Below are positions 1 through 64,000 of a stretch of DNA of 64,000 bases, one piece after another. How positions within the stretch are numbered: position 1 is the first letter of the stretch; each line of letters begins with the position of its first letter. Location of the stretch: positions 1 through 64,000 of the forward strand of contig NZ_JAGSPK010000001.1 in the NCBI RefSeq assembly GCF_018139565.1, given 5' to 3'. The stretch comes from Cognatundibacterium rivi. GTDB lineage: Bacteria > Pseudomonadota > Gammaproteobacteria > Burkholderiales > Burkholderiaceae_D. The position numbers and the translations under genes are program-made. The notes beneath the pieces are model-generated. The model had not been told where the DNA came from. It made no database searches and worked only from the letters and a program-made list of their open reading frames with translations.

Positions 1-13
1 AATTGTTAAAGAA
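1..13 (-). promoter_or_regulatory. rrn boxA antitermination site
   Basis: Read on the minus strand, the first bases of the window are TTCTTTAACAATT, which matches the boxA element (E. coli TGCTCTTTAACA) found in rRNA operon leaders just ahead of 16S. It lies downstream of two rrn-like promoters at 97-125 and 288-316. I infer that a 16S rRNA gene on the minus strand begins shortly beyond the left edge. Confidence 0.75.
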
Positions 14-96
14 CCGCGAATCCTAAAATTCTTTTCCGCTTCACTCTTCCGAGTTTCGCTTCGCATCGTTGTGTGCGTCAGCAGCAGAGAAACGAG

Positions 97-125
97 ATTA
101 TGAAGCACTTCGCATTCACTGTCAA
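97..125 (-). promoter_or_regulatory. rrn promoter (downstream, P2-like)
   Basis: On the minus strand there is a -35 TTGACA (120-125), a 17-base spacer and a -10 CATAAT (97-102). The -35 is perfect consensus and the spacing ideal. It is the second of two tandem promoters in the rRNA leader, about 190 bases downstream of the first. Confidence 0.75.
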
Positions 126-287
126 CTCCCTTCACCCTTTCGCTTCGCTTTTTCTTCTCAGCTTCCGCATTTTGTTGTGCGGACACCAATCGGATCACTT
201 GGCATGACTTCGGCCTGTTGACTGTGTCTTGCTGCATTCTTAACTGCAGCGCTTCACTTTCTACCTCCGCTTCTCAGCGGGAGCCGA

Positions 288-316
288 ACTATAGCAAAAC
301 CACTCCGTATTCGCAA
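288..316 (-). promoter_or_regulatory. rrn promoter (upstream, P1-like)
   Basis: On the minus strand there is a -35 TTGCGA (311-316), a 17-base spacer and a -10 TATAGT (288-293). It is preceded by a very AT-rich stretch (about 317-360) that could act as an UP element and followed by a GC-rich discriminator. This arrangement is typical of a strong, growth-rate-controlled rRNA promoter. The adjacent DUF1631 gene ends at 382, so 1-381 contains only this leader. Confidence 0.75.
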
Positions 317-381
317 GAAATACGGATAATTATTTTAATGAATAAGGGTTTAATGTTTAAGACACGGAAACCGAAGGCTGT

Positions 382-2952
382 TCAGCCAGCTTGCTTCTCA
401 AGTATTTCAGCCGATTTAAGTACAGCCTGAACGGCTCGGTCTATCAGAGGGGCATTTTCAACAAACGTCAGTGCTCCATTGCCAGAATAATGGGAGAAAC
501 TTTCGTCGCTGATAATAACGGGCTCAGCTTGTTGATTCAGACTCAATATCAGGTTGCTCATATTTGGGTTGACCCAGGCAATGCAGCCTCGCTTAATGAG
601 GTTATCAATTGCGAGTTCTATTGGCGCCCCACTGTATAAGCGTTGCTGTATTTCCGAAGATTTACTTTCTTCCTGCGTCATTAGTACCGGCAAAGCATCT
701 TCATTTGTCAGGGGAGCTTGTGTTTTGCTGGCTTCGACGAAGACAACGTTCAACTGCAATTCTGCGAGCACCTCATGCAGATGCTTTTCAACCTCGTGAT
801 ACTTATTTTTCTCGATGGAATCAGACAAAACTACCGCTGGCTGCTCCAAAAAATTTAAAAATATCTCTCGAATCTGCGCTAACGTCTTAGCTGTTGAAAA
901 TTCCTGCGCGGGCAGCAATACCCCACGATGCCTTTCATGCAACCAGTTCAATAAGGCATTCTGTTTAAACTGAGTCCAATCCAACATTGCAATACCGCGC
1001 CTGAGATCAGTCAACATCCCAGGCAGCAGCGCGGAAAGCTGACTTTGTTCGTCTTGAGAATTTTTTGGCTGAATGCTCCATATCAGGTCCGGCACAAGTG
1101 CGCGCAAATGGGAAGCCAGTGATGGCTCAGTTCGCTCGGCGATGTTAATTGCCCGCACCCACTCCGTCGCCAGGAAATTAGCGAAATGCTGGGGCACATC
1201 CAGCTTCGCCAAGCCGCCCATCAGCAGCGAGGAAGTTTGTTCCGCGCGCAGATAACGGATTTGCGCTTCTTCTATTGACTTCACCGTACGCCTGATGAAC
1301 TTATCCTGCGTTCTTAATTCTGTAGAAATAAACGTATCAAATCGGTTATATATCCGCTCAAATAGTTCTGGCACACGACAATCATGTCGGGATAAGGTTT
1401 TAAATACCCTGGAAATTTCTTCTTCAATTTTGCGCTGAGTCGCAGGTAAATGCTGCGTTCCAAGCAATACCGATGCGATCCGGTTCAGCAGCAACCGGGC
1501 AGCTTGATGCTGGTTACTCAAAAACGTATGGTCACTCAAAGCCAACTGCAACAATAGAAACTGAAGGCGTCCCAACTGCTCTCGTAATTCTTTCGAAAGC
1601 AAATCATCGAATAGTATCGACTCGAACAACATCGCCAGCACATCAATAATCATGAGCTCCTCTGTCGAGCGAGCTAATGCTGAAAATGCCTCACGTTGTT
1701 CACGAATCAGATTACGCACATCGCCGCGGTCATTCAGAATACTCAGATCCGGTTTCATCGACAGGTGCAAATAACCTAGCGTACGAATCAAATCCTTTTC
1801 AATCAATAACTCATCTAACTCAGAAGGCGCAGCGTTAATTTGTACGGGAACAGGTAAATGACTAAAGCGCTCGACCAAACCCCGAATCGCAGATTGCGCC
1901 ATCTCTGCGCTTGGTAAAGGTGCCTCCGGTTGCGCTTGCTGGCTTGCAAGATCAAAATCCCTTCCGCGTTGTGAAGGACGTGATTGCCCAAAAGTTTTTC
2001 GCAACAGCTCAGGCAAATCGGATGTATTGGCAAGCCATGCGGGTGACGAAGAGTTGTCTTGCGGCGCAACACTCGGGCTATACCCGGAAAATGCGGTTTT
2101 TTCTCTACCGCGCAAAACCTGAAACAACTGGTCTATGTTAATGGACGGATTACCGATCGAAGATGGCGGCAGCGATCTGGCATCCTCCACCGCAGGAAAA
2201 TCGAACTGATTAAATGCCGGAAAAGCGTTATTGATCTGTTGGCTAGCAACAATATTCTGCGGCGTCCCGACGCTGCTACTTCTGGGATACAACGTTTCTG
2301 CTGATTTATTTATTTTTAAGGAAAGATGCGCATGCACACCGTGCTTCTCTAATTCGGCGTTGGTTTGCTGATAAATACCCGGAATATCCACCGTCAGGGT
2401 TTCGCCCAGCTGCATCGCCAGTATCGAAAACATTTCCTGAGTGAGGCGCAAACTTTCTACGGCGAGAAAAATGCAACGGGTTATCAGGTAAGGCCGGAAA
2501 GGATTTTCCCGCTCGCGTATATCGTCCTGACCAAACAAAACAGCGATACGGATATTCAGATCAATCAACTCTTGCTCTGCGACATTCCGGAACAGCTGTG
2601 TGACTTCATTAAAGCGCAACGAACTCTCAAATGCCGATGAATCAAGCAGACTCAGATTATCGGCAGAGATGGAAAGCGCGGATAAATTGGGGCGAAAGTT
2701 CTGATAGGTCGTTTCCATGCTCCTATCAAGCAACTGTTGCATATTTTTCGTCAGTTGCAGTTCAATTTCGTGGCGATGCTCCTGCAACAACAGTTGAGCA
2801 CGGACGACGTCAGCCTGTTCTATCGGGCTATTTTCTGAATTTACCTTAGAAAACAAAGCCTCCACTGTACGTGGAACCAGAGTTGTGGCGGCATTTTGAA
2901 AGGCATTAAAAAATTCTCTGCGTGCGCTCGACAGTATTTCAACCAATGCCAT
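382..2952 (-). CDS. DUF1631 family protein
   Basis: An 856-residue cytoplasmic protein with no signal peptide or membrane segment, rich in predicted helix and in Gln, Leu and Glu. I recognise it as the DUF1631 family, which is common in Beta- and Gammaproteobacteria; its biochemical role is not established and the label thymidine phosphorylase sometimes attached to it is not supported. The ATG has AAGG five bases upstream. It is the last gene of the minus-strand cluster, 109 bases after topB, and probably cotranscribed. It ends within 100 bases of the upstream rrn promoter and reads in the same direction, so it could read into the rRNA operon. Confidence 0.8.
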   Translation of the reverse strand: MALVEILSSARREFFNAFQNAATTLVPRTVEALFSKVNSENSPIEQADVVRAQLLLQEHRHEIELQLTKNMQQLLDRSMETTYQNFRPNLSALSISADNLSLLDSSAFESSLRFNEVTQLFRNVAEQELIDLNIRIAVLFGQDDIRERENPFRPYLITRCIFLAVESLRLTQEMFSILAMQLGETLTVDIPGIYQQTNAELEKHGVHAHLSLKINKSAETLYPRSSSVGTPQNIVASQQINNAFPAFNQFDFPAVEDARSLPPSSIGNPSINIDQLFQVLRGREKTAFSGYSPSVAPQDNSSSPAWLANTSDLPELLRKTFGQSRPSQRGRDFDLASQQAQPEAPLPSAEMAQSAIRGLVERFSHLPVPVQINAAPSELDELLIEKDLIRTLGYLHLSMKPDLSILNDRGDVRNLIREQREAFSALARSTEELMIIDVLAMLFESILFDDLLSKELREQLGRLQFLLLQLALSDHTFLSNQHQAARLLLNRIASVLLGTQHLPATQRKIEEEISRVFKTLSRHDCRVPELFERIYNRFDTFISTELRTQDKFIRRTVKSIEEAQIRYLRAEQTSSLLMGGLAKLDVPQHFANFLATEWVRAINIAERTEPSLASHLRALVPDLIWSIQPKNSQDEQSQLSALLPGMLTDLRRGIAMLDWTQFKQNALLNWLHERHRGVLLPAQEFSTAKTLAQIREIFLNFLEQPAVVLSDSIEKNKYHEVEKHLHEVLAELQLNVVFVEASKTQAPLTNEDALPVLMTQEESKSSEIQQRLYSGAPIELAIDNLIKRGCIAWVNPNMSNLILSLNQQAEPVIISDESFSHYSGNGALTFVENAPLIDRAVQAVLKSAEILEKQAG

Positions 2953-3061
2953 ATATACCTTATTGCAAGAAAATCATTTCATACAATATACCGAAGGAAT
3001 GGCATCTGCCGCAACTTAAAGCGGAACAGATAAACACAGTAATAGCTGACTTCGCGCAATA

Positions 3062-5638
3062 TCAGGCGGTTTTTTTCTTCCTGACCGCTGCTTTTTTAAC
3101 GGGTTTTACCGCCTCATCAGCAGGTGCCGCCACTTTTGCTTTGCTAGCGGCAGGTGCCTTGGCTTTGCGTTCCTCAAATTCGAAACTCACTTTACCGTCT
3201 TTCGCCTTGACCAGGAATGCTTTAAACGGACGACGTGTACGCTGAGAAATAAAGCCTGGCAATAAATCAGTTTTGCCATCCACCAATAATTTAGTCATCT
3301 GTTCAGGCAAAATCTCTTGCTGCAAGATGATGCGGCCACTACGGAAATCACATGCTTTAGGCTTGGCAACAGTCTTTTCACAGACATAAGCGAGGCCCAT
3401 TTCAAAAACGCCGCTGCCACATTTCGGGCAAGGGCCTAATGCAGTCTGACCAGTGAAATCAACGCCCTCACCATCCTCGCCGTCGTCCTGATTCTGACCA
3501 AAATCAAATTCAAGTTTTAAATTATTGTGTTCGGTGTCTGGAACAATCTTCAAAATAGCGGCAAACGGTCTGCCCATTTTTGAGCGGAACCCTTGCAGAG
3601 GGCCAATTTCGCGCTTGCTTAATAATTCTTCGACCTCTGCCACTTCAAACTGACGGCTACCAGGCGTTTTGCTCATAGAGAATTCACACTTAGTACAGGC
3701 AAAACGACGGTAATTCTCTTTGACTACACCGCCGCAATGCGGACAAGGTGTGTGTAGCGTCGCATAATCGCCAGGAATCGTGTCGTTGTCGTACTCTTTA
3801 GCGCGTTTGACGATGATTTGCGTCATCTGGGCAATTTCGCGCATGAATTCTTCACGACTGATTTTGCCCTTCTCCATTTGCGATAACTTGTATTCCCATT
3901 CGCCAGTTAATTCCGGTGACGTCAGTTCGTCCACGCCTAAACCACGCAACAAGGTCATTAATTGGAATGCTTTGGCCGTCGGCATCAGCTCCCGACCTTC
4001 GCGCAGCAAGTATTTCTCGGTGAGTAAGCCCTCAATAATCGCCGCCCGTGTTGCAGGCGTACCAAGCCCCTTACCCGCCATCGCTTCGCGCAATTCTCCG
4101 TCATCCACCAATTTGCCGGCACCTTCCATCGCCGACAATAACGTCGCCTCGCTGTAGCGAGCCGGTGGTTTTGTCACCAGGCCATGCGCTTCAATTTTAT
4201 CGGCCAGCACTTTTTCACCTTTAGCAACCGGAACCAGCGTGCCTTTGCCTTCGGTATCTTTCTCTTCCAGTGCTTCTTTACCGTAAATGGCCAGCCAACC
4301 AGCATTGGTCATGACTTTGCCTTCGGTTTTGAAGTGGTGCCCTGTCACTTCCGTGATACGCGTTGTCACCTGAAATTCAGCTGCAGGGAAAAATACGGCC
4401 ATGAAACGACGCGTCACGAGGTCGTAGAGTTTTTGCTCGGGCTCAGACAAATTTTTTGGTGCCTGACCAGTAGGAATGATCGCAAAGTGATCGCTGATTT
4501 TCGTATTATCGAAAATACGCTTGTTCGGCTTGACCCAGTTATTTTTCAGAATCTGGCTGGCAAACTGATGATAATTATTACTTTCCGAAACCGTTTCCAA
4601 TGTCTGCTTGACCGTGTCGAGATAATCTTCCGGCAAATGGCGGGAATCCGTACGTGGATAAGTCAGCACTTTGTGTTTTTCGTACAAAGCCTGGGCAAGG
4701 CCTAAGGTATTTTTGGCAGAAAAGCCAAATTTGGCATTCGCCTCACGTTGCAGACTGGTCAAATCAAACAATGCAGGTGCCATCTGAGTCGCAGGCTTAG
4801 ACTCTTCGGTGACATTGCCCTGACGTCCGCGGCATGCCGCGACGATGGACTCGGCGGCAAGCTTACTCCACAGTCGTTCCGCTTTCTTCTCAGGATCATG
4901 TTCATCTTTTTTGAACTGCTGATCCATCCAGCGTCCTTCGTAAATGCCTGCAGCACAAACGAATTCGGCGCGAACCTCCCAAAAATCACGGGAAACAAAT
5001 TTCTTTATTTTTTCTTCACGCTCGACGACGATAGACAACGTCGGTGTCTGTACCCGTCCGACGGTCGTCAGATAAAATCCGCCTTCTTTGGAGTTGAACG
5101 CCGTCATGGCGCGGGTACCGTTGATACCTATCAGCCAATCTGATTCTGAACGGCAACGTGCAGCGTCTGCCAAAGGCATCATTTCTGCATCACTGCGAAG
5201 CTTTTTGAAGCCGTCACGGATCGCTGCCGGCGTCATCGATTGCAACCACAAACGTTGTACCGGTTGCTTGGCTTTGGCGTTTTGCGCAATCAGACGGAAA
5301 ATAAGCTCACCTTCACGGCCCGCGTCACATGCATTAATCAATGCAGAAACATCTTTACGCTTGATCAGTTTATTCAGCACCTTCAGGCGTGTTTCGGTTT
5401 TGGCGATAGGATTCAGTGCAAAATGCGGCGGTATCATCGGCAAATGCGCAAAGCTCCATTTACCGCGTTTGACGTCATATTCCTCAGGAACGGTGATTTC
5501 CAGCAAATGACCTACTGCGGAAGATAATACATACTCATCCGACTCGAAATAGTCATCATGCTTAGTGAAACCTCCAAGCGCTTTCGCGATGTCAGCGGCG
5601 ACAGAAGGTTTTTCGGCAATGATGAGCGTTTTTGTCAT
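3062..5638 (-). CDS. topB: DNA topoisomerase III
   Basis: A type IA topoisomerase (858 residues) that breaks and passes single strands and helps decatenate DNA. The N-terminus carries the Toprim domain (TLIIAEKPSVAADIAKALGG, then DAGREGELIF). The catalytic tyrosine is Tyr327 in LTYPRTDSR (E. coli Tyr328). The C-terminus has two zinc-ribbon-like segments (CPHCGG...CTKC and CPKCGSG...) and a Lys/Ala-rich tail, making it longer than the E. coli enzyme. I chose the ATG at 5638, which begins MTKTLIIAEKPS as in the family; a GTG 27 bases upstream is the alternative. It follows smg, 165 bases away, on the same strand. Confidence 0.95.
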   Translation of the reverse strand: MTKTLIIAEKPSVAADIAKALGGFTKHDDYFESDEYVLSSAVGHLLEITVPEEYDVKRGKWSFAHLPMIPPHFALNPIAKTETRLKVLNKLIKRKDVSALINACDAGREGELIFRLIAQNAKAKQPVQRLWLQSMTPAAIRDGFKKLRSDAEMMPLADAARCRSESDWLIGINGTRAMTAFNSKEGGFYLTTVGRVQTPTLSIVVEREEKIKKFVSRDFWEVRAEFVCAAGIYEGRWMDQQFKKDEHDPEKKAERLWSKLAAESIVAACRGRQGNVTEESKPATQMAPALFDLTSLQREANAKFGFSAKNTLGLAQALYEKHKVLTYPRTDSRHLPEDYLDTVKQTLETVSESNNYHQFASQILKNNWVKPNKRIFDNTKISDHFAIIPTGQAPKNLSEPEQKLYDLVTRRFMAVFFPAAEFQVTTRITEVTGHHFKTEGKVMTNAGWLAIYGKEALEEKDTEGKGTLVPVAKGEKVLADKIEAHGLVTKPPARYSEATLLSAMEGAGKLVDDGELREAMAGKGLGTPATRAAIIEGLLTEKYLLREGRELMPTAKAFQLMTLLRGLGVDELTSPELTGEWEYKLSQMEKGKISREEFMREIAQMTQIIVKRAKEYDNDTIPGDYATLHTPCPHCGGVVKENYRRFACTKCEFSMSKTPGSRQFEVAEVEELLSKREIGPLQGFRSKMGRPFAAILKIVPDTEHNNLKLEFDFGQNQDDGEDGEGVDFTGQTALGPCPKCGSGVFEMGLAYVCEKTVAKPKACDFRSGRIILQQEILPEQMTKLLVDGKTDLLPGFISQRTRRPFKAFLVKAKDGKVSFEFEERKAKAPAASKAKVAAPADEAVKPVKKAAVRKKKTA

Positions 5639-5803
5639 TTCGGAATTCTCGAATGTTTTTTGCACAAAAAATGATTAACAAGCAACATTTTTTGCTAAAT
5701 AAGCGTAAGACTAACCTAAGTTAGTGCGGAATGATAAACGTGCAAACGCAAAACCCGCAACCAAGCTGCGATTTTTGCCAGAAATCTTCTGTTTATGAAA
5801 CGA

Positions 5804-6268
5804 TTAATGCAAAAGACGGGGCCTATTGTCGTCATCTGACAACAACAGTTCGTCAAACATCAGCATATCTGGCTCAGCGCCCTGGCTCCACAGCATCATC
5901 AGGACAATGATGCGCAGTTTATTAAGAGGCAGCGGTGACTCGTTCACAGCCAACGCACGTTCGATAACGATTTCACGTTGCAAAGAGGACAATAACCCTG
6001 CTGACTCAAGAAACTGAACAAAACCAACCGCCTCTGTACCGAGGGCGGCAAGCTCAACTCCAGCATAGACCCGGAAACCACTTGAACTTAATGGTGATGG
6101 CAACGACTGATCCGTTGTATTTGCCAAACCGGTGAGCCAATCCAGCGCCTCAGAAATTTCGTCTTCAGGGAAACCAACAGCGGAAAGTTTTTTGACCAGA
6201 GCGGCGGTATCCGGACAGGCGTCAGGACGATAATAAGTTTCGTAGAGGTAAACAAGAATATCAAACAT
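5804..6268 (-). CDS. smg: Smg family protein (DUF494)
   Basis: A 154-residue acidic protein starting [15 protein letters not shown], the hallmark of the Smg/DUF494 family. Function is unknown; the gene is conserved next to dprA and topB in Beta- and Gammaproteobacteria, as here. There is no signal peptide. A 200-base gap separates it from dprA and contains the palindrome at 6398-6435, so smg and topB may have their own promoter. Confidence 0.92.
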
Positions 6269-6397
6269 GTCGGTACTCTATCTGCTGAAACAGTTTCAAA
6301 CAAGTCCCGTCCTGAGATATCCCCGCGGTTTTTTGAGATTTTTAACTATTTCGGGGCAGTATCTGCATTTTTTGCCAGAAAGTCTCTGTCAATACTG

Positions 6398-6435
6398 GGC
6401 TTTTAAATATACTCCCCCCGAGTATATTTAAAGCC
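6398..6435. repeat. ATACT-C6-GAGTAT palindrome, copy 1
   Basis: Left arm GGCTTTTAAATATACT (6398-6413) and right arm AGTATATTTAAAGCC (6421-6435) are complementary with one extra T, around a core CCCCCCG. A very similar palindrome lies at 18799-18836, and a related one overlaps the promoter at 55583-55598. It sits between dprA and smg. It may be an operator of the CsoR/RcnR type or a repeated extragenic palindrome. There is no T-tract, so an intrinsic terminator is unlikely. Confidence 0.6.
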
Positions 6436-6468
6436 AACACCAGGTTGAGCACATGATTTTTGCATCGC

Positions 6469-7566
6469 CTAATGAAGACGGCGAAACATTCCACCCGGCA
6501 AAGACTCAATCTGCCCGCACAACTCAAGTTCGAGTAACTGCCCGGTTAAACTTGCGACATCCAGAGCAGCACGTAATGCCAACACATCGAGCGGAACCGG
6601 ATCATAGCCCATCAGCGCCAGCAAGCCTGCGGATGCATCAGCCGTCGCTGCTAGTGGAGGCGAACTCGCTGCAATAGCTGCTTGCGGTAAGCTGAGTTGC
6701 AACTCCTCTAATATATCCTGCGCAGACTCGACCAGTTTCGCGCCTTGCCTGATCAGCTGATGGCAACCTTTTGCTAACGGCGAATGGATGGAGCCGGGAA
6801 TCGCGAACACTTCCCGCCCCTGATCAGCCGCCATCCTTGCCGTAATTAACGAGCCAGACTGAGCAGCGGCCTCTACCACTAACACTCCTTTCGTCAACCC
6901 AGAAATAATCCGGTTGCGACGCGGGAAGTTAGATGCAATCGCCGGCGTTCCAAGTGAGTATTCACTGACAATGCAACCCTCTGCAGCAATCTGATGTGCC
7001 AGAAGGCGATTTCTGGCGGGATAAACAATATCCGCACCTGTGCCGATCACAGCGATTGTCGAACCGATACCGCGAAGTGCGCCTTGATGTGCCGCGGTAT
7101 CAATACCTGCGGCCAGACCGGAGCTAATCGTCAATCCGGCATGACTTAAAACTTCAGAAAATTGTTCCGCATTTCGTATCCCCTGAGCCGTCGCGTTCCG
7201 GCTACCCACCACGCCTATCCCTGCTTGTCGCAGTATTTCCGGCCGCCCTTTCACATACAACATCAGCGGTGGGTCAGGAATTTCCAGCAATGCCGGTGGA
7301 TACAGCGTATCGGCAAGCGTGACAACATAGTTGCCTGGCTGCATAGCCCAGTTCTGAGTAATCTCAACCAACCTGAGAAAATCTTCTTGCGGCGGGAGTA
7401 ATAAAGCGCGGGCGATTTTTGGCGAGACGACAGGACACAATGCCTCGTAGCTTGCTGTAAAGATATGCTCAGGTAAACCAAAGCCAGCAAGCAACTTACA
7501 GGCAGTGCCAGAACCAACGCCCGGCGTTTGTTCCAGCCTTAACCAAGAGAAGAAGTCCGGCAACAA
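6469..7566 (-). CDS. dprA: DNA-processing protein DprA
   Basis: A 365-residue DprA/Smf protein, which loads RecA onto incoming single-stranded DNA during natural transformation. It shows the Rossmann-like fold signature: VVGSRNATAQG, SGLAAGIDTAAHQGAL, then FPRRNRIISGL and EAAAQSGSLITARMA. A C-terminal winged-helix-like segment covers roughly the last 70 residues. The start is a TTG at 7566, chosen because GGAGG stands seven bases upstream and the residues match family N-termini; a second TTG follows directly. It lies 18 bases after the LysM gene and is probably translated from the same message. Confidence 0.93.
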   Translation of the reverse strand: MLPDFFSWLRLEQTPGVGSGTACKLLAGFGLPEHIFTASYEALCPVVSPKIARALLLPPQEDFLRLVEITQNWAMQPGNYVVTLADTLYPPALLEIPDPPLMLYVKGRPEILRQAGIGVVGSRNATAQGIRNAEQFSEVLSHAGLTISSGLAAGIDTAAHQGALRGIGSTIAVIGTGADIVYPARNRLLAHQIAAEGCIVSEYSLGTPAIASNFPRRNRIISGLTKGVLVVEAAAQSGSLITARMAADQGREVFAIPGSIHSPLAKGCHQLIRQGAKLVESAQDILEELQLSLPQAAIAASSPPLAATADASAGLLALMGYDPVPLDVLALRAALDVASLTGQLLELELCGQIESLPGGMFRRLH

Positions 7567-7584
7567 TTCCAGACCTCCATTTGA

Positions 7585-8700
7585 TTATTGAGGTGATCTG
7601 GCGACGTCGCCAACTTTGACAAAATCAGTGACCTGCATCACCAAGCCATAAGAGATATTGTCAAACAAACGGAAAATAAACACATGACCATATTGCTCAT
7701 CCGGTAATTTTATCTTGCGGTTACCATCAGTGCGATCCGTGATCACTTCACCGTAGCGTTGCAGAGACAACACCGTACCAAGATCAAGGCCGTGCTCTTT
7801 GCCGCGGTTAATCGTAATGATCTGATTTTGTCCGGCAACCGACACACCGCCGTAAACACTGACGACACGCGCACGGATCTCATCTTCCGGCGGATGAGGC
7901 ACATAGCTGAGAATCGGAGTCGGCGTTACTGGTAACAACCTGTCACCGACAGACATTTCCAGTTTTGAATTAACAACGTTGAAAGTATAAACGTCGTTAT
8001 TATCATCTGGCTCGCGCGCCAGCTTTACTGTGCCGACAAAAGCAGCTTCGTAGCCAATGATGTTGCCATTATCAGGGTCTTTCAATGGAACGCCAGGACG
8101 AAATACTTGAAATGAGGTACCACCATCAAGATCACCGCGAACATAGGTTTTTTCGCCCTGCCCCATATTCACTTTACTTTCCGGTGCCGCGACGATGCGC
8201 GGAGTACGCTCCAGTGTATTGACCTCAACGATCATCGGATGTACGAGGAAAGGCTCAATCGCTGATGCAGGAATAGCCGGAATTGCATTCGCCCCTAATC
8301 CCTCAACACGGGATCTAGGTGACAATTTGACAGTAGGAACACCACCGACAACACCGTTACCGGAAACATTCCCGAGGCGCAGGCGCTGATTCGCACGGTC
8401 AAAATAAACAATCTGCCCTGGATAAATCCAGTGCGGATTACGAATTTCTTCTTTGTTCATGCCCCACACTTGTGGCCAGCACCAGGGATTTTGCAGAAAT
8501 TTAGAAGAAATTCCCCACAAGGTATCACCGCTGACAACGACATGCTTATCCGGAGCATCTGGCAGAAAAGCACATTTGCTGCTGCGAGCCACAGCCTGAG
8601 CCTGCGCAATCGTCGCTTCTCCCGGAGCTGCAAACGCAGAGCTGGAAGCGAATGGCAGACTGCCAACGAGGATGGCAGCGATTGTGCTAAACTTTTTCAT
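7585..8700 (-). CDS. LysM domain-containing secreted protein
   Basis: A 371-residue exported protein. A Sec signal peptide (MKKFSTIAAILVGSLPFASS, cleaved near AFA-AP) is followed by one LysM domain (about residues 45-95: VVVSGDTLWGISSKFL...WPQVWGMN...NPHWIYPGQIVYF), which binds peptidoglycan. The rest of the protein has no recognised catalytic domain. LysM genes of this kind commonly stand upstream of dprA in Burkholderiales. I start at the ATG at 8700 because it opens the signal peptide; the frame stays open 168 bases further. It is divergent from def. Confidence 0.85.
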   Translation of the reverse strand: MKKFSTIAAILVGSLPFASSSAFAAPGEATIAQAQAVARSSKCAFLPDAPDKHVVVSGDTLWGISSKFLQNPWCWPQVWGMNKEEIRNPHWIYPGQIVYFDRANQRLRLGNVSGNGVVGGVPTVKLSPRSRVEGLGANAIPAIPASAIEPFLVHPMIVEVNTLERTPRIVAAPESKVNMGQGEKTYVRGDLDGGTSFQVFRPGVPLKDPDNGNIIGYEAAFVGTVKLAREPDDNNDVYTFNVVNSKLEMSVGDRLLPVTPTPILSYVPHPPEDEIRARVVSVYGGVSVAGQNQIITINRGKEHGLDLGTVLSLQRYGEVITDRTDGNRKIKLPDEQYGHVFIFRLFDNISYGLVMQVTDFVKVGDVARSPQ

Positions 8701-8860
8701 AAACAATATCCGATACGAGATGCTGTCATACAGCAAACAGGCAAGCAAGCATGCAATCTGCTTATAATAATTGCCAAATTGGATCAAATTCTGCCCATAA
8801 ATCCTTGAACTAGCAAGAAAAACAGCGCAAAAGCTAAACCAGCTTGTTGCGAAATGTAAT

Positions 8861-9388
8861 ATGCCCATACTAAATATACTGCGTTATCCCGACCCGCGCC
8901 TCCACAAAGTGGCAAAACCGGTAACTTCCTTTGATGCACGTCTTAAGCAACTGATTGCGGACATGGCTGAAACAATGTACGACGCGCCAGGCGTCGGTTT
9001 GGCGGCGTCACAGGTTGATGTACATGAACAACTGGTTGTCATCGACATCTCCGAAACCAACGATCAGTTACAAGTATTCATTAATCCCGAAATTATCTGG
9101 GCCAGTGAAGAAAAAAAAGTCTACGACGAAGGTTGCCTGTCGGTACCGGGTATTTATGACGGTGTCGAACGACCTGCCGAAGTCAAAGTCAAAGCACTGG
9201 ACGCCAATGGCAAAGAATTCGAAATTCATGCCAAAGATTTACTTGCGGTCTGCATACAACACGAAATGGATCACTTAAAAGGTAAAGTCTTCGTTGAATA
9301 TCTGTCGCCGCTGAAGCGAAACCGCATCAAAACGAAACTGGTTAAGGAAGAACGTGAAATGCAACGCCATTCCGGGAATCGCAAATGA
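8861..9388 (+). CDS. def: peptide deformylase
   Basis: A 175-residue metalloenzyme that removes the formyl group from the N-terminal methionine of new proteins. All three family motifs are present: GVGLAASQ (44-51), EGCLSVP with the metal-binding Cys92, and HEMDH with His134 and His138 as the other ligands. It overlaps fmt by four bases (ATGA), so the deformylase and formyltransferase are translationally coupled, as in many bacteria. No strong ribosome binding site is seen before the ATG. Confidence 0.97.
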
Positions 9389-10350
9389 AAGTCATATTTG
9401 CCGGGACGCCAGAATTCGCCGCCACCGCCTTAGCAGCCATACATAAGGCAGGCTTTGACATTCCTCTGGTGCTCACGCAACCAGACCGGCCTGCCGGCAG
9501 AGGCATGCATTTGCATGCATCCGCAGTGAAGCAATACGCACAGGAACACAACATTCCCGTTGCACAGCCCATCTCATTGAGATTAAACGGCAAATATCCG
9601 GATGTTGCGGCAGAAGCGCACGACTTGCTGCACAACACGGAACACGATGTCATGGTGGTCGCTGCTTACGGCCTGATATTGCCAATGTCTGTGCTGGAAA
9701 TTCCACGTTTAGGCTGCCTGAATATTCACGGCTCGCTCTTGCCTCGCTGGCGTGGAGCAGCGCCTATTCACCGAGCCATTGAGGCTGGCGATACCGAAAC
9801 AGGCATCACGATCATGCAGATGGAAGAAGGTTTAGATACCGGCGCGATGCTGTTAAAACAGAGCATCAGCATTAACAGCACCGAGACCACAGGCAGCCTT
9901 CACGACAAATTGGCAGCGATGGGCGGCGAGATGATCGTGCAAGCTTTACACCAGTTAGAGCAAGGCCCCCTGACCGCGACAGTGCAGCCGGAACAAGGTA
10001 CGACGTACGCCGCCAAAATCAGCAAAGAAGAAGCTGCTCTCGACTTTCACCAGCCTGCAGAGGTACTGGCAAGAAAAATCCGCGCCTTCAATCCGTTTCC
10101 CGGTACACATGCTCAGTACGGCAACAGCACGATCAAAATCTGGGCTGCACAAACGGTCACAACGAATAAAACCGGCGCAGCTCCGGGGCAAATTCTGACG
10201 GCATCCGCTCAGGAAGGCATTCTGGTTGCCAGTGGGGAAGGCGTACTGAAACTGACCGAACTACAAAAGCCAGGAGGAAAACGTTTACCTGCTGCAGAAT
10301 TCCTGCAAGGCTTTCCCCTGACTCCGGATATGCAATTCAATCGAACCTGA
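9385..10350 (+). CDS. fmt: methionyl-tRNA formyltransferase
   Basis: A 321-residue enzyme that formylates initiator Met-tRNA using 10-formyltetrahydrofolate. The start [13 protein letters not shown], the catalytic region [17 protein letters not shown] and [11 protein letters not shown] are typical; the C-terminal tRNA-binding domain follows from about residue 205. The stop codon lies inside a 9-bp inverted repeat (ATTCAATCG at 10335-10343, CGATTGAAT at 10353-10361) with no T-tract. Confidence 0.97.
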
Positions 10351-10559
10351 ACCGATTGAATGTGAAGCAAAAAAACGACAAATCGGGGGACTTTTATACA
10401 CAATTCCCACATTAAGCAGGAATTATTCCGATTCACTGTTGGTTACAAGTAAATTCTTTGTTGCTCTGCGAGACTTGTTGTATTCTCTTACGCTAACTAA
10501 TGGTGTGCGCTGGATTTTGCCGCCCAAATCCCTGACCCGAACGCTAGAAAAGGAAGTGC

Positions 10560-11117
10560 ATGAAACAAATCGTTCCCGTTGCTGTTACCGTCATGCTGAT
10601 GGCCGGTTGCTCAACCCCATTGAATAACACTAACGCGTCATACAATAACAACACTAAGACCGCTGCTACTGAACTTCAAGTCGTCTCAAATTGGTTATTG
10701 ATCGCCAAGGATGTTGCTGACCAGATCAAATCAGGCACCGATAAAATTGGTGCTCCAGTATTTGTCACTCCGCCGCAAAATTCTAGTAAATTCAGTCAGG
10801 CGTTTTACACTCAGGTAGTAACGTCGCTGGTCAATCAAGGTGTGACCGTCAGAAAATTCAATGATGGTACAGCGCAAATCGTCGATATCGATACTCAATT
10901 AGTGCGCTTCTCAACTGATCGTCAAGTCAACCGCCGTTTTGTTTTCGGCCCGTCAACGACTAGCACAACATCGGTTTATGAAGTAATTGTGACGACGTCA
11001 CTGATAAAAAACGCACAATACGTAGCACGAAGGACTGATGCGTATCCCGTCAATGAATATGACGCGTCTTTATACAATAAAGAAACTGAATTTAATTTTA
11101 AAGTGATCGGGGGCTAA
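10560..11117 (+). CDS. small lipoprotein, unknown function
   Basis: A 185-residue predicted lipoprotein: MKQIVPVAVTVMLMAGC with the lipidated Cys at 17. The following linker is rich in Asn and Thr. The mature part has alternating hydrophobic stretches but no domain I can name. AAAAGGAAG precedes the ATG. It is separated by only two bases from the FlgO-domain gene downstream, so the two are surely cotranscribed. They may act together at the outer membrane like FlgO/FlgP-type pairs, but no flagellar gene is nearby. The 209 bases upstream have no clear promoter. Confidence 0.7.
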   Translation: MKQIVPVAVTVMLMAGCSTPLNNTNASYNNNTKTAATELQVVSNWLLIAKDVADQIKSGTDKIGAPVFVTPPQNSSKFSQAFYTQVVTSLVNQGVTVRKFNDGTAQIVDIDTQLVRFSTDRQVNRRFVFGPSTTSTTSVYEVIVTTSLIKNAQYVARRTDAYPVNEYDASLYNKETEFNFKVIGG

Positions 11118-11119
11118 TC

Positions 11120-11689
11120 ATGGTAAAGAAAATTGCACTTGCAGTAAGTTGTGGTCTGTTATTCAGCGCTTGCTCAAATATGAATCTCACCGGAGCCAGC
11201 ACATCGACATCGACAGCCGCCTTGTCCTGGAAAGAAGCTGAAACGAACGAATTTATCCCGACTAATCAGAAAGCAGCAACAGCCCTGATCGCTGCGGCCG
11301 GTAATTCTCTGGATAAATCGCGCCCGCTGATCGTTGCCACGCTGGCGAATATCAATGTGCTGGAAGAGTCCTCTCCATTCGGACGTATTGTTGCTGAGCA
11401 AGTTTCCGGTCAGTTTTCCCGCGCTGGATATCAAATGCTGGAAATGAAATTCCGTGACAAAGTACTGATCAAGCAAAATGTCGGTGAACTGCTGCTGACG
11501 CGCGAAATTAAGGAAGTTGCACAAAATCATCAGGCACAAGCCGTCATCGTCGGCACGTATGCGGAAAGTGAAAAACTGGTTTTCGTTAACCTGAAACTGA
11601 TACGCCCGGTCGACAATATTGTCCTCAGTACGTATGACTACGCTGTCCCTATGGATCGTACTGTCAAATCGCTGCTGGGTCGTCGCTGA
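11120..11689 (+). CDS. FlgO-domain lipoprotein
   Basis: A 189-residue lipoprotein (MVKKIALAVSCGLLFSAC, Cys18). The mature region (about 50-180: PLIVATLANINVLEESSPFGRIVAEQVSGQF...) matches the FlgO domain, first described in a Vibrio outer-membrane protein needed for flagellar function; many FlgO-domain proteins are not flagellar. A GGGGG run six bases before the ATG serves as the ribosome binding site. It is second in a two-gene unit and closed by the terminator at 11731-11760. Confidence 0.75.
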   Translation: MVKKIALAVSCGLLFSACSNMNLTGASTSTSTAALSWKEAETNEFIPTNQKAATALIAAAGNSLDKSRPLIVATLANINVLEESSPFGRIVAEQVSGQFSRAGYQMLEMKFRDKVLIKQNVGELLLTREIKEVAQNHQAQAVIVGTYAESEKLVFVNLKLIRPVDNIVLSTYDYAVPMDRTVKSLLGRR

Positions 11690-11730
11690 TCAAACATCAG
11701 TGTAAAGTATTAGTAACACAGCCTTAAAAA

Positions 11731-11760
11731 AGCACCTGATTTCTCAGGTGCTTTTTTTCT
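11731..11760. terminator. bidirectional intrinsic terminator
   Basis: A perfect 9-bp stem AGCACCTGA / TCAGGTGCT (11731-11739, 11744-11752) with a 4-base loop, flanked by AAAAA on the left and TTTTTTT on the right. It separates the FlgO-domain gene from the convergent nhaR gene and can serve both. Confidence 0.9.
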
Positions 11761-11810
11761 CGTTGCTATAGCAAACCCCATATGAGTTCAAGGCACCGTT
11801 TGCTTCCGGA

Positions 11811-12728
11811 TTATTTTCCTGGTGAAAATGCTTGCACCCAGTTCTGCTGCGCAGCCTGACTGATGGCCAGCACTGCTGGATGAGTCAATTTACGCTGCAC
11901 AGATATCGCGTAAAACTGCTCCTGAATGGCCTGCGTCTGACCAATCAGCTCAACGTCATACTGACGTATCACACGGTCAACGATGACAGTCGGCGCAGCA
12001 AACACACCGGCACCGGCCTGACCGAATGCGCTCATCAGCGCGCTGTCGTCAAACTCACCGGTAATCTTTGGATGCAATTGTTGCTGATCCAGCCATTGCA
12101 ACAAACGTCCGCGCAGCGCAGCATCTTCGCCCGGCAATAACAGTGGCGCACCATCCAGCAGTTCAGGAAATGCGCCAGTCAAGCGAGCTCGCAATTCGCG
12201 CGTTGCAAAAAAACTGATGCCGGATTCGGCCAGCAAATGACTATAGCCACGAACATTCGCTGTCACCGGCATGGGGCTATCGGATAACACGACGTCCAGT
12301 TTATGCATCGCCAGCTCCGCTAACAGCAATTCGAGTTTACCCTCGCGACAATTAATTCTTAAGGTCTGCGGCAGAGTCATCGCGGGCTCCAGTAATTGAT
12401 ACGCGACTGTCTTCGGCACTGCATCCGACACCCCGACACGCAGTTGCACCGTGCGCGCCGTCGGCCGGTGATGCAGCACTTCTTCCAGCTCCCGCCCCAG
12501 TGCGAATATATCCTCTGCATAACTGAGCACCAAGCGGCCAGCCTCTGTCAGTTCCAGATTTCGCCCCTGCTTACGGAACAAAGTCTCGCCCTGCATTTCT
12601 TCAAACAGCGCGAGCTGTCCGCTGATAGTTTGCGGTGTCAGATGCAATTGTTCACTGGCACGCGCAATACTGCCTGACTTGGCGACCATCCAGAAATAAT
12701 GCAGGTGTTTGTAATTCAGTGCGGGCAT
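11811..12728 (-). CDS. nhaR: LysR-family regulator NhaR
   Basis: A 305-residue LysR-type regulator. The N-terminal helix-turn-helix (MPALNYKHLHYFWMVAKSGS, then IARASEQLHLTPQTISGQL) has the distinctive NhaR start; the C-terminal effector domain spans about 90-300. In E. coli NhaR activates the Na+/H+ antiporter gene nhaA in response to Na+. No nhaA is visible here; instead the gene diverges from a BI-1/YccA protein and a TerC protein with a 160-base shared upstream region, so those may be its targets (inference). Confidence 0.85.
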   Translation of the reverse strand: MPALNYKHLHYFWMVAKSGSIARASEQLHLTPQTISGQLALFEEMQGETLFRKQGRNLELTEAGRLVLSYAEDIFALGRELEEVLHHRPTARTVQLRVGVSDAVPKTVAYQLLEPAMTLPQTLRINCREGKLELLLAELAMHKLDVVLSDSPMPVTANVRGYSHLLAESGISFFATRELRARLTGAFPELLDGAPLLLPGEDAALRGRLLQWLDQQQLHPKITGEFDDSALMSAFGQAGAGVFAAPTVIVDRVIRQYDVELIGQTQAIQEQFYAISVQRKLTHPAVLAISQAAQQNWVQAFSPGK

Positions 12729-12888
12729 AAAAGAAAGATCGACTATAAAACATCGGTTTTTACGAAGTATTCATCAATTATATTCGACTTTTCTTTCAAT
12801 TCTCTTGCCACTAGACTGTTTCCACCTTCTGTTGAGAAGGGGAGGTCCTGTGTCTTTTCATCAGACTTCAACATTTCAGGAGAAAAGC

Positions 12889-13575
12889 ATGAAAATCTTG
12901 AGTCGCTCTACTGCACATGATGTGCAAACCGTTGACTATATCGACACCACAGCCAGTGACAGTCAGAAAGTCTTACGCAACACATATATGTTGTTGTCGA
13001 TGACTTTATTGTTTTCTGCATTGACCGCTGGTGCGACCATCGCTTTCGCGATTCCGGGTCCGGGTATCTTTCTGACCCTGATCGGCTATTTTGGATTGCT
13101 GTTTGCCACCAACAAACTGCGTAACAGCGCCTGGGGTATTGCCAGTGTGTTTGCACTGACTGGTTTCATGGGTTACACCCTCGATCCTATCCTCTCTCAT
13201 TATCTGAAAATGCCAGGCGGCACTTCCATCGTGATGACAGCAATGGGGATGACTGGTCTGATTTTCATGGGTTTATCTGCATACGTACTGGTCAGCAAAC
13301 GTAATTTCAGCTTCATGGGCGGTTTCCTGATGGTCGGCATGATCGTCGCACTGGTAGCAAGTCTGGGCGCGATTTTCTTCCAGATTCCAGCCCTGTCGAT
13401 GACGATTTCTGCAGTCATGGTATTGCTGATGTCCGGCATGATTTTGTTTGAAACCAGCAATATCATCCACGGTGGCGAGACCAACTACATCATGGCGACC
13501 GTGAATCTGTACGTCACGATCTTTAATCTGTTCACCAGCCTGCTGCAATTGCTGGGATTTATCGAAAAAGAGTAA
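12889..13575 (+). CDS. Bax inhibitor-1/YccA family membrane protein
   Basis: A 228-residue membrane protein with about seven hydrophobic helices, matching the BI-1/YccA family; YccA of E. coli interacts with the FtsH protease and other members are pH-sensitive Ca2+ leak channels. I start at the ATG at 12889 because AGGAGA lies six bases upstream; an in-frame start 84 bases earlier has no ribosome binding site. Only three bases separate it from the TerC gene, indicating an operon. Confidence 0.9.
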   Translation: MKILSRSTAHDVQTVDYIDTTASDSQKVLRNTYMLLSMTLLFSALTAGATIAFAIPGPGIFLTLIGYFGLLFATNKLRNSAWGIASVFALTGFMGYTLDPILSHYLKMPGGTSIVMTAMGMTGLIFMGLSAYVLVSKRNFSFMGGFLMVGMIVALVASLGAIFFQIPALSMTISAVMVLLMSGMILFETSNIIHGGETNYIMATVNLYVTIFNLFTSLLQLLGFIEKE

Positions 13576-13578
13576 ATC

Positions 13579-14535
13579 ATGTTGCATACCGTCGCTCAAC
13601 CCTGGATGTGGGTCGCGTTTATCGCATTTGTCTTAGCGATGTTAGCCATAGACGTCGTGGCGCTGGGTGGTTCGCGCGCCCACAAAGTCAGCGTCAGGGA
13701 AGCGGCGGCCTGGTCCGTTGTCTGGGTCAGCCTGGCGCTGGCATTTGATTTTGGTCTGTGGATGTATCTGACGGAAACCGTCGGGCGTGAGATCGCTACC
13801 GCCAAAGCCATGGAATTCCTGACCGGTTATGTCATCGAGAAATCTCTGTCGGTCGATAACATCTTTATCTTCCTGCTGATTTTCGGCCATTTTGCAGTAC
13901 CGCCGCAATATCAGCGCAAAGTTTTGCTGTACGGCGTTCTGGGTGCGATCGTCATGCGCGTCATAATGATTCTCGCCGGTAGCTGGGTTGTCACGCAGTT
14001 TGCATGGGTGTTGTATCTGTTTGGCGTATTCCTGCTGATCACCGGTTTCCGCATGTTGGTGTCGACAGAAGCAGAGCCGGATCTGGATGCCAATCCGGTA
14101 TTGAAACTGGCCAAGAAATTACTGCCATTTACCAAAGAGTTTCACAAAGAAAAATTCAGTATCAAGGTCGATGGTAAGCGCGTCTTTACGCCGTTGCTGC
14201 TGGTCCTGATCCTGATTGAAGTATCCGACGTGATCTTTGCGGTCGATTCGATTCCGGCGATTTTTGCCGTGACAACCGATCCGTTCATCGTGTTCACCTC
14301 TAACATTTTCGCGATTATGGGTTTGCGGGCATTGTATTTCCTGCTGGCCGATATGGCAGACCGTTTCCACTTACTGAAATTCGGTCTTGCGTTTGTGCTG
14401 ATGTTTGTCGGTATCAAGATGCTGATCGTGAAATGGATGCATGTACCGACCGATGTTTCACTGATGGTGATTGGACTGATTCTTGGCGGTTCTATTATTG
14501 CCAGCCTGATCGCCACCCGCCATAAAAAGCATTAA
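13579..14535 (+). CDS. TerC/Alx family membrane protein
   Basis: A 318-residue polytopic protein of the TerC/Alx family, linked to tellurite resistance, manganese export and alkaline response. The conserved acidic membrane motifs SLSVDNIFIFLLIF (about 94-107) and EVSDVIFAVDSIPAIFAVT (about 214-232) are intact. The spacing to the upstream BI-1 gene is three bases. The operon ends at the terminator at 14596-14630. E. coli alx has a manganese riboswitch; I do not see one here. Confidence 0.92.
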   Translation: MLHTVAQPWMWVAFIAFVLAMLAIDVVALGGSRAHKVSVREAAAWSVVWVSLALAFDFGLWMYLTETVGREIATAKAMEFLTGYVIEKSLSVDNIFIFLLIFGHFAVPPQYQRKVLLYGVLGAIVMRVIMILAGSWVVTQFAWVLYLFGVFLLITGFRMLVSTEAEPDLDANPVLKLAKKLLPFTKEFHKEKFSIKVDGKRVFTPLLLVLILIEVSDVIFAVDSIPAIFAVTTDPFIVFTSNIFAIMGLRALYFLLADMADRFHLLKFGLAFVLMFVGIKMLIVKWMHVPTDVSLMVIGLILGGSIIASLIATRHKKH

Positions 14536-14595
14536 TCGCACACGTTTCAACACTGTAAATTTAATCGTTACACGTATTCCCTTTGTATTCCCTTT

Positions 14596-14630
14596 GGGCA
14601 TATCTCTCATTTGAGGATATGCCCTTTTTT
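14596..14630 (+). terminator. intrinsic terminator after the TerC gene
   Basis: A 9-bp stem GGGCATATC / GATATGCCC (14596-14604, 14616-14624), extended by CTCA/TGAG inside, followed by TTTTTT. It ends the BI-1/TerC operon and insulates the metH leader. Confidence 0.9.
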
Positions 14631-14750
14631 GTTAACACTTACGCAAAAAAGTGTCGTCCTCAGACGGTCAGCATATATCGATCTAACCACAATGTATAAG
14701 CAAAACCCGGTAAAAAGCGGCAACCACGGCGCCAAGTCCTTGATCTGACG

Positions 14751-14756
14751 TATAAT
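14751..14756 (+). promoter_or_regulatory. putative -10 element of the metH promoter
   Basis: A perfect TATAAT at 14751-14756. Transcription from about 14763 would start just before the SAM-II-like aptamer. I see no good -35 at normal spacing (the sequence there is GC-rich), so activation by a regulator is possible. Confidence 0.5.
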
Positions 14757-14767
14757 TTCACTTCCCA

Positions 14768-14818
14768 GCGCCGATTTGAGATTCAGATTGCGGGCGCGTA
14801 ATAAGTGCTGCTAAAAGG
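14768..14818 (+). ncRNA. SAM-II-type riboswitch aptamer in the metH leader
   Basis: The stretch reads like the SAM-II (SAM-alpha) aptamer: P1 strand GCGCC (14768-14772), the conserved GATTTG (14773-14778), ATTGC (14787-14791), P1' strand GGCGC (14793-14797), then GTAATAAGTG and the invariant GCTAAA (14810-14815). The order, spacing and the conserved GAUUU, AUUGC and GCUAAA blocks agree with known SAM-II RNAs, which sense S-adenosylmethionine and switch off methionine genes. Its place before metH fits. The pseudoknot pairing (for example CAG 14784-14786 with CTG 14808-14810) is less clear by eye. Confidence 0.8.
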
Positions 14819-14824
14819 ACGTCG

Positions 14825-14866
14825 CCCGATCCGCCTGCATGCATGAGCCGATCGGGTTTTGTTTTT
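14825..14866 (+). terminator. riboswitch-controlled intrinsic terminator (attenuator)
   Basis: A 7-bp stem CCCGATC (14825-14831) / GATCGGG (14850-14856) followed by TTTTGTTTTT. It stands directly after the SAM-II-like aptamer and 130 bases before the metH start, so it would stop transcription before metH. Its 5' strand overlaps CGCCCG (14823-14828), which is perfectly complementary to CGGGCG (14791-14796) in the aptamer, giving an alternative antiterminator helix. Confidence 0.75.
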
Positions 14867-14868
14867 CT

Positions 14869-14967
14869 GGACTGATGCAACATCGCCCCGGCGGCGTAAT
14901 GGCTTCTGGTCGTACTAATGTACTGCCTGCGTCGCCATGCCTTGCCGGAACAATGTTGCATCAGTCC
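14869..14967. repeat. palindromic GGACTGAYGCAA element, copy A
   Basis: A 99-base element bounded by a perfect 15-bp inverted repeat, GGACTGATGCAACAT and its complement ATGTTGCATCAGTCC. The interior can pair further (CCGGC/GCCGG, GGCG/CGCC) and holds a small hairpin GTACtaatGTAC. Its left 44 bases align with the reverse complement of copy B (40287-40350) at 35 of 44 positions by my hand count. It lies between the metH attenuator and the metH ribosome binding site. It could be a miniature inverted-repeat transposable element or a REP-like repeat. Confidence 0.75.
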
Positions 14968-14995
14968 TATTGATACGACGATGCGAGTAAAGATC

Positions 14996-17900
14996 ATGAC
15001 CAGAACCCTGCCTGTTTCCGCCACCGAAACCCGTTTGCGCGAATTGCTGCAACAACGCATCCTGATCCTGGATGGCGCGATGGGCACCATGATCCAGCGT
15101 TACAAGCTGACGGAAGAAGATTATCGTGGCGAGCGTTTCAAGGATTTTGCGGTTCCGGGTAAGGAATTATTCGTCAAAGGCAACAATGAATTACTGACCC
15201 TGACACAACCGCACATCATTCAGGAAATTCACGAACAATATCTGGCCGCCGGTGCCGATCTGATCGAAACCAATACCTTTGGTGCGACGACCGTCGCACA
15301 AGACGATTACCACATGGCGCATCTGGCCTATGAGATGAACGTGCAGGCGGCAAAAATCGCCCGCGCTGCCTGTGATAAATACAGCAGCGCCGACAAACCG
15401 CGCTTCGTCGCCGGTGCGCTGGGGCCAACGCCAAAAACCGCCTCGATTTCACCCGATGTGAATGATCCGGCAGCGCGCAATGTCACGTTCGATCAACTGG
15501 TGGCTGCCTACCATGAGCAAACCCGTGGTCTGGTAGAAGGCGGCGCCGACGTGCTGCTGGTCGAAACGATTTTCGATACGCTGAATTGCAAAGCGGCGTT
15601 GTTCGCGATTGATCAGTATTTTGAAGAAACTGGCAAAACCTTACCAATCATGATTTCCGGTACGGTAACGGATGCATCGGGCCGTATTTTGTCAGGGCAA
15701 ACCGTACCTGCATTCTGGAATTCCGTGCGTCACGCCAAGCCGCTGACCATCGGTCTGAACTGCGCACTCGGTGCGGCGCTGATGCGGCCGTATGCAGAAG
15801 AACTGTCCAAAATCGCCGACACCTTCGTCTGTATTTATCCGAATGCCGGTTTGCCGAATCCTATGAGCGATACCGGTTTTGATGAGCTGCCAGCCGACAC
15901 TTCCGCCTTGCTGAAAGAATTTGCTGAAGCCGGTTTCATCAACATCGCCGGTGGTTGCTGCGGCACCACGCCGCCGCACATCAAAGCGATTGCCGATATC
16001 TTGCAAACCCAGGCGCCACGCGTCGTTCCTGAGATTGCGCCGGCCTGTCGTTTATCTGGTTTAGAGCCTTTCACCATCGATGAACAATCTCTGTTTGTGA
16101 ATGTCGGTGAACGCACCAATGTCACGGGTTCGAAAGCCTTTGCCCGTTTAATTTTGAACGAGCAATACGATGACGCTTTAGCCGTCGCCCGCCAGCAAGT
16201 GGAAAACGGCGCACAAGTCATCGACATCAATATGGATGAAGCGATGCTCGATTCGCTGGCAGCCATGACACGCTTCCTGAATCTGATCGCGTCGGAACCG
16301 GATATTGCCCGTGTACCGCTGATGATCGATTCGTCGAAATGGAGTGTGATCGAAGCTGGTTTGAAATGCGTGCAAGGCAAAGCCATCGTCAATTCGATTT
16401 CGATGAAAGAAGGCGAAGCAGAATTTCTGCGTCAGGCTAACTTGTGCAAGCGTTATGGCGCAGCGGTGATCGTGATGGCGTTTGATGAAAAAGGCCAGGC
16501 AGACACCTATCAACGCAAAATCGAAATCTGCGAACGCGCTTATCGCCTGCTGGTTGATCAACTTGATTTTGATCCGCAGGACATTATTTTCGATCCGAAT
16601 ATTTTCGCGGTCGCCACCGGTATTGAAGAACACAATAACTACGCGGTCGATTTCATTGAAGCGACACGCTGGATACATCAAAACTTACCCGGCGCAAAAA
16701 TCAGCGGTGGTGTCTCGAATGTGAGTTTCTCTTTCCGTGGCAATGATCCGGCACGCGAAGCGATCCACACCGTCTTCCTGTATCACGCGATTCAGGCTGG
16801 TATGACGATGGGTATCGTGAATGCCGGTATGGTCGGCGTGTACAGCGAGCTTGATCCCGAATTGCGTGAACGCGTGGAAGACGTGGTGCTGAACCGTCGG
16901 GAAGATGCCACCGAACGCATGATCGAATTTGCAGCGACACTGAAAGCGGGCGGCAAGAAAGAAGAAGCCACACTGGAATGGCGCAGCGAGCCGGTTGAAA
17001 AACGCCTCGCGCACGCGATGGTGCATGGCATCACGCAATGGATCGTTGAAGATACCGAAGAAGCGCGCGCCACGATTATGAACAATGGCGGCCGCCCGAT
17101 ACAAGTGATCGAAGGCCCGCTGATGGATGGCATGAATATCGTCGGTGATTTATTCGGTCAGGGCAAAATGTTCCTGCCGCAAGTGGTCAAATCGGCGCGT
17201 GTGATGAAGCAGGCGGTCGCTCATCTGGTGCCGTTTATTGAAGAAGAAAAAAAACGCAGCGGCGACAATAAACCGAAAGGCAAGATCGTCATCGCCACCG
17301 TCAAAGGCGACGTGCATGACATCGGTAAAAATATCGTTACCGTCGTGCTGCAATGTAATAACTTTGAAGTCGTGAACATGGGTGTGATGGTGCCGTGTTC
17401 GGAAATTCTGGCGAAAGCCAAAGCCGAAAACGCCGACATCATCGGTCTCTCCGGTCTGATCACGCCATCACTCGAAGAAATGGCGTATGTCGCAAAAGAG
17501 ATGCAGCGCGATCCGCATTTCCGCATGATGAAGATTCCGCTGCTGATCGGCGGCGCCACCACCAGCCGCGCGCATACTGCGGTGAAAATTGCACCGAATT
17601 ATGAAGGCCCGGTCGTGTATGTGCCGGATGCTTCGCGCTCGGTATCGGTCGCGCAATCACTGCTGACGCCGGAAAGCCGTGATCAGTACATTGGTGAGCT
17701 GGCGACGGATTACGAACGTATCCGCGTGCAACATGCAAACAAAAAAACCACACCATTGCTGACGCTGGCGCAAGCGCGTGCCAATAAAATGAAGCTCAGT
17801 TTTGATGGTGCGAACGCGCCGGTCAAACCAAAATTCATTGGTCGTCGTGTATTTAAAAACGTCGATCTGGCAACGATTGCGCAGTACATCGACTGGGGTC

Positions 17901-18739
17901 CGTTCTTCCAGACCTGGGATCTGGCCGGCCCGTATCCCGCGATTCTGACCGACAGCGTCGTTGGTGAAGCTGCCAGCAAAGTGTTTGCCGAAGGTCAGGC
18001 GATGCTGAAGAAAATCATCGATGGCCGCTGGCTGACAGCGAACGGCGTCGTCTCTTTGCTGCCTGCGAATAGCGTGCATGACGACGACATCGAAATTTAT
18101 ACCGACGACAGCCGCAGCCAGGTCGCATTCACCTATTACGGCACGCGCCAGCAAACTGAGAAGCCGCTGGTCGATGGCATACAGCGTCCGAATCAATGCC
18201 TCGCTGATTTCATCGCGCCGAAAGACAGCGGCATAGCGGACTACATCGGCATGTTCGCTGTCACAGCCGGTCTGGGAATCGAAAAATACGAAAAACGTTT
18301 TGAAGACGCGCATGACGATTACAGCAGCATCATGCTGAAATCGCTGGCAGACCGTCTGGCCGAAGCCTTCGCTGAATATCTGCACGAACGCATCCGCACC
18401 GATCTGTGGGGCTATGCCGCCGATGAAAAACTCAGCAATCAAGAGCTGATCAAAGAATCCTACCAGGGCATACGCCCGGCACCAGGCTATCCGGCCTGCC
18501 CGGAACACACGGTTAAAACCGCGATGTTCACGCAAATGCAATGCGAAGAAATCGATATGCATATCACCGAATCATGGGCGATGATTCCGGGTGCCGCGGT
18601 CTCCGGTTTCTATTTTGCGCATCCAGAATCCAAATACTTCAGCGTCGGCAAAATCGGCGACGATCAGGTCATGGATATGGCGACACGACGCGGCGTGGCG
18701 AAGGAAGAAGTCGAACGCTGGTTAGCACCGAATTTGTAG
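14996..18739 (+). CDS. metH: cobalamin-dependent methionine synthase
   Basis: A full-length 1247-residue MetH that transfers the methyl group of 5-methyltetrahydrofolate to homocysteine through cobalamin. Domains in order: homocysteine-binding (about 1-340; zinc ligands Cys256, Cys321, Cys322), pterin-binding (about 360-630), cobalamin-binding with the cap (about 650-890; DVHDIGKN with the cobalt-ligating His774), and the reactivation domain (about 910-1247; [12 protein letters not shown]) that binds S-adenosylmethionine. I chose the ATG at 14996, which has GAG eight bases upstream; an ATG at 14981 lacks a site. It is preceded by a SAM-II-type riboswitch and attenuator. Confidence 0.97.
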
Positions 18740-18798
18740 CCATTTATCAGAAAAATGGGGGGTATATGGCGTTTTATATCAATTCTCAGCGTATTTAC

Positions 18799-18836
18799 TG
18801 GCCTTGTAAAAATACTCCCCCCAGTATATTTAGCCA
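18799..18836. repeat. ATACT-C6-AGTAT palindrome, copy 2
   Basis: Core ATACTCCCCCCAGTAT (18812-18827) with outer complementary parts TGGC...TAAA and TTTA.GCCA. It aligns closely with the palindrome at 6398-6435, including the flanking GGC/GCC ends. It lies downstream of metH and about 180 bases upstream of the ZntB/CorA transporter gene. A half-site-like GGGGGGTAT occurs at about 18758-18766. Operator or extragenic repeat; not decided. Confidence 0.6.
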
Positions 18837-19011
18837 CTGGGAAGCACTCTGTGGCCTTTGCATGCGCCTGCTTCCAGTTTCACCGACATAAGTGCGAGGC
18901 GTCAGGGATTGTGACGCCCGCATGAAATCTGATCGGCTGCGCAGTAAAAATGTCGGTATCGGTACAGGTGCTGTCTTACAATAGCGGCTCTATCGTTGCG
19001 CAGGAAATCAG

Positions 19012-20031
19012 ATGGTGCTGGATAATTTATCGTATGGCTCAGATCAGTCTGGTTTAATCTGCGGCTACCTGTTTTCCCATGGTCAGGCAGGAAAAACGCT
19101 GCACACCAACGAAGCGCTGGCCTGGCTGCAAACGACGCGTGCCGCGAATGACAACAGCTTTATCTGGCTGCATTTCAATCTGACCAATGTCGCAGCTGAA
19201 AAATGGCTGCATGAACACGTGCAACTGCCGGAAGAATTCTACGAAACCCTGCACGAAGGTTCGCGTTCAACCCGGATTGAACATGCGGATCATAATCTGA
19301 TTGCCGTCATCAACGATGTGCTGCACGACTTTGCATTTGAAGCATCGGATATTGCCACCTTGTGGCTGAGTGTGACCAATAACATCATGATCAGCGCGCG
19401 CCGCAAGCCTTTGCAGTCGGTTGATCGCTTGCGCAATGCCGTCAATCACGGTGAAATTTTCCATTCTCCCAGCGAGTTGCTGACGCACCTGTTACGCGAT
19501 CAGGCCGATGTGCTGATCGGCATCGTGCGCAATGTCATCAAAAAAATTGATGACATCGAAGACCATTTACTGGCGGATAGGCTGAACAAAAAACGCGCCA
19601 ATCTGGGTGAAATCCGGCGCGTGCTGGTGCGCCTGCAACGTCTGCTGGCACCGGAACCTGCGGCCTTATTCCGCTTGCTGCAAAAACCGCCGGTATGGCT
19701 GGCAGAAAGTGACGTGCAGGAACTACGCCAATCCACGGAGGAGTTTGCGGTCGTGCTGAGCGACATGGCGTCGTTGCAGGAACGTATCAAGCTGTTGCAG
19801 GAAGAAATTGCCGCCAGCGAAAATGAACAAAACAACCGCTCGCTGTTTGTGCTGACTGTCGTCACGGTACTGGCCTTGCCTATCAATATGATCGCCGGTC
19901 TGCTCGGCATGAATGTCGGCGGCATTCCACTCGCGCAACACGAATACGGCTTCTGGATCGTGGTGGCGATCGTGCTGACATTTACGGTCATTGCCGGCTG
20001 GCTGGCGTTCCGCAAACGGGATGGCGATTAA
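19012..20031 (+). CDS. ZntB/CorA family metal transporter
   Basis: A 339-residue CorA-superfamily protein closest to ZntB, which transports Zn2+ across the inner membrane. The large N-terminal cytoplasmic domain (about 1-275, with long helices) is followed by two membrane helices (about 280-300 and 312-332) and the pore signature GMNVGGIP between them. AGGA lies before the ATG, and a TACAAT -10 at 18977-18982 gives a likely promoter. The palindrome at 18799-18836 stands upstream of that promoter. Confidence 0.88.
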   Translation: MVLDNLSYGSDQSGLICGYLFSHGQAGKTLHTNEALAWLQTTRAANDNSFIWLHFNLTNVAAEKWLHEHVQLPEEFYETLHEGSRSTRIEHADHNLIAVINDVLHDFAFEASDIATLWLSVTNNIMISARRKPLQSVDRLRNAVNHGEIFHSPSELLTHLLRDQADVLIGIVRNVIKKIDDIEDHLLADRLNKKRANLGEIRRVLVRLQRLLAPEPAALFRLLQKPPVWLAESDVQELRQSTEEFAVVLSDMASLQERIKLLQEEIAASENEQNNRSLFVLTVVTVLALPINMIAGLLGMNVGGIPLAQHEYGFWIVVAIVLTFTVIAGWLAFRKRDGD

Positions 20032-20164
20032 AAAAAACAGCGCTCTTCTGCTACCATACAACACTCTACAGTTGAGTCGTGTATTCGATAACAACATCGA
20101 CAAAGAATTAAACCCGCACATGTCATTTTTCGGGAAGATTTCAGTTAGTATTGGAAAAAAATAA

Positions 20165-20250
20165 CGTGGTATTTTTTACAAAAAGCTGTTTTCCGTTAAA
20201 AATTTCGCTTTTTAAATGATTAAAATTGAAAATACCACGGGGCTATCCCC
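20165..20250. other. AT-rich inverted repeats upstream of the HD-GYP gene
   Basis: CGTGGTATTTT (20165-20175) and its perfect complement AAAATACCACG (20229-20239) are 53 bases apart and enclose a strikingly AT-rich stretch. The right arm runs into a small hairpin GGGGctatCCCC (20239-20250). The 252-base gap holds no gene. It may be a regulatory loop or a structured 5' leader for the c-di-GMP pair. Confidence 0.5.
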
Positions 20251-20283
20251 TTCCATCTTGCCGGTCTTTTGTCAGCAAACGCG

Positions 20284-21570
20284 ATGACTGACATTCATAC
20301 CCAATTTATCGAACTATCCGAACTGCGGATAGGAATGTACGTCTATCTGGACGTGGGCTGGATGGATCATCCGTTTCCGATCAGCAATTTCAAAATCAGC
20401 ACGCAGGAACAGATAGAAACGATACGCTCGTTGGGAATAGAGCGCGTCCGTTATGCTCCCGATAAAAGTTCTGCTGCCGATGCAGCCGCGGATAACACAC
20501 CGCCTGCCGATACCATTGTCTCTAACGTGACAGAAACACCGGCAGAACACGCTTTACGACGACGCCGGGCCTTGCTTGCCAGTCAGGCCGCCAGTCTGCA
20601 GGTCTGTGAGCGGCAATTCAATCACGCTGCGCAGACTTTTAAACAAGTTTCCGAGCATGTGCATGCGCAACCGGGGTTGGCGAAGCAACTGGTCGAACAA
20701 CTGATTCAAGGCTTTCTCGGGCAGATACTCAGCGAAGATGAGGCTGCCATCCGCCTGTTGTCAGAAAAAGCCGGCGAAAAGACTTCTCTGCATTCAATCA
20801 ACGTCACCGTCATTTCGCTGTTGCTGGGTAAAGCTCTGGATCTGAATAAGACCGACATGCTCAATCTGGGCGTCGGTGCGCTCATGCACGACATCGGTAA
20901 AATCGAATTGCCGGACCGGGTGCGCTGGATCGATGAACATTTCAGTGCCCCTGAGAAACTCGCGTATCAGGAACATGTGATGCACAGTGTGAATCTGGCA
21001 CGCAAAATGGATCTGGCCCCCAACGCTATGCTGTTGATGGCACAGCATCACGAACACCACGACAGCAGCGGCTACCCGAGTCGTATTCCGGGTGAAAAAA
21101 TGTCGCCATTGAGCCGCATCGTCGCGCTGGTGAATCAGTACGACAATCTGTGCAATCCGGCGAATCCGGCACTGGCGTTGACGCCACATGAAGCCTTGTC
21201 GCAGATATTTACCAAATACAAAACCCGCTTCCACGAACTGACGCTGACGACCTTCATCCGCATGATGGGAATATATCCGCCGGGCTCAGTGGTGCAGTTA
21301 AGCGATGACAGATATGCGCTGGTGGTATCCGTCAATTCTGCCCGTCCGATCAAACCAAAAATCATTATTCATGATCCGACGATAGACCGCGACGAAGCGC
21401 TGGTGATCAACCTCGAACACGAACAGCTACTTTGCATACACCGCAGCCTGAAGCCATTGCAGTTACCCAAGGCCGCATACGACTACCTGTCGCCACGCAA
21501 GCGTTTATGTTATTTCTTTGAGCGCGGACTGGAAGCCCGGACAGGCAAGTCAAACGAAGGTCAGCTATGA
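20284..21570 (+). CDS. HD-GYP domain c-di-GMP phosphodiesterase
   Basis: A 428-residue cytoplasmic protein. The N-terminal part (about 1-140) matches DUF3391, usual in proteobacterial HD-GYP proteins. The HD-GYP domain follows, with HD at His202-Asp203 (MHDIGKIELP) and the GYP triplet at 263-265, so it should hydrolyse cyclic di-GMP. I use the ATG at 20284; a TTG 15 bases upstream is possible and no good ribosome binding site is visible for either. It overlaps the next gene by four bases (ATGA), coupling a phosphodiesterase to a GGDEF-EAL sensor. Confidence 0.9.
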   Translation: MTDIHTQFIELSELRIGMYVYLDVGWMDHPFPISNFKISTQEQIETIRSLGIERVRYAPDKSSAADAAADNTPPADTIVSNVTETPAEHALRRRRALLASQAASLQVCERQFNHAAQTFKQVSEHVHAQPGLAKQLVEQLIQGFLGQILSEDEAAIRLLSEKAGEKTSLHSINVTVISLLLGKALDLNKTDMLNLGVGALMHDIGKIELPDRVRWIDEHFSAPEKLAYQEHVMHSVNLARKMDLAPNAMLLMAQHHEHHDSSGYPSRIPGEKMSPLSRIVALVNQYDNLCNPANPALALTPHEALSQIFTKYKTRFHELTLTTFIRMMGIYPPGSVVQLSDDRYALVVSVNSARPIKPKIIIHDPTIDRDEALVINLEHEQLLCIHRSLKPLQLPKAAYDYLSPRKRLCYFFERGLEARTGKSNEGQL

Positions 21571-23960
21571 AATCGCACCAGCTACAGGCGCTGATTGAGG
21601 GCATGCTGGAAGCCGTCATTCTGGTCGATCCGATTACCTTACGCATACTGGCAGCCAATCGCACCGTTCATGGATTGTTAAAAGTGCCGGAAGAAAGTCT
21701 GCGTGGCAAAGGTATTGTGGAATTGGCTGCGGCGCCTGAAGATATATTTTTCTGGGAAGATGTTGCGGCGGGTTTGTCGGAAAATATTTACTCTGAAACC
21801 CTGCTCGAATGCTCCGATAAAACGGTGGTGCAGGTCGAACGCCGGGTCAGTCTGGTCAGAGTTGGGATGGATAACTCCATTTTTGTGGTTGCGGTAAGAG
21901 ACCGCACCAGCCAGAAACAGACCGAAAATGAACTGGAAAAACTGATCGCCGAATTGCGGGCGACCCTGGAATCCACCGCTGATGGCATCCTCGTCACCGA
22001 TCTCGACGGTGCTATCCGCAGCTATAACCATTTGTTCGCCGATCTCTGGGGCTTGCCCGATGAACTGATGACGCAGAGAGACGATGCGGCGATTTATGCA
22101 TGGATGGATAAATGCATGATAGACGCAGATCGTTATACCGAGCGCCTCGGCACGATCAGCCGTTCACCCTTGATGGAAGCCAGTGATGTGCTGGTACTGC
22201 GTTCCGGGAAAATTCTGGAACGCGTGACCTTACCGCAATACGCCCGCGGACGCCCTATCGGCAGGGTATATTCGTATCGGGACATTACGCAAAAACTCGC
22301 TGATGAAGCGCGCTTGCAACTGGCGGCAAAAGTGTTTGAATCCAGTACGGACGCGATTTTCATCACCGACCGGGATCAACGCATCATCACCACCAACCCC
22401 AGTTTTGAACGTCTGAGTGGCTACACCGAAAGCGAAATGCAGCGAAAGACGCCGCGCGATTTTTTTGCAGCTGAAAGTAACGTTGATCTGATTGATCAGT
22501 TACTGGCAAAGCTGGAAAAAGAGGGCTGCTGGGAGGGCGAACTCTGGAATCGTCGCAAAAACGGACATGCCTATCTGTGCATGATCACACTGGTCAAAGT
22601 ACAGGACGATCACAACAAAACTTTGCACTACATCGGCTTTTTTAAAGACAGAACAGAAACGCACGTCGCCAAACAAAAAATCGAGGAACTCGCCTTTTCC
22701 GATGCGCTGACAGGCTTGCCGAATCGTCTGCTGTTATCCGAGCGGATCAAACAATCGATTATGATTTCAGGACGGGACAACAGCAATTTTGCCGTACTGT
22801 TTCTGGATCTGGATCACTTCAAACAAATCAATGACTCACTCGGACATCAATTCGGCGACCGGGTGCTGCTGGAAGTAACTGAACGCCTTAAAAAGTGTAT
22901 ACGTCAGGTCGATACCGCCGCCCGTCTCGGTGGCGATGAATTTGTGTTATTGCTGCATGAGGCCGATGCAGCCGGCGCTGAAGTCTGTGCACAGCGCGTG
23001 CTGGAAGAATTATCCGTACCGATCAATCTGGAGGGAATGAGCTTTACCGTGACCTCCAGTATCGGTATTGCGCTGTTCCCTGATGACGGCACTAACATGG
23101 ATGATCTGATCAAAAATGCCGACAGCGCGATGTATCACGTCAAGGAACGTGGACGCTCGGATTTCCGCTTCTATCAGCGCCAGATGAACATCGGTTTGTT
23201 ATCGCGGATGAAGCTCGATCACGCCATGCGTCAGGCACTGGAACATCATCGCTTCCGTTTGCATTACCAGCCGCAGATCAATCTGAGTACCGGTGAAATC
23301 TTTGGTGTTGAAGCCTTATTGCGCTGGAATGATAAAGATCTCGGCGAAATCGGCCCGGCACAGTTTATTCCGATTGCCGAAGAAACCGGCGTCATTGTTC
23401 CTATCGGTAACTGGGTCATGCAAACGGCGATCAGTCAGGCCGCACAATGGAATCGCGCTGGTTATTCGCTGCGGATGGGTTTCAATGTCTCCGCACTGCA
23501 ATTTCAACAGGCGAATTTCGTTGAATCGATTGCAGCGACGCTGGAAGAACATCAGCTAAGCCCAGATAAAATTGAATTGGAACTGACTGAATCCGTGCTG
23601 ATCCGCGACGTCGAAGAGAATTTAAAGAAACTGGAATCGCTGGCAAAACTAGGCGTGAAATTATCGATTGATGATTTCGGAACCGGCTACTCCAGCCTCA
23701 GTTATCTGAAGCGTTTTCCAATTCATAAATTGAAAATTGACCGTTCTTTCATCGATGAATTACCAACTGACGAGAGTGATGTCGCAATTGTGACGGCGAT
23801 TATTCATCTGGCCCATGCAATGAAGCTGCAAGTCATTGCCGAAGGCGTAGAAACTGAGGAACAGAAAAATTTTCTACTGAATATGCACTGCGATGAATTT
23901 CAGGGCTATCTGTTTTCACCAGCGATATCTGCCAGTGAATTTGAAGAAAAATTTCTGTAA
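21567..23960 (+). CDS. PAS-GGDEF-EAL c-di-GMP signalling protein
   Basis: A 797-residue soluble protein with about three PAS domains (1-115, 125-250, 252-375), a GGDEF domain with intact RLGGDEF (453-459) and an EAL domain with intact EAL (582-584) plus the later DDFGTGYSSL motif. Both catalytic motifs are preserved, so it may make or break cyclic di-GMP depending on the PAS signal. There are no membrane helices. AAGG precedes the ATG inside the HD-GYP gene. It ends 20 bases from the convergent Sel1 gene without a visible terminator. Confidence 0.93.
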   Translation: MKSHQLQALIEGMLEAVILVDPITLRILAANRTVHGLLKVPEESLRGKGIVELAAAPEDIFFWEDVAAGLSENIYSETLLECSDKTVVQVERRVSLVRVGMDNSIFVVAVRDRTSQKQTENELEKLIAELRATLESTADGILVTDLDGAIRSYNHLFADLWGLPDELMTQRDDAAIYAWMDKCMIDADRYTERLGTISRSPLMEASDVLVLRSGKILERVTLPQYARGRPIGRVYSYRDITQKLADEARLQLAAKVFESSTDAIFITDRDQRIITTNPSFERLSGYTESEMQRKTPRDFFAAESNVDLIDQLLAKLEKEGCWEGELWNRRKNGHAYLCMITLVKVQDDHNKTLHYIGFFKDRTETHVAKQKIEELAFSDALTGLPNRLLLSERIKQSIMISGRDNSNFAVLFLDLDHFKQINDSLGHQFGDRVLLEVTERLKKCIRQVDTAARLGGDEFVLLLHEADAAGAEVCAQRVLEELSVPINLEGMSFTVTSSIGIALFPDDGTNMDDLIKNADSAMYHVKERGRSDFRFYQRQMNIGLLSRMKLDHAMRQALEHHRFRLHYQPQINLSTGEIFGVEALLRWNDKDLGEIGPAQFIPIAEETGVIVPIGNWVMQTAISQAAQWNRAGYSLRMGFNVSALQFQQANFVESIAATLEEHQLSPDKIELELTESVLIRDVEENLKKLESLAKLGVKLSIDDFGTGYSSLSYLKRFPIHKLKIDRSFIDELPTDESDVAIVTAIIHLAHAMKLQVIAEGVETEEQKNFLLNMHCDEFQGYLFSPAISASEFEEKFL

Positions 23961-23980
23961 GCAATACAGGATTTAAAAAT

Positions 23981-24745
23981 TCAGGATTTGAATTGCCAGT
24001 GACGGCTATCTTCCTGAATGGTGGCAATTTGTTCGGCTGTCAGCCCGGTATTCACCAGATCCCGGCTATCGATCGCTTTACTGCCGACATTGATGCTGGC
24101 CTTGAGTAAATACTGATATGCCAGCAGAATATCTTTGGGCACACCAGCGCCATACAAATACTGACGACCCAGTTCAAATTCAGCGGACGATAATTCCTGA
24201 ACAGCGGCAAGTTTGAGCCACGATGCCGCCTGCTTTTCATCTTTCGGCACCCCCCACCCATTGAGATACAACATCGCCAGGTGATACTGTGCGCTCGCAT
24301 TGCCCTGCTCGGCAGCATCCTGATACCAGGCCGCAGCTTCGCTGTAACTATGCGGCACCAGTGTTCCGGATTCATGTAACGAGCCCAATACTAACTGAGC
24401 CGCAGCAAAATCCTGCTCGGCAGCCTGATACAAAAGATCCACCGCCTGCTGCATTTCTTCTGCATTAGTATGACTGGATAAGTACAGCAGACCGAGATTG
24501 GTCTGCGCACCGGGATGCCCCTGTTCGGCTGCGCGCTTCAGCCAGAAGCGGGCCTCGTCCACATTCTTATAGCCAAAGTCGCCATTCAGATACGACAACG
24601 CCAGAGTATTTTGTGCCTGCATATCGCCGAGTACAGCCCAACGCTGAACCTGTAGTTCATCGTCGTCAAAATCATCATCGCCTGATGCCGTCGCACACGA
24701 AGACATGATCGCGAGCGCGCAAAACAAATGTCGCCACTTTTTCAT
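23981..24745 (-). CDS. Sel1/TPR repeat exported protein
   Basis: A 254-residue protein with an N-terminal signal peptide (MKKWRHLFCALAIMSSCATA) and about five Sel1-like repeats (for example AQNTLALSYLNGDFGYKNVD and ARFWLKRAAEQGHPGAQTNL). Such solenoids mediate protein-protein contacts, here probably in the periplasm. The Cys in MSSC could be a weak lipobox. It is convergent to the GGDEF-EAL gene and divergent from the methylglyoxal synthase-like gene, so probably transcribed alone. Confidence 0.85.
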   Translation of the reverse strand: MKKWRHLFCALAIMSSCATASGDDDFDDDELQVQRWAVLGDMQAQNTLALSYLNGDFGYKNVDEARFWLKRAAEQGHPGAQTNLGLLYLSSHTNAEEMQQAVDLLYQAAEQDFAAAQLVLGSLHESGTLVPHSYSEAAAWYQDAAEQGNASAQYHLAMLYLNGWGVPKDEKQAASWLKLAAVQELSSAEFELGRQYLYGAGVPKDILLAYQYLLKASINVGSKAIDSRDLVNTGLTAEQIATIQEDSRHWQFKS

Positions 24746-24906
24746 GATTTTCTTCCACTATTGTCGGTAATCGTGATGTTACGTCTTGACCTGATGGAAA
24801 CATATTTCGCTTCTGTCGATTAAGGTAACAAAATGTAGTCATCCTTGATGACGTGTTCCTGTGCCGGAGTTACACTGGTGGTCTGCCCTTAAGAAAAGGA
24901 TGAACC

Positions 24907-25803
24907 GTGAGCTTTACCGTCGCTAAAAAATTGCGTATTGGCCTGATTGCAAACCGCTCTCATCAGGATGCGCAGGATTCCGCCTTAGTTCAACTGCTGC
25001 GCGGTTCACGTCAGGCTATCACATTCCTGCAACCGGAGTTTGTCGTCGTCGGCAGAACGCTGGATGCGATGGTGATGCATGGTCTGCTGGATATTTGCCA
25101 GCATGTTGAACGTTTTCCCTATGGTCGTGACGGCGGTCTGATGAAGCTGGTCTCACGCGTAGTTGACAGTGATCCGGCTAAAGCGGTGGATGCGGTGATT
25201 TATCTGATTGACCCGGTCGATCCATCGTCTGTTTTTCCCGAGGCCGTTGCATTAAAACGGCAATGTGTGATTCACAGGAAGCCATTTCTGGCCACGCTCG
25301 CCGGTGCCCGCGAATGGCTGGAACTAGAGGCGACCATCAATGGCGCGCCCGCCGACCCCGCGCTCAACGCCAGCTTTGCATTGAACAACGAAGGTATTGC
25401 GCTGATTGCGCACGACGCCATGAAAGAAAAAATGCTGGCACTGGCAGAAAAACATTTCAGCGTGCTGGATAAGTTTGCCTACCGCTATGCAACCGGCACC
25501 ACTGGCGGTCTGCTGAATCAGTTAGCGAAAAAAATCAAAGGTGAAGCGGCGGGATGTGACTGGGTTCAGCCCTTTCTTTCCGGCCCGCTGGGTGGCGATG
25601 CCCAATTGGCGGAACTAGTGCTCGACAGAAAAATACGGCGCATCCTGTTTCTGGAAGACCCGCATGTCGCCCGTCAGCATGAAGCCGATATCCAGTTACT
25701 CGAACGTGCCGCCCGCACCGTGACCGATTTCGCGCAGGTCTTCAGCGAAGTGGAAGGTGCCGATCGCTGGCTGACCTTCCTCAGTGAGCGTTCCTCCCTG
25801 TGA
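24907..25803 (+). CDS. tandem methylglyoxal synthase-like protein
   Basis: A 298-residue protein that appears to hold two MGS-like domains. The C-terminal one (about 160-290) resembles E. coli methylglyoxal synthase, which turns dihydroxyacetone phosphate into methylglyoxal: LIAHD with His169, YATGTTGGL, SGPLGGD with Asp231, and HEAD with His258 and Asp261 in the catalytic positions. The N-terminal domain (about 8-150; LRIGLIANRSHQ...FPYGRDGGLM...YLIDPVDPSS) has the same fold-like pattern without those residues. E. coli MgsA has 152 residues, so this is double length. Start is GTG with AAGGA upstream. Confidence 0.8.
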   Translation: MSFTVAKKLRIGLIANRSHQDAQDSALVQLLRGSRQAITFLQPEFVVVGRTLDAMVMHGLLDICQHVERFPYGRDGGLMKLVSRVVDSDPAKAVDAVIYLIDPVDPSSVFPEAVALKRQCVIHRKPFLATLAGAREWLELEATINGAPADPALNASFALNNEGIALIAHDAMKEKMLALAEKHFSVLDKFAYRYATGTTGGLLNQLAKKIKGEAAGCDWVQPFLSGPLGGDAQLAELVLDRKIRRILFLEDPHVARQHEADIQLLERAARTVTDFAQVFSEVEGADRWLTFLSERSSL

Positions 25804-25958
25804 GCGATGAAAGAGGCCGCCACCGATATTTCCTGCGGTGGGCAACACCTTGATTGCAACTGATTGATAAGCAGATATTGAATCAGTACAATCGCGTACC
25901 ACTATGCTGCGCCATACGGCCTGGTCACGATCAATCTCCCGGTAATCAAGGACGCACG

Positions 25959-26447
25959 ATGACACGTAAATATTCAGATATGAACCAGCACGATGCACTG
26001 TATAAAGTGGCGCGTGCATATCCGGGTGGGCTGGAAGCGCTGGCGCTGCGCATGGATATTTCCGTCAACGTGCTCAGGAACAAACTGGCGCCGGGCATAG
26101 ACTCGCACTATCCTTCGTTTGAAGAACTGTCGATCATCATCGAACACTGTCATAACGCCGGGGTGAAAGAAGCGCATCTGCCATTGCATGCCTTGCTCGG
26201 ACGCCACGGCATGGCCGCATTTGTCGTACCGGAACCGGATGAAGTGTTGAAAGATGATCTGTCACAAACAGTGTGCCGCGTCATGAGTCAGGTTGGCGAT
26301 GTGGCAGAAGCCGTCTCCACGGCGCTGCTAGATGGCGTCATCACCGATGCCGAAGCTGATCTGATTGAGCGCGAATTTCAGGGAGCGTTAACCGCGCTTG
26401 GTGAATGGCGCGCCCGCATCCGCGCCCACCGCAAGTCTCAGGAGTGA
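25959..26447 (+). CDS. phage CII-like regulatory protein
   Basis: A 162-residue protein resembling the phage regulatory protein CII (CP76) family, which many Burkholderiales carry as a chromosomal gene. MNQHDALYKVARAYPGGLEA and the following LRMDISVNVLRNKL look like a helix-turn-helix. The ATG at 25959 has AAGGA eight bases upstream. No phage structural gene lies nearby, so it is not evidence of a prophage. Confidence 0.7.
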   Translation: MTRKYSDMNQHDALYKVARAYPGGLEALALRMDISVNVLRNKLAPGIDSHYPSFEELSIIIEHCHNAGVKEAHLPLHALLGRHGMAAFVVPEPDEVLKDDLSQTVCRVMSQVGDVAEAVSTALLDGVITDAEADLIEREFQGALTALGEWRARIRAHRKSQE

Positions 26448-26507
26448 GTCTCTGCGTTCGCTGCAGCTCTGTTTTACAATAGTGCTCCTGCTGACATTTC
26501 CAATACC

Positions 26508-27080
26508 ATGTCCACCGAGCCTCAACCTGCACGTGCACGTCCAACATCTTTAGCAGACATCTTCTTTTCGTTCACCGTGCTGGCGTTGCAGGGCTTTGGC
26601 GGCGTTGTCGCGATCGTGCAAAGAGAAATGGTGGAACGCAAACGCTGGCTGACCAACGAAGAATTTGTGGAGGACTGGGCGGTTGCGCAAATCATGCCCG
26701 GCCCGAACGTCCTCAATCTTTGTCTGATGATAGGCAATCGCTACTTTGGCCTGCCGGGGGCATTAATGGCGCTGGCCGGCTTATTGATTATTCCCTTGAT
26801 CATCGTGTTGCTGATGGCCGTGGCATACGCTCAGTTCGCACAACACCCCGGCGTCGCAGGTGCCTTGCGCGGCATGAGTGCCGTCACCTCAGGGCTGATT
26901 TTTGCGACCGGTCTGAAACTCGTTCCTGCACTTCACAATCACCCGCTGACCCGGCGTCTGGCCTTGTTGTTCAGTGCGCTGTGTTTTGTCTGCGTTGCCC
27001 TTCTTAAACTCCCACTGGTTTATGTATTGCTGGGGCTGGGTGCCATCAGCTGGGCGCTGGTATTCAGGAAGCTGAAATAA
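26508..27080 (+). CDS. chrA: chromate transporter, N-terminal-half subunit
   Basis: A 190-residue membrane protein of the CHR family with about five to six helices. FSFTVLALQGFGGVVAIVQR and EDWAVAQIMPGPNVLNL are CHR signatures. It is the short-chain type, in which two adjacent genes encode the halves of one bidomain ChrA and probably form a heterodimer exporting chromate. A TACAAT -10 at 26475-26480 suggests a promoter. It overlaps its partner by one base (TAATG). Confidence 0.88.
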   Translation: MSTEPQPARARPTSLADIFFSFTVLALQGFGGVVAIVQREMVERKRWLTNEEFVEDWAVAQIMPGPNVLNLCLMIGNRYFGLPGALMALAGLLIIPLIIVLLMAVAYAQFAQHPGVAGALRGMSAVTSGLIFATGLKLVPALHNHPLTRRLALLFSALCFVCVALLKLPLVYVLLGLGAISWALVFRKLK

Positions 27081-27676
27081 TGAGCGAAGCAATCCATCCG
27101 GTGTTACACATCAGCATGAATTGGGGCGACTGGTTTCATCTGTGGCTGCATTATCTGATGCTGTCCTTGCTGTCGATCGGCGGCGCAGTATCAACACTGC
27201 CGGATATGCACCGTTATCTGGTCGATCAGCAACACTGGCTTACGGATGCGCAATTCAATGCCTCGATCGCAATTGCACAAGCCGCACCAGGGCCGAATGT
27301 CTTGTTTATTGCTCTGATGGGTTGGAATGTCGGCCTCAACAGCGGCAGCATGTGGGCCGGCTTACTCGGTGTGCTGATGACGATGTCCGGCATCCTGCTA
27401 CCAAGTACCACGCTCACGTATATGGCTGCCCGCTGGGGTCATGAAAACCGCGATCTGCTCGGTGTGCGCAGTTTTAAACTCGCAATGACGCCTATCGTGA
27501 TCGGCCTGCTGCTTGCAACAGGTTGGATCATGGCGAGTTCACACAATATTGTGGCGCGTGACTGGCCACTGTGGCTGCTCTCCGCAGCATGTGCCTTCAT
27601 GGTCTGGCGCACCAGCCTGCATTTGTTGTGGCTGCTGGCAGCGGGTGCGCTTTTGGGTTGGTTCGGGCTGGTTTAA
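27080..27676 (+). CDS. chrA: chromate transporter, C-terminal-half subunit
   Basis: The 198-residue partner of the preceding gene. It repeats the CHR signature (SIGGAVSTLPDMHRYLV, FNASIAIAQAAPGPNVLF) and has about six helices. The start codon shares a base with the previous stop, so translation is coupled. The stop codon overlaps by four bases the stop of the convergent DUF1501 gene, leaving no room for an intergenic terminator. Confidence 0.88.
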   Translation: MSEAIHPVLHISMNWGDWFHLWLHYLMLSLLSIGGAVSTLPDMHRYLVDQQHWLTDAQFNASIAIAQAAPGPNVLFIALMGWNVGLNSGSMWAGLLGVLMTMSGILLPSTTLTYMAARWGHENRDLLGVRSFKLAMTPIVIGLLLATGWIMASSHNIVARDWPLWLLSAACAFMVWRTSLHLLWLLAAGALLGWFGLV

Positions 27677-29073
27677 ACAAAGCCCAGAGTACGGTTGCTG
27701 ACGTTGTAATTCGCCAGATTCGGTAACAACATCAGTAAATTACTGTCGGATACACCCAGCCATTTCCCCAATGTTGCGGCGTACTGATCTACCGAAGTGG
27801 TCGGCAATAAACGTCCCTGACCGACATCGTCAGGACCATTCGACGCAACGACGGGCGGTGTGCCGAAATAACGCTGACCGTTCACCGCGCCACCCATCAC
27901 AAAATGCATGCTGCCCCAGCCATGATCTGAACCGTCATTGTTACCACTGAGCGTACGGCCAAAATCAGATGCGGTGAATGTCGTTACCCTATCCGCCACG
28001 CCTAACTCCACTGTTGCGTTATAAAACGCAGCCATGCCATCTGCCAGCGTTTTCATCAGACCGGGATGATTCGCCACCAGACCGTCATGCGTATCAAAAC
28101 CGCCCATAGAAACAAAAAACACCTGACGTTTCGCACCAAGCGTCGTCGCGCTGGAAATCATACGAGCCACTAATTTCAGTTGATCACCCAGACTGTTTTT
28201 CGTCGGGAAAGGTGTATTCAGTACAGGTGTGCTGGCCAAAGCCGAAGACAAAATGACGTTCGCATCAATTGCCCGTTTCGTCACGCGGTTATATTCATTT
28301 TCAAATAAATGTGTGCGGCTTTGGGTGATTAAATTTTGTAAGGCAGCAGAGCATTCTTTTGAGCCAAACATCGAAGTCTGCAAGGCCGATAACGGCACGG
28401 ATCCGCTGGTTGATACCTGATACTGCACCGCTGTATTTCCGGATAAATACACCGCGTTTCCGGAGACGTTGATACAGGTAAAGGTGGAATTAGTATTCGC
28501 AGCCTGAAACAAATCTCCCATACGACCGCCCCAGCCGGTACGTGCGCCTTCCGCAGAACTCGACTGCCAGACAGATTGCTGATCGTTATGCGAAAACAGT
28601 TTCGGTGGTAAAGGTACGCTCTTGTTTGTGTACTGCAATTTAGTGGTCGGTTGTACCAATGTACCCGCATTCAGGATCACGCCCAATTTACCGGCATTGA
28701 AGATCGGCATCAGCGGTGCCAGATTCGGTGCCAGCGCATACTGATGGCTGGCACCGGCGCTGTCTTTCGGGTCATTGAGCGAGGTCAGCGCCGTCGCGGT
28801 CAGCGCATCCCGCGCATACGCCAGAGTCGGGCGTAAGCTTGAATACGCATTGTAGGAGCTGGTATCGTAAGGCACCAAGGTATTGCCGTAATCGTTACCG
28901 CCGTATAAAAATACGCAGACGATGGCTTTGTAATCCGTTGCCGTGGCCGCAGCAGCCTCAGACATCGCCGCCAGATTTAGGGCCCAAGGTGTCGCCACAC
29001 CGGCCACCGATAAAGCGGAGGCGCGCTGTAAAAATGCCCGGCGGGATGCATTCATCCTGGTTTGATCGGTCAT
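27673..29073 (-). CDS. DUF1501 family protein with a Tat signal
   Basis: A 466-residue protein of the DUF1501 family (alkaline-phosphatase-like superfamily; function not known). It begins with a twin-arginine signal, ASRRAFLQRASALSVAGVAT, so it is exported folded. GGNDYGNTLVPYD, SMGGFDTHDG and SDFGRTL are typical motifs. I start at the ATG at 29073 with AAGGAA nine bases upstream. It follows the DUF1800 gene by ten bases; the pair is almost always found together. Confidence 0.88.
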   Translation of the reverse strand: MTDQTRMNASRRAFLQRASALSVAGVATPWALNLAAMSEAAAATATDYKAIVCVFLYGGNDYGNTLVPYDTSSYNAYSSLRPTLAYARDALTATALTSLNDPKDSAGASHQYALAPNLAPLMPIFNAGKLGVILNAGTLVQPTTKLQYTNKSVPLPPKLFSHNDQQSVWQSSSAEGARTGWGGRMGDLFQAANTNSTFTCINVSGNAVYLSGNTAVQYQVSTSGSVPLSALQTSMFGSKECSAALQNLITQSRTHLFENEYNRVTKRAIDANVILSSALASTPVLNTPFPTKNSLGDQLKLVARMISSATTLGAKRQVFFVSMGGFDTHDGLVANHPGLMKTLADGMAAFYNATVELGVADRVTTFTASDFGRTLSGNNDGSDHGWGSMHFVMGGAVNGQRYFGTPPVVASNGPDDVGQGRLLPTTSVDQYAATLGKWLGVSDSNLLMLLPNLANYNVSNRTLGFV

Positions 29074-29083
29074 GATGAATTCC

Positions 29084-30793
29084 TTATTTGATAACAACAA
29101 ATTCTGGTGCAGCCAGAACCAGGGTCAGTGCGGCATAAATGCGATTATTTTTGCGCGCATCCGTCCCTGTCGGCATAGTGTTAACCGCGCTGGCAATGCT
29201 GTTCAGCGTTTCATCGCTGATTTGCCCTGCTGCCAGCACAATATTGATTTCTTTCAGCAGCGCCGATGCGTTTTCAGCTAAGGGCAGCAAGCTGCTGTAA
29301 TCGGGGATTAAATCGGTGTTACCAAGACTGACCAGGCGCTGCATAAAATTCACATAGCCCACCACAGTTGATTCATTGGTAATCTGAAATTCCGGCGCGA
29401 CCAGAGATGCCGCGCCTATCGCGCTATTCGGCGGTAAGTAGCCGGGACGGAAAAAATTAAAGACCGATGAAGAACGCGAAGGACTTTGCCCAAGCCGGGT
29501 CGCCGGGTCACTGGTATTACCGATACTCCAGTTACCACTGACTGACGATAACTTATATGCCCGTGCCCATGCCAGCAGGCGCAACACCGGTTCGCGCAAT
29601 TTGCCGGATTGCGGATTACTGAGATTCGCTGCGTTGCGCGCTTCATCATCCAGCAACAAAGCTTTGACCACAGCACCCAGATTGCCTTTCACTCCTTTGC
29701 CATCATTCATGAAGACACTCGCAACACGCTGCACATAAGCTGGCGTCGGGTTGCTGGTCACCAGTCGCTGTATCAGCTGACGGCAAATAAATGGGGCAAC
29801 ATTCGGATGCGCAAAAATAATATCCAAGGCCGCTTTTAAACTTTGCGCCCCGTTTAAACCGGCAGGTACTGTTGCTCCCAGAAATGTCGAAGCACCTGTT
29901 TCGTGGCGACTATCGACCTGCGTCATCGGACGCCGTAAAAAATCGGGCGTGTCGGTTTTGCTAGTGGATAAATCGAAATCCCAGCCAGTAAAAATTCTGG
30001 CAAGACCGGTGATGTCATCAAGGGTATACGTTTCCTGCTGCACGCCATTCACGGTCAGCGGCGTTCCATCTGGATTGAGCTTTAGCAGTCCGATAGAAAA
30101 CAATTGCATCAGTTCACGGGCGTAATTTTCATCAGGTAAGGCACCGGTTTTGGCGTTGTATTTGGTGTTGCCACGATAGGTCAGGTATTGTCCCATCGCC
30201 GCGCTGGTAGAGACGTTCTCCAGCAAAGTACGGAAATTGCCAAAACATTGCGCTTCCAGCAAATCCAGAAACTGGGCCGCAGAAAATGCCTGCCAGCCAG
30301 CGCCCACCAGACCATCAATGCCGACCACGATGATTTCTGACAAAGCCAACGTGACGCGCTGACGTAATGTATCGGGCGCGTTAATCAGCTTGTACCAGAC
30401 CACAGAATCAAAACCGTTCTGGGTAAAAATATTCGCTGCCGCATTAAAGCCTTTGGCCACCAGCCAGTCCCAGCGGGTCTGGGAAGGCACCATCGCTATC
30501 TGCTCATCAATCCACGCCGCATAGCCTATCGCGCTGACGCGGGCAATCTGTTCGCGGGTCGCACCGGTCGACGCCTGTGCCAAAAACCGCGATGCCTGAA
30601 TTTCGGTGACGGGTGGAGCATTGATAACGGGAGCGGTGCTGCCAGTGCCCCCCGTGCTTCCGCCGCCACCGCCACAGGCGCTCAACAGGGTGGCCGATGC
30701 CAGCACCGCAGCAGGTAAGCCCACGCCGGAATTTTCATGCAGGCGGGAAGGATCATCCCCGAGAACGATCTCATCTTCAGTTTGAACCAGCAT
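29084..30793 (-). CDS. DUF1800 family protein
   Basis: A 569-residue DUF1800 protein. The N-terminus has a hydrophobic stretch ending LLSACGGGGG (Cys40), like a lipobox but with an unusually long acidic leader. Family motifs include RFLAQASTGATREQI, YLTYRGNTKYN, NYARELMQLFSIGL and IFTGWDFD. The function is unknown; the constant pairing with DUF1501 suggests a shared extracytoplasmic role. The ATG at 30793 has AGGAGA six bases upstream; the frame is open 120 bases further but without a site. Confidence 0.88.
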   Translation of the reverse strand: MLVQTEDEIVLGDDPSRLHENSGVGLPAAVLASATLLSACGGGGGSTGGTGSTAPVINAPPVTEIQASRFLAQASTGATREQIARVSAIGYAAWIDEQIAMVPSQTRWDWLVAKGFNAAANIFTQNGFDSVVWYKLINAPDTLRQRVTLALSEIIVVGIDGLVGAGWQAFSAAQFLDLLEAQCFGNFRTLLENVSTSAAMGQYLTYRGNTKYNAKTGALPDENYARELMQLFSIGLLKLNPDGTPLTVNGVQQETYTLDDITGLARIFTGWDFDLSTSKTDTPDFLRRPMTQVDSRHETGASTFLGATVPAGLNGAQSLKAALDIIFAHPNVAPFICRQLIQRLVTSNPTPAYVQRVASVFMNDGKGVKGNLGAVVKALLLDDEARNAANLSNPQSGKLREPVLRLLAWARAYKLSSVSGNWSIGNTSDPATRLGQSPSRSSSVFNFFRPGYLPPNSAIGAASLVAPEFQITNESTVVGYVNFMQRLVSLGNTDLIPDYSSLLPLAENASALLKEINIVLAAGQISDETLNSIASAVNTMPTGTDARKNNRIYAALTLVLAAPEFVVIK

Positions 30794-31117
30794 GTATTTC
30801 TCCTTCTGTATGCATGCGATGCCAGACACCGTTGGCGAATCCGGAACAGCATAGAAGACAGCCGCTGGATTCGCATACTGAATTTGTATGCGCTCTTCAC
30901 AAAATGAACGCATAAAACCGCTACAAAAGCAGCGATTTCATAGGAGAATAGCGCAGTCGCTGAAAACCACGACATTAATTCTTGTTACATATTCGTTTCC
31001 GAAAACAACTTCATGTAGAGGATGCCTGCTACCAAATCATCAATCTTTGTTACAGTCCGTGCCACAGATTAAGGTATCCTTGCCAACCTGCCATCCAGAA
31101 ATTCTTGACCGCCATCC
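30794..31117. other. divergent intergenic region with a small palindrome
   Basis: A 324-base gap between the divergent DUF1800 and TonB-like genes. It contains CGCATACtgaatttGTATGCG (30872-30892), a perfect 7-bp palindrome about 80 bases upstream of the DUF1800 start that could be an operator. I see no other gene, repeat or terminator. Confidence 0.4.
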
Positions 31118-31978
31118 ATGAAGTTGAGTATCGAAGCACCAGAAAATGACCTTGCCAAGTCTGGCGAAATTCATCTGCATATCCGGTTTCGACCCGCCAA
31201 TTTCGTAGGTATCGTGATTGTTTTAATCATTCACGCCTTGCTGCTGTACTTCTTACTGAATATGCATCCGGTCAAGAAAAAGAAGCAGGGCGATGACGCC
31301 GCCTCACAAAACGCCATCGTTCTGATGCTGGATAAGGCAACCGTCGCAAAAATGGCGGCGCCTGAGCCCAAAAAGCCAGTTGCCAAACCTGTAGTCATTC
31401 CGCGACCGAAAAAATCCATCGTCTCACCGGTAACGCCGCCGGTAGCACCGGTTCCGATGGCGCAAACAACTGTCACCCAGCCCACGCCCATCGTTCAGGC
31501 ACCACCTGAGCAAGATATGATGAGTATGCTGAATGCTGCGCGTGAACGACGCCGTGCACAGGAACAGTCCAGTCAGGAAAATGCGGCAAATCAGCCGGGA
31601 CGCGGCATGAGCCCACAAGAAGTCGCCGAAGCCAATGTCCGTCGCAGTATGCAGCAAGCAAATGGCCGCGAAGGTACTGGCGGGGTATTCCAGATCACGA
31701 GCAAAAGCTTACGCATGGCGACCTTCACTTTCCGCGGCTGGAAGCCAGACAGACAAAACAGCTTCAAGAAGACGATAGAAGTGGATGCAGGTCTTGGCGG
31801 CGACATTGAGATCGCCATCATCCGCCGCATGATTGTGTTAATCCGTGAGGAATATCAGGGCGATTTCAGTTGGGAGTCACATCGCCTTGGCCGGGTCGTC
31901 ACCTTGTCAGCCAGACCGCAGGACACCGCAGAGCTGGAAAATTTTATGATGAAAGAGTTTTTCGGCAGCGGCCGTTAA
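31118..31978 (+). CDS. TonB-like single-pass membrane protein
   Basis: A 286-residue protein with one membrane helix (about 28-48) after a short cytoplasmic N-terminus, then a Lys/Pro/Val-rich linker (about 50-130: APEPKKPVAKPVV, SPVTPPVAPVP). This layout is TonB/TolA-like. The C-terminal part (about 185-286) does not show the usual TonB end and I do not recognise it. It could link an inner-membrane complex to the envelope. It stands alone between the DUF1800 pair and the small minus-strand gene. Confidence 0.6.
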   Translation: MKLSIEAPENDLAKSGEIHLHIRFRPANFVGIVIVLIIHALLLYFLLNMHPVKKKKQGDDAASQNAIVLMLDKATVAKMAAPEPKKPVAKPVVIPRPKKSIVSPVTPPVAPVPMAQTTVTQPTPIVQAPPEQDMMSMLNAARERRRAQEQSSQENAANQPGRGMSPQEVAEANVRRSMQQANGREGTGGVFQITSKSLRMATFTFRGWKPDRQNSFKKTIEVDAGLGGDIEIAIIRRMIVLIREEYQGDFSWESHRLGRVVTLSARPQDTAELENFMMKEFFGSGR

Positions 31979-32001
31979 ACCCTACAGACACCGTTGCGCG
32001 A

Positions 32002-32328
32002 TCAACCTGGTACACGCCTGCGCAAACTGCGGTGCCACTGGCGAAGAACAAAGGTTTTGAGTGCACGCCAGAATCGAACAACCATACTGGGCTCTGGTAA
32101 TTGTGTCAGAATCTCGCTGCGCTGCCGGGCCGATATCTGTATCCACCCGCTATGTTCAACAGCATAGACAGCACCTTCCGGCATGTAAATTTGCGTTGTG
32201 TAAGCATAGGCATCAACACCGGATGAGGGAATCCGAATAACGACCTGTCCCACACTTAAGTGCAATAAAGTACCGGCAGTAACATATACCTGATACGACT
32301 GCGCGGATTGCAAGGTAGTGATATGCAT
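32002..32328 (-). CDS. small DUF2917-like protein
   Basis: A 108-residue protein. The N-terminal two-thirds (VTAGTLLHLSVGQVVIRIPS...IYMPEGAVYAVEHSGWIQIS) reads as a beta-rich, cupin-like fold similar to DUF2917; the C-terminal tail is rich in Arg and Trp. There is no signal peptide. It diverges from the MocR regulator across 173 bases that contain repeated TGTGTCTGTT-like sequences, so it may be a target of that regulator. Confidence 0.55.
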   Translation of the reverse strand: MHITTLQSAQSYQVYVTAGTLLHLSVGQVVIRIPSSGVDAYAYTTQIYMPEGAVYAVEHSGWIQISARQRSEILTQLPEPSMVVRFWRALKTFVLRQWHRSLRRRVPG

Positions 32329-32382
32329 GCTGAGCTCTCATCTGAAGATATGCACACAGAATAGGTCAGCGCCAATATCCGT

Positions 32383-32471
32383 AACAGACACAAAAACACA
32401 CAGACTGCATCGGTGCAAACCATAATTCCGGCATCTGTTATTGTGTCTATTCACGCTAACTGTATCTGTTC
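32383..32471. promoter_or_regulatory. candidate MocR operator repeats
   Basis: Three related 10-mers lie between the divergent genes: TGTGTCTGTT on the minus strand (32383-32392), TGTGTCTATT (32442-32451) and TGTATCTGTT (32461-32470) on the plus strand. The last two are direct repeats 19 bases apart. MocR-type regulators typically bind direct repeats near their own promoters, so this is a candidate site. Confidence 0.45.
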
Positions 32472-32501
32472 ATCCTGTATGGCGGAGAGGATCATCGTCG
32501 T

Positions 32502-34013
32502 ATGCCCAAACACAGCACATTTCAACTGTACAACCCGAATCACGAGCATGATTTGCCTCTGCCTCTATACCGACGGCTGGCCAATCATTATTTATCGGCG
32601 ATCAAGGCGGGAACGCTGGTGGTTGGCGATCGTATGCCGTCTGTACGCAAGCTGATGCAATTGCATACGGTGAGCTTATCGACCGCTTTACAGATGTGCC
32701 GCCAGCTGGAAACCGAGGGATGGCTGGAAGCGCGCCCACGCTCGGGTTATTTTGTGCGTCAGCCAAGGCGCATTAATCTGGTGCCGGCAACTGAGCCCCC
32801 CGTCAATGCGCCGATTGACCCGGCGCAGTTCGTCGGTATTCACGAACGAGTGTCAGCCATCATCGCTCAGGGGCAGCGTCCGGTGAACATCAATTTCGCC
32901 AGAGCCAACGGTGAGCCGGATATGTATCCACAGGAAGAGTTAAAAAATCTGGCCATACGCTTGCTGCGACAGCGGCCGCAATTACTAACCAAAGCGATCT
33001 CGCCGGGTGGTAATAAGGAGCTGAAAGCAGCATTGGCAAAGCGTGCGCTGGGCATAGGCATGAGCATCAAGCCCGATGATGTCGTTGTTACTATGGGTTG
33101 TATCGAGGCTTTAAATCTGGCCTTACGCGCAGTGGCGCAAGCCGGTGACATCATCGCGGTAGAGTCGCCGACGTTTTATGGTCTGCTGCAAGTGCTCGAA
33201 AGTCTGGGCATGAAGGCGCTGGAAATTCCGACCAGCCCGCAAACCGGGATCTCAATAGAGGCGCTGGAGTTGGCAATGCGAACCTACGACAATATTAAAG
33301 CCGTCGTTGTCGTGCCGCATTTGCAAAATCCTTTGGGCAGCATCATGCCGGATAGCCATAAACAAAGACTGGTGGCTCTGTGCGAAACGCAGCAGATTCC
33401 CTTGATTGAAGATGATTCGTACAGCGCCTTAGTGAATGCCGACGCGACACCGGTCAGCGCCAAACACTGGGATAAAACTGGCAATGTGATTTATTGTGCT
33501 TCGCTGCATAAAATTCTGGCACCGGGCTTGCGCGTCGGCTGGATGGTTGCCGGACGCTGGCACGCCAGAATCAGCATGCTGAAATATGCCCAAACCCGGT
33601 ATAACGAAGAATGGTCGCAAATCGTGCTGGCCGAATTTATCAACTCCAGCGCCTACGACCGCCACCTGCGGCGGCTGCGCCATAGTCTGACGCAGCAACG
33701 CGAGCGCACCGCAGAAGCCATTGCCGCCTATTTTCCTGCCGGTACGCGCCTGACGATACCGGATGGCGGGGTGTCACTCTGGATAGAAATGCCGCATCAG
33801 CTTTCGTCGCAAGCCGTGTTTGAGGCCGCGTTAGAACAGGGGATATTAGTGTCGCCCGGCTTACTGTATTCAAACTCGAACCGGTTTGATCATTTTCTGC
33901 GTTTAAATTGCGGCAAGCATTTCACGCCGGAATTGGATAATGCGCTGCGCCAGCTGGGACACATCATCACGGCCATGGCACAACAACGTCAGCAACGGCA
34001 CATCGCTGCTTAA
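32502..34013 (+). CDS. MocR-family (GntR/aminotransferase) transcriptional regulator
   Basis: A 503-residue MocR-type regulator. A winged helix-turn-helix of the GntR class (about 20-90: PLPLYRRLANHYLSAIKAGT...PSVRKLMQLHTVSLSTALQM) is fused to a fold-type-I aminotransferase domain (about 140-490) with the PLP lysine at Lys337 (SLHKILAPGLRVGW). Such proteins sense PLP or amino-compound ligands. The target is unknown; the divergent DUF2917-like gene and downstream dctA are the nearest candidates. Confidence 0.9.
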   Translation: MPKHSTFQLYNPNHEHDLPLPLYRRLANHYLSAIKAGTLVVGDRMPSVRKLMQLHTVSLSTALQMCRQLETEGWLEARPRSGYFVRQPRRINLVPATEPPVNAPIDPAQFVGIHERVSAIIAQGQRPVNINFARANGEPDMYPQEELKNLAIRLLRQRPQLLTKAISPGGNKELKAALAKRALGIGMSIKPDDVVVTMGCIEALNLALRAVAQAGDIIAVESPTFYGLLQVLESLGMKALEIPTSPQTGISIEALELAMRTYDNIKAVVVVPHLQNPLGSIMPDSHKQRLVALCETQQIPLIEDDSYSALVNADATPVSAKHWDKTGNVIYCASLHKILAPGLRVGWMVAGRWHARISMLKYAQTRYNEEWSQIVLAEFINSSAYDRHLRRLRHSLTQQRERTAEAIAAYFPAGTRLTIPDGGVSLWIEMPHQLSSQAVFEAALEQGILVSPGLLYSNSNRFDHFLRLNCGKHFTPELDNALRQLGHIITAMAQQRQQRHIAA

Positions 34014-34108
34014 CATCATCCGGCCTGAAAATCTGCTCAGGATTCAGCGCCGGTTTTCTGCTCTCCACTACCCGCTTGGCAGATTGGCAATCGTGTGGAA
34101 ACCCACAA

Positions 34109-34137
34109 TTGCCCGGACTTGCCTATTTTTTGATAAT
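34109..34137 (+). promoter_or_regulatory. putative dctA promoter
   Basis: TTGCCC (34109-34114), a 17-base spacer and GATAAT (34132-34137), about 80 bases before the dctA ATG. A hairpin GGCAAT..TGTGG/CCACA.ATTGCC (about 34086-34113) precedes it and could end mocR transcription. Confidence 0.45.
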
Positions 34138-34218
34138 ACTTCCGGTTAGAAATCATTGTGATTGTTATGGCGCATGCATTCTCGCCATCAAATTTCACAA
34201 AATTATCGGAGACGGCAA

Positions 34219-35529
34219 ATGAATAAGCCACCAATTTACAAATCCCTGTATTTTCAGGTGATCAGCGCCATCATCATCGGCGTTTTATTAGGTCACTATT
34301 ACCCTGATTCCGGCGCGGCAATGAAACCGCTGGGTGACGGCTTCATCAAGCTGATCAAGATGATGATTGCACCGATTATTTTCTGTACCGTGGTGGTTGG
34401 TATCGCCGGTATGGAAGATATGAAAAAAGTAGGTAAAACTGGCGGTATGGCACTGCTGTACTTTGAAGTTGTCAGTACGCTGGCGCTGATTGTCGGGCTG
34501 GTCATGATCAATCTCGTACAACCCGGTGCCGGTATGCATATCGATGTGAATGCGCTCGATACCAAAGGAATCGCAGCCTTCACTGCTCCGGGAAAAATGC
34601 AGACAACGACCGAGTTTCTGATGGCCATTATTCCGACAACCATTGTCGATGCATTTGCCAAAGGTGAAATTCTGCAAGTCTTGCTGATCTCGGTATTTTT
34701 TGGTTTTGCATTGCATCGTTTCGGTGGTCGTGGCACGCTGGTTTTTGACTTTATCGAAAAATTCTCTCACGTCTTATTCGTCATCGTTGGCTACATCATG
34801 AAAGCAGCGCCAATTGGTGCGTTCGGTGCGATGGCATTTACTATCGGTAAATTCGGTGTTTCCTCACTGCTGTCACTCGGTTATCTGATGGCGACTTTTT
34901 ATGGAACCTGCCTGATTTTCATTTTCGTCGTTCTCGGCACGATTGCTAAGTTCCACGGTTTCAGCATCTGGAAATTCGTCAAATACATCAAAGAAGAATT
35001 GCTGATCGTGCTCGGTACATCATCGTCAGAATCCGCATTGCCGGGGATTATCGCGAAGCTGGAAAAACTGGGCGTCAAAAAATCAGTCGTTGGTCTGGTT
35101 GTTCCAACCGGTTATTCATTTAACCTCGATGGCACTTCGATTTATCTGACCATGGCCGCGGTATTCATTGCGCAAGCAACCGATACACCGATGAGCCTGA
35201 TGCAGCAAATTACTTTGCTGGCCGTCTTATTGCTGACCTCCAAAGGCGCGGCTGGTATCACCGGCAGCGGCTTTATCGTGCTGGCTGCCACCTTGTCTGC
35301 GGTAGGCCACGTCCCGGTTGCAGGTCTCGCTCTGATACTCGGTATTGACCGCTTCATGTCAGAAGCCCGCGCATTGACGAATCTGATCGGGAACGGCGTT
35401 GCAACTATCGTCGTGGCGAAGTGGGGAAATGACGTCAACATGCAACAACTGGAAAATGGTCTGAATTCAATCAGCCCGGCAGACAATGATGATTACGAAG
35501 CGATGATGGATGTACCACGGCATCGCTGA
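34219..35529 (+). CDS. dctA: C4-dicarboxylate transport protein DctA
   Basis: A 436-residue sodium/proton:dicarboxylate symporter (DAACS family) that takes up succinate, fumarate and malate. Signatures include [30 protein letters not shown] and [19 protein letters not shown], with about eight membrane helices and two re-entrant loops. The ATG at 34219 has GGAGAC upstream; the frame is open 57 bases further without a site. No dctBD two-component genes are adjacent. A strong terminator follows. Confidence 0.95.
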
Positions 35530-35550
35530 TCGGTTGATGATCATAAAAAA

Positions 35551-35575
35551 AAGCGGACATCAGTCCGCTTTTTTT
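35551..35575. terminator. bidirectional intrinsic terminator
   Basis: An 8-bp stem AAGCGGAC / GTCCGCTT (35551-35558, 35563-35570) with loop ATCA, flanked by an A-run and a T-run, between convergent dctA and the MFS gene. Confidence 0.9.
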
Positions 35576-35610
35576 ATAGGTGCAAATTTTCGTATGCAAA
35601 TGATAGCGCG

Positions 35611-36834
35611 CTATTTTTTCAAGTGTCGCGTCGCCAGCAAAAGCGCAAATAATTGTACTGTTGCCGCCATAAAGAACGGCGCACCAAGCATCCAACTACC
35701 GCGCGGAAAATGACTCACCTGTGCCAGCAACGCCGTGCCAGTGAGTGTCGCGGCAACGCTCATGATACTCGCCAGTGCGCTTAGTGAGCCCATGGCTAAA
35801 CCTTGCGAACGCGCATTCACAGCACGCGAAAAAAAAGCCTGTAAAGCTGGCCCGGAAGCAAATGCCAGCATATTGCACAGGATCAGGACATACATCATCC
35901 AACCCTGCGTAGCCACGCCGTACAGACTCAGCGCAATACACGAAGACGTGAGGCCAAACAAAACAGCATTCGCATCACCGACACGCTGAATATAACGCGT
36001 CAGAAAAACACCTTGCATCAGCACACTGGAAATACCGACCATAAACAGGGAAAACCCATTTTGCATCGGCGTCCAGCCAAAACGTAATTCTGTCGATAAA
36101 ACCCAGGTCGTTTGCAAAATAAACTGGGCAAACATCGACAACGCATACACCCATACCAATGGTCCCACGCTCTGTAAATGCGCAAGCCCGTTCAGTCCGG
36201 CAAATGGGTTGGCCGATAACAGTGAAAAGGCTTTACGGTGTTCCGGCGATAAGGATTCAGGCAAAGAGAAATAGCCGTAGACCACGTTTGCCAGCGACAC
36301 AACGGCCGCCAGATAAAACGGGTAATGAATATTGGCTTCACCGAGCAGCCCGCCGATCACAGGTCCGCAGATAAAGCCAAGACCAAACATCGCGCCAATT
36401 TTTCCCAGCGCCTTGCTGCGATTTTCCGGAGCGCTGACATCCGCAATATAGGCCGTTGCAACTGACAGATTACCCGCCGTCACACCGCCCAAAGCCCGGA
36501 TAAACAGCAGCCAGTATATGGATGTCGCCTGAGTCAGTAAAATAAAATTCAGCCCCAGTCCGAACACACAGGTCAGCAACACCGGACGGCGACCAAAGCG
36601 GTCACTCAGTGCGCCGATCACCGGTGCAAAGAAAAACTGCATCACGCCATAGATGGCGACAATCGCACCATACCAGTATGCCTGCATATCACTCTGCAGA
36701 GTGAACGACGCCACCAGCCGGGGCAGAACAGGAATGATCAGACCGATGCCGAGAATATCCAGAAAGACAGTAATCAGCACAAAACGCACATTCGTCGACA
36801 AAGACGTTTGCTCAGAAGAATCCGGTGGAGGCAT
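35611..36834 (-). CDS. TetA-like MFS efflux transporter
   Basis: A 407-residue, 12-helix major facilitator protein of the TCR/Tet subfamily: FLDILGIGLIIPVLPRLV at the first helix, GALSDRFGRRPVLL in loop 2-3, and AYIADVSAPENRSKALGKIG after helix 4. The similarity to tetracycline exporters is family-level; the substrate cannot be told and no tetR lies beside it. The ATG at 36834 has GAGAG upstream; I rejected a start 111 bases earlier as too basic and without a site. Confidence 0.88.
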   Translation of the reverse strand: MPPPDSSEQTSLSTNVRFVLITVFLDILGIGLIIPVLPRLVASFTLQSDMQAYWYGAIVAIYGVMQFFFAPVIGALSDRFGRRPVLLTCVFGLGLNFILLTQATSIYWLLFIRALGGVTAGNLSVATAYIADVSAPENRSKALGKIGAMFGLGFICGPVIGGLLGEANIHYPFYLAAVVSLANVVYGYFSLPESLSPEHRKAFSLLSANPFAGLNGLAHLQSVGPLVWVYALSMFAQFILQTTWVLSTELRFGWTPMQNGFSLFMVGISSVLMQGVFLTRYIQRVGDANAVLFGLTSSCIALSLYGVATQGWMMYVLILCNMLAFASGPALQAFFSRAVNARSQGLAMGSLSALASIMSVAATLTGTALLAQVSHFPRGSWMLGAPFFMAATVQLFALLLATRHLKK

Positions 36835-36962
36835 CGGCACTCTCTTTCGATACAATAAAAATTCAGGGATCAATTTGCGGTGTCGCCGTCTTACACGCAT
36901 TATCAGGCGAGTGTTTGCATAGTATATGATTAACCCTGACAACATGCTTCACGGGAGTTAAC

Positions 36963-38273
36963 ATGGCCTTATTTGATCACTTTCTGGTCATTGCTTTGCT
37001 GGTTGCGATCAGTGCATTTTTCTCGATGGCAGAAATTTCTCTTGCTGCGGCGAGAAAAATGAAATTGCAGGTACTGGAATCAGAAGGGGAATTGCGCGCA
37101 ACGAAAGTACTGGAGCTGCAACAGGCACCCGGTCATTTTTTTACCGTTGTACAAATCGGCCTGAACGCAGTCGCCATACTCGGCGGTATTCTGGGTGAAC
37201 AGGCACTGACGCCGTATTTTTCTGCAGTATTCCACGCATTATTCGGAGATCACAGTTGGGTCGATACTGCGAGTTTTCTGACCTCATTTGTCTTTGTTAC
37301 TTCCATTTTTATTCTTTTCGCTGATCTGATTCCAAAAAAACTGGCGATGATCGCACCTGAGTCCGTAGCGATGGTAGTGATTACCCCGATGCGTTTATGT
37401 GCCGGCGTGTTTAAGCCACTGGTATGGATATTCAATGGTTTATCCAATCTGATTTTCAAGTTACTGAATTTGCCGACGGTTCGCGACGAACAGATCACTT
37501 CGGATGAGATTTATGCGATGGTCGATGCCGGTGCTGAAGCAGGGGTATTGCAGGCACGTGAACACCATATGATAGGCAATGTGTTTGAGCTGGAAAGCCG
37601 CACCGTCCCGAGTGCCATGTCGCAACGCGACAGCATCGTATTTTTCACCTTGCAGGATACCGATGCCGTCATACGTCAGAAAATTGCAGATAATGCGCAC
37701 AGCAAGTTTCTGGTCTGCGATGGCCACATCGATAATGTCGTCGGTTACGTCGAGTCTAAGGATATTCTCAAGCGCGTGCTGACCAATCAGGCATTTTCCA
37801 AAGTACAGGAACTGTCGATCAGAACTGCGCTGGCGGTACCGGATTCACTGACTTTGTCGGAAATGCTTGAGCAATTTAAAGGGACGCGCGAGGATTTTGC
37901 CGTGATCCTCAATGAATACGCGCTGGTTGTCGGTGTCATCACGCTCAATGATGTCCTGAGTACACTGATGGGAAATCTGGTACATCCGTTTCTGGAAGAC
38001 CAGATCGTCCAGCGCGACACAAACTCGTGGTTGATTGACGGCGCGACAACGATAGAAGACGTATGTCGTGCACTGAACATAGATTCCTTGCCCGGGCAGG
38101 GCAGCTATGAGACTATTGCGGGCTTCATGATGACGATGCTCAAAAAGATACCGAAGCGTACCGATTTCGTCATGGTGGACCGGTATAAGTTTGAAGTGGT
38201 CGATATCGACCATTACCGTATCGATCAGCTGCTGGTCGTTCTTCAGCAAGAACCGCCGGCAACACCGGAATAA
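36963..38273 (+). CDS. CNNM/CorC-type hemolysin family protein
   Basis: A 436-residue membrane protein like E. coli YtfL: a DUF21/CNNM membrane domain (about 1-185, four helices), a pair of CBS domains (about 205-330) and a C-terminal CorC/HlyC domain (about 345-430). Such proteins are linked to Mg2+/Co2+ efflux or polyamine tolerance. GGGAG precedes the ATG. It diverges from the MFS gene and is followed by the hairpin at 38305-38340. Confidence 0.9.
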   Translation: MALFDHFLVIALLVAISAFFSMAEISLAAARKMKLQVLESEGELRATKVLELQQAPGHFFTVVQIGLNAVAILGGILGEQALTPYFSAVFHALFGDHSWVDTASFLTSFVFVTSIFILFADLIPKKLAMIAPESVAMVVITPMRLCAGVFKPLVWIFNGLSNLIFKLLNLPTVRDEQITSDEIYAMVDAGAEAGVLQAREHHMIGNVFELESRTVPSAMSQRDSIVFFTLQDTDAVIRQKIADNAHSKFLVCDGHIDNVVGYVESKDILKRVLTNQAFSKVQELSIRTALAVPDSLTLSEMLEQFKGTREDFAVILNEYALVVGVITLNDVLSTLMGNLVHPFLEDQIVQRDTNSWLIDGATTIEDVCRALNIDSLPGQGSYETIAGFMMTMLKKIPKRTDFVMVDRYKFEVVDIDHYRIDQLLVVLQQEPPATPE

Positions 38274-38304
38274 CGGCTTCTGTACAGAAGTCACTCATTT
38301 TCAG

Positions 38305-38340
38305 CGCCGCCAGCATCAGGTTGACGGCGTTTTCGTTTTT
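38305..38340 (+). terminator. probable intrinsic terminator
   Basis: CGCCG (38305-38309) pairs with CGGCG (38325-38329), followed by TTTTCGTTTTT. It lies between the CNNM/CorC gene and yegD; the stem is short, so termination may be partial. Confidence 0.55.
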
Positions 38341-38355
38341 TTATCAGGATGTTTC

Positions 38356-39630
38356 ATGTCGCAAGCTTGTGGAGTAGATTTTGGTACCTCAAACTCAACT
38401 GTGGGTTGGCATCGTGGCGCGCAATCCGTTTTGCTGGCGCTGGAACAAGATAAGCTGACTTTACCGTCGGTCATTTTCTTTAATGCCGAAGAACACGAGG
38501 TCAGCTACGGACGTGCAGCGCTGGCAAACTATCTGGCGGGGTATGAAGGGCGCCTGATGCGCTCGATGAAAAGCTTGCTGGGTACCAGCCTGATCGATGG
38601 CCAAACGGAAGTGATGGGCAAACCACTCGCATTTCGCGATTTGTTATCGCAATTTATCGGTGAACTGAAAAAACGTGCCGAACTATCCGCCGGACAAGCG
38701 TTTGAACATGCGGTATTCGGTCGTCCCGTCCATTTCATCGACGATAACCGCCAGGCCGATCAGATCGCCCAGAACACGCTGGAAGACATTGCCCGCGCAG
38801 TTGGTTTCAAAGAAGTGCATTTTCAGTTTGAACCTATCGCGGCCGCCTTCGATTATGAATCGCGCATAGAAAAAGAAGAGTTGGTTCTGATTGCCGATAT
38901 CGGCGGTGGTACTTCCGATTTTTCTCTGGTGCGTCTGGCACCTGAACGCGCTCATTTACTGGATAGGCATGACGATATTCTGGGTAATGGCGGCATCCAT
39001 ATCGGTGGTACGGATTTCGATAAATATCTGAGCCTGACCCACATCATGCCCTTGCTGGGATTAGGCGGCAGACTGGCGAATCAGACCGATGTGCCATCGA
39101 GTTATTATTTTAATCTGGCGACATGGCACACGATCAATCTGGCCTACACGCAAAAAGTCTGGCGGGAATTACAGGATGTATATCGCGACATACAAAGCAG
39201 CGATGTGCGTCAGCGCTTTGAACGCTTATTGAATCTGGTCGAAGACCGGGATGGGCACTGGCTGGCGATCAAATCAGAAGAAGCCAAGATTTTATTGTCG
39301 GATCAGGATGCCATCAATCTGCCGCTGGAACGTCTGCGCAGCAAACCGGTATCTGTGCCCTGTTCACTGATACTGGAACAAGAAGGCTTGCAATCAGCTA
39401 TCGGCCATCTGAGCCGCGATATTGCGCAAGCAGTCGCCAACGTATTGCAGCAGGCCGGTATTCGCCCCGATCAGGTGGACACAGTCTTCTTTACCGGCGG
39501 GTCCAGTGGCGTGCGCGGTTTGCGTCAGCAAATTGCGGCAATCGTGCCGAACGCACGTAAGGTGGAAGGCGATTTATTCGGCAGTATCGGAGCAGGTCTG
39601 GGCTTAGACGCAGCACGGCGATTCGCCTGA
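38356..39630 (+). CDS. yegD: Hsp70-family chaperone-like protein YegD
   Basis: A 424-residue actin-like ATPase related to DnaK. Phosphate 1 motif CGVDFGTSNSTVGW, phosphate 2 motif VLIADIGGGTSDFSLV and adenosine motif VFFTGGSSGVRGLR are all present. It lacks the substrate-binding domain of DnaK, as YegD does. The cellular role is not well defined. The ATG at 38356 was chosen because it opens the conserved ATPase core. It ends at a strong terminator. Confidence 0.92.
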   Translation: MSQACGVDFGTSNSTVGWHRGAQSVLLALEQDKLTLPSVIFFNAEEHEVSYGRAALANYLAGYEGRLMRSMKSLLGTSLIDGQTEVMGKPLAFRDLLSQFIGELKKRAELSAGQAFEHAVFGRPVHFIDDNRQADQIAQNTLEDIARAVGFKEVHFQFEPIAAAFDYESRIEKEELVLIADIGGGTSDFSLVRLAPERAHLLDRHDDILGNGGIHIGGTDFDKYLSLTHIMPLLGLGGRLANQTDVPSSYYFNLATWHTINLAYTQKVWRELQDVYRDIQSSDVRQRFERLLNLVEDRDGHWLAIKSEEAKILLSDQDAINLPLERLRSKPVSVPCSLILEQEGLQSAIGHLSRDIAQAVANVLQQAGIRPDQVDTVFFTGGSSGVRGLRQQIAAIVPNARKVEGDLFGSIGAGLGLDAARRFA

Positions 39631-39658
39631 CGATAGAAAAAATATCGCTTAAAAAATA

Positions 39659-39688
39659 AAACGGGCACCCGATGAAGGTGCCCGTTTT
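39659..39688. terminator. bidirectional intrinsic terminator
   Basis: A GC-rich stem ACGGGCACC / GGTGCCCGT (39661-39669, 39677-39685) with A and T flanks, between convergent yegD and the Spy-like gene. Confidence 0.9.
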
Positions 39689-39706
39689 ATTTTGCTTCTG
39701 AATGTT

Positions 39707-40228
39707 TTATGGCTTGTCCATCATACCCGGCGCATCGCCGCGTTTATGCATTTGCCGCGCCATGTGACCCTGCATTTTGTGCTGCAGGCGACGATGACTT
39801 TCATCAAAAATCTTTTGCTGTTCAGGCGTCAATGTCGCATAGAAAGTCTTCGTAGCAGCCAGACGATCCTGTAACGCCGATTGATGCTCTTTCATTTTTT
39901 CCAGCATTTTTTCCATGCGTTGCGGTGTGGTCAGCTTATCCAGCTCTTTAAAATCTTCGCGCGGCGGCATGGCTTTAGGCGTGACCGATTGTATGAATGT
40001 TTTCCACGCGGGCTCCTGTGCTGCCGTAATCTTTAAAGTATCGTGCAGCTCTGCCTGATGCTTGGCAAAACGTTCTTTCATCTGCTCTGGATTTTTACCA
40101 GGCTCTCCCATAGGATGTTGCGGACGGGGAGGGACGTCCGGTGCAGTTTGTGCTAACGCTATCGCACTGACGCCACAACAGGAAGTAAGGACAACTGCCA
40201 GCAAAGTTTGTTTGAAATTTTTCATCAT
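39707..40228 (-). CDS. Spy/CpxP-like periplasmic protein
   Basis: A 173-residue exported protein with a signal peptide (KNFKQTLLAVVLTSCCGVSA, cleaved near ALA-QT). The mature part is rich in charged residues, Met and His and carries the LTxxQ-type motifs of the Spy/CpxP family (LTTPQRMEKML, LTPEQQKIFDE), which bind misfolded proteins in the periplasm or damp CpxA signalling. Two adjacent ATGs (40228, 40225) are possible. It diverges from an OmpR/EnvZ-type system, with a palindromic repeat between. Confidence 0.85.
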   Translation of the reverse strand: MMKNFKQTLLAVVLTSCCGVSAIALAQTAPDVPPRPQHPMGEPGKNPEQMKERFAKHQAELHDTLKITAAQEPAWKTFIQSVTPKAMPPREDFKELDKLTTPQRMEKMLEKMKEHQSALQDRLAATKTFYATLTPEQQKIFDESHRRLQHKMQGHMARQMHKRGDAPGMMDKP

Positions 40229-40286
40229 TAATCTTTCTGAATGCACGGAAAAAGCTCAGACTTTGCAGATACTTTTTCTTTAAACA

Positions 40287-40350
40287 GGACTGACGCAAAA
40301 TTGCTCCGGTCAGGAGCCATAACGCCGATGGGGCGGTTTTGCGTCAGTCC
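40287..40350. repeat. palindromic GGACTGAYGCAA element, copy B
   Basis: A 64-base element with perfect 14-bp inverted ends, GGACTGACGCAAAA and TTTTGCGTCAGTCC, extended by a flanking A-T pair. Two small internal hairpins (GCTCC/GGAGC and CGCC/GGCG) would make a three-way junction. The reverse complement aligns with the left part of copy A (14869-14967). It lies about 60 bases upstream of the Spy-like gene and no transposase is nearby. Confidence 0.8.
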
Positions 40351-40466
40351 TATAAAATAAAACAACTGCAGTTGAGCAACATTGATCTGTCCACATCTTG
40401 CCGGGATAACAGTCAACAGTCTCATTGTGCTTGCGTCTTGTATCCGGTAAATATCAATTACGTTCA

Positions 40467-40561
40467 GGTTTGTATCTCTGTGTAACAACGCCGGAACGAG
40501 TGTCCGTCTGATGTTTCGTACTATGTCGGCAAAGCGTTATCATAACAAGACGATACAAACC
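40467..40561. promoter_or_regulatory. 10-bp inverted repeat flanking the response-regulator promoter region
   Basis: GGTTTGTATC (40467-40476) and its exact complement GATACAAACC (40552-40561) are 75 bases apart and enclose the region just upstream of the response regulator start at 40593. They may be paired binding sites of that regulator or of another factor. Confidence 0.45.
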
Positions 40562-40592
40562 CACGATGCCTTTCACGGAGACCCGGTTCATA

Positions 40593-41327
40593 ATGAAGAC
40601 CATGGATACCTCAAATAAAATACTCATTGTTGACGACGACCGCGATATCCGCAGTTTACTGGCGGAATATCTGGATCAGAACGGCTATTCCGCTGTCATG
40701 GCGGCGGATGGTACCGCGATGTGGGCGGCATTACAGGAACACCAATTTGAACTGATCGTCCTCGACCTGAATTTACCGGGAGACGACGGTCTGACTTTAT
40801 GCCGGAATCTTCGCAGCAAATCGACGATTCCCGTCATTATGCTGACCGCGCGTGGTGAACCTTTAGACCGGATACTCGGGCTGGAAATGGGTGCTGACGA
40901 CTATCTGCCGAAACCATTCGAGCCACGCGAATTACTGGCACGCATACGCAGTGTGTTAAGGCGAACACAAAATAATCAACTGGGTGCCAATAATGACGGT
41001 TTACAAAAACTGAAATTTGCCGGCTGGGTGCTGGATATGACTGCCCGTCATCTGATCGCCCCGGACGATATGATTGTTTCCTTGTCCGGTGCCGAATACA
41101 GGATGCTGAATATTTTTCTCGAACACCCGAATCGCGTCCTGAACCGGGATCAGTTATTGAATATGACACACGGCCGCGATGCCGATCCTTTTGATCGTTC
41201 TATCGATATCCAGATCAGCCGTCTGCGCCAGAAACTGCGGGAAGATGCGCGCTCTCCACAAATCATTAAAACAGTTCGTAACGGTGGCTATGTGCTGGCG
41301 GTGACAGTAACGGCAGAGAAGCACTGA
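40593..41327 (+). CDS. OmpR-family response regulator
   Basis: A 244-residue regulator: receiver domain (about 8-120) with the phosphorylated Asp58 in IVLDLNLPGDDG and the conserved Lys in DDYLPKPFEPREL, then an OmpR-type winged helix (about 140-240; SGAEYRMLNIFLEHPNRVLN, then VRNGGYVL). The start is uncertain: ATGs at 40566, 40593 and 40602 are in frame; GGAG at 40577-40580 best suits 40593. It overlaps the kinase by one base (TGATG). Confidence 0.92.
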   Translation: MKTMDTSNKILIVDDDRDIRSLLAEYLDQNGYSAVMAADGTAMWAALQEHQFELIVLDLNLPGDDGLTLCRNLRSKSTIPVIMLTARGEPLDRILGLEMGADDYLPKPFEPRELLARIRSVLRRTQNNQLGANNDGLQKLKFAGWVLDMTARHLIAPDDMIVSLSGAEYRMLNIFLEHPNRVLNRDQLLNMTHGRDADPFDRSIDIQISRLRQKLREDARSPQIIKTVRNGGYVLAVTVTAEKH

Positions 41328-42676
41328 TGGCGATGTTGTCGTCAATGTGGGGACGGGTTTTTGGCGCGCTTCTGATCGGCGTTTTATTATCCGCTACCCT
41401 GACAGTATGGCTGGCTTTTGGCGAGCGCGAAAAAACACTGATGCAATATCGCGAGTCACATTCTATCGACAGGATAGAACAGTTAATCAGTGCGCTCGAT
41501 ACCTTGCCCACAGCGAATCGCGAGAGTTTTCTGGCGACGGCGCCGCGGTTGGGGTTACAGGTCACCACATTACCCGAAAATATCAGCGATACCGGCCCGC
41601 GCTCAGAATACGCGCGAGCTGTCAGCGAACGGCTGGGTAGGAATTTCCGCGTACTGTCTCTGCCGACTGATCCGTCAACCTGCCCGCGTCCGCCCAAAAA
41701 TGCCGTGCTGATGCGAGTGCCATGTGAGGCGCTCAGTATTACCTTGCACGATGGCACCGTGTTACGTCTGACAGTGATGCCACCAAAAACACCAGCGCCA
41801 CCGCTGCGTGATGATTTCATACAATATTTCTTTTTATTTCTGACCTTCATTGCAGTATTGGCGTTGATTATTGCCAGAATGACGATGCGTCCTCTGCGCC
41901 ATATGGCAGAAGCGGCCACGGCACTGGGGCAAGACATTAATCGTCCGCCCTTACCTGAAAAAGGTGCCAGCGAGATCGTGACTGCGACACGGGCATTCAA
42001 TGCGATGCAGGCACGGATACGCCACCATATTTCACAGCGCACACATATGCTGGCGGCGATTACTCACGATTTACAAACACCCTTAACCCGTTTGCGTCTG
42101 CGCCTGGAAAAAGTCAGTGATGCTGAATTACGCGAAAAATTGATCGGTGATTTATCCGCTATGCAGATGATGATCAGGGAAGGATTGGATCTGGCACGCA
42201 GTATAGAAAGCAGTGAAACCCGCCGACCGCTGGATATTGATTCACTGCTCGACAGCGTTTGCAGTGATGCCACCGAGGCGGGGCAAGACGTCAGCTTTTC
42301 AGGATTGCCAGGAATTACGGTCTTAGCCAAACCTCAGGCGCTGCGGCGCTGTCTGACGAATCTGATTGATAATGCTGTTAAATACGGACACTACGCAAAA
42401 GTCAGTATGTCAAAAGAAAAAGACGGTGGCAAAGACGTTTTACAGATTTTCATACGGGACGGCGGCACTGGCATCCCAACAGAACTGCAAGAAAAAGTAT
42501 TCGAGCCGTTTTATCGCATGGAGACGTCACGCTCACGCGAATCCGGTGGTTCTGGTCTCGGGCTGACCATTGCGCAAAATATCGCGCAACAACATGACGG
42601 ACAACTGCAACTGCGCAACTTGCCCGAGGGCGGTCTGGAAGTACGCCTGACCCTGCCGATTCAGAATCTGCAATAA
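41327..42676 (+). CDS. EnvZ-like sensor histidine kinase
   Basis: A 449-residue inner-membrane kinase: two membrane helices (about 10-30 and 165-185) enclosing a periplasmic sensor, a HAMP linker (about 186-240), a HisKA domain with the phosphorylated His247 (AAITHDLQTPLTRLRLR) and an ATP-binding domain (NLIDNAVKYG, DGGTGIP, GGSGLGLTIAQNIA). The partner is the upstream regulator. The divergent Spy-like gene suggests an envelope stress signal, as with CpxAR (inference). Confidence 0.92.
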   Translation: MAMLSSMWGRVFGALLIGVLLSATLTVWLAFGEREKTLMQYRESHSIDRIEQLISALDTLPTANRESFLATAPRLGLQVTTLPENISDTGPRSEYARAVSERLGRNFRVLSLPTDPSTCPRPPKNAVLMRVPCEALSITLHDGTVLRLTVMPPKTPAPPLRDDFIQYFFLFLTFIAVLALIIARMTMRPLRHMAEAATALGQDINRPPLPEKGASEIVTATRAFNAMQARIRHHISQRTHMLAAITHDLQTPLTRLRLRLEKVSDAELREKLIGDLSAMQMMIREGLDLARSIESSETRRPLDIDSLLDSVCSDATEAGQDVSFSGLPGITVLAKPQALRRCLTNLIDNAVKYGHYAKVSMSKEKDGGKDVLQIFIRDGGTGIPTELQEKVFEPFYRMETSRSRESGGSGLGLTIAQNIAQQHDGQLQLRNLPEGGLEVRLTLPIQNLQ

Positions 42677-42686
42677 GCCTCTGCCA

Positions 42687-42719
42687 GAAAGCCCTATAGT
42701 CACATAGTAGCGGGCTTTC
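42687..42719. terminator. probable bidirectional terminator
   Basis: An 8-bp stem GAAAGCCC / GGGCTTTC (42687-42694, 42712-42719) with an inner CTAT/ATAG pairing. It lies between convergent kinase and dioxygenase genes; the T-run is short. Confidence 0.6.
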
Positions 42720-42730
42720 CGGCACGCGCC

Positions 42731-43507
42731 TCAGGATATGAGAACAGTCATCATACTGATGGCACCAAGATCCATACCATCCACAACGATCTCGGTCTTG
42801 TCATCACCATTTTTACTTCCCATCACATACAGCAACGGCAAAAAATGTTCAGAGGTCGGCACGGAGAGTGCAGCATCCTCACCGAATTGCTGGTAATTCA
42901 CCAGCTTTTCGGTGTCATCTTCGAGAATAGCTTTACGCATGGCATTATTGAAGCGGTGCGCCCAGTCAAAGCCGGGTGACTGAAAAGCCATACGGCGTAA
43001 ATTGTGCACCACATTACCGCTCGCCATCAGCATGATGCCCTCATCCCGCAAAGCCGCCAGCCGCCGTCCTAATTCGAAATGCCAACTGGCCGGCTGGGTC
43101 AGATCCAGGCTCAGTTGTAACACCGGGATTTGCGCCTGTGGATACATCTTCACCAGTACCGACCAGGTGCCGTGATCCAGCCCCCATTGCTGATCGAGTA
43201 CCACAGGTAACGGTGCAAGATGTTCAGCAATGTGCTGTGCCAGCGCCGGATCACCGGGAGCCGGATATTGAATGTCAAACAAGGCTTGCGGAAAACCACC
43301 GAAGTCATGAATCGTCTGCGGCTGCTTCATTGCCGTTATCGCCACACCACGCGTCATCCAGTGTGCCGATATCATCAGTATCGCTTTTGGCGTTGGAGAA
43401 CGTTGCCCCAATGCCTCCCAGGCCTGGGTATAAATATTATTTTCGATGGCATTCATGGGGCTGCCATGTCCGACGAAAATAGCTGGCATGCGCTGTGTCT
43501 GAGTCAT
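42731..43507 (-). CDS. ygiD: 4,5-DOPA extradiol dioxygenase family protein
   Basis: A 258-residue class III extradiol-type ring-opening dioxygenase like E. coli YgiD (LigB superfamily). Metal-binding His motifs GHGSPMNA, SAHWMTRG and LDHGTWSVL are intact, as is ASGNVVHNL. It may act on catechols or DOPA; the natural substrate is unclear. The start has a typical short N-terminus. It diverges from the DUF2721 gene across 218 bases with no recognisable element. Confidence 0.9.
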   Translation of the reverse strand: MTQTQRMPAIFVGHGSPMNAIENNIYTQAWEALGQRSPTPKAILMISAHWMTRGVAITAMKQPQTIHDFGGFPQALFDIQYPAPGDPALAQHIAEHLAPLPVVLDQQWGLDHGTWSVLVKMYPQAQIPVLQLSLDLTQPASWHFELGRRLAALRDEGIMLMASGNVVHNLRRMAFQSPGFDWAHRFNNAMRKAILEDDTEKLVNYQQFGEDAALSVPTSEHFLPLLYVMGSKNGDDKTEIVVDGMDLGAISMMTVLIS

Positions 43508-43725
43508 AAATAAGTCCTGATGTGATCTGGTTTGAATCTATCAACAATATATGCAACCTGAGCTCAATTATTGCAAGCACAAACCGGTATAAGGCAGGCT
43601 CACAAGCGACAGATAGTTAACAGTAACGGGCTCTAGGATAGAATATTTTTGAAAAGCAGGTAGGCAAGAACATCAATGCAATTCAGCTACAAGGTAGAAT
43701 CACGCAAAAATTAGAAAGGAATTTC

Positions 43726-44181
43726 ATGATCAGTCTTCAGCTTGGCGACGTCAGCCATATTATCCAACTCGCGATTGCGCCCGTTTTTCTGCTGACTGGT
43801 GTCGGCACGAAACTCGCCGTATTGACCAGCCGTCTGGCAAGGATTATCGACAGAGCGAGAGTGGTGGAAAATTTACTGCAGACAAACGCAACAGTGGGTC
43901 TCGAAGAGGAACTGGTTGAATTGTTTCAACGCTCACATCTGATCAATCGTGCAATTACGCTGAGCACAACCTGCGGCTTATTGATCTGTCTCGTGATTGC
44001 TGCGCTTTTTGTCGGTGACGCGGTTGGTTTGAATCTTGATAAATTAATTGCAGGTCTGTTCGTGGGCGGTATTTTGTCGCTGATCGGCAGCTTTGTTTAT
44101 TTTATGAGTGAAATCATCGTTGCAACTAGAACGCTGGATCGCCAACATCAACGCGACAGAATCAGACATTTGCAACGCTGA
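43726..44181 (+). CDS. DUF2721 family membrane protein
   Basis: A 151-residue protein with about three membrane helices: an N-terminal hydrophobic stretch (10-35) with IAPVFLLTGVGTKLAVLTSR typical of DUF2721, and two helices near 82-105 and 108-130. Function unknown. AGAAAGGAA precedes the ATG. It is convergent to a lipoprotein gene only 22 bases away. Confidence 0.85.
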   Translation: MISLQLGDVSHIIQLAIAPVFLLTGVGTKLAVLTSRLARIIDRARVVENLLQTNATVGLEEELVELFQRSHLINRAITLSTTCGLLICLVIAALFVGDAVGLNLDKLIAGLFVGGILSLIGSFVYFMSEIIVATRTLDRQHQRDRIRHLQR

Positions 44182-44203
44182 TTCTGTCGACGGAATATCG
44201 CTT

Positions 44204-45586
44204 TCAGTTCTTGGGCTGTACTTGCACCAGTAAATCGACACTGGCACTTCCGGGATTGGCCACCGTAATTGGAAAATAATCTGCCGACACCCGGAAACTC
44301 AGGGTTGTCGCGACAGATACGGTCGGCGCGATAAAACCAGCAATCTGCGAATTTGTGCCTACCAGTGTTACCAACGGAGTATTTGTCTGCGTCCAGCTGA
44401 AATACAGAGGCGATGATCCGGTGTAATTCGGTGTTTCTGCTTTCAACTGTACGCTGGCTCCGCTCTGTACTACCTGCACCAGATTGTATGAAGTTAATGT
44501 AATCGGCGGCAGGGCGCTGACAAAAAACACGACATCTTTTTGTTTAACGGTATCTGCCGAAGTCCCATCCGCCGCAATCGGTGCAGTAGAGGCGTTCAGC
44601 GTAAATACATAAGTTGATGTGGTCGTGACGACACTGGGAAAGACAACGCTGGCAACGCTGCTGGTCGGGTTGTAGATCGTCAGCGGAGTAGTGCCCGCCG
44701 GGCCGGATTTGAATTTCCACAGATAATAAATCGTACCGCTGACTTCTTTACCAAAGACGTCATACATCGTGGTTTTGCTGCCATCCAGCGCCACCGCAGC
44801 GCCAGGTTGCACAGTGCCGCCACTGTAAGAAATGGGGACAATTGTCGGCTTAAGAACAGGTGTGATCGTGATTTTCTGTGTCGCCGTACCAGTCTTTTGT
44901 TTATCGTCAGTGACACGGCATTGCAACTTGACGGTTGTGGCATCTTTCACTACGGGTGCGACAAAACTGCTGCTAGCACCGGTCGTGCTCGCCAGAGAAA
45001 TCGTCAGACCAGCTGCATCTTCGACCACCCATTGATAGGCATAGGCGGTGCCACTGGTGGCAGGCGTACCGCCACTACCAGCGCAACTCAGGCTGACCTT
45101 ATCACCGGATGTCACGCTCGCGTCAGCACCAGTCTGCGCCACAGGATTATTGGTCACCGAAGCGGATTGCAACACCTTTAATGTCGTCGAAGTGCTGGAC
45201 GTGTTTCCCTTTGCATCCGTTGCCAGCAAGGTCAGCTTATAAGTGTAGTCGGCGGTCAGTTTTGTGGGAGGTGTCAGTTGCAAGGTGCAACTCGCCGAAT
45301 TACCTGAGGTCAGCATCGTTTTGCAATCGGCATTCGTGATCGCAGTCAGCGGGTTGGCGCCCAGCGTCAGGGCTTCGGTCTGCCAGGACATTTGCGTTAT
45401 CTGTCCCGCAGAACTGCTGGCCTGCCCGATAAAGCTGAGTGCATCGCCAACGGATACCGTGGATGCAGAGGGCACGCTGACAGCAACCGGGGTGCTGCCA
45501 GTGCTACTGCTGCTAGTACCACCGCCGCCACAAGCGGACAACAGAATGCTGATGGCACTGAAAGTAATTAATCTGCTGAAAACCAC
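44204..45586 (-). CDS. large lipoprotein with Ig/PKD-like repeats
   Basis: A 460-residue predicted lipoprotein (SRLITFSAISILLSAC, Cys19, then GGGGTSSSSTGSTP). The mature part is very rich in Thr, Ser, Val and Ala and seems to hold four to five beta-sandwich modules resembling PKD or Ig-like domains (for example ADYTYKLTLLATDAKGNTSS and YAYQWVVEDAAG). Probably surface-exposed; no catalytic motif. The start is GTG with GGAG six bases upstream. Confidence 0.75.
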   Translation of the reverse strand: MVFSRLITFSAISILLSACGGGGTSSSSTGSTPVAVSVPSASTVSVGDALSFIGQASSSAGQITQMSWQTEALTLGANPLTAITNADCKTMLTSGNSASCTLQLTPPTKLTADYTYKLTLLATDAKGNTSSTSTTLKVLQSASVTNNPVAQTGADASVTSGDKVSLSCAGSGGTPATSGTAYAYQWVVEDAAGLTISLASTTGASSSFVAPVVKDATTVKLQCRVTDDKQKTGTATQKITITPVLKPTIVPISYSGGTVQPGAAVALDGSKTTMYDVFGKEVSGTIYYLWKFKSGPAGTTPLTIYNPTSSVASVVFPSVVTTTSTYVFTLNASTAPIAADGTSADTVKQKDVVFFVSALPPITLTSYNLVQVVQSGASVQLKAETPNYTGSSPLYFSWTQTNTPLVTLVGTNSQIAGFIAPTVSVATTLSFRVSADYFPITVANPGSASVDLLVQVQPKN

Positions 45587-45757
45587 GGTAACTCCGATAT
45601 GAAAATTGAGACTGACAGCACATTGTAACGTCAGCAGTAAAACAGAATATGTTCAAAATTACAAAACTCAGAAATTAGTTCCAATTTTACGAACGATCAT
45701 GCAATTCCAGCTGAAATATGGCACTCTAAATAAAACACTATTCCAAGGAGACTCTGA

Positions 45758-47425
45758 ATGAATACTGCTCACTACGTCCATTGGCCAAAAGGGCTGCCGC
45801 ACCATCTGATCGTCCCCTCCATCAGTGTGCATGAAAATCTGCAGATTTCTGCGCAACGTTACCCGGATAAAGCAGCGATCATATTTTACGACTCCGTGCT
45901 GACTTATCGTCAGCTACATCAGGAGGTGCTAGCTTTAGCCGGATATCTGCAACAGGTTTGCGGTATTCAGCGCGGCGACCGGGTGCTGCTGGATATGCAG
46001 AACAGCCCGCAGTTCGTCATTGGTTTCTACGCGATTCTGCGGGCAGATGCGATGGTTGTGCCGGTCAACCCGATGCTGATGACAGACGAACTTGATTACT
46101 ACATTAAAGACAGTGGCGCCAAAGCCGCACTGGTGTCGCAAGATGTATTTCCACGGCTAGCGCCACTCGTCGGTTGCGCGGCATTTCAACATGCAGTGGT
46201 GGCGACATACTCAGATCATCTGACCTGCGACACCACACTGAAAGTGCCCGACTTCGTTAAAGCCGCAGCCGACGTACCGGCATCACCTCAGATCACTCCG
46301 TGGAAAACAGCGATTGCTGCCGGTCTGTCACCCACGGCACATCAGGCAACACCGGATGATCTGGCCTGCATGCCATATACATCGGGCACAACAGGGCATC
46401 CGAAAGGCTGCATTCATACCCATCGCTCAGTCATGTTCAACATTGTCGCCAGTCCGACGTGGTCCGGCCCTATCGTGCCGAATAACGTCGCGCTTGCGGT
46501 ACTGCCATTCTTTCATGTCACCGGTATGCAATCCGTCATGAATGCCTCGCTTTACTGTGGCGGCACGCTGGTGATTTTGCCACGCTGGGATAGAGATGTT
46601 GCGGGGCAACTGATTACCCGCTACCACGTCACCAACTGGACGCTGGTGCCATCGATGATGATCGATTTTTTATCGAATCCACGTCTTCCGGAATATGATA
46701 TTTCCAAGCTGACGCGCGTGTCCGGTGGCGGTGCTGCGATGCCAGCGGCAATCGCACAAAAATTACTGGATCTGTCGGGTCAGGTTTACATGGAAGGTTA
46801 CGGTTTGTCTGAAACGATGGCACCATCGCATCTGAACCCGCCACAAAGAATGAAACAGCAATGTCTGGGCATTCCCTTTTTCAATGTCGATTCCCGCGTT
46901 GTTGACCCCATTACGATGCAGGAAGTCAGACAAGGTGAGAGCGGTGAGATCTGGATACACGGCCCGCAATTATTTCAAGGTTATTGGAATGATCCGGAAA
47001 AAACGGCCGATGCTTTTGCTGAACTCGACGGTAAAAAATTTTTCCGCTCCGGCGATCTCGGCTATATCGATGAGGAAGGTTTTTTCTTTTTCACGGACAG
47101 GCTGAAACGCATGATCAATGCCAGCGGATTTAAAGTCTGGCCGGCCGAAGTCGAATCCATGATGTATCAGCATCCGGCGATACAGGAATGCTGCATCATC
47201 GCAGCACGGGATACGTATCGTGGTGAAACGGTGAAAGCACTGATCGTCAGAAAACCTGGTGCAGTGATTCACCCAGAAGAAATCATCACCTGGGCGCACG
47301 AGAAAATGGCTGCGTATAAAGTGCCGCGTCTGATTGAGTTTGTCGAGACACTACCCAAATCCGGTTCGGGCAAAATCATGTGGCGCTTGCTACAAGAAAA
47401 AGAAGCCGCCAATAACGCGGCTTAA
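45758..47425 (+). CDS. acyl-CoA ligase (AMP-binding)
   Basis: A 555-residue ANL-superfamily enzyme that activates a carboxylic acid to an acyl-AMP and then a CoA thioester. Motifs: phosphate-binding YTSGTTGHPKG (about 208-218), GYGLSET, SGDLGYIDEEG, FKVWPAEVE and the catalytic Lys in KSGSGKIMWR near the end. It looks like the long-chain fatty-acid type, but the exact substrate is not known. AAGGAG lies before the ATG. Convergent to a PaaI-type thioesterase, which could act on similar substrates. Confidence 0.88.
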   Translation: MNTAHYVHWPKGLPHHLIVPSISVHENLQISAQRYPDKAAIIFYDSVLTYRQLHQEVLALAGYLQQVCGIQRGDRVLLDMQNSPQFVIGFYAILRADAMVVPVNPMLMTDELDYYIKDSGAKAALVSQDVFPRLAPLVGCAAFQHAVVATYSDHLTCDTTLKVPDFVKAAADVPASPQITPWKTAIAAGLSPTAHQATPDDLACMPYTSGTTGHPKGCIHTHRSVMFNIVASPTWSGPIVPNNVALAVLPFFHVTGMQSVMNASLYCGGTLVILPRWDRDVAGQLITRYHVTNWTLVPSMMIDFLSNPRLPEYDISKLTRVSGGGAAMPAAIAQKLLDLSGQVYMEGYGLSETMAPSHLNPPQRMKQQCLGIPFFNVDSRVVDPITMQEVRQGESGEIWIHGPQLFQGYWNDPEKTADAFAELDGKKFFRSGDLGYIDEEGFFFFTDRLKRMINASGFKVWPAEVESMMYQHPAIQECCIIAARDTYRGETVKALIVRKPGAVIHPEEIITWAHEKMAAYKVPRLIEFVETLPKSGSGKIMWRLLQEKEAANNAA

Positions 47426-47446
47426 CAGGCTGAGAAACATACGCAG

Positions 47447-47481
47447 AGATGGTGCACAGACTTAGGCTGTATGCACCATCT
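47447..47481. terminator. hairpin terminator between convergent genes
   Basis: A 10-bp stem AGATGGTGCA / TGCACCATCT (47447-47456, 47472-47481), extended by CAG/CTG inside. It lies between the acyl-CoA ligase and the thioesterase; no long T-run, so efficiency is unsure. Confidence 0.55.
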
Positions 47482-47492
47482 GCAAGCCCGCC

Positions 47493-47921
47493 TCATTTTG
47501 GATAAAGTATCATTTGCGTGCATCGGAATAAAGCGATCGTCTTTCCCTCGTATGTCACTTCGGCATCCCATAACTGGGTCGTGCGCCCAAGGTGCGAAGC
47601 ACTCGCCACAACTTCGATTTTGCCGCTACGGGCCGTCCCGAGATGATTCGATTTTAATTCTATGGTTGTAAAGCTGTGCGCGCCTTCTGGCAAGCTTGCC
47701 ATGCAAGCGTAGCCACATGCAGTATCCGCCAGCGTGATCACGCTACCAGCATGTAAGAAACCATTCGGTGCCAGTAAATGCGGAAGCACTTCCAGCTCAC
47801 CATGCGAGCGACCTTTTTCTACCGACAACATCCGTACACCAAGATGACCAGGTAAAAAATTACTGCCCAGCTGATTCAGTTTTTCGGCATGTTCTGCCTG
47901 ATTTGATAACACTTGTTCCAT
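47493..47921 (-). CDS. PaaI family hotdog thioesterase
   Basis: A 142-residue hotdog-fold acyl-CoA thioesterase. The catalytic helix region NGFLHAGSVITLADTACGYA (about 53-72) is the PaaI signature; TTIELKSNHLGTARSG follows. It hydrolyses acyl-CoA, often aryl or phenylacetyl type. It lies 38 bases downstream of the glycine-rich-domain gene on the same strand, so probably cotranscribed. Confidence 0.9.
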   Translation of the reverse strand: MEQVLSNQAEHAEKLNQLGSNFLPGHLGVRMLSVEKGRSHGELEVLPHLLAPNGFLHAGSVITLADTACGYACMASLPEGAHSFTTIELKSNHLGTARSGKIEVVASASHLGRTTQLWDAEVTYEGKTIALFRCTQMILYPK

Positions 47922-47959
47922 TGTCGTCTTTCTGTTTTTCGTTTACTGGCAAAGAATTA

Positions 47960-48649
47960 TTAATCGCCGCCACATCCACCACTGCATGATGAGCTGTCAC
48001 CACCACTATCAGCAACATCGCCAAAAGAAGTGGAATCGCCAAAATCAATACTGTCTCCTGTACTGCCACCAGAATAAAAATCTCCACCGCAGTACACCGT
48101 GCCGTCGCCATTTCTGCGTAAGGCGCTGCAATCTGGCTCATAACGAAAACCATCTGCAATATTCCATTTCGCATCCAGCGCAAACAGCAAAGGTAAGCGT
48201 GTGGCGCGGCGTGGATTAATGTTTTCTTCAAGGCAGGCAAACCACCAGGTGCGACGCAAACCAATATTACTACGCTGGCTCTCACCTAACACAGCCGCCG
48301 GTGTGTGGTGCATGTAACGGCCAAAAGCTTTTTGACAAAAAGCATCGTAGTTTTTTGTGTACAAAATGAATTCGTGCCACAAATCATCCACCACTTGTGA
48401 CGGCATAGAGATATGCTTGTATCCAGACTTCAGATACACCAAAAAGAATTGTCGCAGCGCTCTGGCCACCAGTTGTCTATCCTTCAAAGATAAGTCTGGA
48501 CGACGTTGCTGCAAGCGTTCCAACAGGCCCGGCGGGAACATATAACTACGGATATAGTCGGCGCGCATGACCCGTCGTGTACGCAACCAGACAATGAGCA
48601 ATGCCGCGGCAAGAGCGGATATCAATACGAAAATAACAATCAGGATCAT
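47960..48649 (-). CDS. glycine-rich domain (GRDP-like) membrane-anchored protein
   Basis: A 229-residue protein with one N-terminal membrane helix (about 2-22), then a helical region with VVDDLWHEFILYTKNYDAFC and FGRYMHHTP, resembling the glycine-rich domain protein family first named in plants. The C-terminal 50 residues are Gly/Ser/Asp-rich and end CSGGCGGD. Function unknown. AGGAA lies ten bases before the ATG. Confidence 0.6.
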   Translation of the reverse strand: MILIVIFVLISALAAALLIVWLRTRRVMRADYIRSYMFPPGLLERLQQRRPDLSLKDRQLVARALRQFFLVYLKSGYKHISMPSQVVDDLWHEFILYTKNYDAFCQKAFGRYMHHTPAAVLGESQRSNIGLRRTWWFACLEENINPRRATRLPLLFALDAKWNIADGFRYEPDCSALRRNGDGTVYCGGDFYSGGSTGDSIDFGDSTSFGDVADSGGDSSSCSGGCGGD

Positions 48650-48881
48650 TCTGACAAATTCCTATCTTAGAGGATATGCAACAAAGTGAATGACGGATTC
48701 AGAAGCTGAAAGGCTGATATGAACAACACGATGCTTCTGGCATTGCATTTGCTTAAAAGATTGAACGGCATTGAGTGAACGATAAAGTGCGGTTACAGGC
48801 AAGACCTGAACCGGATCGATTATTTCACGGACGTTATTTTAGATGCAATCATTTGATTAAAATTACTCAAAGGACGCCAAA

Positions 48882-50549
48882 ATGAATCTCCGCCAACTTC
48901 ATATAGGAACACGTCTCGCAACTGGTTTCGGCGTTATCCTGGTTTCTTTGATTGCAATGCTCGTTATCAGCAGCGCGCTCAGCGCACGCAACCGGCAACA
49001 GATGCTGACAGGCATAGAACTGTCGTATAGCAAAACAGCACTGGCAGCCAAGATGAGAAGCAGTATGCTGGAAGGCGGCATGGCAATCCGGAATATAGGA
49101 TTGCAGACCGACCTGGCCGAAATCGACAAACAAAAACTAATCGTCAAAAACCAGCAAAACGCATTTAACGAGGCGCGTCAGAAATTGATTGCACTCGGGC
49201 TCAACGATGCAGAGAAAAAAATTCTCGATAGCGTGCTCAGCTTAGATCAACAAGTCGATGGCCCGACCAAGGAAGCATTCAAAATGCTGCTGTCGTTTAA
49301 TGGTGAAGAAGCCGTCAAAGTTATCTCGACACAGATCGATCCTTTGCAACAGAAAGCACTGCAGGAGATCAACAAGCTGGTTGCATTGCAAGATGCCGCC
49401 TCGGCGGAACTGGCAGCGCAATCGGAAAGTTCTGCAAATAAAACCATAGGAACACTGGTGCTCATGGCATTGCTTGTTTTATGCGCTGGCATCGCTTTTT
49501 CTGTGTTACTCACACGCAGTATCACGTCACCATTACGCGAAGCCGTGGCAATTGCGAAGCAGGTTGCCGCTGGTGAATTATCTTTTCATGCAGAACCTGA
49601 AGGCAATGATGAAATCAGCGAACTGCTGCAAGCTCTGAAAGAAATGAACGACAATCTTTATCACATAGTCAGCGAAGTCAGACAAGGCACGGATGCCATT
49701 GCGATTGCGTCAGGCGAAATTTCAACTGGCAATGCGGATCTTTCATCACGCACAGAAACGCAGGCAGGCGCGTTGGAAGAAACAGCAAGCTCCATGGAAG
49801 AGATCACCGCCACCGTGCGCCAGAACGCCGACAATGCCCGCCAGGCAAACGCGTTGGTGACTTCGGCATCGAATTTTGCGGTCAAAGGCGGCGAGGAAGT
49901 CGGCAAAGTTGTGAACACCATGAATTCGATTAAAGAAAGTTCGCGTAAAATAGTCGATATCATCAGTGTGATTGATGGAATTGCATTTCAGACCAACATT
50001 CTGGCGCTCAATGCTGCAGTAGAAGCTGCTCGTGCCGGAGAACAAGGGCGCGGGTTTGCCGTGGTGGCAAGCGAAGTCCGGAATCTGGCACAACGCAGTG
50101 CCAACGCTGCCAAAGAAATCAAAACCCTGATCGGTGATTCAGTAGAAAAAGTCGGGACTGGCGACAAACTAGTCGAAGCAGCAGGCAAAACCATGAATGA
50201 AATTGTCCGTTCCGTCAAACATGTGGCGGACATCATGGCTGAAATCACCGCTGCAGGTCAGGAACAAAGTTCCGGTATTGAAGAAGTCAATCGTGCAATC
50301 ACACAGATGGACGAAATGACCCAGCAAAATGCGGCACTGGTAGAACAAGCCGCTGCCGCAGCAGAAAGTATGGAAGAACAGGCAGGCAACCTTGCGCGTG
50401 CGGTATCTGCATTTAAACTCGACACAGACGGACGTCATCAACGTCCCGTACAGCGGGTGCAGAAAGAAATCACCGACACGCCTACACCCATGTCTCTGCT
50501 TTCTGCGACAGCTGGAGCAATTGTAAAAACTCTAGGGATGAAAACGTGA
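48882..50549 (+). CDS. methyl-accepting chemotaxis protein
   Basis: A 555-residue chemoreceptor: membrane helix (about 12-34), periplasmic four-helix-bundle sensor (about 35-190), second helix (about 193-213), HAMP (about 214-268) and a long coiled-coil signalling domain. The conserved hairpin tip IDGIAFQTNILALNAAVEAA, then ARAGEQGRGFAVVASEVR, is intact, so it should couple to CheA/CheW. AAGGA precedes the ATG. I looked for a sigma-28 promoter and found none with correct spacing. Confidence 0.95.
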   Translation: MNLRQLHIGTRLATGFGVILVSLIAMLVISSALSARNRQQMLTGIELSYSKTALAAKMRSSMLEGGMAIRNIGLQTDLAEIDKQKLIVKNQQNAFNEARQKLIALGLNDAEKKILDSVLSLDQQVDGPTKEAFKMLLSFNGEEAVKVISTQIDPLQQKALQEINKLVALQDAASAELAAQSESSANKTIGTLVLMALLVLCAGIAFSVLLTRSITSPLREAVAIAKQVAAGELSFHAEPEGNDEISELLQALKEMNDNLYHIVSEVRQGTDAIAIASGEISTGNADLSSRTETQAGALEETASSMEEITATVRQNADNARQANALVTSASNFAVKGGEEVGKVVNTMNSIKESSRKIVDIISVIDGIAFQTNILALNAAVEAARAGEQGRGFAVVASEVRNLAQRSANAAKEIKTLIGDSVEKVGTGDKLVEAAGKTMNEIVRSVKHVADIMAEITAAGQEQSSGIEEVNRAITQMDEMTQQNAALVEQAAAAAESMEEQAGNLARAVSAFKLDTDGRHQRPVQRVQKEITDTPTPMSLLSATAGAIVKTLGMKT

Positions 50550-50594
50550 CTCCCGCCATCAGAAGTCTGGAAAAACAGACGATAGTCAACAGAT

Positions 50595-51458
50595 ATGAAG
50601 AAGTCAGCAGTTATAAAGTCAGAAGCATTACGTAATATCGTTGCACAGATCAGCTCGGGCGAACTGGTTTTTCCTGCCAACGTCCGGGCAACTTTAAAAA
50701 TTCAGGAAGCGCTTGATGAACCGAAATATGGGACAGACGAGATCGCCAAACTGATTATTCAGGAACCCTTGGTCGCCGCCCGCGTTATTGCCGTCGCCAA
50801 TTCCGTCGCCTACAGCCGTTTCGGCGGTGGCATTACCAATGTCCGCATGGCGATTTCCATTCTCGGATTCAGTACCTTACGTTCTGTTGTCGCCGCCGTC
50901 ATCATGCGCCAGATATGTCTGGCAATTTCCGATAATGCCATCCGGGAAAAGATGGAATATCTGTGGGTGCATTCCGCAACCGTCGCAGCAATGGCGCATC
51001 TGTTAGCACGTAAAGTCAGCAAAATTGATCCTGAAACTGCGCTGTTTGCCGGTGTTGTCCATGAAGTTGGCGGTTTCTATTTACTGTCGCGCGCAGAAGA
51101 ATTTCCTGCATTATTAGAAAGCGGAACAGAGATCGATTATCCGTCGGCAGACCAATCTCACGAGCTGGAAATCACCCGCGCAGTGCTGCAAAAATTAATG
51201 ATTCCCAAACGGGTTATGAGCAGCATAGAAAGCTGCTGGCATGGTGCCCCGGTATTTCCACCCGTCAGTCTGGGCGACACTTTATTGCTGGCGAATCACC
51301 TGACCGATACGGTCTCTCCGCTGAAACAACCTCATCACACGAAGCAGACAGTGAATACAGGCAAAATCGACTTCATGGTCGGGAACAAGTCTTTACAAGA
51401 GATTCTGGATGAGTCGCAAGAAGACCTTGGGTCCCTGACAGAGGCACTGATTCACTGA
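50595..51458 (+). CDS. HDOD domain protein
   Basis: A 287-residue HDOD (metal-less HD-related output domain) protein. IIQEPLVAARVIAVANSVAYSR...ISILGFSTLRSVV and VHSATVAAMAHLLA are family patterns; the catalytic HD pair is absent, as usual. HDOD proteins act in signalling, often with chemotaxis or c-di-GMP. It is 45 bases after the chemoreceptor gene, same strand, likely one unit. The ribosome binding site is weak. Confidence 0.88.
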   Translation: MKKSAVIKSEALRNIVAQISSGELVFPANVRATLKIQEALDEPKYGTDEIAKLIIQEPLVAARVIAVANSVAYSRFGGGITNVRMAISILGFSTLRSVVAAVIMRQICLAISDNAIREKMEYLWVHSATVAAMAHLLARKVSKIDPETALFAGVVHEVGGFYLLSRAEEFPALLESGTEIDYPSADQSHELEITRAVLQKLMIPKRVMSSIESCWHGAPVFPPVSLGDTLLLANHLTDTVSPLKQPHHTKQTVNTGKIDFMVGNKSLQEILDESQEDLGSLTEALIH

Positions 51459-51588
51459 TTTTTTATATCACCAGCCCAGTCAATCATAGCAACTGGCTAA
51501 AAATAGACTGGTCGTCTGCACGCTTTGCATTTATTCGGCATAATCAGCTTCGCATGTTTGCCCGACCAATGACTTGAAGGAAGAACAA

Positions 51589-52554
51589 ATGAAAGCATCA
51601 CATCTGTTATATGCAGGAATCCTTGCTACTGCCAGCGTATTTACGCTCTCCGTCAGTACAGCCTATGCCGCCGCACCTATGGTAAAAACTGCTGCACCTG
51701 GCTATTACCGAACCATGTTGGGTGACTTTGAAGTCACCGCCATTTCAGACGGCACGGTACAACTTCCTGTGGATAAGTTACTGACCAACACAACGCCAGC
51801 GAAAGTCAACAAAGCGCTGGGTAAATTACACCAGCACAGCCCGTTGGATACCTCCGTCAACACTTACCTGATCAACACCGGCAGCAAATTAATACTGATC
51901 GATACCGGCGCTGGCGCTTTATTTGGCCCGACTCTGGGAAAAATGCAGGCCAATCTGAAAGCTGCGGGTTATCAGCCCGAACAAGTCGATGAGATTTACA
52001 TCACGCACATGCATCCCGACCATGTCGGCGGCCTGATGAACGGCGACAAAATGGTCTTTCCGAACGCCGTGGTACGCGCTGATCAGCATGATGTTGACTT
52101 CTGGCTGAGCCAGGCCAATCTGGACAAAGCGCCACAAGAAAGTAAAGGCTACTTTCAAGGCGCAATGGCATCACTGAACCCTTATGTCAAAGCAGGTCAA
52201 TTCAAATCCTTCGACGGTGCCACAGAACTGGTTCCTGGCATCAAGACAATACCGGCGCACGGTCACACCGCTGGCCACAGTATTTATAAAATCGAAAGCA
52301 AAGGTCAGACACTGGTACTGTGGGGTGATCTGATGCATGTGGCTGCGATGCAGTTTGAGAATCCATCCGTCACAATACAATTCGACTCTGATTCTAAAGC
52401 AGCGGCTGTTGAACGCAAAAAAGGCTATGCCGATGCAGCACAACAGTCTTATCTGGTCGGCGCGGCACATCTGGCATTCCCGGGTCTGGGCTATGTGCGT
52501 AAAGAAGGTAAAGGCTATGCCTGGGCACCTTTGAATTACGCACCACAGCCATAA
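51589..52554 (+). CDS. exported MBL-fold metallo-hydrolase
   Basis: A 321-residue metallo-beta-lactamase-fold hydrolase with a signal peptide (MKASHLLYAGILATASVFTL, cleaved near AYA-AA). The metal site is intact: THMHPDHVGG, a later HGHTAGHS and WGDLMH. It resembles AHL-lactonase-like and general MBL hydrolases; the substrate is unknown. GAAGGAA precedes the ATG at 51589. A strong terminator follows. Confidence 0.9.
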   Translation: MKASHLLYAGILATASVFTLSVSTAYAAAPMVKTAAPGYYRTMLGDFEVTAISDGTVQLPVDKLLTNTTPAKVNKALGKLHQHSPLDTSVNTYLINTGSKLILIDTGAGALFGPTLGKMQANLKAAGYQPEQVDEIYITHMHPDHVGGLMNGDKMVFPNAVVRADQHDVDFWLSQANLDKAPQESKGYFQGAMASLNPYVKAGQFKSFDGATELVPGIKTIPAHGHTAGHSIYKIESKGQTLVLWGDLMHVAAMQFENPSVTIQFDSDSKAAAVERKKGYADAAQQSYLVGAAHLAFPGLGYVRKEGKGYAWAPLNYAPQP

Positions 52555-52590
52555 TCAGCTTTGTGCCTGCACCATCGCGGGTCATAACAA

Positions 52591-52625
52591 AAAAGGACGA
52601 ATCGCCTCGCGGCTTTCGTCCTTTT
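52591..52625. terminator. intrinsic terminator
   Basis: An 11-bp stem AAAAGGACGAA / TTCGTCCTTTT with TTTTTT downstream (52591-52601, 52615-52625). Serves the MBL hydrolase gene and, in reverse, slyX. Confidence 0.9.
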
Positions 52626-52670
52626 TTCCATCTGCGGTATTTTCAGCAACCAGCAATGCTGAGTGAAAAT

Positions 52671-52886
52671 TTAATAATGCGGTGGCCTTTCGTCGACGAC
52701 GGTATTTTTCTGGCTCGCCATCACCGCCAGTTCACGGATACGGCCTGCCATCGCAGCACACAAAGCTTCCAGCTCATCAATTTTTTTCTGTTGACGATAC
52801 ACCTGCGTATTCAGGGTATCGACCAGATCATCCTGTCGTGACAAACGGATTTCCAGATCAATCAGACGTTCTTCGGTATTCATCAT
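52671..52886 (-). CDS. slyX: SlyX family protein
   Basis: A 71-residue coiled-coil protein ending RPPHY, the hallmark of SlyX. MNTEERLIDLEIRLSRQDDL and the heptads that follow form the coil. The role is unknown. Two adjacent ATGs (52886, 52883) are possible. The 206 bases upstream (52887-53092) hold no gene that I can see. Confidence 0.9.
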   Translation of the reverse strand: MMNTEERLIDLEIRLSRQDDLVDTLNTQVYRQQKKIDELEALCAAMAGRIRELAVMASQKNTVVDERPPHY

Positions 52887-53092
52887 GCGACCACATTATT
52901 TGAAAGAGATCGCAGTATGCCATACCCCGGCGACGTTAAAAGAATTCAGTTCCCGGCATGTTTTCAAAGCAAAGTAATCCACTACAAAAATCAGGCGCAT
53001 CACTTTGTTTTAAAAACGCACCCGCGCTAGTCAGTCGCAACCCCTGATTGCCCGCCATTTTTTAAGAATGCATACATCATCTGTGTTCATCC

Positions 53093-53407
53093 TCAGATCG
53101 CAGTGCGATGACTGTTTTTCTCAGCGACAGATTGTTGCTTGAATTGATTTTGCTGATCTTGCTGATCCATCGCGAGTTTTTGCTCTGTCGTCAGACGTTT
53201 CGCAGAAATCACGACAGTTTGTATCCCGTTTTGTTCAGCATCGTAAGCCAGTTTTTGCGCTTCCGTCATTGCCTTCGCAGTGATGGTAACGGTCTGGATT
53301 TTATCCTGAGTACCATGATTAACAGTGTGGAAAGCGCTGCTGCTGATAAAGACTGCAGCACACATCGCGACTGCAAAAATGCTGGTGTTTTTCAGTGATG
53401 ATTTCAT
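53093..53407 (-). CDS. small exported protein with an internal duplication
   Basis: A 104-residue protein with a signal peptide (KNTSIFAVAMCAAVFISSSA). The mature part has two imperfect repeats of about 24 residues: IQTVTITAKAMTEAQKLAYD and IQTVVISAKRLTTEQKLAMD. The tail is rich in Gln. No family recognised. AAGGAG precedes the ATG, and the codon use looks ordinary, so I take it as a real gene. Confidence 0.7.
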   Translation of the reverse strand: MKSSLKNTSIFAVAMCAAVFISSSAFHTVNHGTQDKIQTVTITAKAMTEAQKLAYDAEQNGIQTVVISAKRLTTEQKLAMDQQDQQNQFKQQSVAEKNSHRTAI

Positions 53408-53636
53408 TTTATTTCTCCTTCAGTGGTTGGTTGATGTGTGTACTTTAGAAGAACGTTTGTCCAGCTGCGAGCGATATGCGACGAACTGCAGAAACGCGGG
53501 ATTGAAATTACAAATATCCGGAGTAAAGAATGCATCCTGTGCTTGCCAACACCTGCGTTTCACTGCGGCTACGGGTATGAATCCGCATCAACCGCGCCCA
53601 GCGTACAATAGCGGCTTTCTACCTGCTTTCCGCTCC

Positions 53637-55157
53637 ATGACTATCCTGCTGACGACCCTGAATGCCCGCTATGCCCACGCTTCCCTGGGGCTGCGCTATC
53701 TACTCGCCAATATGGGAGAATTACAGGAGCAGACAAAGATTCATGAATTCGTCATCGGCGCGCGCAGTACTGACGTAGTGGAAAAAATTCTTGCCTATCG
53801 CCAACCTGAACAAAAATTCATCGTCGGTTTTGGCGTCTATATCTGGAATGTGGTTGAAATTACCCAGATCGTTGCGATTCTGAAACGGGTAGCGCCTGAG
53901 GTCATTATCATTCTTGGCGGACCAGAGGTATCGCACGAAACTGGCGATCAGGAAATTATCCGTCTTGCAGACTACGTGATTACTGGCTGGGGCGATATCA
54001 GCTTTGCGAATTTGTGTCAGCAGATTTTGCGCGGTCCGCAACCTTTAATGAAAATCCATGCGGGGCTGCAGCCGCCGATGAATGACATCCGTCTGCCGTA
54101 TCAGCTCTACAGCGACCAGGATATCCGCCACCGCACTTTGTACGTCGAAGCCTCACGCGGTTGCCCGTTCAAATGCGAATTCTGTTTATCCTCGCTCGAT
54201 AAAACCGCCTGGCCGTTTGATATCGATGTTTTTCTGGCAGAGATGGAAAGCCTGTATCAGCGCGGTGCTCGCTTATTCAAATTTGTTGACCGTACATTTA
54301 ATCTGAATATCAAGACCAGCCTGAAAATCATGCAGTTTTTTCTGGATAAGCTGGCCGCCGCACCGGATGATCCAGTGTTTGCTCATTTTGAAGTGGTTCC
54401 CGATCATTTGCCCGACGCCCTGAAAGAAGGAATACAAAAATTCCCCGCAGGCACGCTGCAATTTGAAATCGGTATTCAGAGTTTTAATCCTGAAGTGCAA
54501 AGCCTGATCAGCCGCAAGCAAAATAACGACAAAGCGGCCGAAAACATACGCTGGTTATGCGAACACTCGCACGCCCATTTGCATGTCGATCTGATTGCTG
54601 GTCTGCCGGGTGAAACGATGCAAAGTTTTGCTGCTGGTTTTAACAAACTGGTTGCGCTCGGGCCGCATGAAATTCAATTCGGCATTTTGAAACGCTTGCG
54701 TGGCACACCTGTGATACGCCATACCGACGCATTCGGCTTAGTATTCGATCCGCAACCACCATACACAATATTGGCGAATAAAGATGTGCCCTTCGCCGAC
54801 ATGCAAAAACTGGTGCGCTTTGCCCGCTACTGGGACATGGTGGCGAACTCGGGACGCTTTGCAAACACCCTGCCTGTCATTCTGGCCGACGCGCCGTTTG
54901 AAAATTTCCTGGCTTTCTCAGACTGGATTTACACCAGCACCGATGCCACCCACAGAATTGCCCTTGACCGTCTGGCGGGGCTGGTCAGCAAATGGTTACA
55001 GGAAGAACGTGGCATGGAAAGAGAAGCTGCGCTGGCACTGGTATCCAGCGATTATGCGGGCGACGCCAAGCACAAACAAAGCAGCAGCAAACCCGCAGCA
55101 GAAAAAACGACAGCCAAAGCCACTCCGCAACGTCAGAGCAGACATATCGCTGCCTGA
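53637..55157 (+). CDS. B12-binding radical SAM protein
   Basis: A 506-residue protein: an N-terminal cobalamin-binding-like domain (about 1-130; ILGGPEVSHETGDQEIIRLA), a radical SAM core with CPFKCEFC (Cys176, Cys180, Cys183 binding the 4Fe-4S cluster) and a DUF4080-like C-terminus with an Ala/Lys/Ser-rich tail. The reaction is unknown. I start at MTILLTTLNARYAHAS, the usual family start; TACAAT at 53604-53609 is a likely -10 and no clear ribosome binding site is present. Confidence 0.88.
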   Translation: MTILLTTLNARYAHASLGLRYLLANMGELQEQTKIHEFVIGARSTDVVEKILAYRQPEQKFIVGFGVYIWNVVEITQIVAILKRVAPEVIIILGGPEVSHETGDQEIIRLADYVITGWGDISFANLCQQILRGPQPLMKIHAGLQPPMNDIRLPYQLYSDQDIRHRTLYVEASRGCPFKCEFCLSSLDKTAWPFDIDVFLAEMESLYQRGARLFKFVDRTFNLNIKTSLKIMQFFLDKLAAAPDDPVFAHFEVVPDHLPDALKEGIQKFPAGTLQFEIGIQSFNPEVQSLISRKQNNDKAAENIRWLCEHSHAHLHVDLIAGLPGETMQSFAAGFNKLVALGPHEIQFGILKRLRGTPVIRHTDAFGLVFDPQPPYTILANKDVPFADMQKLVRFARYWDMVANSGRFANTLPVILADAPFENFLAFSDWIYTSTDATHRIALDRLAGLVSKWLQEERGMEREAALALVSSDYAGDAKHKQSSSKPAAEKTTAKATPQRQSRHIAA

Positions 55158-55217
55158 ATACGACTCACAGACGCTGATGCTTCAGGCAAACAGCGTCTGT
55201 GGCGTTGGTGGGCAACA

Positions 55218-55532
55218 TCAGGCGAATTTTTCTAACAGCGCGGCGAGGCGCTTGCTGCCTTCAATCGCCTCTGCCGTCGTCTTCGCTTTTTCAGCCTGAG
55301 TGACGACAGAATCCGTCAGCAAAGTCACAAAAGAACGGTCCAGCGCCTTGCGTGCTGCCGACATCTGTTGCGCGATACCTTCACAATCATCCGCCGTATC
55401 CGCCTTCGCAATCAATTTCTGCACACCGCGCAACTGACCTTCGATACGCGCCAGTCTGTGCATCAGATCTTTTTTCTGTGCATCGCTTAACGCATTCCCT
55501 GGAACTATCTTTAATGGGGGAGTATCTGCCAT
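55218..55532 (-). CDS. CsoR/RcnR/FrmR-family repressor
   Basis: A 104-residue all-helical regulator (DUF156). HRLARIEGQLRGVQKLI is the family signature. The first ligand Cys is present (Cys50 in DDCEGIAQQ), but the positions of the usual His and second Cys (25 and 29 residues later) hold Ser75 and Gln79, so normal Cu or Ni binding looks unlikely. A formaldehyde- or sulfur-sensing or other role is possible. AGGAG lies seven bases before the ATG. A palindrome ATACTCTACCGAGTAT (55583-55598) overlaps its promoter. Confidence 0.88.
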   Translation of the reverse strand: MADTPPLKIVPGNALSDAQKKDLMHRLARIEGQLRGVQKLIAKADTADDCEGIAQQMSAARKALDRSFVTLLTDSVVTQAEKAKTTAEAIEGSKRLAALLEKFA

Positions 55533-55582
55533 CTTCGTTCTCCTGAGTAGTGTTTATATGAGTTATACGGGCATGATTCCCT

Positions 55583-55598
55583 ATACTCTACCGAGTAT
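55583..55598. promoter_or_regulatory. candidate operator of the CsoR-family gene
   Basis: A palindrome ATACTC-TACC-GAGTAT about 50 bases upstream of the repressor start, overlapping a plausible promoter on the minus strand. RcnR/FrmR-like proteins bind TACT...AGTA sites with a G/C tract; this is a likely self-regulatory operator. The rest of 55533-55877 shows no other element. Confidence 0.55.
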
Positions 55599-55877
55599 GC
55601 TAACAGCATTCAAGCCAGACAAGGAAACTGTGTCACCTCACGCGACACACGCAAAAATACCGGGCAGCGCTCTGCACAGAAGAACTGATCAGGCTCAGAC
55701 CAGAGCCGCGGTATCAATGTATCAATTTATTAGAATGATTCATTTTGCGAAGAAAGAGATACATCAAAAGAGAGACATAAGCTCTTTGTGCCGGAATCTA
55801 AAATTCCGGCAATGTCCCAACTCAATTCATTGACGTTATACCGCATAATAGTCAGGCTTAGTCATCATTCAATTTTC

Positions 55878-58868
55878 ATGTTAAAGACGCAGAACCCCAG
55901 CCTGTTTGCCCGTTTCAGATCAAAGCAGCCGCTTTCCCGGATACTGTCAGTGATACTGATCTATTTTCTCGCTTGCAGCCTGGCAATCTCCATTACTTAT
56001 CGCGATTCGAATCTCAGCCTGCTCTGGTTGCCTGCAGGTGTTGCGATTGCCGTTATTTTTCGCTATGGCAAAGTGATGATTCCCGCAATTTTCATCGCTA
56101 TCCTGCTCACGGAGTTATGGTGGAAATTATCCATTTATCAAGCAATCTTACTTGCCATCGGTTCCACGACCGGGCCTGCCGCAACCTGCTGGATGCTTCA
56201 TAAAAAAAATTTCGACCTGCACTTTACAGCGCGCCGCGATGTACTGTGGTTTACGATGTCTGCGCTCGCCGGCTCGATGATTTCTGCGACATTTGGCATA
56301 CTGGCTTTAAGCATTCTGTCTGGCAAACCGTTCACCGGCAGCACCTGGTGCATCTGGGTTGCCGGTGACACCGTGGGCGCTTTACTGGCCAGCCCGGTAT
56401 TACTTGCGATATCGCGACGTTCTTTACATGCACTTGAGCATAAAAAAGAAACTTTGATTTTTCTGATTCTGCTGGCGGCGGCGAACTGGTTCGTTTTTTT
56501 GTCACCGTATAACTATCTGCGTCTCAGTTTCGTGATTGTCGCCATGATGATCTGGGCTGCGATGCGATTCAGCCTGCTGGCGGTCAGCAGTATCACTCTG
56601 GCATTGGCCATATTTTCGACCTGGGCCGCTTCGAATAATCTCGGCAGGTTTTCCAGTTTTGAAGCGTCCGGCCTGGTTGTGGTCTGGGCGTATGTCACCA
56701 CGATTGCCTTGATTGCTCTGATGATCAACGCCATGCGATCAGAAAACGCGATCGCCAGTAAAAAAATAAACGAAACCTATCAGCGGCTCAATAAAGTGAC
56801 GTCCCGTCTGCCTGGTCTGGCAATACAATACCGGGTACGCTCTGACAAGACCACGAGTATTCCTTACGCCAGTATCGGCATCTTGCAGATGTTAGAAGTG
56901 ACTCATCAAGACGTCAAAGATAACGCGCAACAGCTCGTAGACAGAATCGATCCTCGTGATGTCGAGACAGCCAGACAACAACTCGCACAGGCAACCCGGG
57001 AGCTATCACCATGGCAAACGGAATTTCGCTTTTATCGCCTGGATGGCAGTGTGCGCTGGTTGTTTGTCGATGGCCTGCCTGAGCGCGAAGCCGATGGCGC
57101 TATGCTCTGGCATTGCTTCCTCAGTGATATTACAGAGCGCAAACAAGCAGAAAAAGATTTGCATATCGCTGCCTGCACCTTTGAATCACAAGAAGGTATT
57201 TTCATCACTGATGCCAATTGGAAAATTCTGAAAGTTAATCAGGCATTCACCCGGATCACCGGGTTCACCTCAGAAGACATGCTGGGAAAACGTCCCCCGG
57301 TTTACAGAAGCGATGAGCAGGACAGCGCTTTTTTCCAGAGAATTTTTGACTCATTGAAAGAGAAACATTTCTGGAACGGCGAATTATGGAGCCTGCGCCG
57401 CAATGGCGAGGCATTTCCGCAAATGCTGACACTGACAGCCATCATGGAAGGTCAGGAAATCAGTAACTACGTTGCGTCATTCACCGACATCAGCCTTTCC
57501 AAAAGTTATGAAGCAGATATCCGCAAACTCGCATTTTACGATTCGCTGACGCAGTTGCCGAATCGCCGCCTGCTGATGGATCGCCTCGAACATCTGATTT
57601 CTGTACGTCAACGCAACAGCAGTCACAGCGCCATTTTTTTCATCGATCTGGATAACTTCAAAAATCTGAATGACACACGTGGGCACGATGCGGGCGATTT
57701 GTTATTGATAGAAACGGCAAAGCGTTTAAGTAGTTGCGTACGCGAAAGCGACACCGTTGGCCGCTTAGGTGGCGACGAGTTTGTTGTCATCCTTGAAGAA
57801 CTCAGTGCAGACAGAAAAGAAGCGATTATTCAGGCAGATAGAATTTCAGAAAAAGTCCGCCAAGTTTTGAGTGAACCATACCAGATTGCTGATTTTGAAC
57901 ATCATGGTTCCAGCAGCGTCGGCGTGTGCTTATTTCAAGGTGACGAGATCACGGTCAAAGACCTATTCAAGCGAGCCGATACCGCCATGTATGAAGCCAA
58001 GACAGCCGGGCGCAATACCGTTCGCTTCTTCGATCCGGCAATGCAGGCGATATTACTGGTGCGCATGCTGCTGGAATCGAATCTGCGCCTGGCATTATCA
58101 CAGAACCAGTTCCAGCTTTACTATCAGGTGCAGGTGAATGCTGACGGCAAATTCCTGGGCGCTGAAGCGTTGATACGCTGGTGGCATCCGGATCGCGGCT
58201 TCATCTCACCGGCTGAATTTATTCCCCTGGCAGAAGAAACTGGCCTGATCATTCCTATCGGTCAGTGGGTGTTAGAAACCGCTTGTGCGCAATTGAAGCA
58301 ATGGGAAAAATCGGCCGCCACCGCAAATCTGAGCCTGGCAGTGAATGTCAGTGCCAAACAATTTCAACTCACATCGTTTGTCGAAACACTGAGTGAGATC
58401 GTTGCTCGGCATCAGATTAATCCCGCGCTGCTTAAAATTGAACTGACCGAGAGTGCCATTCTCGACAACATCGATGCCACCACAGAAAAAATGCGCGAAC
58501 TGAAAAAACTCGGCATCGCTTTTTCTATGGATGACTTTGGTACCGGGTATTCTTCATTAGCCTATCTGCAGCGACTACCGCTGAATCAGCTGAAAATCGA
58601 TCAGTCCTTTGTGCGGGATCTGAGCCACGATGAAAATGACGCGACCATCGTTCGCGCCATCATCGCACTGGGCATCAATCTCGGTCTGAATGTGATTGCG
58701 GAAGGTGTGGAAACCAGCGCCCAGCGTGCATTTCTGATTAAACACAGCTGCACGGCATTTCAGGGCTATCTGTTTTCCAAACCTTTGCCGATGGAAGAAT
58801 TTATGTCCTTGTTAGAACAGGAACATTCAGCTCACACCGAGCAAGCGCAAATCGGCTTTACCGGATAA
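55878..58868 (+). CDS. MASE1-PAS-GGDEF-EAL membrane c-di-GMP protein
   Basis: A 996-residue protein: a MASE1 membrane sensor (about 25-300, eight or so helices), two PAS-like domains (about 310-425 and 430-545), GGDEF with intact GGDEF (631-635) and EAL with intact EAL (763-765) and DDFGTGYSSL. Both activities may be possible. The start is unsure: ATG 55878 begins MLKTQNPSLFARF; ATG 55812 or GTG 55788 are upstream in frame and no clear ribosome binding site helps. Its 3' end overlaps the convergent peroxidase gene by 42 bases. Confidence 0.9.
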   Translation: MLKTQNPSLFARFRSKQPLSRILSVILIYFLACSLAISITYRDSNLSLLWLPAGVAIAVIFRYGKVMIPAIFIAILLTELWWKLSIYQAILLAIGSTTGPAATCWMLHKKNFDLHFTARRDVLWFTMSALAGSMISATFGILALSILSGKPFTGSTWCIWVAGDTVGALLASPVLLAISRRSLHALEHKKETLIFLILLAAANWFVFLSPYNYLRLSFVIVAMMIWAAMRFSLLAVSSITLALAIFSTWAASNNLGRFSSFEASGLVVVWAYVTTIALIALMINAMRSENAIASKKINETYQRLNKVTSRLPGLAIQYRVRSDKTTSIPYASIGILQMLEVTHQDVKDNAQQLVDRIDPRDVETARQQLAQATRELSPWQTEFRFYRLDGSVRWLFVDGLPEREADGAMLWHCFLSDITERKQAEKDLHIAACTFESQEGIFITDANWKILKVNQAFTRITGFTSEDMLGKRPPVYRSDEQDSAFFQRIFDSLKEKHFWNGELWSLRRNGEAFPQMLTLTAIMEGQEISNYVASFTDISLSKSYEADIRKLAFYDSLTQLPNRRLLMDRLEHLISVRQRNSSHSAIFFIDLDNFKNLNDTRGHDAGDLLLIETAKRLSSCVRESDTVGRLGGDEFVVILEELSADRKEAIIQADRISEKVRQVLSEPYQIADFEHHGSSSVGVCLFQGDEITVKDLFKRADTAMYEAKTAGRNTVRFFDPAMQAILLVRMLLESNLRLALSQNQFQLYYQVQVNADGKFLGAEALIRWWHPDRGFISPAEFIPLAEETGLIIPIGQWVLETACAQLKQWEKSAATANLSLAVNVSAKQFQLTSFVETLSEIVARHQINPALLKIELTESAILDNIDATTEKMRELKKLGIAFSMDDFGTGYSSLAYLQRLPLNQLKIDQSFVRDLSHDENDATIVRAIIALGINLGLNVIAEGVETSAQRAFLIKHSCTAFQGYLFSKPLPMEEFMSLLEQEHSAHTEQAQIGFTG

Positions 58869-59702
58869 CAGCGGCGGACACCAGAAATAACTGCCGGTTT
58901 GCGGCTGCGTGAATTGAAACAACGCATCGGTCATGCCATCTTCAGCACCGGACATACGACGCAGCTGCGCTTCAAACGCAGCATAAGAAGTGGCAAAGGC
59001 GACGAAATACAAGCCACCATTGGCGCCATCCGACCACGGCATAGAGCGGCGCATCACGAAGGCTTCCGGCTCGAAATTTTCCTGCGCGGTACGTTTCACA
59101 TGCGCTGATTCCGGTGCATCGTCGAGCTCTTCATTGTCGTCTTTACGCCGCCCTATCATATCGTCCTGTTCCGCTTGCGGCATCGCCTGCAAACGGTCAA
59201 AACGGTGTTCCCATTGCTGTATTGCGACGTAGCTGCTGCCATCGGCTGCAATCGCGACCGCCAGCGCCTCATCGCCTTGCGGATTTTCTGTACCATCTTC
59301 GTAGCCACTGAGATCGCGACCACCGGCATATTTAAATGCATCGGTTTTTTGCTGCAAAACAAACGCGCCTGCCAGTGCCTGTTGCAGACGGATTTGCTGA
59401 TGCAACAGCTCGCCGCGTTCATCTTCACGCAACCAGCACCACAAGGCCGCTGGCGTTGCAGGCAAGCGTACTTTGCTGCCCGCTATGCCGGAGAATTCAC
59501 GCAAGCCAGGTATGCTGGCTTGTAAAAAACCGGCCAGCGAAGCACCGATACCAATCACCAGACGTTCGCCGTCAGCGAGCGTTTGTAATTGCTGCAAAGC
59601 CTTGCGTACCGCGCTTTGGCTGACGTTTTCCTGTAAATCAAAACTCAGATACACCGCGTGCAAAGGTAAAGCCTGCACGATTGCTGCCTGATGCTGCGAC
59701 AT
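58827..59702 (-). CDS. Dyp-type peroxidase
   Basis: A 291-residue dye-decolorizing heme peroxidase of the YfeX/DypB kind. The catalytic Asp lies in SGYEDGTENPQGDEA. There is no Tat signal, so it is cytoplasmic or loaded into an encapsulin, though no encapsulin gene is adjacent. ATG at 59702 has GGGGA upstream; an extension to 59735 lacks a site. It overlaps the convergent EAL gene by 42 bases. Confidence 0.88.
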   Translation of the reverse strand: MSQHQAAIVQALPLHAVYLSFDLQENVSQSAVRKALQQLQTLADGERLVIGIGASLAGFLQASIPGLREFSGIAGSKVRLPATPAALWCWLREDERGELLHQQIRLQQALAGAFVLQQKTDAFKYAGGRDLSGYEDGTENPQGDEALAVAIAADGSSYVAIQQWEHRFDRLQAMPQAEQDDMIGRRKDDNEELDDAPESAHVKRTAQENFEPEAFVMRRSMPWSDGANGGLYFVAFATSYAAFEAQLRRMSGAEDGMTDALFQFTQPQTGSYFWCPPLLSGKADLRLLGVS

Positions 59703-59892
59703 AATTTTCCCCGTCTTTCTGTCAAAACCGATCAATGTTCACAGCATAACGCATGCCTCTTTTTTTGACAGTCATCGGCTTACAAAAGCCTTGTGAACAT
59801 ATTGATTTGGTGGGTACAATGAAAAAGGAAGTTCGCGCTTCCACGTCGCTCGGACGGTTCCGGGCGCTACGTTACTCACACACAAACTGATC

Positions 59893-61158
59893 ATGACAAA
59901 CACACTTACTCCGCCGGGCCGGGGTTCAACGGGTGAAAATACACCTGCATCCACGCCTGCTTCCTCCCCAAAATTTTCGTTCTCCCGCATCAATCGTCTG
60001 CCGCCTTACGTGTTTAATATCACGGCAGAACTCAAGATGGCCGCCCGTCGCCGTGGCGAAGACATCATCGATATGTCGATGGGTAATCCGGATGGAGCGA
60101 CACCAAAACACATCGTCGATAAACTCGTCGAAGTCGCGCAACGGCCCGACACGCATGGCTATTCCGCGTCCAAAGGCATACCGCGCCTGCGTCGTGCAAT
60201 TGCGCGCTGGTATAAAGACCGTTACGCGGTCGATCTGAATCCCGATTCCGAAGCCATCGTCACCATAGGTTCGAAAGAAGGTCTGGCGCATCTGATGCTG
60301 GCGACGCTGGACAAAGGCGACACCGTACTGGTGCCGAATCCAAGCTACCCGATTCACATCTATGGCGCAGTGATTGCGGGGGCAGATATCCGTTCGATAC
60401 GCATGAGCCCAGACGTGGATTTTTTCAGCGAACTGGAACGCGCGATACGCGAAACTTATCCGAAACCGAAGATGATGATTTTCGGTTTCCCATCGAACCC
60501 GACCGCGCAATGTGTGGAACTGGAATTTTTCGAGCGCGTCGTGAAACTCGCCAGAGAACACAATATTCTGGTCGTGCATGATCTGGCGTATGCCGACATC
60601 GTGTATGACGGCTGGAAAGCGCCATCCATCATGCAGGTGCCGGGAGCGCGTGACGTCGCCGTCGAATTTTTCACGCTGTCGAAAAGCTATAACATGGCGG
60701 GCTGGCGCATCGGTTTCATGGTCGGCAACAAAGAATTAGTCGCCGCACTGGCCCGCATCAAGAGCTATCACGATTACGGCAGTTTCACGCCGGTGCAGGT
60801 GGCCGCAATCGCCGCACTCGAAGGCGATCAGACTTGTGTGCATGAGATTCGCGATCAGTATCAGAGCCGGCGCGATGTGCTGGTCAAAGGCTTGCACGAC
60901 ATAGGCTGGATGGTCGATAAGCCGAAAGCGTCGATGTATATCTGGGCACATATTCCTGAACATTACCGCCATCTTGGCTCACTCGAATTTGCGCGGCAAG
61001 TGCTGGATAAAGCCAAACTCTGCGTCTCGCCGGGCATAGGTTTCGGTGAATATGGTGACGACTATGTGCGTTTTGCGCTGATCGAAAACGAATCGCGCAT
61101 CCGTCAGGCTTTACGCGGTCTGAAGCACATGTTCAAAGAAGATGGCCTGATCAGCTAA
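59893..61158 (+). CDS. alaC: alanine transaminase AlaC
   Basis: A 421-residue fold-type-I aminotransferase that makes alanine from pyruvate and glutamate. [20 protein letters not shown] and [11 protein letters not shown] are the AlaC signature; the PLP lysine lies in [12 protein letters not shown]. The first 30 residues are Pro/Ser/Thr-rich and absent from E. coli AlaC, so a later start is possible. No strong ribosome binding site is seen. A perfect terminator follows. Confidence 0.9.
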
Positions 61159-61181
61159 ACTATGATTGATCTGTGACGGAT

Positions 61182-61214
61182 AAAAAAGTAAGAGCAGAGT
61201 GCTCTTACTTTTTT
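61182..61214 (+). terminator. intrinsic terminator after alaC
   Basis: A perfect 15-bp stem AAAAAAGTAAGAGCA / TGCTCTTACTTTTTT (61182-61196, 61200-61214) with loop GAG and more T downstream. Confidence 0.95.
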
Positions 61215-61314
61215 TTCAGACAACATCACGAACACCAGCAATTTTTATCTTCACCCGATCAGCGCCCTGTATATCATTTTATGGATAACGCGCGGTCCCA
61301 CATGAAAAATCATC

Positions 61315-62376
61315 ATGAGCCAATACTGGAGCAAGCTTGTACACACCCTGACACCGTATGTGCCGGGCGAACAACCCAAGCTGCAAAATCTGATCAAACT
61401 TAATACCAACGAAAACCCGTATCCGCCTTCGCCGAAAGTACTGGCGGCGATTACGCAAGCGACGTCCGCCGATCTGCGTCTGTATCCTGATCCGGGCTCA
61501 GACCGTCTGCGCGAAGTGATTGCTGATTATTACGCTGTCACACCATCGCAGGTCTTTGTTGGCAACAGTTCTGATGAAGTGCTGGCGCATACGTTTCAGG
61601 CATTGCTGAAACACGATCAGGCTTTGCTGTTTCCCGATATTACTTACAGTTTCTATCCGGTCTATTGCGGCCTGTATGACATCGCTTACAAAACGATTCC
61701 GCTGAATGCACAATTTCAGATTGATATCGAGGATTATGCACAGGCAGATGGCGGCGCGATTATTTTTCCGAATCCGAATGCACCAACCGGCTGCGCGCTC
61801 GGTCTGGCAAAAATCACTGAGTTGCTGAAGCAGAACCCGCACTCGGTTGTGGTGGTCGATGAAGCCTACATCGATTTCGGCGGCACCTCGGCGATCAGCC
61901 TGGTATCGCAGTTACCGAATCTGCTGGTGGTGCAGACCTTATCCAAATCACGTTCGCTGGCGGGCTTGCGGGTCGGGTTGGCGGTCGGTCATCCTGATCT
62001 GATCGAAGCGCTGAACCGCGTCAAAAACAGTTTCAACTCTTATCCATTAGACAGACTTGCCGTCGCCGGCGCGATTGCGGCGTTTGAAGATCAGGCGTAT
62101 TTCAAGCTGACCTGTGATGCCGTTATCAACACGCGGCAAAAGCTCACGGGACGTTTGCAGGAACTCGGGTTTGAAGTCTTGCCTTCGTCCGCCAATTTTG
62201 TGTTTGTGCGCCATCCTGAGCAAGATGCCGCAACGCTGGCGCAACGCCTGCGTGAACGGCATATCATCGTGCGCCATTTCCGGCTGCCGCGCATAGAACA
62301 ATTCCTGCGGATTTCGATTGGCACCGATGCCGAATCGCAATTGCTGGTTGAAGCGCTGGAAGCATTGCTGGCGTAA
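61315..62376 (+). CDS. hisC: histidinol-phosphate aminotransferase
   Basis: A 353-residue PLP enzyme of histidine biosynthesis, converting imidazole acetol phosphate to histidinol phosphate. [31 protein letters not shown] and the PLP lysine in [14 protein letters not shown] are family motifs. It stands alone, separated from any his operon, so it may be a second copy. An upstream ATG at 61302 is in another frame. A strong terminator follows. Confidence 0.93.
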
Positions 62377-62423
62377 TCATTCGCTACCGCATTTACTGCA
62401 GCAAGCCAACAACAAACGATACA

Positions 62424-62467
62424 AAAAAGCGGCGTGATTTCCTTATGCAGAAATCACGCCGCTTTTT
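62424..62467. terminator. bidirectional intrinsic terminator
   Basis: A 17-bp stem from AAAAAGCGGCGTGATTT (62424-62440) to its complement AAATCACGCCGCTTTTT (62451-62467), with T-run following. It lies between convergent hisC and the gene at 62505. Confidence 0.95.
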
Positions 62468-62504
62468 TTGCAATGACGAACATGATGCCCGCCACTGCTG
62501 ATTT

Positions 62505-62999
62505 TTAATCCGGCCACAGCGACATCACCAGTTCTTCGATGTTATCCGGGTTACTGATTTTCTTTCTGGCGGCTGGCCAGTCTGCCGGTTCCGGTACGGC
62601 TTTTCTGGTGAAGACTGGCGTATCAATCGCCATCTTCATTGCAAACACAAAGATGCCGGATTTCACCTCTGGTGGCGGCAGTTTCTGCACGATATCGTAA
62701 ATCTGATTATCAAAATATTCGTGCACCGTTGGCGTCATATCCAGCCATGAATAGGTCGCACCATCGGAGCGGATCGCGATCACGACATAACCGCTGCTGG
62801 GTGCGACTTTTGTTTTCTTAAATGCCTTGTAAATCTGTGACTGCAACGCCCGCGTGTAACGGCCAAGGCTATCGACATTGATACCTTTTTGCTGCAGCAC
62901 ACTTTCAGACTGAAAGAAATAAAACGCATCAAAACGCACATCTGCGGCCGACGCCAGCGTCGACAAACTCAGCAATACCGCTGCCAGCAGCCATCTCAT
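62505..62999 (-). CDS. exported protein of unknown function
   Basis: A 164-residue protein with a signal peptide (MRWLLAAVLLSLSTLASAAD, cleaved near ASA-AD). The mature part (VRFDAFYFFQSESVLQQKGI...YVVIAIRSDGATYSWLDM) has no domain I recognise. It lies ten bases after the asparaginase on the same strand, so the two are likely cotranscribed, though their roles need not be linked. Confidence 0.7.
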   Translation of the reverse strand: MRWLLAAVLLSLSTLASAADVRFDAFYFFQSESVLQQKGINVDSLGRYTRALQSQIYKAFKKTKVAPSSGYVVIAIRSDGATYSWLDMTPTVHEYFDNQIYDIVQKLPPPEVKSGIFVFAMKMAIDTPVFTRKAVPEPADWPAARKKISNPDNIEELVMSLWPD

Positions 63000-63009
63000 G
63001 ATGTCATCC

Positions 63010-63495
63010 TCATTTATTCACAAACACACCCGCTGTGCGGTTTTTTTGCACATCGTTCCATGGAAACACTTTGCCGTTCATCGCCACATGCACGCCGGGC
63101 GGCAGCAACTGCGCGGCGGCACAGGCAAACCCCAGATTAAACAAAGCGTCGGAATTCGCAATTTCATACGGAATCATCGCGCCGGTAAACACGATAGTTT
63201 TTCCCAGATTCGCCGCGCCCAGTACTTCGGCGGTTTCGCGCATGGTGTCGGTGCCGTGAATAATCACGATCGCTTTTTCGGGCGACGCCTGGCAAGCCGC
63301 TAATATCGTCTGGCGGTGGCTGTCATCCATATCCAATGAATCCATCAGCATGCAGATGTCCAGCTCGACTGGTACCGTCAGCCGCGCGCGGCGTATCACT
63401 TCCGGCAAATGGCTGTCGGCAAAACTCAGCTTGCCCGCGATTTCGTCATAATGTTTATCAAAAGTGCCGCCGGTGGCGAGGATACGCAAGCTCAT
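63010..63495 (-). CDS. short asparaginase-type amidohydrolase
   Basis: A 161-residue protein matching the N-terminal domain of L-asparaginase: ILATGGTFDK with the first catalytic Thr and IHGTDTMRETAEVL with the second Thr-Asp pair. Ordinary asparaginases have about 330 residues, so the C-terminal domain is missing; a short class exists in proteobacteria. It may still deamidate asparagine or act otherwise. The start at 63495 is the family-like MSLRILATGG; the frame is open further upstream. Confidence 0.8.
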   Translation of the reverse strand: MSLRILATGGTFDKHYDEIAGKLSFADSHLPEVIRRARLTVPVELDICMLMDSLDMDDSHRQTILAACQASPEKAIVIIHGTDTMRETAEVLGAANLGKTIVFTGAMIPYEIANSDALFNLGFACAAAQLLPPGVHVAMNGKVFPWNDVQKNRTAGVFVNK

Positions 63496-63615
63496 GGTGT
63501 GCCGGAAAATGGTAGTGTCAGAGACAGCCATTGTAACGCGCCAGGCTGCGCGCTGAAAGCTGCTACACTTGCGCCTCATCATCGCTGACCTGTTTTTTCT
63601 GTCCCACGCACCATC

Positions 63616-64000
63616 ATGAAAACGATCGCCCCCGGCACTGTTATTTTTCACCGTCATCGCGGCTACGGCGTGCTGACCACGGTGAATCTGCTGACCGGCT
63701 GGGTCGCCGCCCGTTTTGGCGATGAAAAGCGCACGCTTGATCTGAACTTATCCACAGACGACATTCAGCATGCCGATGGCAGCGCGATCCTGTTTCGGCG
63801 CGATCCGCCGGAACGCATGCCGCAAGCGCGCCTGATGGCGATGGTGCGCGAATTGCACGCCGCCGGTTATCAAAAACTGTATCTGTATATCTGGCCGAAA
63901 GCCTCTGGTCTGCACTGGCGCTGGCAGTTATTCACAGGCACCCGCAACTGGATGCAACGCCCCTGCCGCGAAGGCTGGTATGGTTCCGGCGCTGACTATA
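63616..64000 (+). CDS. unknown gene, truncated by the right edge
   Basis: An open frame of 128 codons from an ATG at 63616 that runs off the window with no stop. It starts MKTIAPGTVIFHRHRGYGVL, then TGWVAARFGDEKRTLDL, which resembles the small Tudor-like or CarD/PcrA C-terminal type of fold. Later residues are basic and Trp-rich. Function unknown. It diverges from the asparaginase gene. Confidence 0.65.
   Translation, partial: MKTIAPGTVIFHRHRGYGVLTTVNLLTGWVAARFGDEKRTLDLNLSTDDIQHADGSAILFRRDPPERMPQARLMAMVRELHAAGYQKLYLYIWPKASGLHWRWQLFTGTRNWMQRPCREGWYGSGADY

Follow-up and report, generated by a model that had tools for sequence, protein, structure and literature searches.

A probable SAM-II class riboswitch with an intrinsic terminator in the metH leader of Cognatundibacterium rivi

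The leader of metH in Cognatundibacterium rivi contains an RNA element (14768–14815, forward strand) that is most probably a SAM-II class riboswitch switching metH off at the level of transcription, a reading to which we give a probability of about 0.92. SAM is assigned as the ligand from class membership, and the OFF direction is inferred. All coordinates refer to the window, i.e., the whole stretch of DNA that was analyzed (64,000 nucleotides, the first positions of contig NZ_JAGSPK010000001.1 of assembly GCF_018139565.1), and the features are collected in Table 1. Judged by the sequence evidence, the element would be ordinary in kind and located on a seemingly unreported target. The gene on the 5' side of the leader encodes a TerC/Alx family membrane protein. 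The nearest named relatives at metH belong to Undibacterium (91–92%, among the best 80 of 585 confirmed candidates).

Table 1 Features of the metH leader in the window.
Feature	Position	Strand	Basis
Putative promoter, -10 box TATAAT	14751–14756	+	Read from sequence; 11 nt 5' of P1
Whole predicted SAM-II aptamer according to model R1	14766–14824	+	53.9 bits, E 1.5e-14 (window)
P1 5' strand GCGCC	14768–14772	+	From sequence; P1 pairs standard in 424/424 cells
GATTTG(A) loop strand with conserved uridines	14773–14779 (GATTTG 14773–14778)	+	Columns G8, A9, U11, and U12 invariant in 87/87
ATTGC block, predicted P2 strand	14787–14791	+	UU invariant in 87/87
P1 3' strand (P1') GGCGC	14793–14797	+	From sequence; P1 pair alignment
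GTAATAAGTG	14798–14807	+	Between P1' and GCTAAA
GCTAAA, 3' strand of the predicted pseudoknot P2	14810–14815	+	Each letter 87/87 except one A (86/87)
CGCCCG, candidate antiterminator with CGGGCG (14791–14796)	14823–14828	+	Complementarity, 6 pairs; inferred
Intrinsic terminator	14825–14866 (CCCGATC 14825–14831, GATCGGG 14850–14856, T tract 14857–14866)	+	Read from sequence
metH, B12-dependent methionine synthase	14996–18739 (ATG 14996)	+	TIGR02082 1715 bits (cut-off 1011); NF007024 2120 bits

A sequence-only reading of this DNA had recognized the SAM-II order of blocks in front of metH. All of the blocks that it named were found, in the same order, and a search for the ordered pattern gave one occurrence in the 64 kb and none in 100 dinucleotide shuffles. 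A cmscan search of 14530–15010 (481 nt) gave a full-length match of the Rfam SAM-II model (RF00521, SAM_alpha) at 14758–14834 with 29.5 bits and an E-value of 8.4e-5, and the E-value in a search of the whole genome was 1.6e-4. This check supports SAM-II, yet the score is below the gathering score of 36 for the family, and the search of the window yielded no Rfam match at gathering score. We also used R1, a covariance model built from 23 leader elements found in relatives, with metH-linked copies excluded. With no metH leader in its training set, R1 matched the metH element at the score listed in Table 1 and at an E-value of 9.4e-13 genome-wide. The placement of SAM-II before metH in a betaproteobacterium, as first read, was thus supported by both models. 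The remaining sub-threshold Rfam lines in 14530–15010 were regarded as chance, and two of them (mir-5727 and HIV_POL-1_SL) sit on an inserted palindrome. Two further R1 matches were likewise rejected as chance: the second match in the window (16168–16214 on the reverse strand, 19.9 bits, genome E 0.02), which is antisense within metH and misses the middle of the motif, and the fifth match of the genome (14.6 bits, E 0.78).

SAM-V (RF01826), SAM/SAH (RF01727), the SAM-II long-loops family, and the SAH riboswitch (RF01057) are all absent from the eight matches listed at E ≤ 10 in the same segment. The check for SAM-V that accompanied the first reading was therefore negative. Another SAM-family aptamer (SAM-V or SAM/SAH), or a SAH riboswitch sensing SAH rather than SAM, might still be considered, because the triple-helix pseudoknot core of SAM-V is nearly superimposable on that of SAM-II, as the accessible text of the SAM-V paper states (PMC6061858), and because SAH riboswitches control SAM-cycle genes of betaproteobacteria, including metH in Comamonadaceae (accessible text of PMC4239095). 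Indeed, the first reading had expected a SAH riboswitch for metH in this group. Such a riboswitch does exist in the genome; its only match at E ≤ 1 (C5:613944, 57.9 bits) is located before ahcY, and none is present at metH. Furthermore, SAM-V acts on translation, whereas the metH leader has a terminator. With RF01826, RF01727, and RF01057 unlisted at E ≤ 10 against 8.4e-5 for RF00521, we consider it extremely unlikely that the leader belongs to one of these other families.

The structure of the aptamer was analyzed in an alignment of 87 R1 matches from 84 loci fitted to R1, with P1 counted on 85 distinct sequences. The P1 cells all hold standard pairs (Table 1); 28 of them are changed on both sides, and such double changes occur in four of the five pairs. 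None of 500 shuffles equaled the counts of P1 pairing and double changes, and versions of P1 slid along the alignment came nowhere near them. The outer pair shows 22 C-G swaps, of which 21 are in metK-type leaders (one shared swap) and one is in L279. The P1 helix is supported by covariation, which is mostly due to this one shared change in the metK-type leaders. The uridine columns U11, U12, U26, U27, and U59 are invariant in 87/87 sequences and are present in the window. In the ATTGC block, the G and C after UU are kept in 86/87, while the first A is variable and is C in 72/87. The P2 strands are present but nearly invariant, which makes covariation impossible for P2, and its pairing follows from analogy. 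P2a is short in the window element, consisting of UUC with GGA at best (by eye). The uridines of the metH element that we take to contact SAM were assigned in part by analogy with SAM-V.

In the SAM-V structure, a U:A·U triple is formed around the SAM sulfonium, and SAM-II is stated to bind SAM in virtually the same manner (accessible text of PMC6061858). By analogy with SAM-II and SAM-V, the GATTTGA strand would serve as the third strand of the pseudoknot triple helix; the mapping of residues is our own. A duplex of UUU with AAA was dropped since the SAM-V paper shows a triple helix (accessible text of PMC6061858), and for the same reason the UUU/AAA columns were not counted as pairs. One loop uridine is replaced by G in 22 of the 87 sequences: in 20 metK leaders, in L153 at a contig end, and in L090 before metH. 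The last of these (1071–1127, reverse strand), the metH leader of genome G036, combines the GAGUU loop of the metK leaders with a P1 of GCGCC/GGCGC.

The elements used to train R1 were located by BLASTX before metX (19/23) and metZ (3/23), and one (L027) is before neither of these nor before metH or metK. RF00521 was found in 53 of the 145 genomes of the GTDB family at E ≤ 0.05 and exceeded its cut-off in two of them (40.6 bits), while R1 matched 143 of the 145 at E ≤ 0.01, covering 43 of 44 genera. Such a difference suggests that the Rfam cut-off hides many SAM-II members. Among 397 genomes drawn from the phylum, 99 have an R1 match at E ≤ 0.001, and 40 of these are outside the class and presumably Alphaproteobacteria. 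When R1 loci were passed through cmscan, RF00521 marked the same place at E ≤ 0.01 in 9 of 10 loci outside the class, one reaching the gathering score, and in 4 of 10 loci inside the class, with no match at that threshold in the other six; these loci were picked by R1, and the set is biased toward R1-like members. Because R1 and RF00521 come from different host groups and agree on the location of the element, we took it as SAM-II, and because only one of the nine RF00521 matches outside the class reaches 36, the cut-off was taken as strict rather than as a defining feature. Three loci outside the class (L266, L267, and L268) have elements before an apparent ABC transporter ATPase gene (MIRLSNVQKTY..., by eye), perhaps for methionine. 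SAM-II-like elements also occur in tandem at two sites of G041, at 1384–1444 and 1511–1567 of L027 and at 1036–1093 and 1148–1206 of L089 (all on the reverse strand).

SAM-II-like elements are therefore present in nearly all sampled genomes of the family; in part, the cut-off of the model and a second name had kept them from view. In Leyn et al. (2014), SAM_alpha was restricted to Rhizobiales and Rhodobacterales, and an RNA described as new, "metXZ", was reported from 35 betaproteobacterial genomes, where it is located before metXW or metZ and has two pseudoknotted pairings and a terminator (accessible text of PMC4239095). Compared by description, host genes, and layout, this RNA is very probably the element type of the window. 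On the published description, the two would agree in host group, in six conserved regions with pairing of regions 1–4 and 2–6, and in a terminator with a proposed antiterminator (accessible text of PMC4239095), and the R1 copies of relatives are located before metX and metZ. They differ in that the metXZ RNA was called new, with no link to SAM-II in the accessible text, and in that its targets are metXW and metZ, not metH or metK (PMC4239095). It might be argued that the metXZ RNA has another effector or a protein partner and merely resembles SAM-II, as it was described as novel by authors whose SAM_alpha scan found that family in two alphaproteobacterial orders only (accessible text of PMC4239095), and as the metH element scores under the gathering score of RF00521. 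We regard this as very unlikely. R1 matches elements outside the class that RF00521 also matches, two relatives are above the gathering score, and the core uridines of SAM-II are kept.

The SAM-II assignment at metH was followed into related leaders, on which the first reading had staked its proposal. Ten leaders were compared, from seven genomes of the genus and three named Undibacterium, some of them possibly near-duplicates. Mean identity to the window in the nine comparisons is 97% from P1 to P1', 89% in the linker to GCTAAA, 59% in the terminator region, 56% in the 20 nt 5' of P1, and 40% in the 110 nt before that. The difference between 97% in P1–P1' and 40% in the upstream flank points to selection. 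In comparison with G063, whose MetH is 99% identical in the N-terminal part, a single base is changed over the segment that runs from P1 through the T tract, and the flanks differ more.

Over the family, 60 further metH leaders were searched with R1 (E ≤ 0.05). Matches were found in 34 of them, representing 19 of 35 genera and always in the orientation of metH, and the other 26 had none at this threshold; the lack of conservation in related metH leaders that the first reading had named as a refutation was thus not observed. The 60 leaders were hand-picked over 35 genera from 139 metH loci and include nine already known R1 carriers, without which the count is 25/51. Ten more metH leaders were fetched for having R1 matches and are excluded from this count. 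A loose block pattern also gave 34/60 by count, including a spurious match in L135 and only the 5' half in L130. Among the named metH loci (the best 80 of 585 confirmed candidates), 14 have R1 in the leader on the metH strand (15 by pattern) and 66 have no such match, and matches on the opposite strand were found in L177 and L217. The carriers include Undibacterium, Noviherbaspirillum, Oxalicibacterium, and metagenome-assembled genomes labelled Oxalobacteraceae, Herminiimonas, and Polynucleobacter. No R1 match was found at the metH loci in these best 80 labelled Massilia, Duganella, Janthinobacterium, Herbaspirillum, Paraburkholderia, Cupriavidus, or Methylobacillus. In many metH copies outside the genus of the window, the P1 loop, the segment from P1' to GCTAAA, or both contain an additional hairpin (by eye). 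Such hairpin-bearing elements are found among L094–L145 (e.g., L100, L126, L139, and L145), and for L128 and L139 cmscan gave no SAM family at E ≤ 0.5. The metH leaders L109, L117, and L135 have no recognizable aptamer and a terminator-like hairpin (CCCGG..CCGGGTTTT) before metH (by eye); their aptamers are either lost or different.

The sequence around the leader has two other features. An insertion of approximately 115 nt (14867–14981) lies between the terminator and metH and is absent in G063. It contains a long palindrome with arms at 14869–14883 and 14953–14967, has 10 further similar places in the genome, and has the appearance of a small non-coding repeat, either mobile or REP-like. A terminator-like hairpin (GGGCATATC..GATATGCCC) with a T tract is located at 14596–14630 on the 3' side of the TerC/Alx gene and is almost unchanged in G063.

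A -10-like box is present 4–26 nt 5' of P1 in 48 of 53 metH-linked elements, compared with an expectation of 5.2 from shuffles. The box was found in 14/19 metK elements but in only 8/45 and 3/18 elements of metX and metZ, respectively. A consensus scan for -35/-10 pairs did not list the TATAAT of the metH leader. The terminator folded alone has an energy of -15.3 kcal/mol, and a stricter terminator scan (loop of 3–8) did not list it. In a census of 132 distinct elements with a home-made finder, a terminator within 130 nt was found after 22/23 elements labelled metH (shuffles 10/115), 34/45 of metX (24/225), 14/18 of metZ (21/90), and 2/19 of metK (8/95). The 27 elements without a gene label, often with a short stretch, have a terminator in 20 cases (shuffles 14/135). 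The full metH leader folds only moderately better than its shuffles (z of -1.39, 19/200 as good), which is uninformative.

Of the two strands of the candidate antiterminator, CGGGCG overlaps P1' and CGCCCG overlaps the 5' arm of the terminator. The fold with P1 (-24.2 kcal/mol) and that with the antiterminator (-22.2 kcal/mol) are 2 kcal/mol apart before the 3' arm of the terminator is made, and in the whole leader at equilibrium the terminator fold (-36.1 kcal/mol) beats the antiterminator fold (-27.8 kcal/mol); these RNAfold energies ignore the pseudoknot and SAM. Because the terminator fold is favored at equilibrium, the switch would have to be kinetic, and the CGGGCG/CGCCCG pairing is plausible as a kinetic one at best. 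The 6-bp pairing is reduced to 4 bp in G032, G119, G104, and U. seohonense. Complementary runs of at least 5 between the terminator arm and the aptamer are present in 53 of the 103 elements with a terminator (of 145 distinct elements), compared with 23% for shuffled arms, which is an enrichment and not a rule. Another arrangement is seen in several metX leaders: there, TTTAGCC, located next to or within the terminator arm, is opposite the 3' pseudoknot strand GGCTAAA.

With the aptamer sequence, the P1 covariation, the recurrence before metH, and the terminator as computed observations, and with SAM taken as the ligand, the metH leader very probably stops transcription at high SAM. Transcription would start a few bases 5' of P1. 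When SAM is plentiful, it would bind an H-type pseudoknot formed by P1, the UUU third strand, AUUGC, and GCUAAA. The bound pseudoknot would hold P1' and the 3' pseudoknot strand and leave CCCGAUC available for pairing with GAUCGGG, and RNA polymerase would terminate at the U tract of this hairpin before metH (OFF). When SAM is low, CGGGCG would instead pair with CGCCCG, and the polymerase would read through into metH. Alternatively, the element may be decayed or constitutive, with a terminator that just lowers metH expression and an aptamer that no longer switches. The equilibrium preference for the terminator fold, the variable antiterminator pairing within the genus, and the repeat inserted between the terminator and metH in this genome are in line with such decay. 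It is nevertheless improbable given the high identity of P1 to P1' over that of the upstream flank, which argues for selection.

Two more strong R1 copies are present in the genome, one at C14:133976 before metX (40.5 bits) and the other at C5:632912 on the reverse strand before metK (32.8 bits). The metX copy (C14:133976–134052, forward strand; L073 1177–1253) has an additional hairpin that separates P1' from the GCTAAA strand and no Rfam match at E ≤ 0.5 by cmscan, and the gene after it is 79% identical to MetX of a relative. At the metK copy (C5:632912–632971, reverse strand; L002), RF00521 alone was matched, with 21.2 bits and an E-value of 0.029. To these we added 20 sites fetched because they were marked by R1 and had a length suggestive of metK; 18 proved to be before metK, while L170 is before metX and L153 is at a contig end. 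Together with those of this genome and G085, the metK leaders total 20 (L002 and, in relatives, L085, L154–L169, L171, and L172). They represent a diverged SAM-II-like form with GAGUU in place of GAUUU and CCGCC/GGCGG as P1, and eight metK loci gave no Rfam match at E ≤ 0.5 by cmscan. The U to G change in the loop may alter ligand affinity or choice. In 10 of the 20 metK leaders, the sequence immediately 3' of the aptamer (in several leaders GCAGGCUC) is complementary over at least 6 bases to the stretch at the start codon, against 5% of shuffles, with start codons chosen crudely by script. Terminators are rare at metK (2/19), and the complementarity is a hint of a translational platform. At slightly less than even odds, we tentatively propose that SAM-II in the family forms a SAM regulon with two platforms, a terminator form at metX, metZ, and metH and a diverged form at metK that would hide the ribosome-binding site.

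Compared with SAM-II as defined by RF00521 and the metA element of Corbino et al. (2005), the window element shares P1 with a predicted H-type pseudoknot, the GAUUU, (A)UUGC, and GCUAAA blocks, a -10 box a few bases 5' of P1, a terminator after P2, and a methionine/SAM gene downstream. It is unlike SAM-II in its metH target, betaproteobacterial host, score under the gathering score, and short P2a. The first reading had taken the element to extend both the range and the targets of SAM-II. The former claim is not supported: the discovery paper already reported other proteobacteria and has Bordetella bronchiseptica in its alignment (Corbino et al., 2005, accessible text of PMC1273637), Alpha-, Beta-, and Gammaproteobacteria have been given as the usual hosts (Meyer et al., 2009, accessible text of PMC2704228), and the metXZ RNA (Leyn et al., 2014, accessible text of PMC4239095) is very probably the same element. 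With respect to targets, bhmT and metX have been described in Pelagibacter (accessible text of PMC5069961) and metA and metZ in Sinorhizobium (accessible text of PMC9373788), and metH is absent from the accessible text of Corbino et al. (2005; PMC1273637), Figure 2c with the target genes aside. No report of SAM-II before metH, or before a betaproteobacterial metK, was found in the literature searched, which was mostly open-access, and to this extent the claim of a new target stands.

According to this finding, methionine synthesis would be subject to SAM feedback through a SAM-II RNA at its methyl-transfer step, which MetH catalyzes. The results further suggest that a separately published betaproteobacterial RNA is SAM-II, which would turn an element without a named effector into a testable SAM sensor.
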